From IMG/VR virus record IMGVR_UViG_3300025138_000335, positions 1 through 24,652 of that record: 24,652 nucleotides of DNA; one strand, 5' to 3'. The notes under the pieces are model-generated. The model worked only from the letters and a program-made list of their open reading frames with translations, ran no database searches and was not told where the DNA came from. Origin of the DNA: a virus. Positions within the stretch are counted from its first letter, which is position 1. Each line of letters starts with the position of its first letter. This document shows positions 1 through 24,652 of this stretch, piece by piece. The position numbers and the translations under genes were made by a program.

Positions 1-429
1 AATTACTACTTCACCTAGCTGTTTGATATACCTTTTTAGTTCTTGCATATCTTCTGCCATTACTTTGTAGTCTCCTACAGTAGTGGCAACGAATACAACT
101 TCTCCGTTGTTCTGTTCTTTCATTTCATCTATAAATCTATCTAGGTATGTATAACCAACTGGCCAGTCTGGATTCTGTCTCTGGTCCAGGTCACATGCCT
201 TAGGTCTCTTCTCGACCCCTTCTATCATTTTACATGGATTTGTGATCTTTGTTTCTGATACTACATACCACTTAGGAGCAGTAAGCTGTACTGCACGTGG
301 TAGATCTGGTTGCATTATCTCTATCTCTATTGGCTTAGAGACTATTTCTATTTGCTTGCTACCTAGTAGCGAACAACCACTAGTCGTCAGTGCTAGGATT
401 GCTAAGAGCGTTAAGTTTCTCAGTATCAT
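1..429 (-). CDS. Putative outer-membrane lipoprotein, o-spanin (Rz1-like) candidate, 3' end cut by window
   Basis: The frame is open from ATG at 429 to the window edge, giving 143 residues with no stop. The N-terminus is a short signal peptide, a hydrophobic run (LTLLAILAL) followed by TTSGC, a good lipobox with the lipidated Cys at residue 19. The mature part is hydrophilic and has two further Cys (residues about 65 and 77) that could form a disulfide. The start lies 50 bases inside the end of the upstream coiled-coil membrane gene, in another frame. An overlapping membrane-anchored coiled coil plus lipoprotein is the typical layout of Rz/Rz1 spanin genes, which fuse inner and outer membranes at lysis. 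The lipoprotein call is strong. The spanin role is inferred from layout, and the protein is longer and less Pro-rich than classical Rz1. Confidence 0.7.
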   Translation of the reverse strand, partial: MILRNLTLLAILALTTSGCSLLGSKQIEIVSKPIEIEIMQPDLPRAVQLTAPKWYVVSETKITNPCKMIEGVEKRPKACDLDQRQNPDWPVGYTYLDRFIDEMKEQNNGEVVFVATTVGDYKVMAEDMQELKRYIKQLGEVVI

Positions 430-763
430 CTTCTAGTCCCTCCATTACGGCTTCACTTGCTTTATTGAATCTCAGCTCAATCATTCCTGGCTTCTTCAAT
501 GCAAGATTATCTAAATTATGTCTAGCAAATATAGCTAAGTACTCAGCCTTTTCAGCTTCTATCTCTGCATTTACTCTACTCATATTCATCAGAGCCTTAC
601 CTTGCTTCTCGTACGACTCTCTCATAGCTGTCATTGCAGCCTTCTGTTCTGCTACTGCACCCTCTAGGGCTATATTGTTAGCAGCTAATGTTTGGTTCTC
701 TTGGTATAGCCAATAGCCACCAAGACCCAACACCAATATAATTCCAATTAATAATTGTTGCAT
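380..763 (-). CDS. Membrane-anchored coiled-coil protein, i-spanin (Rz-like) candidate
   Basis: 127 aa. Residues 4-20 form one N-terminal transmembrane segment (LLIGIILVLGLGGYWLY). After it comes a long Ala/Glu/Lys-rich stretch to about residue 75 with heptad-like spacing, so a periplasmic coiled coil is likely, then an acidic tail. This is the size and topology of phage inner-membrane spanins. The start codon shares a base with the end of the gene before it, and its 3' end overlaps the lipoprotein gene by 50 bases. Sequence similarity to a known Rz could not be judged by eye, because spanins diverge quickly. Alternatively it could be an unrelated small membrane protein of the structural operon. 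Confidence 0.65.
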   Translation of the reverse strand: MQQLLIGIILVLGLGGYWLYQENQTLAANNIALEGAVAEQKAAMTAMRESYEKQGKALMNMSRVNAEIEAEKAEYLAIFARHNLDNLALKKPGMIELRFNKASEAVMEGLEDDTEKLNALSNPSTDD

Positions 764-1017
764 CAGTCCATCTCCTCAATCTTATAGTTAAGACCATCAG
801 CACCAGAGAATGATATCTTACATCCATCTTCGTTAATGAATGTCAATAGTTTCTCTTTCTGTGTGATTATCTTAGGTACATTTTCAAATACCTGGTCATC
901 AGCATCACCATAGATTGCATTGTATGATACTGTCACCCTGTGGTAAGTTATGAACCAAGACTTGATCCAGATCCATGTCTTCCTACACCACTCAACAAAT
1001 GCCTTTAGATGCTTCAT
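763..1017 (-). CDS. Small protein of unknown function (84 aa)
   Basis: 84 aa, not recognised. The N-terminal 25 residues are rich in Trp, Lys and Ile (WCRKTWIWIKSWF) and could be an amphipathic or membrane-associated helix. The rest looks like a small beta-rich domain with an acidic C-terminus. The start overlaps the stop of the preceding 179-aa gene by 4 bases (ATGA) and the stop touches the next start, so it is embedded in a coupled run of five genes. Its place directly before the spanin-like pair makes a membrane or lysis-related role possible, but nothing in the sequence proves that. Confidence 0.7.
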   Translation of the reverse strand: MKHLKAFVEWCRKTWIWIKSWFITYHRVTVSYNAIYGDADDQVFENVPKIITQKEKLLTFINEDGCKISFSGADGLNYKIEEMD

Positions 1018-1553
1018 CTAAACATACTTGCAAACTTAGCATTCATAGCGTCTGCATCTATCTTATTCATCATCTTGTAGCTCTTCTTCTTTTTCTTGCT
1101 GACTTTGATGTCGTCGATACCATTGTATCCACCACCAGCAATAGCTCCGCCACCAGCTGAGTTGGTAGGAGCGTCTTCTAGCATTTTGTTATATTTCTCT
1201 AGCCTGTAGAGTCTTAGATACTCAATGTATGAGTCATTGCTCTCTGATAGTATTTCTTCTTCTGATCTTGATTCCCAGTCCTCTTTAATCAACCACAAAG
1301 CAGCTGCATAGCTTGCTATACGAGATTTGCCTCCAGGTATCTTTTCTAAGAGTCGTTTGAGTTTGAGTACCATGACATCGAACGTCTTAAATGAGTTCTT
1401 CTGTGTCTGGTCTCTGTCTTTTGGTTTGACTTTGATATTGCCTCTTTCATCTATGACTCCAGACTTATACCCTTCCCACTTGGCAAAAGGTGTCGCAATC
1501 CGTTTGATGAATTGGTACACTACGAATAAGTCTACTGCTGATGTTCCTGCCAT
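1014..1553 (-). CDS. Conserved phage protein of unknown function, possibly virion-associated (179 aa)
   Basis: 179 aa. The N-terminal half is helical and basic, with a GxDERGNIKVKPKDRDQ-type segment near residues 33-50 and a KIPGGKSRIASYAAALWLIKE segment that I associate with proteins of unknown function in marine T4-like phages. A Gly/Ala-rich linker (GGGAIAGGG, about residues 133-142) is followed by a Lys-rich patch (KKKKK) and a short C-terminal helix. The ATG overlaps the stop of the previous gene (TAATG) and sits behind a good AGGAGC ribosome site. Its place among structural-type genes suggests a virion or assembly role, which is inference only. Confidence 0.7.
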   Translation of the reverse strand: MAGTSAVDLFVVYQFIKRIATPFAKWEGYKSGVIDERGNIKVKPKDRDQTQKNSFKTFDVMVLKLKRLLEKIPGGKSRIASYAAALWLIKEDWESRSEEEILSESNDSYIEYLRLYRLEKYNKMLEDAPTNSAGGGAIAGGGYNGIDDIKVSKKKKKSYKMMNKIDADAMNAKFASMFR

Positions 1554-1942
1554 TAGATGCTCCTAAGCACGTCTACAATGTGTTGATCCGACTCTATGTC
1601 TGATGTTGTGATCAACTCATCTCTTATACCAATACCAGGGATCTTCTCTGGTAGCTGGTCGAGTAATATTAGGAAAGGTTTGAGGATGCCGCTATACTCT
1701 TTTAGTTTAAAGAATAGCATTTTAGTAGCTCCGACACCGCCAAATAAGTTGTACAGTATCATGAGATGATTTAATACTAAACGCTCCTTAATCTCTCCAG
1801 TCTCATGGTATTTATTAAACAGTCTCTTCAGGTATTTGAATCTCTTCAGATCATCGAAGAATTCTGCTTCATCCATGCACTGTGGATTGTCATAGTAATG
1901 CGCTGCGAATAGTATAAAGTTGGAATTGTCAATTTTGTTCAT
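1553..1942 (-). CDS. Conserved phage protein of unknown function (129 aa)
   Basis: 129 aa, no recognised catalytic motif. The pattern is mainly helical and rich in Phe, Leu and Tyr. An acidic N-terminal third (MDEAEFFDDL) leads into a basic helix (KRFKYLKRLFNKY) and a hydrophobic core. An ILYNLFGGVGATKMLFFK segment near residues 62-80 resembles short conserved proteins beside the structural genes of marine T4-like phages. The start is ATG at 1942, 16 bases after the stop of the cupredoxin-like protein gene, with no clear ribosome site, so coupling to upstream translation is plausible. The function is unknown. Confidence 0.7.
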   Translation of the reverse strand: MNKIDNSNFILFAAHYYDNPQCMDEAEFFDDLKRFKYLKRLFNKYHETGEIKERLVLNHLMILYNLFGGVGATKMLFFKLKEYSGILKPFLILLDQLPEKIPGIGIRDELITTSDIESDQHIVDVLRSI

Positions 1943-1958
1943 AATTATATTTAGGTCA

Positions 1959-2873
1959 CTATGTTACGATGATTAGGTCTCCTAACATAGATGAGTGAAT
2001 GGTACATTGAATGACTAAATTAGCTCCATTCTGTGGTACTGTGAAATATGTAGTATTACCTGTTGCGTTATTCGATACACCATTGGTCCAAGCGGATCCA
2101 CCTGATGCTACCCTTAACTGTAATGGATGAGATGCATGAACTGGATTGTCAAATGCATATGTCATCCCTTTGTATAGGTATAAAGTCTCATTGTCTGTTC
2201 CTCTAGCTCCACCACCTGCAAAGTTCCACTTGCCTGAGTTGGCTGATAAAGTAAATTTAACATGAGCTGCCATCTCATCTGCGTGAGATTGGACATCTAT
2301 CTGTTTAACAAATGCACCACTTGCGCCGTGGTATAAATCATCTCCTGCTACTACCGTATGTCCATCATAATTACTAGACGCAGTGGGGAGTGCAGCTTCG
2401 TTGTTATAGACAGGAGCAGTAACGTCAGTTAATGTATTAATGGTAGCTGGATCAAATGTGATGTTAACTGTATTGCTTGAAGCAGTGACGAGTACACCAT
2501 TGGCATTTGTAATGTTAGTTACAAATCCTTGAGCACCATTAGATACTACATTACCTGTAGGAGTGTTTATTTGACTTATTTGTGGTTGGAACTGGCTAAG
2601 ATTTGCTGATATGGTAACTGTGTTGCCAGTAGCTGTAGTAAATATATTGTTAGATCCAGTTATATTTACTGCAAACGACGTGGAATTACTAGTCACATTG
2701 CCAGTGTCCGAATTCAATTGTTGGATTACAGGTGTAGCAGCATCAAGCGCTGTGGCAAGTGATGCTACGTTGAGTGATCTAGTGACCGGTGTCCCACCAG
2801 TATTAGCTGTAATGACAATTAAGTCAGAGTTAGCTACTACGTTAGCGGCCGTTAAGGCTGTAATCTTAGGCAT
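1959..2873 (-). CDS. Tail-fibre-like or adhesin protein with C-terminal cupredoxin-like domain
   Basis: 304 aa, low in charge and rich in Thr, Asn, Ser and Val, like beta-structured phage fibre proteins. Residues about 51-94 and 100-142 are two imperfect repeats built round TGNVxSN and a following NTVxI strand. The C-terminal 75 residues look like a cupredoxin: LYLYKGMTYAFD, then HASHPLQL (His249), and at the end IQC-TIH-SSM with Cys290, His293 and Met296. C-x2-H-x2-M is the loop spacing of amicyanin-type blue copper sites. Such domains occur in structural proteins of marine phages from memory. Whether copper is bound is inference. Only 13 bases separate it from the gene before, and no good ribosome site is visible. 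Confidence 0.7.
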   Translation of the reverse strand: MPKITALTAANVVANSDLIVITANTGGTPVTRSLNVASLATALDAATPVIQQLNSDTGNVTSNSTSFAVNITGSNNIFTTATGNTVTISANLSQFQPQISQINTPTGNVVSNGAQGFVTNITNANGVLVTASSNTVNITFDPATINTLTDVTAPVYNNEAALPTASSNYDGHTVVAGDDLYHGASGAFVKQIDVQSHADEMAAHVKFTLSANSGKWNFAGGGARGTDNETLYLYKGMTYAFDNPVHASHPLQLRVASGGSAWTNGVSNNATGNTTYFTVPQNGANLVIQCTIHSSMLGDLIIVT

Positions 2874-2886
2874 AATATATTATTTT

Positions 2887-3357
2887 TTAACTGTCAGCTA
2901 ATTGAGTATCGTCAGCTGCGTCTCCAGCAATAGAAGATCCAGCTACTAGTACTTCAAAATGTACTCTTCCGCTTCTTCCACCACTTCCTGCAGTTCTTCT
3001 TACCCAGCCAGCATGAGTTGTATCGGTGACGCCTGCTTCAGTAGTATCCACACCAAACACAGTCTCAACATCACCTTTAACTTCTGAGTCACCAACATAA
3101 GTTGGTTTCTCATTCAAAGTGTAAGCAGCTCCAGCAGCAACAGCATTAACTGATGTTCCTAGGTTAGCAGCAACAACTTGAACGTTGGTGTTTGATACTT
3201 TAGTTTTAATTTTGACATGTCCACCAGAAGTAACGATATAATCGTTCACTTTAGCTTCCGTATCAAATAGTGTAGACGTACCTGTTATCAGGCCATTCGC
3301 AAATACTTGTACAGTACCTGTAGATGTTTTGTCGTCCTTATTTCCCCATAATGCCAT
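2887..3357 (-). CDS. Probable virion structural protein (156 aa)
   Basis: 156 aa, poor in aromatics and rich in Val, Thr, Gly and Ala. It begins MALWGNKDDKTSTGTV, an N-terminus I recognise from conserved structural-region proteins of marine T4-like phages. The middle has alternating beta-strand character, and a Gly/Arg-rich stretch (RRTAGSGGRSGRVHFE) near residues 120-136 precedes a small-residue tail. The ribosome site CAGGAGACTAAC before ATG is nearly identical to that of the next upstream gene, suggesting matched high expression. The role could be head decoration or fibre; the sequence does not decide. Confidence 0.7.
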   Translation of the reverse strand: MALWGNKDDKTSTGTVQVFANGLITGTSTLFDTEAKVNDYIVTSGGHVKIKTKVSNTNVQVVAANLGTSVNAVAAGAAYTLNEKPTYVGDSEVKGDVETVFGVDTTEAGVTDTTHAGWVRRTAGSGGRSGRVHFEVLVAGSSIAGDAADDTQLADS

Positions 3358-3382
3358 GTTAGTCTCCTGGTTTATGAATTAT

Positions 3383-3793
3383 TTATTTCTTCTTTTTGTG
3401 ACCGTGTGACATTTCAGCTACGATATCTAAATCTTCTACTGGTACGTCTTTAACGATCCCTTGTTCAAACATAACATCATAGTGAGTTACGACACCTTCA
3501 AGTTCTGAGGTCTCTTCTAGAGTATGCATTCCAGGAACACATCTTCCTTCACCATGCTCTTTATGAACAACGTGTGTTGCGCAGTCATGCTTAAGGGATT
3601 TTTCTACTGCTGGTGTATCTAAGTCTTTAGATTCAACTGCAACTTCCTCTTTAGCGGCTGCTACGATTGGATGGTTGTCTTCAGTCTGCGCAGCGTCTGT
3701 TGCGTCATCCTTTACACCCATCATTATTTTACTGGCAGCATCAATAACATTTTGCATTGCTTTGTTGTCACCTGTCCCGAATATATTTGCCAT
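3383..3793 (-). CDS. Conserved phage structural-region protein with His/Cys-rich C-terminal domain (136 aa)
   Basis: 136 aa in two parts. Residues 1-65 are helical and acidic. Residues about 68-125 form a compact domain with C-x2-H-x2-H-x2-H spacing followed by GEGRC-x4-MH, then beta-strands (VVTHYDVMFEQGI, DVPVEDLDIV). The domain resembles a small SH3/KOW-type barrel found in short marine T4-like phage proteins, and the clustered Cys and His could bind a metal. The tail is SHGHKKKK. It has its own late-promoter box at 3815-3822 and the ribosome site AGGAGACTACC, so it should be strongly expressed late. The exact role is unknown. Confidence 0.7.
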   Translation of the reverse strand: MANIFGTGDNKAMQNVIDAASKIMMGVKDDATDAAQTEDNHPIVAAAKEEVAVESKDLDTPAVEKSLKHDCATHVVHKEHGEGRCVPGMHTLEETSELEGVVTHYDVMFEQGIVKDVPVEDLDIVAEMSHGHKKKK

Positions 3794-3814
3794 GGTAGTC
3801 TCCTGTTGTGAATA

Positions 3815-3822
3815 TATTTATA
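3815..3822 (-). promoter_or_regulatory. T4-type late promoter box before the 136-aa gene
   Basis: The minus strand reads GTATTATAAATATA, containing a perfect TATAAATA. It lies between the stop of the 784-aa gene (3831) and the start of the 136-aa gene (3793), leaving a leader of about 15-20 bases that contains AGGAGACT. T4 late promoters have this single -10 box read by gp55 with gp33 and the clamp. Confidence 0.75.
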
Positions 3823-3830
3823 ATACTTTG

Positions 3831-6185
3831 TTAAGCCATTTTACCTTTGCCAACATCGATCTCCTTCTTAGGAGCCATCTTGACAACTTTTCTGCCTGTA
3901 GCAGGGTCGGTAGCTATAATTGTTTTTCTATCAGCTCTACGCTCGATAGCCTCTTGTTGAAATAAGCCCTTAGCAAAATCTTTCTGCTCGTTAGCTCTTC
4001 TCAATGCATCTTTAGCTTTAGGATGATCAGAAAGTCCTTTCTTAATCTTTTCCATCTTCTTAGCAGCACCAGTGTAATCTCCACCTACGTGTCTCTTATC
4101 GAATGCAATACCTTTAGCCATTCTGACTTCTTTATCAGTGTAGCCTTCTCCAAATGGTTTACTTCCAGCTTTTCTTATTTTAGAAGCGCCTCTACCAAAT
4201 CTTAGCATTTGGTTCTTGTGTTGCTTGTTTGCAGCTTTTTGATAGTCTGGGTCTCTTCTATCATAGTCAGCTTTGGATCCTGCCATTGAAACATTTACGT
4301 TTCTCTTGTCAGCAACCTTCTTAACTAACTCGTTAGAAATCTCTTGTACGTTCTCTTCTTTCTCAAATTTTGGATTCTGCTTACCTTTATAGTTTGGATT
4401 ACCTGGTATTGGTTTAACAGCATATTTGTCTTTCTTTATTGTTATTGTATTCTTTTTACTAGCTGGCTTGCCATCGTCGATATCTTTCAACGTCATCATT
4501 TTTTCACCAAGTTTACCTTTAGCCATTGCAACACCTTTTCTCATTTTTGCAAGGTTCTTATCTTTATCAACCTTTGCGCCAATGCTTAAGTGCATTTTTT
4601 CTTTGTCAGTGATCTTTCTGTTTGTTTTATCGATATAACTTAACTTAGTTGTATCTGATATCTCATTCATGGCGTCTTCACTCATGCCAGATTTGAATGC
4701 CTTGTGGCTATCGTGATGCTTATACATCCCTAGTTTCTGTGATGGCTTAGCAGCGTCATGCTTTGCTAACCAAGACTTGGCATGATCAGCAGATACTTTG
4801 TGAGTGGATCCATCTTTAAACTGTACACCTTTGTGGTTACCTTTAGTGTCTACAACACCTCTTAGCTGCCCAACGATGTGAGGAGTATCTGATATACCCT
4901 TCTTACCTTTTGGCTTTGGAGATGGCTTAGAATCTAAATGTGAGTCATCAGAAGTCTTATATCCACTAGAATCTCTCATAGCAGCTGATTTAGCTTTCTG
5001 TGCATTACCTTTCTTAGCTTGATGCATTTTAAATATCTTAGCAGCAGCATTCTTTCTCTCTAAAGGAGACATTGCTTCAGAAACCTTGTCTAGGTCTCCT
5101 CTGCCTTTGTATACGGACTTGGCTCTTTTCTTTAATGCATTTGTTCTAGCCAGTCTTTTCTTCTCTTCTGGGGACATATTTCTGTAACGTCTTCCAGTAG
5201 TAGTATCATCCCATCTTCCTGCTTCATCAAGGTCTGTATCCTCTTTACGATACTTAACTTTGATCTGTGAATCCCTCATACCATCTATTTCATGGTCTTT
5301 AACTCTTTCACCTGGCTTCATTCCACCATGTGCTTTCATTTTAGATCCAACTGAATGTACTTTATAAGAACCAGGCTGGCTCTTACTAGGTCTTAGAGTG
5401 ACTGACATTGCTTCTGCAAATACTGAGTACTCTGGTACTTGGAATCCTTCTTTGACGTCTTTAGCAGCTTTAGGCTTACCACATGACTCACAGATCTTCT
5501 TACCACAGTCACAATCACAGCTACACATATCTTCAGCTTCAGAAATCTTTGCACCCATAGGCTTAACAACTGGATTCTCTTTAGCTTTTACTTTAGTAGA
5601 TGGCTTCTTAGCTGACATCACCATACCATACTCATCTAATTGAGTATCTTCTTTAGCCATAGCTTTCTTGATAGCTTTTCTTTTCTTATGTAGGTACTTG
5701 TCTGATGTATCAACATCACCATCGTTATCAATATCTGCATCTGCTTTTCCAACAGGATCCATCTTGCCTTCTTTCTTCATTGCATTCTTGATAGCTTTAT
5801 CTCTAGAACCTAGATATTCAGCAGATTTTGTTTCTACTTTACCATCGTTGTCATGGTCTTTTTTAGCCATTTTTTCGTCTACAAGCTCTGGTTCAGAATC
5901 GTGTCCTTCTACCTTCAGACCTGTTGTGACGTTGTTATCTGGTTTGACCATCTCTCCGCCTTTCTTTGGAATACCATCTACTGATAAACCAAACTTAGTT
6001 TTTGAAGCGTGAGTTGGCTCGTGTGCTGGATCACCACTTGATTGTCCTGGGGTGTCTTTTGCATACTCGTTTCTAGCCTTAGGAGTGCCATACTCAAGTG
6101 ACGCAGTGTTTGCTACAGCTTCATTCAACTGTGGCTTGTGCATATCTCTGTACATTTGAGATATCGATCTAAAATCTTTTTTCAT
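3831..6185 (-). CDS. Large Lys-rich mosaic protein with EF-hand-like loops and a Cys cluster, probable virion component
   Basis: 784 aa, extremely rich in Lys with many Asp, Ser and Gly, largely low-complexity and helical. Two calcium-loop-like repeats occur at residues 110-121 (DHDNDGKVETKS) and 151-162 (DIDNDGDVDTSD), each followed by a basic helix ending KAIKNAM or KAIKKAM, as in dockerin/EF-hand motifs. Residues 221-235 hold six Cys (CSCDCDCGKKICESC), a likely metal site. Later segments (about 250-310 and 430-510) look folded. Position beside the 1084-aa gene and late promoters suggests an abundant virion or head-internal protein, but I recognise no enzymatic domain. The ribosome site AGAGGAAACT precedes ATG at 6185. 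Confidence 0.75.
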   Translation of the reverse strand: MKKDFRSISQMYRDMHKPQLNEAVANTASLEYGTPKARNEYAKDTPGQSSGDPAHEPTHASKTKFGLSVDGIPKKGGEMVKPDNNVTTGLKVEGHDSEPELVDEKMAKKDHDNDGKVETKSAEYLGSRDKAIKNAMKKEGKMDPVGKADADIDNDGDVDTSDKYLHKKRKAIKKAMAKEDTQLDEYGMVMSAKKPSTKVKAKENPVVKPMGAKISEAEDMCSCDCDCGKKICESCGKPKAAKDVKEGFQVPEYSVFAEAMSVTLRPSKSQPGSYKVHSVGSKMKAHGGMKPGERVKDHEIDGMRDSQIKVKYRKEDTDLDEAGRWDDTTTGRRYRNMSPEEKKRLARTNALKKRAKSVYKGRGDLDKVSEAMSPLERKNAAAKIFKMHQAKKGNAQKAKSAAMRDSSGYKTSDDSHLDSKPSPKPKGKKGISDTPHIVGQLRGVVDTKGNHKGVQFKDGSTHKVSADHAKSWLAKHDAAKPSQKLGMYKHHDSHKAFKSGMSEDAMNEISDTTKLSYIDKTNRKITDKEKMHLSIGAKVDKDKNLAKMRKGVAMAKGKLGEKMMTLKDIDDGKPASKKNTITIKKDKYAVKPIPGNPNYKGKQNPKFEKEENVQEISNELVKKVADKRNVNVSMAGSKADYDRRDPDYQKAANKQHKNQMLRFGRGASKIRKAGSKPFGEGYTDKEVRMAKGIAFDKRHVGGDYTGAAKKMEKIKKGLSDHPKAKDALRRANEQKDFAKGLFQQEAIERRADRKTIIATDPATGRKVVKMAPKKEIDVGKGKMA

Positions 6186-6197
6186 AGTTTCCTCTTG

Positions 6198-9100
6198 TTA
6201 GCAATTCCATCTTTTTCTGGCTGCTTTGCCTCTTTCTCCATCCCAGCTTCTTGACCTAGAGCAAAATGCTTTACGTCTTCCTGCTGCTTTACTTCCAGCC
6301 TTTAGCTTGGAAGGTGGAGTCGTGACTGCTGTTTTTAAAGTACTGCCTGGGTTACGTCTCTTGTAGGCTGCTACGCCTTTCTTTGTCATTCCAGCACCTG
6401 AATCAACAGATCGCTTATGACCAGACTTAACCGACATGCCCGACATATCTTCGTTTATATTTATACTTTCTAGTAAGTCCTCGAAGTGTGCATTAACTAA
6501 ATCAATGTCTTGCACCACGATAGTGTTTGACATATATTTAAACAACTCATCAACTGCCTGCAGTTCGTCTTTACTATTCTGTACATTTTGTCTTAACTTC
6601 ACAAATATCTGACCATCTGTAGTGACAATCCCAACTAACTTTTGAAGTAATTCGTATAGTTTACCTCTAAGTTTTGGATCCTTCAACGCATCAGGTCCTC
6701 TCTTCATAGCTCTTTTCATAAGTTCTAGCTCGCCTTTCTTAGCTAGACCCATTCTAAACAATTGTGTCATCTTAGAGACAGAATCTTTCTTTCCTTCTTC
6801 AATCTCTTTATTGTCGTGCTGCTTTACCTTACTTTTATCAGCCTTTCTACCTTTGACTACTTTGTCTCTTAAATCTTTACCGACTCTCTTTCTAAATGCT
6901 TCCCAACCTTGGTTGCCACCTTCTTTAACATCTTTCTTCTTAGTCTTGTGGATCTTATCGTGAGTGTCACCTTTCTGTTTCTTTTTCTTCTTTTTATCAG
7001 CTGCTGTCAAGTCAGTCTTTCTGTCTCTATCTTGGACGTATCTGACTTCAGCATTCTTAACCTTTCCTTTCATCTTAGATCTGTTGGCACTTCTATTGAT
7101 CTGCTTCTTAACAGCTTTAGATGTGATTTCTCTTTCAGGTGTACCTACAGCTCCAGCATCTGGCATGTATGCAGCACCGACAGCTTCAACAAACTGTTCA
7201 AATGCTTCATTTGTCTTTCTTTGCTTGAGACCTCTTTTAGTCATCAGCGCATCATAGTCAACTTTCTTACCTGACTGAACTTTATAATTCTTGATTGATG
7301 CGAACTTACTTCTATCTACTTTGATACCAGCTTTCTTTCTATCCATAGGCTTTGGAAATGTACCTGTCAAACCTAATCTAGCCATTGCATTCTCGTTTTG
7401 AGCTTTTTTCATCTCTGCTGGAGTAGGAGCATCTTTGTGTCCTTTAGGATTCATCTTCTCACCACGCTTTCTTTTAGCATGGATGTTTGCCCATAACCCT
7501 TTGCCTTCTTTAACTGATGGCTTATCGTGTCCGTAACCCATTTTCTTATATTTGATGTGGTCGGCTTCTGTTTCAGCTTTGTAGCCTTTGCCTGTCTTTG
7601 GATCATACATCATATGAGGTTCGAACTTATCTTCAGTGGATCCTCTTAACAACTCTCTTTTTCCAAATGACTTCAACGACTTGTAATCTTCTTGAGCTAG
7701 TTTATTAGCTGTAGCATACATGACCTGCTCACCTTTATCACCATATCTTTTAGTGAAGTCTGATGCTTTCTTCTTCATGCCCTTAACAATGTCTTCTGCT
7801 TTATCTTTCTGAGCTTGAGACATTTCCGCAACTAATCTGTTAACTGCAGCAAAGCCACCTTGCTGGGCAGTTTGTTTTCCATGAGGATTTTCATAACCTT
7901 CAATGTACTCTAAGAATAATGTGTCTGGATCTATGCTTGCTTTGATTGCTTTTGCATCGATAGCTTCAATAGCTTCGATCATCATGTCAACAGTCTCTGC
8001 TACAGTAAGTGCTTCACTTCTGATCTCTGCTGATTTCTGTTTTGATATTCGAATCTTAAGACGTTCTTTAGCTAAGTCTTGTCGCTTATCTAATGTCTTA
8101 TCTTGTTCTTTATGTTTGTCTGACTGGAGCTTTAACTTTTGCGCACTCTCGGCTTCGTCAAGTCCTGTTGAAGTGTTATCGATATATTCTTGGAACGACC
8201 ATCTATTGTTATCTTCGGAGGTCCCTTCATGGACCACGTCGGCGATGAAACGCTCGAAACTGTGATTGACTGATTCGTTTTTCTTTCCACGTGCTGCTGA
8301 TAGCCTCTTTAACTCTGCTGATTTAACTTTAGGTAATAACCTAATAGCAATTTTATTTATGATTGGCAGTTTCTTAGATACTCTTTTATCCAACTGAATT
8401 CTTTCTGAGGGTGATAGTTTTGAATAGTTAGCACCTTTTGCACCACCTAGTCTCTTTCTAATCAACGTTCTTGCTTGACGTCTGGCTCTACGTACTAACA
8501 TATCTTTAGTAGCCATACGTTTCTTCTTCATCTTTCTAGCACGTTGGATTCTAAACTTGAGCCTTCTCATTTTGATGCCAGCTTTTCGTCTTTGTAAGAG
8601 AGTCATAACTCTTTCGTTTACCAACTCTTCTTGTACGTAATCTTCGTCAATCATTTGCACAATAAGCTCATCGCTGAGAGTATCGAACCATTCTAATAAC
8701 TCAACATCCTCATATGCTTCTGTGATGTGAGATGATATCTCTTTGTGATGTTTGTGCAATGACTTTGGAAGTCCTGCTTTGAATGATTTGTGATCACCTG
8801 ACTTAGCATGAGCTCTCATCTTAGTACCTGAGATACCTGATGTGCCTTCTGAGTCTGGGTCTCTCTGACCTGCAGAGTGGACTGTGATAGATTTGAAATT
8901 GTAATGGTCTTTGTGGCCATTATATTTGTTTAGAACTTTCTTATATTCACCAGTCCTGTCGGATCCTGCAACAACATGAAGGTGATCATGACCTGCCTGA
9001 TGTAGCTTCTTAGCGTGATGTAAGAATGATGGACTCTCTTTGCTGGATCCAGTTACGTGTACCCCAGGATGGATCTTCTTAACATAGTTAATCTTATGCT

Positions 9101-9452
9101 TCTGAGGTAGTGGGTTGTTCTTTTTGTCGTGTGAATGCGAAAGCACAATGTGTGCTTTGGATCCATGTCTTTGAGCAACTTTGTGAGTTGCATGAATTAG
9201 TTTCTCATGACCAGTAGTTGGAGGATTCATCCTGCCGAAGGTCATCACACCATGTGATTCTTTTGCTTCTGGTTGGTACTCAGTCTTAGGACTGATATCT
9301 ACGATATCTTTGAGTTTCTTAGGTACTGGATTGAGTTTGATTTCACCTTTTTTGCCCTTTGCTTTCTTTAAGGGAGGTGGTGGAATGGCGATACCAGGAT
9401 TCCCTGTATCTCCGCCTGGTTTCCCAGTCATTCCTTGATCTGTAATTGGCAT
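6198..9452 (-). CDS. Giant Lys-rich mosaic protein: N-terminal nucleotidylyltransferase-like domain and conserved Arg/Lys-rich C-terminal domain
   Basis: 1084 aa. Residues about 65-245 resemble the cytidylyl/adenylyl-transferase fold: MTFGRMNPPTTGHEKLI with TTGH in the HxGH position (79-82), VAGSDR at 161-166, and SGTKMRAHAKSGD at 209-221 like the ISxTxIR signature. Residues about 285-390 are a highly basic helical region. Residues 560-582 (KRYGDKGEQVMYATANK) and 650-678 (GLWANIHAKRKRGEK) are short motifs I associate with marine-phage structural proteins. The last 60 residues (GVAAYKRRNPGSTLKTAV to KRWNC) match a small domain seen alone in other marine phages (DUF6321 from memory). A virion-associated mosaic is likely; enzymatic activity is unproven. 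The ribosome site is AAGGGAAA. Confidence 0.75.
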   Translation of the reverse strand: MPITDQGMTGKPGGDTGNPGIAIPPPPLKKAKGKKGEIKLNPVPKKLKDIVDISPKTEYQPEAKESHGVMTFGRMNPPTTGHEKLIHATHKVAQRHGSKAHIVLSHSHDKKNNPLPQKHKINYVKKIHPGVHVTGSSKESPSFLHHAKKLHQAGHDHLHVVAGSDRTGEYKKVLNKYNGHKDHYNFKSITVHSAGQRDPDSEGTSGISGTKMRAHAKSGDHKSFKAGLPKSLHKHHKEISSHITEAYEDVELLEWFDTLSDELIVQMIDEDYVQEELVNERVMTLLQRRKAGIKMRRLKFRIQRARKMKKKRMATKDMLVRRARRQARTLIRKRLGGAKGANYSKLSPSERIQLDKRVSKKLPIINKIAIRLLPKVKSAELKRLSAARGKKNESVNHSFERFIADVVHEGTSEDNNRWSFQEYIDNTSTGLDEAESAQKLKLQSDKHKEQDKTLDKRQDLAKERLKIRISKQKSAEIRSEALTVAETVDMMIEAIEAIDAKAIKASIDPDTLFLEYIEGYENPHGKQTAQQGGFAAVNRLVAEMSQAQKDKAEDIVKGMKKKASDFTKRYGDKGEQVMYATANKLAQEDYKSLKSFGKRELLRGSTEDKFEPHMMYDPKTGKGYKAETEADHIKYKKMGYGHDKPSVKEGKGLWANIHAKRKRGEKMNPKGHKDAPTPAEMKKAQNENAMARLGLTGTFPKPMDRKKAGIKVDRSKFASIKNYKVQSGKKVDYDALMTKRGLKQRKTNEAFEQFVEAVGAAYMPDAGAVGTPEREITSKAVKKQINRSANRSKMKGKVKNAEVRYVQDRDRKTDLTAADKKKKKKQKGDTHDKIHKTKKKDVKEGGNQGWEAFRKRVGKDLRDKVVKGRKADKSKVKQHDNKEIEEGKKDSVSKMTQLFRMGLAKKGELELMKRAMKRGPDALKDPKLRGKLYELLQKLVGIVTTDGQIFVKLRQNVQNSKDELQAVDELFKYMSNTIVVQDIDLVNAHFEDLLESININEDMSGMSVKSGHKRSVDSGAGMTKKGVAAYKRRNPGSTLKTAVTTPPSKLKAGSKAAGRRKAFCSRSRSWDGERGKAARKRWNC
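6458..6465 (-). promoter_or_regulatory. Late-promoter-like box inside the 3' end of the 1084-aa gene
   Basis: The minus strand has AGTATAAATATAAAC, a perfect TATAAATA, in codons for about residues 996-998. It could start a transcript about 270 bases before the 784-aa gene, which otherwise has no late box of its own. The match may also be a chance product of Ile/Asn codons. Confidence 0.4.
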
Positions 9453-9523
9453 GGTGTTTCCCTTGGGCTTAACCGTTAATATTTAATGGACTCTTTCGAG
9501 GCTCTATTCCATTCGCCTGACTA

Positions 9524-9531
9524 TATTTATA
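9524..9531 (-). promoter_or_regulatory. T4-type late promoter box before the 1084-aa gene
   Basis: A perfect TATAAATA on the minus strand in the 85-base gap between the 401-aa gene (stop at 9538) and the ATG at 9452. It predicts a leader of about 65 bases. The box probably starts the late unit running through the two giant proteins. Confidence 0.75.
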
Positions 9532-9537
9532 ACAACT

Positions 9538-10743
9538 TTAACTTCTGGTATCAGATTCCCACCCTTTAATTACGTCTTTACTAAAGTTTGCGTAAGAAAA
9601 GTCTAATCTATCTACAAGTTTTACAGCTGAAGTACCTTTCTGATCGATAGCAACATAACCTTCTTGGCCTGTTACCTTCCAACCATCAGTAGTCTTTAGC
9701 ATAGTTTTCATAAAAGCAGCACTGTCTAATTTCTTTACTAATAAATTCTTAGCTTCTTGCAAATCATAATATAGATTGAAGACAGCTAACAGAGTCGATT
9801 GAGGTATTGCTCTCAATGGATCCCTGATCTCTCTAAATTTTCCAAACACAGCAGCCTTACCTTTGTCAGTCTTTCTCTTATCCATCTCTTTATCAAACTT
9901 AGCTTTGATGTAAGGCATAAAGTTAGCAGCAGCTTCACGTCTCGTTGGAGTAGTGTTTGCTCTGATGAATGAGTTAGTATATGCTGTCGCATGTATTGAT
10001 ATAGATGGGTGATTGATAACATCGAATACTTTCTTTGGTATCTTTCTAAAATTGCTTCCAGCCTGTGTTAATATTTTTGACAGCTTAGCTGTCTCTGTTT
10101 TTGTTAGTGTGGCAGATCCAGACACATCTCGGTACATAGCATCTACTTGCCATACACTTGAGTGAGCCTTAGGCATCTTTACACCAAAGTAGTTAGTTAA
10201 GCTATCTAACTTTCTGCCTTTGTATGTTGTATGCCATACAATACCCATCTTAGCTGAAGATATACTCTTAGCTAGACTGCTCTCAGCAGGTACAGTATAT
10301 ACGATTGTGTTAGGATGAAATGTAATAAACTTCTTGTTGTCGATAGTTACACTTTTAACATCATCACTATCAAAAAGGAAGTCTCCTTGTATGATACAAT
10401 CAAGACCTGAGTCTTTGAAACCATTGAACGCTAGCTTAAACTTTTTCTTGAGCTCTGGTCCTAGGTCTTTAGTATCGTTTATATCTTTGATAGATGTATA
10501 GTATAGTGGTGTCTTATTGAATAGTGATTTCTTAGCAACAAAGAACTCTTTTGTCTCTGGATGTCTTCCTAAGAAGATAGCTGGAGCACCATCCCATTTG
10601 ACAGACGTGTCTAATGGACGTGCAGAGTCACCATTGAGTGTATCTCTCATGCCAGTCAAGAACTCGATTGATTGTCGTGTTCCATTGACGCCCAAAAGGA
10701 AGAGTGCATCTTCCAAGTGAGTCATGTGTGTATTCAAAGCCAT
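9538..10743 (-). CDS. Conserved phage protein with ligase/nucleotidyltransferase-like motifs (DUF6267-like)
   Basis: 401 aa. The N-terminus (THLEDALFLLGVNGTRQSI) and SVKWDGAPAIFLGRHP are features of a family widespread in T4-like marine phages, DUF6267 from memory. KWDG at residues 49-52 fits motif I (KxDG) of the DNA/RNA ligase and capping-enzyme superfamily, where the Lys takes the nucleotide. IIQGDFLF (117-124) sits where motif III would be, KMGIVWHT (165-172) resembles a weak motif IV, and AVKLVDRLDF (373-382) could be motif V. Motif IV lacks the usual EG, so activity is uncertain. The start ATG at 10743 lies only 4 bases after a TATAAATA box, so the mRNA might be leaderless. Confidence 0.75.
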   Translation of the reverse strand: MALNTHMTHLEDALFLLGVNGTRQSIEFLTGMRDTLNGDSARPLDTSVKWDGAPAIFLGRHPETKEFFVAKKSLFNKTPLYYTSIKDINDTKDLGPELKKKFKLAFNGFKDSGLDCIIQGDFLFDSDDVKSVTIDNKKFITFHPNTIVYTVPAESSLAKSISSAKMGIVWHTTYKGRKLDSLTNYFGVKMPKAHSSVWQVDAMYRDVSGSATLTKTETAKLSKILTQAGSNFRKIPKKVFDVINHPSISIHATAYTNSFIRANTTPTRREAAANFMPYIKAKFDKEMDKRKTDKGKAAVFGKFREIRDPLRAIPQSTLLAVFNLYYDLQEAKNLLVKKLDSAAFMKTMLKTTDGWKVTGQEGYVAIDQKGTSAVKLVDRLDFSYANFSKDVIKGWESDTRS

Positions 10744-10747
10744 GTAT

Positions 10748-10755
10748 TATTTATA
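10748..10755 (-). promoter_or_regulatory. Late-promoter box abutting the start codon of the 401-aa gene
   Basis: The minus strand reads AGGATATAAATAATACATGG: a perfect TATAAATA, four bases, then the ATG. A transcript starting 5-8 bases after the box would begin at or just inside the start codon. The only ribosome-site-like AGGA lies upstream of the box and so would not be in such a transcript. Confidence 0.5.
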
Positions 10756-10757
10756 TC

Positions 10758-11075
10758 CTAAAAATCAAATGATTGTTGTGGTGTGTAGTATCCAGCAGCT
10801 TTACCATAAAAGCCCATTGCTTCTAATTTAGTAACTAACTCATCAAAGTTAAACTCACCTGGGATAGCTTTTGAAGGATAGATTCCTACTGTCATTGGGT
10901 CATCTATATCAAACTGGCAACCCTCTAAGATTGGATTAGCTTTTATGTAGTCAGCTATTATCTCTTTTCCAAGATCAAAAGTCAACTTACTTCTAGTTCT
11001 AACTTCGAAGTCGCTTATTGTCATACCGAACTCTACTAAAGTTGGCTCTGGTTGGTTTCCTAAAATTCTCATCAT
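10758..11075 (-). CDS. Protein of unknown function (105 aa)
   Basis: 105 aa, not recognised. It appears to be a single alpha/beta domain: a strand-rich N-terminus, a helix (GKEIIADYIKANP), then a FNFDELVTKLEAMGFYGKAAGYY segment. There is no signal peptide or membrane segment. Two ATG codons in a row open the frame; the ribosome site AAGGAGACAAATATA fits either. It has its own host-type promoter at 11110-11138 and stops 15 bases before the 401-aa start, so early expression is likely, in contrast to the late-type neighbours. Confidence 0.7.
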   Translation of the reverse strand: MMRILGNQPEPTLVEFGMTISDFEVRTRSKLTFDLGKEIIADYIKANPILEGCQFDIDDPMTVGIYPSKAIPGEFNFDELVTKLEAMGFYGKAAGYYTPQQSFDF

Positions 11076-11109
11076 TATATTTGTCTCCTTACTTACTTAA
11101 TATACATCT

Positions 11110-11138
11110 ATTATCCCCTACTATTGATTTGAAGTCAA
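11110..11138 (-). promoter_or_regulatory. Host-type sigma70 promoter before the 105-aa gene
   Basis: On the minus strand TTGACT (11138-11133) and GATAAT (11115-11110) are exactly 17 bases apart. The -35 box is preceded by AACTG, as at the SleB promoter. The predicted start near 11103 leaves a short leader with AAGGAG before ATG at 11075. Confidence 0.7.
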
Positions 11139-11158
11139 CAGTTTTTTGGATTTATTTT

Positions 11159-12589
11159 CTATTCATATTTGGCGTGAACGCACGAAATACCTGGGACTTG
11201 AGACATAGCATACGAAGCTAACTGCGTCAATAGCGTCTTTTGACCCTTTGTAGAGAGTTTCATGAAGTAATATGCCAATTGAGCACCTAAAAATGATGAG
11301 TGAAACTTTGCCCCTGTATAGTTGACTATTAGGTTCTCTGCAGCTTCCATATCAATATTGTATATCTTAGTCAAACAAATGATAACTTTGTCTCTGAATG
11401 GACCAGGCGTGCTTACACAATTGTTTAACTCTGATTCATGACTTTTAGGAATGAAACTAGGGTCTGGCAAGAATGATTCTTTCTTAAGTGCTTTGATAAG
11501 AAACGTTTCGTACACACCAACCTTACCATGAACAGCAGATGTTGTGGATCCAGCCATCTTTGTTATATTTCCCTGGTGACCACTACCAAATGATCTAAAC
11601 TGTATCTCGCCAACACCTTCTTTGCCCTGCTTATTGTTTTTGAATACCATGATAACATCAACAGTAGTACTAAACTTTTCTTTTGTGTGGTTTTTAAAAT
11701 GCTTGAACTCAAAGTCACCTGGAACAAAGTCTGGTGTGTCGTTGAGAAATGATTCTTTTGCATTCCCATTCTCATACTTCTTAAGTGACATTGGAATTAA
11801 ACACTTGCGTTTATATAATTCTAATATTAAGCCATTAAGTTGAGATAGTCCTTCAGGGAATTTACTTGGACGGAACATATCTTTATACATCTGAACGTGA
11901 TCTTTCTTCACTGCCCATATGTCAGCTGGGTTCCATTTATCAGGACCCATTCTTAATCCTGGCTCTGATATTTTTATTGCTGACTTAAAACAATTATATA
12001 TTGCTGTGACTAATGAGCTTTGGTGATGGAACTCATATGTAGTATTGTTAGCAAGTACATCACCATCAAATATTTTATTAGCTAACACTTCTCCAGAATT
12101 GATCCAACTCTCAGCAGTACCCTTTAAACATTTGTCTAGTGGAACTTTAGGACAGTCTGTGTTCTTTAGTACTTTCTCTCTGAACTTGCCAATGTCTGAT
12201 ACTTTGATCATATCTTTAGTTAGTTCTTGTCTGGCAGCACAAACATAACATTGAAATGCTTCACCTAAATCTGTGACCTCGGATCCTGCTCCTGATATCT
12301 TACTCAGTGGCTTGAATATCATTCGGTATAGATTAGTTGTTCCGTCGTTTATAGAGAACTCTACTGGATCAACTGAACCTGTACTTGCTGTAGATAATCT
12401 TTCTGTGTAGTTACCATTCTCAACCAGAATCTTTCTGGCATTAGCTTTGAAGTCTAATCTGGCATCGGTCTTGACGAGTATTACGTCGATGGTCTTTTTA
12501 GCAAAAGAACCGCCCGTATCGTCAATTTCTATTGGGACTTGTATCCCTCTGGAAGCTCCAGTTAACAATCCATTTATTAATGCATTCAT
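11159..12589 (-). CDS. Large conserved phage protein of unknown function, possible nuclease-like core (476 aa)
   Basis: 476 aa, soluble, with no signal peptide or transmembrane segment. I do not recognise the family with confidence. The middle contains GPDKWNPADIWAVKKD (residues 215-230) and, about 45 residues on, LIPMSLKKYENG (264-275). A P-x-D followed at this distance by a strand ending in SLKK is the spacing seen in PD-(D/E)XK nucleases, with Asp223 and Lys270 as candidate residues; this is a hypothesis. Several Cys (114, 117, 146, 154) lie in the N-terminal half. The C-terminus (GAQLAYYFMKLS) looks helical. The ribosome site TGGAGATACTA precedes ATG, and a late box lies at 12623-12630. 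Confidence 0.7.
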   Translation of the reverse strand: MNALINGLLTGASRGIQVPIEIDDTGGSFAKKTIDVILVKTDARLDFKANARKILVENGNYTERLSTASTGSVDPVEFSINDGTTNLYRMIFKPLSKISGAGSEVTDLGEAFQCYVCAARQELTKDMIKVSDIGKFREKVLKNTDCPKVPLDKCLKGTAESWINSGEVLANKIFDGDVLANNTTYEFHHQSSLVTAIYNCFKSAIKISEPGLRMGPDKWNPADIWAVKKDHVQMYKDMFRPSKFPEGLSQLNGLILELYKRKCLIPMSLKKYENGNAKESFLNDTPDFVPGDFEFKHFKNHTKEKFSTTVDVIMVFKNNKQGKEGVGEIQFRSFGSGHQGNITKMAGSTTSAVHGKVGVYETFLIKALKKESFLPDPSFIPKSHESELNNCVSTPGPFRDKVIICLTKIYNIDMEAAENLIVNYTGAKFHSSFLGAQLAYYFMKLSTKGQKTLLTQLASYAMSQVPGISCVHAKYE

Positions 12590-12621
12590 TAGTATCTCCA
12601 GGCATAGCCTATACTTATGAA

Positions 12622-13098
12622 CTATTTATAGAAAATGTGGTTATCAATCGTTACGACATGCTTAAGGTGATCCGCCCAATAAGGATATACTGAGTCATTA
12701 TGATAGTGTGTGGCACCTTCTGTAAAGTCATACATTCCATACAGAACCTTATCTGCTATTAACAGACACTCTTCCCATGTCTTACTGTCTTCTGGTAGAT
12801 CTGGCTTACCATCACAATACCAGCTGAACTGACACATATGTTTGACTGGCCATACTTTACCTTTCCAATTAGTGAATGTTGGGCCTTGTCTTATAACGCT
12901 CTCTGTGTCGTCAGGATATTGCCACGAATCAACTCTGTTCATAGTTACAAGTCCAACAGCAAGTCTACCTGCTTCGGATTGATTACCAGCTTCAAAGTAT
13001 ATGTTGAGTGCTAACCAGTATCTCTCATCGTTTGGATCAGATGCAGTTATATCTGAATTGATTGTAATTAGTGCTAAAAATAATATAAATTTTTTCAT
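12622..13098 (-). CDS. Secreted SleB-type cell wall hydrolase
   Basis: 158 aa from the ATG at 13098, chosen because GGGGAATTAC provides a ribosome site and the product begins with a signal peptide (MKKFILFLALITINSDITA); a longer frame reaching 13176 has no such support. The domain matches the Hydrolase_2/SleB family: ALNIYFEAGNQSEAGRLAVG with the likely catalytic Glu36, VTMNRV, and MCQFSWYCDGKP, whose QFS and paired Cys are typical. SleB enzymes cleave peptidoglycan as lytic transglycosylases. A signal peptide lets this one reach the periplasm without a holin. A sigma70-like promoter precedes it, so early or middle expression is possible. The last codons (Tyr-Lys-stop) coincide with a late-promoter box for the next gene. 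Confidence 0.85.
   Translation of the reverse strand: MKKFILFLALITINSDITASDPNDERYWLALNIYFEAGNQSEAGRLAVGLVTMNRVDSWQYPDDTESVIRQGPTFTNWKGKVWPVKHMCQFSWYCDGKPDLPEDSKTWEECLLIADKVLYGMYDFTEGATHYHNDSVYPYWADHLKHVVTIDNHIFYK
12623..12630 (-). promoter_or_regulatory. Late promoter box embedded in the stop region of the SleB gene
   Basis: The minus strand reads TTCTATAAATAG: codons Phe-Tyr-Lys-stop contain a perfect TATAAATA. It lies 34 bases before the ATG of the 476-aa gene at 12589, a normal late leader containing TGGAG. Confidence 0.7.
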
Positions 13099-13125
13099 GT
13101 AATTCCCCTTACTTAAACAAACTAT

Positions 13126-13154
13126 ATTATAAATAATTTTGTGTTTAAAGTCAA
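13126..13154 (-). promoter_or_regulatory. Strong sigma70-type promoter before the SleB gene
   Basis: The minus strand has TTGACT (13154-13149), a 17-base spacer and TATAAT (13131-13126), one mismatch from the bacterial consensus. The predicted start near 13119 gives a leader of about 20 bases with GGGGAATTAC before ATG at 13098. It lies just past the terminator at 13179-13203, so the gene can be read independently of the RNA unit upstream. Confidence 0.8.
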
Positions 13155-13178
13155 CAGTTGGACCATAATCAATCACTC

Positions 13179-13203
13179 AAAAAAAACCTGCATTTCTGCA
13201 GGT
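13179..13203 (-). terminator. Rho-independent terminator with GAAA loop
   Basis: On the minus strand ACCTGCA-GAAA-TGCAGGT forms a perfect 7-bp stem with a GNRA tetraloop, followed directly by a run of eight T (counting the last stem base). It closes the small RNA unit and would also stop read-through from gene 41. Confidence 0.85.
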
Positions 13204-13348
13204 CTAAAAATCAAGCACTATAAAGTATTCTTGGAAAGGACGAACCCCACGTTTATTCCTTTCAATTCCGTATGGCAGTTTATAACTGCTCACTTGCCAC
13301 TAAACTCAGTCCCCACTGCGTCTAACAAGAATAGCATCCCGAAGAATG
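13179..13348 (-). ncRNA. Candidate independent small RNA (about 170 nt) with late promoter and intrinsic terminator
   Basis: The 281-base gap between the gp41 and SleB genes holds what looks like a complete transcription unit. A TATAAATA box at 13354-13361 predicts a 5' end near 13348. Four hairpins follow on the minus strand: a 5' hairpin of 6 bp (one G-U) closed by C(UUCG)G at 13334-13349; GCAGTT-ATA-AACTGC at 13275-13289; a 7-bp stem GAAAGGA/TCCTTTC with a 16-base loop at 13234-13263; and the terminator. GUGGGG occurs twice in predicted single-stranded parts (13311-13316 and 13245-13250). No convincing coding frame is present. It does not fold as a tRNA, and I do not recognise an RNA family. 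Confidence 0.6.
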
Positions 13349-13353
13349 CGTAG

Positions 13354-13361
13354 TATTTATA
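13354..13361 (-). promoter_or_regulatory. Late promoter box for the small RNA unit
   Basis: A perfect TATAAATA on the minus strand, lying in a palindrome (TAGTAT-TATAA-ATACTA, 13351-13367). The same geometry, GGTAT-TATAA-ATACC, surrounds the hsp20 late box. No open reading frame with a ribosome site follows, so it appears to serve the RNA. Confidence 0.7.
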
Positions 13362-13379
13362 ATACTATTTTTTTCATCA

Positions 13380-14750
13380 TCAAGTGAAGTCTTTAAAAAC
13401 ATCTTTTAGAGACTTCTCATCACTCGAGCCGAACTTGCCCTTATCAAATATTGGAGTGTCATCTACTATATCTGATTGGGCTGCCTGCTCAACATCATAA
13501 AGGCGCATCTTAGATTTATCTACACCTATTACAAATCTTCTGTGGAAAGCTGGATCCGAATATCTATTCTTCAACTGCTTAACCATAAACTGATCTAATG
13601 CTTCGAGTTCTTCTGTCTGCTGGATTGCCAGCATAAAATCAGCTGTTGCCGGTAGACCGAAGCTCTCCGACGTATCTTCCAAACCAATGTCAGAGCTTGA
13701 GTAACCCGATCTATTGGTCTGCGTAGCGCTAATGATTGGCACGTTGAGTTCCACAGCCAATCCTCGTAACTCTTCTGCAATCGCTTTGACAATCGTGTAA
13801 CTGCCTGCATTCATTCCTCCCTTCAACCTTGACGACGAACATATATTAAGATAATCAATATATACTACATCTGGTTTGAAGTTCTTCTTTGTTGTTAATT
13901 CTTGTACTAAATGTCTAAGATGGTTAGCATTAGCTGTTGCGGTAGGATACTCTTTGATAATCAACTTACCTATTGTCTTCTCTTTGAGTCTGTCCATCTT
14001 CTTGTTGTATGACTCCTTAGGAAGTATTGAGAGGTCTTCTAATGTTACATCTAACAGGTTAGCATCAATCCTTTCTGCAATCCTTTCCTCTGCCATCTCC
14101 ATCGTTACATACAGTACATTCTTGCCTTCTACCATGTTGGCTGCTGCACAATGACACATAAACAATGACTTACCTACACCTGTTCCTGCCATTATAATAT
14201 TGAGTGTCTTATTTGGTATGCCGCCTTTAGTGATCTTATTCATAAGTTCTAAGTCAAAAGGAACACGAGTCTCTTTCTTGTGGTAGAAGTCATATCGTTC
14301 TTCTGCATCTTCTATGAAGTCATGACCTACACTATTATCGAACGACACCTGCAATGCTTCCTGTAGCAATGTAGGCAACTGTCCTTTCTCGTCTGGCTTG
14401 TTCTCTAGTATGTTTATACCGTTCATGATAGCATTATAGATAGCTTTATCCTGACAGAACTTCTCTGTCTCATCTAATAGCCATTGCTCATTGATCGGTT
14501 CAACTTCTACGTTCAGAAGTTGCAATGCGTTATCAATCGTGCTTTGATCAACATTGTTGACCTCGTTTAGTTCTATAGATATGACCTGTGGTTGAGGTAC
14601 ACTATTATACTTCTGAAAGTATTCCATTGATAACTTATACAATAGTTTATGTTGGGGAGTAGAAAAGAACTCCTCTTTGACAAACGGTAATACCTGTCTA
14701 GTATACTCTTCATCTGTTATGAGACCTGTAATAATTTTGTTTTCTATCAT
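13380..14750 (-). CDS. 41: Replicative DNA helicase gp41 (DnaB family)
   Basis: 456 aa, near T4 gp41 (475 aa). A helical N-terminal domain (1-150) leads to a RecA-like motor: Walker A GTGVGKS (189-195), the MEMAEERIAERID helix (217-229) carrying the catalytic-Glu region, Walker B VVYIDYLNI (295-303), and SATQTNRSG (341-349) with the sensor Gln and Arg region typical of DnaB helicases. It works as a ring hexamer unwinding DNA 5' to 3' on the lagging strand, with the primase, which is not in this window. The start overlaps the stop of the 2OG oxygenase gene by 4 bases (ATGA). Confidence 0.93.
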   Translation of the reverse strand: MIENKIITGLITDEEYTRQVLPFVKEEFFSTPQHKLLYKLSMEYFQKYNSVPQPQVISIELNEVNNVDQSTIDNALQLLNVEVEPINEQWLLDETEKFCQDKAIYNAIMNGINILENKPDEKGQLPTLLQEALQVSFDNSVGHDFIEDAEERYDFYHKKETRVPFDLELMNKITKGGIPNKTLNIIMAGTGVGKSLFMCHCAAANMVEGKNVLYVTMEMAEERIAERIDANLLDVTLEDLSILPKESYNKKMDRLKEKTIGKLIIKEYPTATANANHLRHLVQELTTKKNFKPDVVYIDYLNICSSSRLKGGMNAGSYTIVKAIAEELRGLAVELNVPIISATQTNRSGYSSSDIGLEDTSESFGLPATADFMLAIQQTEELEALDQFMVKQLKNRYSDPAFHRRFVIGVDKSKMRLYDVEQAAQSDIVDDTPIFDKGKFGSSDEKSLKDVFKDFT

Positions 14751-15319
14751 GCTCTTTTGCTGTCCATGTTCCAGGATATTGCAACCCTTGGGTGCTCTGT
14801 TGGTATTTGTTCTTGTACTCTGTGCTGTAACCAGCTAGGCCAAATGTACATATCGCCTGTCTTTGGCTTGTATATTTGTTGAAATCTATCTTCTTTTATA
14901 GTGTCATGCATAGTATGAAATAAGTATGGAGACTCGAATATTATATTTGAATGCTCTTTATCGCATGTTGGATAGTATGTACCTGACAGAAGAGACCTTC
15001 TATGAATATGAGCTCCGTGTCCTTTACCATCATTGTAGACACTTGCCCACATTGTTAATAATCTATCTTGCTTCAAACTCCTCTGAGTCTTCTGGCAAAA
15101 AGCCTCACATGCTTTATTGATATCATCTGCCAGTACATCTAGTTCTGGTAATCCATTACGCCACTTGTTGTTAGTATCTTCATCATGATAAGTTGTATAC
15201 TTACCTATGCTTGATACAAACTTAACTGTATAGTCAAGTATCTTAGAATGATCGATATCAAGCACGACTCGTGCAAAGTCTACAGGAAAGATCTCCTTGT
15301 GCTTCATATCCAAAATCAT
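14747..15319 (-). CDS. 2OG-Fe(II) oxygenase family protein
   Basis: 190 aa. The C-terminal half fits the phage-type 2OG-Fe(II) oxygenase family: GHGAHIHRRSLLSGTYY (first metal His at 104 or 106), IIFESPYLF, GDMYIWPSWLQHRV (distal His166) and PRVAISWNM (Arg178, binding 2-oxoglutarate, and Asn183). These enzymes use iron, oxygen and 2-oxoglutarate to hydroxylate a substrate; the target in phages is not known. It starts by TAATG overlap with the 25-codon peptide gene and ends overlapping gene 41, so it is translated as part of the uvsX-41 replication cluster. That place fits a role on DNA, replication proteins or host metabolism, without choosing. Confidence 0.85.
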   Translation of the reverse strand: MILDMKHKEIFPVDFARVVLDIDHSKILDYTVKFVSSIGKYTTYHDEDTNNKWRNGLPELDVLADDINKACEAFCQKTQRSLKQDRLLTMWASVYNDGKGHGAHIHRRSLLSGTYYPTCDKEHSNIIFESPYLFHTMHDTIKEDRFQQIYKPKTGDMYIWPSWLQHRVQEQIPTEHPRVAISWNMDSKRA

Positions 15320-15396
15320 TAAACAAGTTCTTCTGCAATACCTAGTATCTCAGCTAGAACTAACAAAGCTCCTGCCATAATTAAATTACCTATCAT
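15319..15396 (-). CDS. 25-aa hydrophobic peptide, single-pass membrane
   Basis: This tiny frame lies in the gap between uvsX and the oxygenase gene. Its ATG at 15396 is preceded by a near-perfect ribosome site (CAGGAGGATATCTG). The product opens MIGNLIMAGALLVLAEILG and ends IAEELV, one short hydrophobic helix with an acidic end. The stop TAA overlaps the oxygenase ATG (TAATG), so even if the peptide itself has no role, its translation would deliver ribosomes to the next gene. No known family can be judged at this length. The strong ribosome site and exact coupling support it as a real gene. Confidence 0.65.
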   Translation of the reverse strand: MIGNLIMAGALLVLAEILGIAEELV

Positions 15397-15418
15397 CAGA
15401 TATCCTCCTGCGCCTACT

Positions 15419-16486
15419 CTAAGCAGACTCTTCAGTAGTGATATCCTCAGATGCCATTTCGGATCCGGCTGTTCCATAACTATATTTCTCCTGTGCAAAT
15501 TTATCTAACACACCCATAACTTCTGGGGTGAAGTATTCTTCTGGGTTAGCTAGAATCTGTTTAGCATACACAGACTTGTCATTTGCTACAATTCTGCTGC
15601 CTTTCTTTTCAAATAGACCAGCTTCAATAGCTAGTTCTATCATACCATAATACCTATCAAGTCCTTTATCATAAGACAAAAGCACTTCTGCTTTTTGGTT
15701 CTCTTTAGATAACCTTGACTTGAATGTAGTACATTTAATAATGTTGCCTACAATCTCTTTCGTAGTAGCGTCTCTATCTTTCTTCTTACCTAAGAACACA
15801 ACTGTCGATGCTGCATACTTAAGTCCTGAGCCGCCACCCATCTCTTTCATAGGGATATAACTTCCTATAACCTCGTATACGTGGTTAGTTACTAACATTG
15901 GTATACCTGCTCTAGCTAGCTTCAAAGTGAGCACTCTGAACGCTGCTTTGATAACCTGAGCCTTAGTCATATCTCTTGTCTCTTTGCCATCACTAATATC
16001 TTCTAGCTCCTTAGTAGTTGATAGAAGTCCTAGTGAATCTAACACAAACATGAATGGAGGTCTTTTATCTACAGGCGTCTGCTCGTATAGTTCTATTGCT
16101 TTCAATGCTTTAGTTCTAAACTCTTGGATCGTCTGAGGCTCAGATATCATTACACGATCAGTGTCAATACCTCTTTGCTCCATCATGTCTTTAGTCACAG
16201 CTGCTTCTGTATCGTAATACATTACACCTGCTTCTGGATTGTCATCTAAGAATGCTTTGAGGCACCCCATAACAAAGAATGTCTTACCTGTCGCAGACTC
16301 ACCAGCGAATGCTGTGATCTTATTGTTAGGAATACCACCATGGATGGATCCACTAAGCAATGCGTTAAGTAAGTATGAACCGGTATCGATTGTACCGCTG
16401 AATTCGCTAGCTGCTTTACCTGAGCTGGCTAAGGTTGTATCTTCGTCTTTTAAATCTTCGACGAAGTTATTAAAAAAATTAGTCAT
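15419..16486 (-). CDS. uvsX: UvsX RecA-like recombinase
   Basis: 355 aa. The ATPase core is clear: Walker A GESATGKT (62-69), the catalytic-Glu segment YYDTEAAV (Glu94) and Walker B FMFVLDSLG (145-153). MLVTNHVYE and MKEMGGGSGLKYAAS match the L1/L2 DNA-binding loop region of UvsX/RecA. The length is close to T4 UvsX (391 aa). The acidic C-terminus (EMASEDITTEESA) resembles the RecA acidic tail. It polymerises on single-stranded DNA for strand exchange and recombination-dependent replication. The start ATG follows GGAGTGTTAAC. A host-type promoter lies at 16513-16541. Confidence 0.95.
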   Translation of the reverse strand: MTNFFNNFVEDLKDEDTTLASSGKAASEFSGTIDTGSYLLNALLSGSIHGGIPNNKITAFAGESATGKTFFVMGCLKAFLDDNPEAGVMYYDTEAAVTKDMMEQRGIDTDRVMISEPQTIQEFRTKALKAIELYEQTPVDKRPPFMFVLDSLGLLSTTKELEDISDGKETRDMTKAQVIKAAFRVLTLKLARAGIPMLVTNHVYEVIGSYIPMKEMGGGSGLKYAASTVVFLGKKKDRDATTKEIVGNIIKCTTFKSRLSKENQKAEVLLSYDKGLDRYYGMIELAIEAGLFEKKGSRIVANDKSVYAKQILANPEEYFTPEVMGVLDKFAQEKYSYGTAGSEMASEDITTEESA

Positions 16487-16512
16487 GTTAACACTCCAAT
16501 AATGTAAGACCC

Positions 16513-16541
16513 ATTATCCTATACTTTACATATAAAGACAA
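16513..16541 (-). promoter_or_regulatory. Sigma70-type promoter before uvsX
   Basis: The minus strand has TTGTCT (16541-16536), exactly 17 bases, then GATAAT (16518-16513). The -35 box begins directly after the stop codon of the membrane protein gene. The predicted start is about 20 bases before the uvsX ATG, with GGAG in the leader. Confidence 0.65.
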
Positions 16542-17399
16542 CTATTCAATCGGGAAATATTCCCTCTTCAATTTCATGTTAGCTTCACGTTGTTTATTAG
16601 TAACGCCACCAGCAAATGTAGTATCTATTTTAGATTCAGGTATAGATACATTACCTTTATTGTCCCACTGCACGTCAGATCGTCTTGCTATTAAGCCTAG
16701 GGATGCTACTAATAACAATACTGCTAATGGATCAAATGCAAATATTATAAAAAGGATGAGGATACGTGCTGCATTATCTATTTTATCTTCGGCATCCTCA
16801 CCATAAATCATTTCAGCAACATACTTGATAGGACCTATTTCACCTTCTTGTACGAGCTGTTCTCTTTGTAGAGGAAGTTTATCCTCATTCAATTTAACTA
16901 TATCATCTACCACTATGTCTATGTCAGCAGCAATCTGAGCTCTCTCATCTCTTTGTCTTCTATCGATATAGTTTCTATCTTCTGGTCGAGCTGTGTTTAT
17001 AATGGTATCTAAGTTAGCTGTCCTTGTCTCAATTCTTGAGAGTTCAGCCTCTTTAGCATTTAATCTTTTGTCTATAATAGACAGTTCAAGTGAGAACGAA
17101 TCTCCTTGAAGGTTTTGTTCAATGTTAGCTTTGGCTAAGAATCCAAAGATGCCTAGTGATGTGATCAACATTAATACAAGTACTGCTGCGCTTAGATATA
17201 ACTTCATCCAGGCATTTATTTGGTTCCAGTTGATGTGTAGGAATCCAGCAGTAACTAACTTACCTATTTCTAGTACACCACCCATAATGATTACAGGCCA
17301 CCATGAACCAGAAAATATAGTTGCAAGGCCTATAACAGAGAACCAAGCGGCAACTCCAGCTACCAACAATGAAGTGGCAAAAGCAAGATAGTTAATCAT
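16542..17399 (-). CDS. Membrane protein with large coiled-coil insert, function unknown
   Basis: 285 aa. The first 95 residues hold three likely transmembrane helices (about 4-30, 33-53 and 66-90, the last ITSLGIFGFLA). Residues about 96-185 form a long charged helical stretch with coiled-coil character (IDKRLNAKEAELSRIETR). Residues about 209-238 are a fourth hydrophobic segment (ARILILFIIFAFDPLAVLLL), then a soluble basic tail. Proteins of this layout occur near the replication genes of T4-like marine phages, but I know no assigned function. It overlaps the 100-aa gene by 8 bases, so both are coupled. A membrane anchor for the replisome or a superinfection-exclusion role are guesses only. 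Confidence 0.75.
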   Translation of the reverse strand: MINYLAFATSLLVAGVAAWFSVIGLATIFSGSWWPVIIMGGVLEIGKLVTAGFLHINWNQINAWMKLYLSAAVLVLMLITSLGIFGFLAKANIEQNLQGDSFSLELSIIDKRLNAKEAELSRIETRTANLDTIINTARPEDRNYIDRRQRDERAQIAADIDIVVDDIVKLNEDKLPLQREQLVQEGEIGPIKYVAEMIYGEDAEDKIDNAARILILFIIFAFDPLAVLLLVASLGLIARRSDVQWDNKGNVSIPESKIDTTFAGGVTNKQREANMKLKREYFPIE

Positions 17400-17694
17400 T
17401 CAGGAGTTGTTGGAGCTTCAGTTTAAACTGATCGATCTTAAGAGTTCTGTTTGGCCAGTAGATATATTCTTTATCTTCATTCTGGGCCAAGTTGTCTAAT
17501 AGTGGCATCATAGCTTTGTATAGTGCCTCTGCCTTCATTTTCCATTCGTCGGCTTGTGCTTGCCACTCTTTGGATGCAGACGATGCTGCAGTTACTTCTG
17601 TCCTAACAGACTGGACGGCATCAAGCTCTTGCTCATCTACTACAGAAAAGCCAAAGTCGAAGTTGGAAAGGTCCATATTGTTTTTATTTGCCAT
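17392..17694 (-). CDS. Conserved phage protein of unknown function (100 aa)
   Basis: 100 aa, mainly helical and acidic. The N-terminus MANKNNMDLSNFDFGFSVVDE leads to an Ala/Ser/Glu-rich helix (about 30-70) and a C-terminal YIYWPNRTLKIDQFKLKLQQLL segment. That ending resembles small conserved proteins beside gene 43 in marine T4-like phages. The last codons overlap the start of the membrane protein by 8 bases, and the gap to the polymerase stop is 25 bases, carrying a weak late-like GATAAATAA box. The start follows AGGTATTTCT. The location suggests an accessory of the replication complex, unproven. Confidence 0.7.
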   Translation of the reverse strand: MANKNNMDLSNFDFGFSVVDEQELDAVQSVRTEVTAASSASKEWQAQADEWKMKAEALYKAMMPLLDNLAQNEDKEYIYWPNRTLKIDQFKLKLQQLLND

Positions 17695-17719
17695 AGAAAT
17701 ACCTCGTATATCTTATTTA

Positions 17720-20260
17720 TCAACCGAAGAACTGGTCAAGCGTGTATCTTTTATCTAATTCCCAGCCAATTGCGTTACAAATAGTACGAATTGGTTCTTT
17801 GAACCCTTTATCAAACTGCTTGTCATAGTCGACATACTCATGAAGACCTAGTCGTTTATCTAAGGTAGCAGGAACAGCGAGTACATTTTGTCTAATAGGA
17901 TTAGGTAGTTTCATATAAGAAAACTTAACTTTCTCACCCTCAGCAATCATAGTAATCTTCTTGTCTAGCTTCTTCTGCTTGAGCAAGTCATTGTATACAA
18001 TAGCTCCTCTGACAGCAATTGGTGTACCCTTCTTATAGAGATCAGCGGCATCCATATACTTGTTGATATTTCTACAACCCCTAGGGAATGCAATCTCTTC
18101 AAACGGTAGATCTTTGAACTCTTTCTCAAAGTTGTCTACAAACTGACGAAGAGATATCTCACCCTCTTGCATGATTACTTTCAAGGCAGCTTTGATGTTT
18201 GCTCTACATGATGATGGCGTTGAAGAACGTACAGCTTCAATGCCCATCATCTTAAGTTGAGGTTCGTTGTATCGTACACCCTCATTATCATATACGTTTA
18301 GGATGTAATGTTTCTTACCTGTCCAGATACCTTTATCAGCAATAGCTTCTCGCTTCATTACCATTTTTTGTTCGTAGGCATTGACATAGCGACCAAGGTT
18401 AGCGTAACTTTTATCAATAAAAGGTTCCAGCTTCTCTTCACAAACACGATCCAAGAAGTCGACGATCTTGGCAGCGTCTTTCTCGTTAGGCATAACCGCA
18501 CTAACAAGGCTATCAAGCGTGATGTACAACGAATCCGTATCGACTGCAAGTACATAATCTTTGTCCTCTGTTTTAAATAGTTTATTTAAATATATGTTGA
18601 TGTGCTTCTCCATCCATTTGATAGAAAGCTGTCCGCTTAGTGTAATAGACTCAGCATACTTGGTATCAAAAAAGCGAAAGTATTGATTACCAAGAGCGCC
18701 ATAAGCAGAGTTAAGCTGAATCTTCTTAGCCATTTGCATATTGTTGCAACGGGCAATTTCTTTTGTAAGGTCATTGGAGGGGTTCTTCTCATAGTCCTGT
18801 TTAGCTTTGATCATTCGTTTCTTCCAAACTACTCGATCATTGTACATATTTTCCATCAACTTTGGTAAGAACCCTTGGTAATCTTTTGTATAGATTGCTC
18901 CGGATCCACAAACAGTAGCGTTATGCTTTTCCATAAAGTCTTTCATATCTTTGTCGTTGTATAGACCTTCAATGATATCGTCAGCAGATGGTTTAAAACC
19001 TATATCACGTAAGAATGTTTCTGGTGATATATTATATTGCATAATTAAATGAGGATACAATGAGTTCAAGTCAAAAGATACTACCCAGTTATGCATCCCA
19101 ACTTGTGGATCCTTAACATAAGCACCTTCTACTTTGTTCTCTTTATCGCCCACAACTTTAGGTGGTACTACAATATTCTTTTTCATGAGGAAGTTATGAA
19201 TAATAATATCCCACATACGTACAGACGTGAGTGCATCGATTAGGTTAACACCAGCATCGTATGCAATAGTACAGGTCTGCTCGATAAGTTTCATCTTATC
19301 GTCTAATCTTTCAACTAGTAGAACGTCCTTAATATTATAGTCTAAGAACTTCTGATAGTTTTGTTTGTATAGTTCGTTGAGTGATTCGTATTCAGAGTAG
19401 TCTAGTTTTTTCTCATTGAGCTCAACAAAGCCAATATTATCTAATGAGTATGACTCCTGCTGTGAGTATGTGAACTTTCGATATAAGCCAAGGTAATCAA
19501 GTATAGTGATACCAATAATATCTTTAGCATTAGGTTCAACCTTTCCTCCAGATTCTTCTGCAGCTCTCGTTTGAGGAGTAGGAATAAGTCTATCATTTAC
19601 AATCCCCCATGGTGATAATCTTTTGAGTGCTTCCTTAGATAGTTTTCTTTCTATACGATTACATATGTATGGTATGTCAAACATCTCAATGTTCCAACCA
19701 GTAATGATATCTGGATCTAAAGCAACCCATACATCAATAAACTTATACAGTAGATCAATCTCGTTTCTACATTCAATAAAGTCTACACCTTCTTCTGGGG
19801 TATACTTATCTCCGTTAGTATGAGGTGTAGCCATTATGATAGACTTATCACCTTGTCGGATAGCTATTGATAATACTTCTTTGTTTGCCTCTCTAATGTT
19901 AGGGAACCCATCATCAGAGACAGTCTCAATATCAAAGTTAAATACATTGAGCTGTGATATGTCAAACTTACGCTCTGGATATTCCTCATTGATATATGCA
20001 TATGCAAATTGTTGCATTCCATACACAGGGGAGTTAGATATCTTTCCATGCTCTTGAATAAAGTTTCTTGCATCACGAATAGAATCGAATCGTCTAGGCT
20101 CAACTTGCTTACCATGAATAGTCTTGTATGGTGATTGCTTGGTTGAGTTTACATACAGAGTAGGTTCGTAATCAACCTTGCGTTGCTTACGTTCTCCGTC
20201 TTCGATATAGCGCTCAAGTATTTGATTGCCATGTGTGTAAATATTAGTATAAAACTTCAT
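17720..20260 (-). CDS. 43: Family B DNA polymerase gp43
   Basis: 846 aa (T4 gp43 is 898). The 3'-5' exonuclease motifs are intact: FDIET (Exo I, Asp110 and Glu112), ITGWNIEMFDIPYI (Exo II, Asp194) and YNIKD (Exo III, Tyr307 and Asp311). The polymerase motifs are also intact: SFDLNSLYP (A, Asp396), KIQLNSAYG (B, 512-520) and VDTDS (C, Asp573 and Asp575). The C-terminus ends LDQFFG, which fits the short hydrophobic peptide by which such polymerases dock on the sliding clamp. It is thus a complete proofreading replicase. Its ATG overlaps the stop of the nucleotidyltransferase gene by 4 bases. Confidence 0.96.
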   Translation of the reverse strand: MKFYTNIYTHGNQILERYIEDGERKQRKVDYEPTLYVNSTKQSPYKTIHGKQVEPRRFDSIRDARNFIQEHGKISNSPVYGMQQFAYAYINEEYPERKFDISQLNVFNFDIETVSDDGFPNIREANKEVLSIAIRQGDKSIIMATPHTNGDKYTPEEGVDFIECRNEIDLLYKFIDVWVALDPDIITGWNIEMFDIPYICNRIERKLSKEALKRLSPWGIVNDRLIPTPQTRAAEESGGKVEPNAKDIIGITILDYLGLYRKFTYSQQESYSLDNIGFVELNEKKLDYSEYESLNELYKQNYQKFLDYNIKDVLLVERLDDKMKLIEQTCTIAYDAGVNLIDALTSVRMWDIIIHNFLMKKNIVVPPKVVGDKENKVEGAYVKDPQVGMHNWVVSFDLNSLYPHLIMQYNISPETFLRDIGFKPSADDIIEGLYNDKDMKDFMEKHNATVCGSGAIYTKDYQGFLPKLMENMYNDRVVWKKRMIKAKQDYEKNPSNDLTKEIARCNNMQMAKKIQLNSAYGALGNQYFRFFDTKYAESITLSGQLSIKWMEKHINIYLNKLFKTEDKDYVLAVDTDSLYITLDSLVSAVMPNEKDAAKIVDFLDRVCEEKLEPFIDKSYANLGRYVNAYEQKMVMKREAIADKGIWTGKKHYILNVYDNEGVRYNEPQLKMMGIEAVRSSTPSSCRANIKAALKVIMQEGEISLRQFVDNFEKEFKDLPFEEIAFPRGCRNINKYMDAADLYKKGTPIAVRGAIVYNDLLKQKKLDKKITMIAEGEKVKFSYMKLPNPIRQNVLAVPATLDKRLGLHEYVDYDKQFDKGFKEPIRTICNAIGWELDKRYTLDQFFG

Positions 20261-20709
20261 CTGTCTTTTGATATTAGGACTCGCTTTCTAAGTTCACTCG
20301 TACTGAATGAATGATCACGTTTATTATACACGATTTCGATTTCATTGTCAACACAATAATCTTTTCCTGTAAAGTCCTTATCGAGATAGTCCGACCCAAT
20401 TATTCTTACATCTATTGGGAGTGACTTCAACACATCTATCAATTCAGCCTCCGTGTTATATACAACAATATCATCTACAAATCTGGTTGCAGATAATTGA
20501 AGTTGTCTTTCAAAGACTGATTGTACTGGTTTATTTTTTTCTGGACGATCCACTGACGGATCATTTTGTAGAGCAACAATAAGATAATCGCAAACTTGTT
20601 TTGCTTCAGACAGCATTGTAGCATGTCCAGCATGAAGTAGATCGAAGGCTCCAGCCGTAATTCCTATACGGCCTTTGCTTTCAACATCACCATTAAGCCA
20701 CTTGAGCAT
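20257..20709 (-). CDS. TagD/RfaE-type nucleotidyltransferase
   Basis: 150 aa, a compact cytidylyltransferase-fold enzyme. GITAGAFDLLHAGHATML carries the HxGH nucleotide-binding motif (HAGH, 26-29), IIGSDYLDKDFTG matches the middle motif, and FSTSELRKRV (135-144) matches the C-terminal ISTSxLRxR signature. Relatives such as glycerol-3-phosphate cytidylyltransferase and the HldE/RfaE C-terminal domain join CTP or ATP to a phosphorylated sugar or polyol; the substrate here cannot be told. The length is close to the single-domain family (about 130-160 aa). It overlaps gene 43 by 4 bases and follows the 72-aa gene by 3 bases, so it is expressed with the polymerase. Confidence 0.85.
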   Translation of the reverse strand: MLKWLNGDVESKGRIGITAGAFDLLHAGHATMLSEAKQVCDYLIVALQNDPSVDRPEKNKPVQSVFERQLQLSATRFVDDIVVYNTEAELIDVLKSLPIDVRIIGSDYLDKDFTGKDYCVDNEIEIVYNKRDHSFSTSELRKRVLISKDR

Positions 20710-20712
20710 AGC

Positions 20713-20931
20713 TTAATCCTGTAAAAATTCTTTATCTTGTTCTAATTTAAGGGCAGTGCTGAGTTTTTCCTCTGCAGATGCCAATTGATTAATTAGTCCA
20801 TCTAATGTAGCTACTACATCTGGATGATCAGCAACACCATTTGTATTGCTTAATAGGTTTTGAATATTAGCTCTTGCTACCATAACATCGCCATTATATC
20901 TTGCGACTAGCGCACTTACTAAGTTAGACAT
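20713..20931 (-). CDS. Small helical protein of unknown function (72 aa)
   Basis: 72 aa, with no recognised family. It appears wholly helical and acidic, with an N-terminal VSALVARYNGDVMVARANIQNLL segment and a heptad-like C-terminal helix (INQLASAEEKLSTALKLEQ). The ATG overlaps the end of the lysozyme gene by 8 bases and is served by GGAGAGATTAG inside it. Its stop is 3 bases before the nucleotidyltransferase ATG. The tight packing supports a real, coupled gene. Confidence 0.7.
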   Translation of the reverse strand: MSNLVSALVARYNGDVMVARANIQNLLSNTNGVADHPDVVATLDGLINQLASAEEKLSTALKLEQDKEFLQD

Positions 20932-21364
20932 TTTCTAATCTCTCCATAAGCCTTTCAGCTCTATTTGTAACTTGACGATACCACTTGCTGTCTCTTCCTT
21001 CTACAGCTGCTTCTTTCCAATCACCAGATTGAATAGCTGCAACATGCTTTCTGAAACCAGTGAGACGTGTACGTCCCATGTTAAACATCATGTTAGCTAC
21101 TACTTGCTTGACATCCTCAGGATATCCATCCCATGCAGGGTGTAGTATTTTACAATCATCAATAACGATTTGAACATCCTTTTCGAATAATTCTACACAT
21201 CTTTCTTCTGTGATTGGCGTGCCAAGAGGCGATCCACTTTCTTCATCAGAATCAAGGATAAGATGGCCGATGCCAACAGTAGGCAGACCAAGATGGTCAT
21301 GATACACTTCAAGTACCTTTCCCTCGTCGATTGTTAATTGTTCTCTTAATTTATTAAGATCCAT
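20924..21364 (-). CDS. T4-type lysozyme (GH24 endolysin)
   Basis: 146 aa from ATG at 21364, which follows AGGAGACTCAT. The catalytic triad of T4 lysozyme is kept with identical spacing: Glu14 in IDEGK, Asp23 in YHDHLG and Thr29 in PTVGIGH (T4: Glu11, Asp20, Thr26). The C-terminal lobe is recognisable from VANMMFNMGRTRLTGF and SKWYRQVTNRAERL. It cleaves the MurNAc-GlcNAc bond of peptidoglycan. It has no signal peptide, so a holin or other route is needed. Two promoters sit in the leader, a late box at 21388 and a sigma70 type at 21489-21517. An in-frame GTG at 21484 would add 40 residues but lies at the predicted transcript start and lacks a ribosome site. Confidence 0.93.
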   Translation of the reverse strand: MDLNKLREQLTIDEGKVLEVYHDHLGLPTVGIGHLILDSDEESGSPLGTPITEERCVELFEKDVQIVIDDCKILHPAWDGYPEDVKQVVANMMFNMGRTRLTGFRKHVAAIQSGDWKEAAVEGRDSKWYRQVTNRAERLMERLENV

Positions 21365-21387
21365 ATGAGTCTCCTGTAATGTAGACT

Positions 21388-21395
21388 TATTTATA
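21388..21395 (-). promoter_or_regulatory. T4-type late promoter box for lysozyme
   Basis: A perfect TATAAATA on the minus strand, 23 bases before the lysozyme ATG at 21364, giving a short late leader with AGGAGACT. Confidence 0.75.
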
Positions 21396-21488
21396 AAAGT
21401 GAAAGAACATGCCAGCTTGACCGATCGCAATTTGCGAATTAAATGTCCAATTTGGATGCTACAATGCACAGCATGTCCTCTCACACAT

Positions 21489-21517
21489 ATTATACTGGTT
21501 TAGAGTTCAATAGTCAA
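21489..21517 (-). promoter_or_regulatory. Sigma70-type promoter upstream of lysozyme
   Basis: The minus strand has TTGACT (21517-21512), a 17-base spacer and TATAAT (21494-21489). The -35 box is preceded by CTG, as at the SleB and 105-aa promoters. The transcript would have a leader of about 115 bases, containing the small palindrome CGCAAATTGCG and passing through the late box. Confidence 0.75.
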
Positions 21518-21526
21518 CAGAGGGGT

Positions 21527-21943
21527 CTATTTAACTTTGATTTCTACCGGCTTTTCTTCTTCTGGAATTTCTTTTAATAGAGAAACAGAAAGAATACCGT
21601 TAGTGTACTCCGCACCTTTCACTTTTACATGATCAGCTAATGCAAATGTTCTTTGGAACGATCTGCCAGCAATACCTTGATGTAAGAATTCCTTACTCTC
21701 ATTGTCTGCTTTATCAGCTTTCACTGTAAGGGACGAATCCTTAAGAGAGATGTTAAAGTCTTTCTTATCGAATCCTGCTACTGCAATTTCAATAACGTAA
21801 TTATCCTCATCCAACTTAATAATGTTGTATGGTGGGTAGTTTCCGTTTGGTTGGTTATGAATGTGATCGAGTCGTTTGAACATTTCATCAAACCCGACAC
21901 TAAATGGTCTAAAATGACCGAATGGTTCTTCGTAGATTGTCAT
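21527..21943 (-). CDS. hsp20: Small heat-shock protein (Hsp20/IbpA type)
   Basis: 138 aa. The N-terminal arm (about 1-35) is rich in Phe and Pro (PFGHFRPFSVGFDEMFKRL). The alpha-crystallin domain runs from about 36 to 130: YNIIKLDEDNYVIEIAVAGF, SLTVKADK, GRSFQRTFALADHV and the closing NGILSVSLLKEIPEEEKP, the A-x-x-x-n-G-v-L family signature. A short EIKVK tail replaces the IxI motif. It is an ATP-independent holdase that binds unfolding proteins; hsp20 is common in marine T4-like phages and is thought to help virion protein folding. It has the strongest ribosome site in the window (AAAGGAGGAAATAG) and a late box at 22009-22016. Confidence 0.92.
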   Translation of the reverse strand: MTIYEEPFGHFRPFSVGFDEMFKRLDHIHNQPNGNYPPYNIIKLDEDNYVIEIAVAGFDKKDFNISLKDSSLTVKADKADNESKEFLHQGIAGRSFQRTFALADHVKVKGAEYTNGILSVSLLKEIPEEEKPVEIKVK

Positions 21944-22008
21944 ATCTATTTCCTCCTTTGGATTAAGCGAAGATTAATATATGTAGCCTCTAGTGAGCAC
22001 TACAGTGG

Positions 22009-22016
22009 TATTTATA
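22009..22016 (-). promoter_or_regulatory. T4-type late promoter box for hsp20
   Basis: A perfect TATAAATA on the minus strand within the inverted repeat GGTAT-TATAA-ATACC, 66 bases before ATG at 21943. The predicted leader of about 58 bases contains short alternative pairings (CACT-GT-AGTG or AGTG-CT-CACT, partly shared) before the ribosome site. Confidence 0.75.
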
Positions 22017-22036
22017 ATACCTTACATAATATATGG

Positions 22037-22075
22037 GGACTTTTCTATATGTTTCAACAGAAAAGTCCTTTTTTT
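22037..22075 (+). terminator. Terminator-like hairpin facing the plus strand
   Basis: GGACTTTTCT and AGAAAAGTCC form a perfect 10-bp stem with a 12-base loop, followed on the plus strand by seven T. On the minus strand, the direction of all genes here, the stem is followed by CCCCATATATTA without a T run. It lies 3 bases after the stop of the 71-aa gene. It may still help end or stabilise the minus-strand transcript, but its form is that of a plus-strand intrinsic terminator. Confidence 0.6.
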
Positions 22076-22077
22076 AC

Positions 22078-22293
22078 TTACTTCTCGTTTACAAACTCAT
22101 TCAATTCAGTAGCAACAGATATAATATCCTGTGCATCAATTGACTTTGTCGGTAAAGGTTTCTTATCATCAGGATGATTATCGTTGTGGCTATAAACCGC
22201 ATCGATCTTCCTTTGTAAGTTTTCTATCAGTATGGATTGCGCCATACTTAGTAAGTCGGCACGAATCTCGTACCCAGACTTTCCGTTAGACAT
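22078..22293 (-). CDS. Small conserved T4-like phage protein (71 aa)
   Basis: 71 aa. The N-terminus MSNGKSGYEIRADLLSMAQ is a segment I recognise from short proteins conserved across T4-like marine phages; no function is known to me. The product appears helical, with a polar His/Asp/Lys-rich middle (SHNDNHPDDKKPLP) and an acidic C-terminal helix. The ribosome site AGGACATT precedes ATG at 22293. Its stop is followed at once by the strong hairpin at 22037-22075, making it the last gene of the transcript that carries genes 44, 62 and regA. Confidence 0.75.
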   Translation of the reverse strand: MSNGKSGYEIRADLLSMAQSILIENLQRKIDAVYSHNDNHPDDKKPLPTKSIDAQDIISVATELNEFVNEK

Positions 22294-22316
22294 AATGTCC
22301 TCCCGTGTGTGTGTTT

Positions 22317-22331
22317 CCTGGGTCCTCCAGG
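22317..22331 (-). other. Small hairpin in the leader of the 71-aa gene
   Basis: The minus strand has CCTGG-AGGAC-CCAGG, a perfect 5-bp stem, in the 45-base gap after the 105-aa gene. It ends 24 bases before the ATG at 22293. There is no T run, so it is not a terminator; it could mark an RNA processing site or tune translation. An ACACACACAC run (22305-22314) lies between it and the ribosome site. Confidence 0.35.
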
Positions 22332-22338
22332 TCGGTCC

Positions 22339-22656
22339 TTACGTGTTAGCTACTGGTGCTTCTGGAGCTGTATTAGCTTCTTCAACAGATTCTTCTGCTG
22401 GAGCTTCTAATAATTGTGCAAGTCTTTTTTGCATTCCGTCTAATGACATAGCAACCTGATCTGCATTAAACTGAGCTTCAAAAATTGAATTTTCAGCTTC
22501 TTGCTTCTTCTTGGCTAGGTCGTTACACTGTGCGTAAAGATATCTGCCTTCTTCAGACATATCCTCAACCATGTATTCTACATCGTTAAGAACTACTTTT
22601 GCTGGCTCTTGGACTTCTTCCGTTTCGCCATCTATTACTTGGTTTTCTTCTGACAT
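22339..22656 (-). CDS. Small acidic phage protein (DUF6447-like, 105 aa)
   Basis: 105 aa, very acidic. After a Glu-rich start (1-20), KVVLNDVEYMVEDMSEEGRYLYAQ is a small beta-hairpin plus helix, then a long helix (CNDLAKKKQEAENSIFEAQFNADQVAMSL). This matches short marine-phage proteins labelled DUF6447, from memory. The tail is Ala/Glu/Pro-rich and looks disordered. It starts 3 bases after the regA stop, behind AGAGGTAACTC. The function is unknown; its place between regA and hsp20 suggests early co-expression with the replication genes. Confidence 0.7.
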   Translation of the reverse strand: MSEENQVIDGETEEVQEPAKVVLNDVEYMVEDMSEEGRYLYAQCNDLAKKKQEAENSIFEAQFNADQVAMSLDGMQKRLAQLLEAPAEESVEEANTAPEAPVANT

Positions 22657-22659
22657 GAG

Positions 22660-23055
22660 TTACCTCTTTTTTCCTATATTATATTTAGTTACTAATTCCC
22701 AATCACCCTTTTGGCTGAACGGGATCACCTTTATCTGACTTAATGGTGAGACAGGGTCTATTGATTTCTCTGGTACAACCAGCTCAACGAGTCCCCATTC
22801 TGCCAATAAGTTAGCTATTGTATTTCGTCTTGCGACATCGTCATTAGTAAAGTCTGTTGGCTTGCCGTCAAGACCAAACAGTTCTTTGAAATGTACAATG
22901 TAGTATTTACCTTGCTTATGCAAGATGTGGCAAGATTGAAATAAAGTTTCGCTTTTTTTAGAAGCTACTCCGATTCTTGTTAAGGTCTCTCTGACCTTCA
23001 AAAAGTCATCTGCTTCCTTGAGCGTGACTTCTACCATGTTATCTATTGTTATCAT
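22660..23055 (-). CDS. regA: RegA translational repressor
   Basis: 131 aa, aligning by eye along its length with T4 RegA (122 aa): VTLKEADDFLKVRETLTRIG, the strongly kept FQSCHILHKQGKYYIVHFKELFGLDG, then RRNTIANLLAEWGLVE and WELVTKYNIG at the end. RegA binds near the start codons of early phage mRNAs, including replication genes, and blocks ribosome loading. The frame opens at ATG 23055; an internal ATG six codons on (MVEVTLK) lines up with the T4 start, so the true start may be 23037. It overlaps the end of gene 62 by 17 bases, the classical 44-62-regA-43 type order. Confidence 0.95.
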   Translation of the reverse strand: MITIDNMVEVTLKEADDFLKVRETLTRIGVASKKSETLFQSCHILHKQGKYYIVHFKELFGLDGKPTDFTNDDVARRNTIANLLAEWGLVELVVPEKSIDPVSPLSQIKVIPFSQKGDWELVTKYNIGKKR

Positions 23056-23452
23056 TGTCTTTTATACCTATTGTCACTTTTTCCCTGATGACGCGAAGTT
23101 GATTCTCATTTAACAAACTGAGTGCCTGGCGTGCTTTAGGGAGTGATAAATTATAAAATTCACTAACAATATCCAAGTCATCATTTTGCTCTGGTTTAGA
23201 CCATTTAGCGAAACGCTTCTTTGGTCTGATACTATTTAGAAGAAACTCGTATTGGAGTCTATTGTCTAAAGTACTATATCTATTCATCTCATTAGCGTAT
23301 AGTAACGTATCAGTAAAGTATGATAATGTTCTGTTTGTTATGTATGGCACATAAGTGCTCTCAGCGAGCTCATCATTTTCTGTATTAGTCATGATGTTCT
23401 TCTTGGTGAAGTTAATACTGTTAATAAAGTCGAATGGTTTCAAATCATCCAC
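23039..23452 (-). CDS. 62: Clamp-loader small subunit gp62
   Basis: 137 aa, short compared with T4 gp62 (187 aa) but like the marine T4-like form. The N-terminus LKPFDFINSINFTKKNIM and the middle LSYFTDTLLYANEMNRYSTLDNRLQYEFLL and KRFAKWSKPEQ match what I recall of gp62 in cyanophages. One gp62 with four gp44 makes the clamp loader that opens the gp45 ring with ATP. The start is GTG at 23452, overlapping the preceding 57-aa gene by 13 bases and lacking a strong ribosome site, so translation probably depends on coupling. Confidence 0.85.
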   Translation of the reverse strand: MDDLKPFDFINSINFTKKNIMTNTENDELAESTYVPYITNRTLSYFTDTLLYANEMNRYSTLDNRLQYEFLLNSIRPKKRFAKWSKPEQNDDLDIVSEFYNLSLPKARQALSLLNENQLRVIREKVTIGIKDNDNNR

Positions 23453-23613
23453 CCCATAACAATGTTAGCCATAATTAAATATACACATACTAAGTTACTC
23501 AATACTATAAAAGTTCGTATCATGGATATCCTATTTTCGTTCTTAGCATCGTATCCGTCTTCCTCATCGAAAGAGCCTAGAGCATGTTTCCATATAGTCC
23601 ACAGCTTCTTCAT
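23440..23613 (-). CDS. Small single-pass membrane protein (57 aa)
   Basis: 57 aa from ATG at 23613. The N-terminal half is soluble and charged (MKKLWTIWKHALGSFDEEDG), and the C-terminal 25 residues are one transmembrane helix (FIVLSNLVCVYLIMANIVMG). A longer frame exists upstream, but this ATG overlaps the stop of the 51-aa gene (TAATG), which decides the start. The family is not recognised. It is one of two membrane genes set between the clamp-loader genes 44 and 62. Confidence 0.7.
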   Translation of the reverse strand: MKKLWTIWKHALGSFDEEDGYDAKNENRISMIRTFIVLSNLVCVYLIMANIVMGWMI

Positions 23614-23768
23614 TAGTGGATCCACTCTAAACCAAACATTGCACCTGCAATATAAAATAAAGGACCAATAATTAATAAGTCCATTACAAAATGTAACACA
23701 AAGCTCATTGCAAATATCTCTTTCCAATGTACCTTACATATGTCTAACCACTCAGCAATCTTTTTCAT
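23613..23768 (-). CDS. Small membrane protein (51 aa)
   Basis: 51 aa, read as a complete frame from ATG at 23768 to TAA at 23613. Residues 1-18 are amphipathic (MKKIAEWLDICKVHWKE), and about 19-46 are strongly hydrophobic (FVLHFVMDLLIIGPLFYIAG), enough for one or a tight pair of membrane helices. Both ends use TAATG junctions: the gp44 stop overlaps its start, and its stop overlaps the 57-aa gene start. This exact fit on both sides supports a real gene. The function is unknown. Confidence 0.7.
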   Translation of the reverse strand: MKKIAEWLDICKVHWKEIFAMSFVLHFVMDLLIIGPLFYIAGAMFGLEWIH

Positions 23769-24652
23769 TACTTAAACTCACAATCTGCCATAACCTGAGT
23801 TAAGAATGCAACAAGATTAACTTCTTGATCACCCACAAAAGCTGACTTGTATTGATAGTCAGCAATATGCAATACTAATTGAGGTATGGAGTTAGGTTGT
23901 AGTTTATCACTAGACCTATCATACAGCTTTCTCATGATTGCAGTAGGATCCGAATCTACATTCGTTCCAACCCACTTACGCATTCCAGTAAAGTTCTTAT
24001 CTTTAAGGAACCCTATCAATGCTGCAAATGATTCCTCAGTAGAGTTTGCAAGTATTCCAGTGTCGATCTTACCTGTAGCACTATACTTCTGTAGCTCATT
24101 GATAACACGTCTCCAATCTGGATAGTGCTTATTAACAATCTCAGCTACAACTGGCTTATCATATGGTACTTGTTCAGTGTCTAGGATGTCACATATACGG
24201 TTGAAGAATGCACCAGCTAATACAGGAGCATCTTTCTTTGCAAAGGTAAAATCTATAACACTACATCTGGAATGTAGTGGTGGTATAATCCTATTCTTGA
24301 AGTTGCATGTAAGTATGAACCCACAGTTCTTACTATACTCTTCCATAAAGTTACGGAGAGCTGGTTGTGTAGATTGTGGATTGAGATAGTCAGCTTCGTC
24401 TAGTATTACATACTTTCTACCTTCACTGAATGATACAGTAGTAGCAAAGTTCATAATATCAGTACGAAGAGTATCAATGTTACCAGACAAAGAACCGTTA
24501 ACAACAATATAGTCAGCCTTAAGCTCATCTAACATTGCTTTGGCTACAGTAGTTTTACCTACTCCAGCAGATCCAGTCAGTAATAGATTAGGAATGTTCC
24601 CTTGTTCTACAAACTGCTTGAATATCTTTTTAGTCTCTGCAGGTAATATGAC
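23768..24652 (-). CDS. 44: Clamp-loader ATPase subunit gp44, 5' end cut by window
   Basis: The frame is open to the right edge: 294 residues are visible, against 319 in T4 gp44, so only about 20-30 N-terminal residues are missing. Walker A LTGSAGVGKTT (about 25-35) lies just inside the edge. Walker B is VILDEADYLN, and NRIIPPLHSRCSVIDF carries the Ser-Arg-Cys arginine-finger motif of AAA+ clamp loaders. Four gp44 with one gp62 load the gp45 clamp on primer ends; in T4 the clamp also activates late transcription. The stop overlaps the next small membrane gene (TAATG). Confidence 0.95.
   Translation of the reverse strand, partial: VILPAETKKIFKQFVEQGNIPNLLLTGSAGVGKTTVAKAMLDELKADYIVVNGSLSGNIDTLRTDIMNFATTVSFSEGRKYVILDEADYLNPQSTQPALRNFMEEYSKNCGFILTCNFKNRIIPPLHSRCSVIDFTFAKKDAPVLAGAFFNRICDILDTEQVPYDKPVVAEIVNKHYPDWRRVINELQKYSATGKIDTGILANSTEESFAALIGFLKDKNFTGMRKWVGTNVDSDPTAIMRKLYDRSSDKLQPNSIPQLVLHIADYQYKSAFVGDQEVNLVAFLTQVMADCEFK

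Follow-up and report, generated by a model that had tools for sequence, protein, structure and literature searches.

The locus beside gp41

The window, by which we mean the whole 24,652-nucleotide stretch of viral DNA analysed here (IMG/VR record IMGVR_UViG_3300025138_000335), encodes on its minus strand gp41, a DnaB-like replicative helicase (13380..14750; phrog_19, 5e-128), and a SleB-like cell wall hydrolase (12622..13098; PF07486, 2.5e-21). The gap between these two genes, at 13361-13179 on the same strand, contains first a late promoter box, then a structured RNA about 165 nt long, and last an intrinsic terminator. gp41 is the constant neighbour of this RNA gene and the hydrolase gene is the next one downstream. 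An initial annotation had proposed that the gap holds a complete transcription unit for a small RNA, the best candidate there for something undescribed, and conservation, strong covariation and the lack of a conserved peptide frame bear this proposal out.

The perfect late box that the annotation reported is present: a T4-type box, TATAAATA, occupies 13354..13361 on the minus strand, with transcription expected to start about 5-6 nt past the box, near 13349-13348. So is the 7-bp, GAAA-loop terminator (ACCUGCA-GAAA-UGCAGGU followed by a U run, 13179..13203, minus strand). Past this terminator, on the 3' side of the RNA, a sigma-70-like promoter for the hydrolase gene can be placed at 13154-13126 (minus strand; a promoter-like site matching 11 of 12 positions). 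Exact copies of TATAAATA number nine in the window where shuffling leads us to expect 2.2. Elsewhere on the minus strand they stand at 3815, 6458, 9524, 10748, 12623, 21388 and 22009, and the single plus-strand copy (13128-13135) would drive antisense transcription across the RNA unit toward gp41.

Other parts of the window also deserve mention. A Phage_lysozyme protein (20924-21484) joins the SleB-like hydrolase (12622-13098) as the second of two cell-wall enzymes, and one late box (21388-21395) falls inside the long GTG-started frame of its gene. A DUF6267 protein (9538-10743; PF19782) contains the sequence KWDGAP, reminiscent of the KxDG motif found in nucleic-acid ligases and nucleotidyltransferases; a similar protein in another locus (L286) seems to be joined to a cytidylyltransferase-like part. 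At 3831-9452 two lysine-rich proteins of great length (784 and 1084 aa) are encoded in tandem, the longer of them without a Pfam match.

Homologs, transcription signals and noncoding status

The search for homologs began from gp41. Three IMG/VR contigs whose gp41 is 83-84% identical to that of the window have, in the corresponding gap, an RNA with about 80% identity, and a covariance model built from the window and these three contigs (R1) located more distant copies downstream of gp41, in several cases after one small ORF. Homologs from gp41 neighbourhoods, extended by pattern scans and by two further models (R2 and R3), make up a set of 73 sequences; a number of other candidates (L083, L085, L104, L107, L108, L110, L113, L115 and L117) were rejected as chance pattern matches, mostly within genes. 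Because retrieval by pattern biases such a set, so that conservation of GGCAAG, GGAA and GTGGGGTTC is inflated in part of it, we also assembled an unbiased sample of 137 gp41 neighbourhoods chosen without motif patterns and scanned them with R3. The RNA was found in 37 of these 137 loci, keeping in mind that the contigs partly overlap and that some loci are truncated. Nine of the sequences had not been part of the set and were retrieved by no motif pattern; each of them retains the late box, both the GGCA and GGAA segments and the GGGGUU loop. IMG/VR contigs thus contain at least 82 distinct homologous sequences (the 73 plus these nine), with one copy per record in records that were searched whole.

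Transcription signals accompany the RNA across the set. A NNTAAATA late box lies upstream of all 73 copies, the exact TATAAATA upstream of 59 (null mean 1.1, maximum 5), and 67 are followed by a strong terminator at the place equivalent to that in the window (null 2.3, maximum 8). Since the homologs keep the whole unit, it stands far above chance. In T4 late promoters an 8-bp TATA box with a tightly kept consensus precedes the start by about one helical turn (PMC2988020), and the RNA gene has just such a box at the right spacing: the end of the box precedes P1, the outermost helix of the fold described below, by a median of 10 nt. Taken together with T4 late promoter geometry, this spacing implies that the transcript should begin at or just before P1, and the product would be a compact RNA. 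We infer that the gene is transcribed late in infection, presumably by a phage-modified RNA polymerase of the gp55/gp33/gp45 type.

What kind of product does the unit specify? ARAGORN calls no tRNA or tmRNA gene in the window. A search of Rfam 15 with the window and 21 homolog loci gave nothing at gathering threshold except ordinary tRNAs elsewhere in one locus (L223), and a permissive Rfam 15 scan of the window stretch and nine of the 21 loci returned chance-level matches only. The annotation had likewise recognised no tRNA, tmRNA or known phage RNA here. It had also suggested an Rfam check and a covariance analysis in relatives; the first finds no family at gathering threshold for the window stretch, and the second yields the strong covariation set out below. 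Equally, it had seen no coding frame with a ribosome site. A 70-aa open frame does span the gap on the plus strand, and one might imagine that the locus encodes a small peptide or, on the antisense strand, a conserved protein. However, sense frames are short (the longest has a median length of 24 aa among the homologs) with none conserved, the spacing of conserved blocks is not in multiples of three, and variation tracks base pairing rather than codons, which leaves a peptide or antisense protein scarcely credible. A promoter and terminator of its own, covariation, no conserved frame and a position independent of any operon are what one looks for in a free-standing structured noncoding RNA gene, and the unit shows all of these features. 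Judged on comparative sequence evidence, the unit is almost certainly a noncoding RNA gene of T4-like phages.

The conserved fold and its covariation

The predicted family fold comprises a closing helix (P1), a hairpin P2 that may be extended by P3, the hairpin P4 and a P5/P5b arm capped by UGGGGUU; the GGCA and GGAA joints are conserved. In the window, where all elements lie on the minus strand, P1 pairs the 8 nt of UAUUCUUG (13326..13333) with CAAGAAUA (13226..13233) in a covarying 8-bp helix that encloses three arms. The first, within 13300..13325 and derived from covariation and alignment folding, consists of P2 (13325-13320 with 13305-13300) and P3 (13318-13315 with 13310-13307), the latter with a GGGG loop at 13314-13311. 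The homolog alignment then gives a conserved GGCAAG joint (13293..13298), reduced to GGCA in the most divergent homologs, ahead of P4 (GCAGUU-AUA-AACUGC, 13275..13289), whose stem positions covary and whose length varies between homologs. It likewise gives a conserved GGAA joint (13266..13269), followed by NNG, before the third arm. This arm, within 13234..13263, is formed by P5 (13263-13258 with 13239-13234) and P5b (13252-13250 with 13242-13240), both supported by pairing and RNAalifold, and P5b carries the heptaloop UGGGGUU (13249-13243). In the family fold P5 is followed by an optional extra hairpin and then by P5b closed over UGGGGUU. Where the initial annotation had described two more hairpins between a 5' cap and the terminator, there is instead a closed domain, with P1 drawn around three arms.

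The cap itself fares differently in the window and in the family. A 6-bp hairpin with a C(UUCG)G loop (P0, GCAUUC-UUCG-GGAUGC, 13334..13349, minus strand) does sit at the expected 5' end, as the annotation had it, but P0 is confined to close relatives of the window, with differing stem and loop sequences; the region forms other stems in L002, L003 and L098 and no clear one in L001, and most homologs are without any. The C(UUCG)G cap being unconserved, the argument from a stable cap plus a terminator is not what convinces. Both GUGGGG copies that had been noted as unpaired do fall in loops, yet only the copy in the P5b loop (within UGGGGUU) is conserved. The UGGGG loop of P2/P3 is typical of the window subgroup; other homologs carry a different hairpin there, and P3 is missing in L074.

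Covariation on alignment A5 scores 0.667 compared to 0.182 when shuffled, with shifted registers reaching at most 0.159. As A5 was fitted to a model, the test was repeated on a MAFFT alignment not fitted to structure (A2), where the score is 0.633 versus 0.185 and RNAalifold recovers P3, P5 and P5b unaided; the gp41-sampled set, in an alignment itself fitted to R3 (A6), scores 0.723 versus 0.234. At the level of individual helices, P1 shows changes on both sides at 8/8 pairs in A5, with 84% of cells paired, and a helix score of 18.1 with its own partner versus 13.3 (maximum 14.0) with partners swapped. P5 is paired in 96% of cases, versus 66% when shuffled and clearly less in other registers, and the three Watson-Crick pairs of P5b are found in 73/73 sequences (shuffled partners: 62%, maximum 68%). 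We also looked for a pseudoknot and for additional helices linking the conserved segments; outside P1, P2, P4, P5 and P5b, no covarying pairs stood out. An alternative pairing of GGAA with a UUCC in the loop is disfavoured: in copies with UUG the GGAA is retained while both strands of P5b change. Folding energy for the window stretch is -51.7 kcal/mol as opposed to -40.4 for shuffles (z -2.9; 0/200 shuffles as good). Across single homologs energy folding is weak (mean z -0.7; P5b in the MFE structure of only 14/73), so that the case for the fold is made by covariation.

Distribution, candidate roles and relation to known phage RNAs

gp41 lies within about 2 kb of the RNA in 70/73 loci. In 46 loci it is upstream on the same strand, in 24 it is downstream and faces the RNA, and the remaining three have no gp41 within the DNA examined. 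In many carriers (L050, L058, L065, L076, L074 and others) gp41 and the RNA are separated by a small ORF of about 56-73 aa, which the window lacks. On the gp41 tree, where leaf labels miss some carriers, carriers occur across several clades with carrier-free clades between them; L322, L323, L243, L247, L242, L274, L220, L306, L255, L292, L302 and L088 do carry the RNA. Neither many related gp41 loci nor 20 annotated T4-like phage records (including T4, Melnitz, HTVC008M, S-RIM8 and a KVP40-type phage), part of which were scanned with stricter filters, gave a significant match to the RNA model, so the RNA is not essential to all such phages. Weak R3 matches in P-TIM68, S-SM2 and DSL-LC03 (E 0.05-0.9) were taken as chance, as was the best model score (18.7 bits, E 0.015) in GTDB genomes, where a pattern scan gave 77 matches, about the estimated chance number. 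A blastn search of the window and concatenated homologs against 50,697 phage records returned only terminator-like or chance matches.

One conventional reading would make the RNA a cis-acting leader, a riboswitch or attenuator of the next gene, which in the window is the SleB-like hydrolase. The terminator directly after the folded domain and the same-strand orientation of that gene fit such a reading. However, a leader has to be followed directly, on its own strand, by the gene that it regulates. In the 24 loci where the RNA faces gp41 the genes between or downstream read oppositely (L074 is one of these opposed copies and has both a late box and a terminator of its own), downstream genes vary by locus, and in the window the hydrolase gene has its own promoter-like site past the terminator. 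Strand flips and differing downstream genes speak against a leader role so directly that we regard it as very improbable. A gene that flips strand and often faces gp41 looks free-standing, and its product very probably acts in trans.

How might it do so? A base-pairing sRNA would use the G-rich UGGGGUU (and the GUGGGG of P3) to pair with C-rich segments of mRNAs from phage or host, regulating them late in infection. The UGGGGUU loop is invariant and predicted to be unpaired, and a late promoter plus terminator would suit an sRNA gene. Seed-type sRNAs, though, are as a rule weakly structured with a long single-stranded part, while here it is the structure that is conserved and only a short part is unpaired; moreover, complementary words are unenriched in the sense strand of the window (CCCC 10 versus 12 expected, AACCCC 1 versus 1.5). 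We consider base pairing unlikely. Catalysis or ligand binding, whether by a ribozyme or by a free-standing aptamer soaking up a metabolite, seems less likely again: a multi-helix junction closed by P1 with conserved joints is a layout known from riboswitches and ribozymes, but no Rfam 15 family of either kind matches, no cleavage-site logic is visible, and opposed copies have no downstream gene to switch. Recognition by a protein is favoured because letter-level conservation is found at the joints and in a single closed loop, within an overall shape that covariation keeps, and as a mode of action we give it an even chance against base pairing and catalysis. A phage or host protein would then recognise the folded RNA in the course of assembly or lysis, the RNA serving as scaffold, cofactor or decoy. 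Overall, a free-standing, trans-acting late RNA with protein recognition as its leading candidate mode is the best explanation we can offer, and one we lean towards slightly.

A phage-encoded structured RNA is, as a kind, known; the fold, the late promoter and the fixed site beside gp41 are new to the resources we searched, and no prior description of the RNA was found in open-access papers. T4 RNAs C and D (rnaC, rnaD) are also short, stable noncoding RNAs of a T4-type phage with unsettled function, but they lie in the T4 tRNA cluster, far from gp41, have no late box ahead of them in the region read, and rnaC has a tRNA-like GGGTTCGAATCCC arm. Homology with either was rejected: besides this arm of rnaC, R2 matches nothing in L196 and R3 matches nothing anywhere in the T4 record. 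The pRNA of phi29 is a phage-encoded structured RNA that acts in trans via a protein complex; the present RNA shares the first property and probably trans action, but has no Rfam match and no loop-loop complementarity that we could find, and T4-type packaging motors are not known to require an RNA. GOLLD and ROOL are large structured RNAs, often phage-linked. Like the RNA described here they are free-standing, conserved by covariation and of unsettled function, but at several hundred nt rather than about 165 nt they have another layout, and their Rfam models do not match. Their structures have been described (PMC12286853). Finally, the marine T4-like phage Melnitz carries a structured RNA element in the form of a glutamine riboswitch with a tmRNA (PMC9004378). 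That element, however, is a member of the known glnA family of RNAs, is linked to a tmRNA gene and is placed by the authors after an early promoter (PMC9004378); neither R2 nor R3 matches the Melnitz record.

Virulent T4-type phages have few well-supported noncoding RNA genes. The one described here recurs in many phage contigs from the environment, has a late promoter of its own and is fixed beside the replication helicase. Its absence from Rfam and from the cultured phages examined is why it was overlooked. A covariance model is now ready for annotation, and the RNA is compact and would be experimentally tractable given a cultured carrier. The strand flips, in ruling out the usual cis-regulatory reading, point to a trans-acting late RNA function. 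Possibly, at somewhat less than even odds in our estimate, this is a new class of phage RNA across deeply diverged uncultured T4-like phages, three-armed and with a UGGGGUU loop, which would serve as a late component of a phage or hijacked host ribonucleoprotein in a function that no known phage RNA family has.
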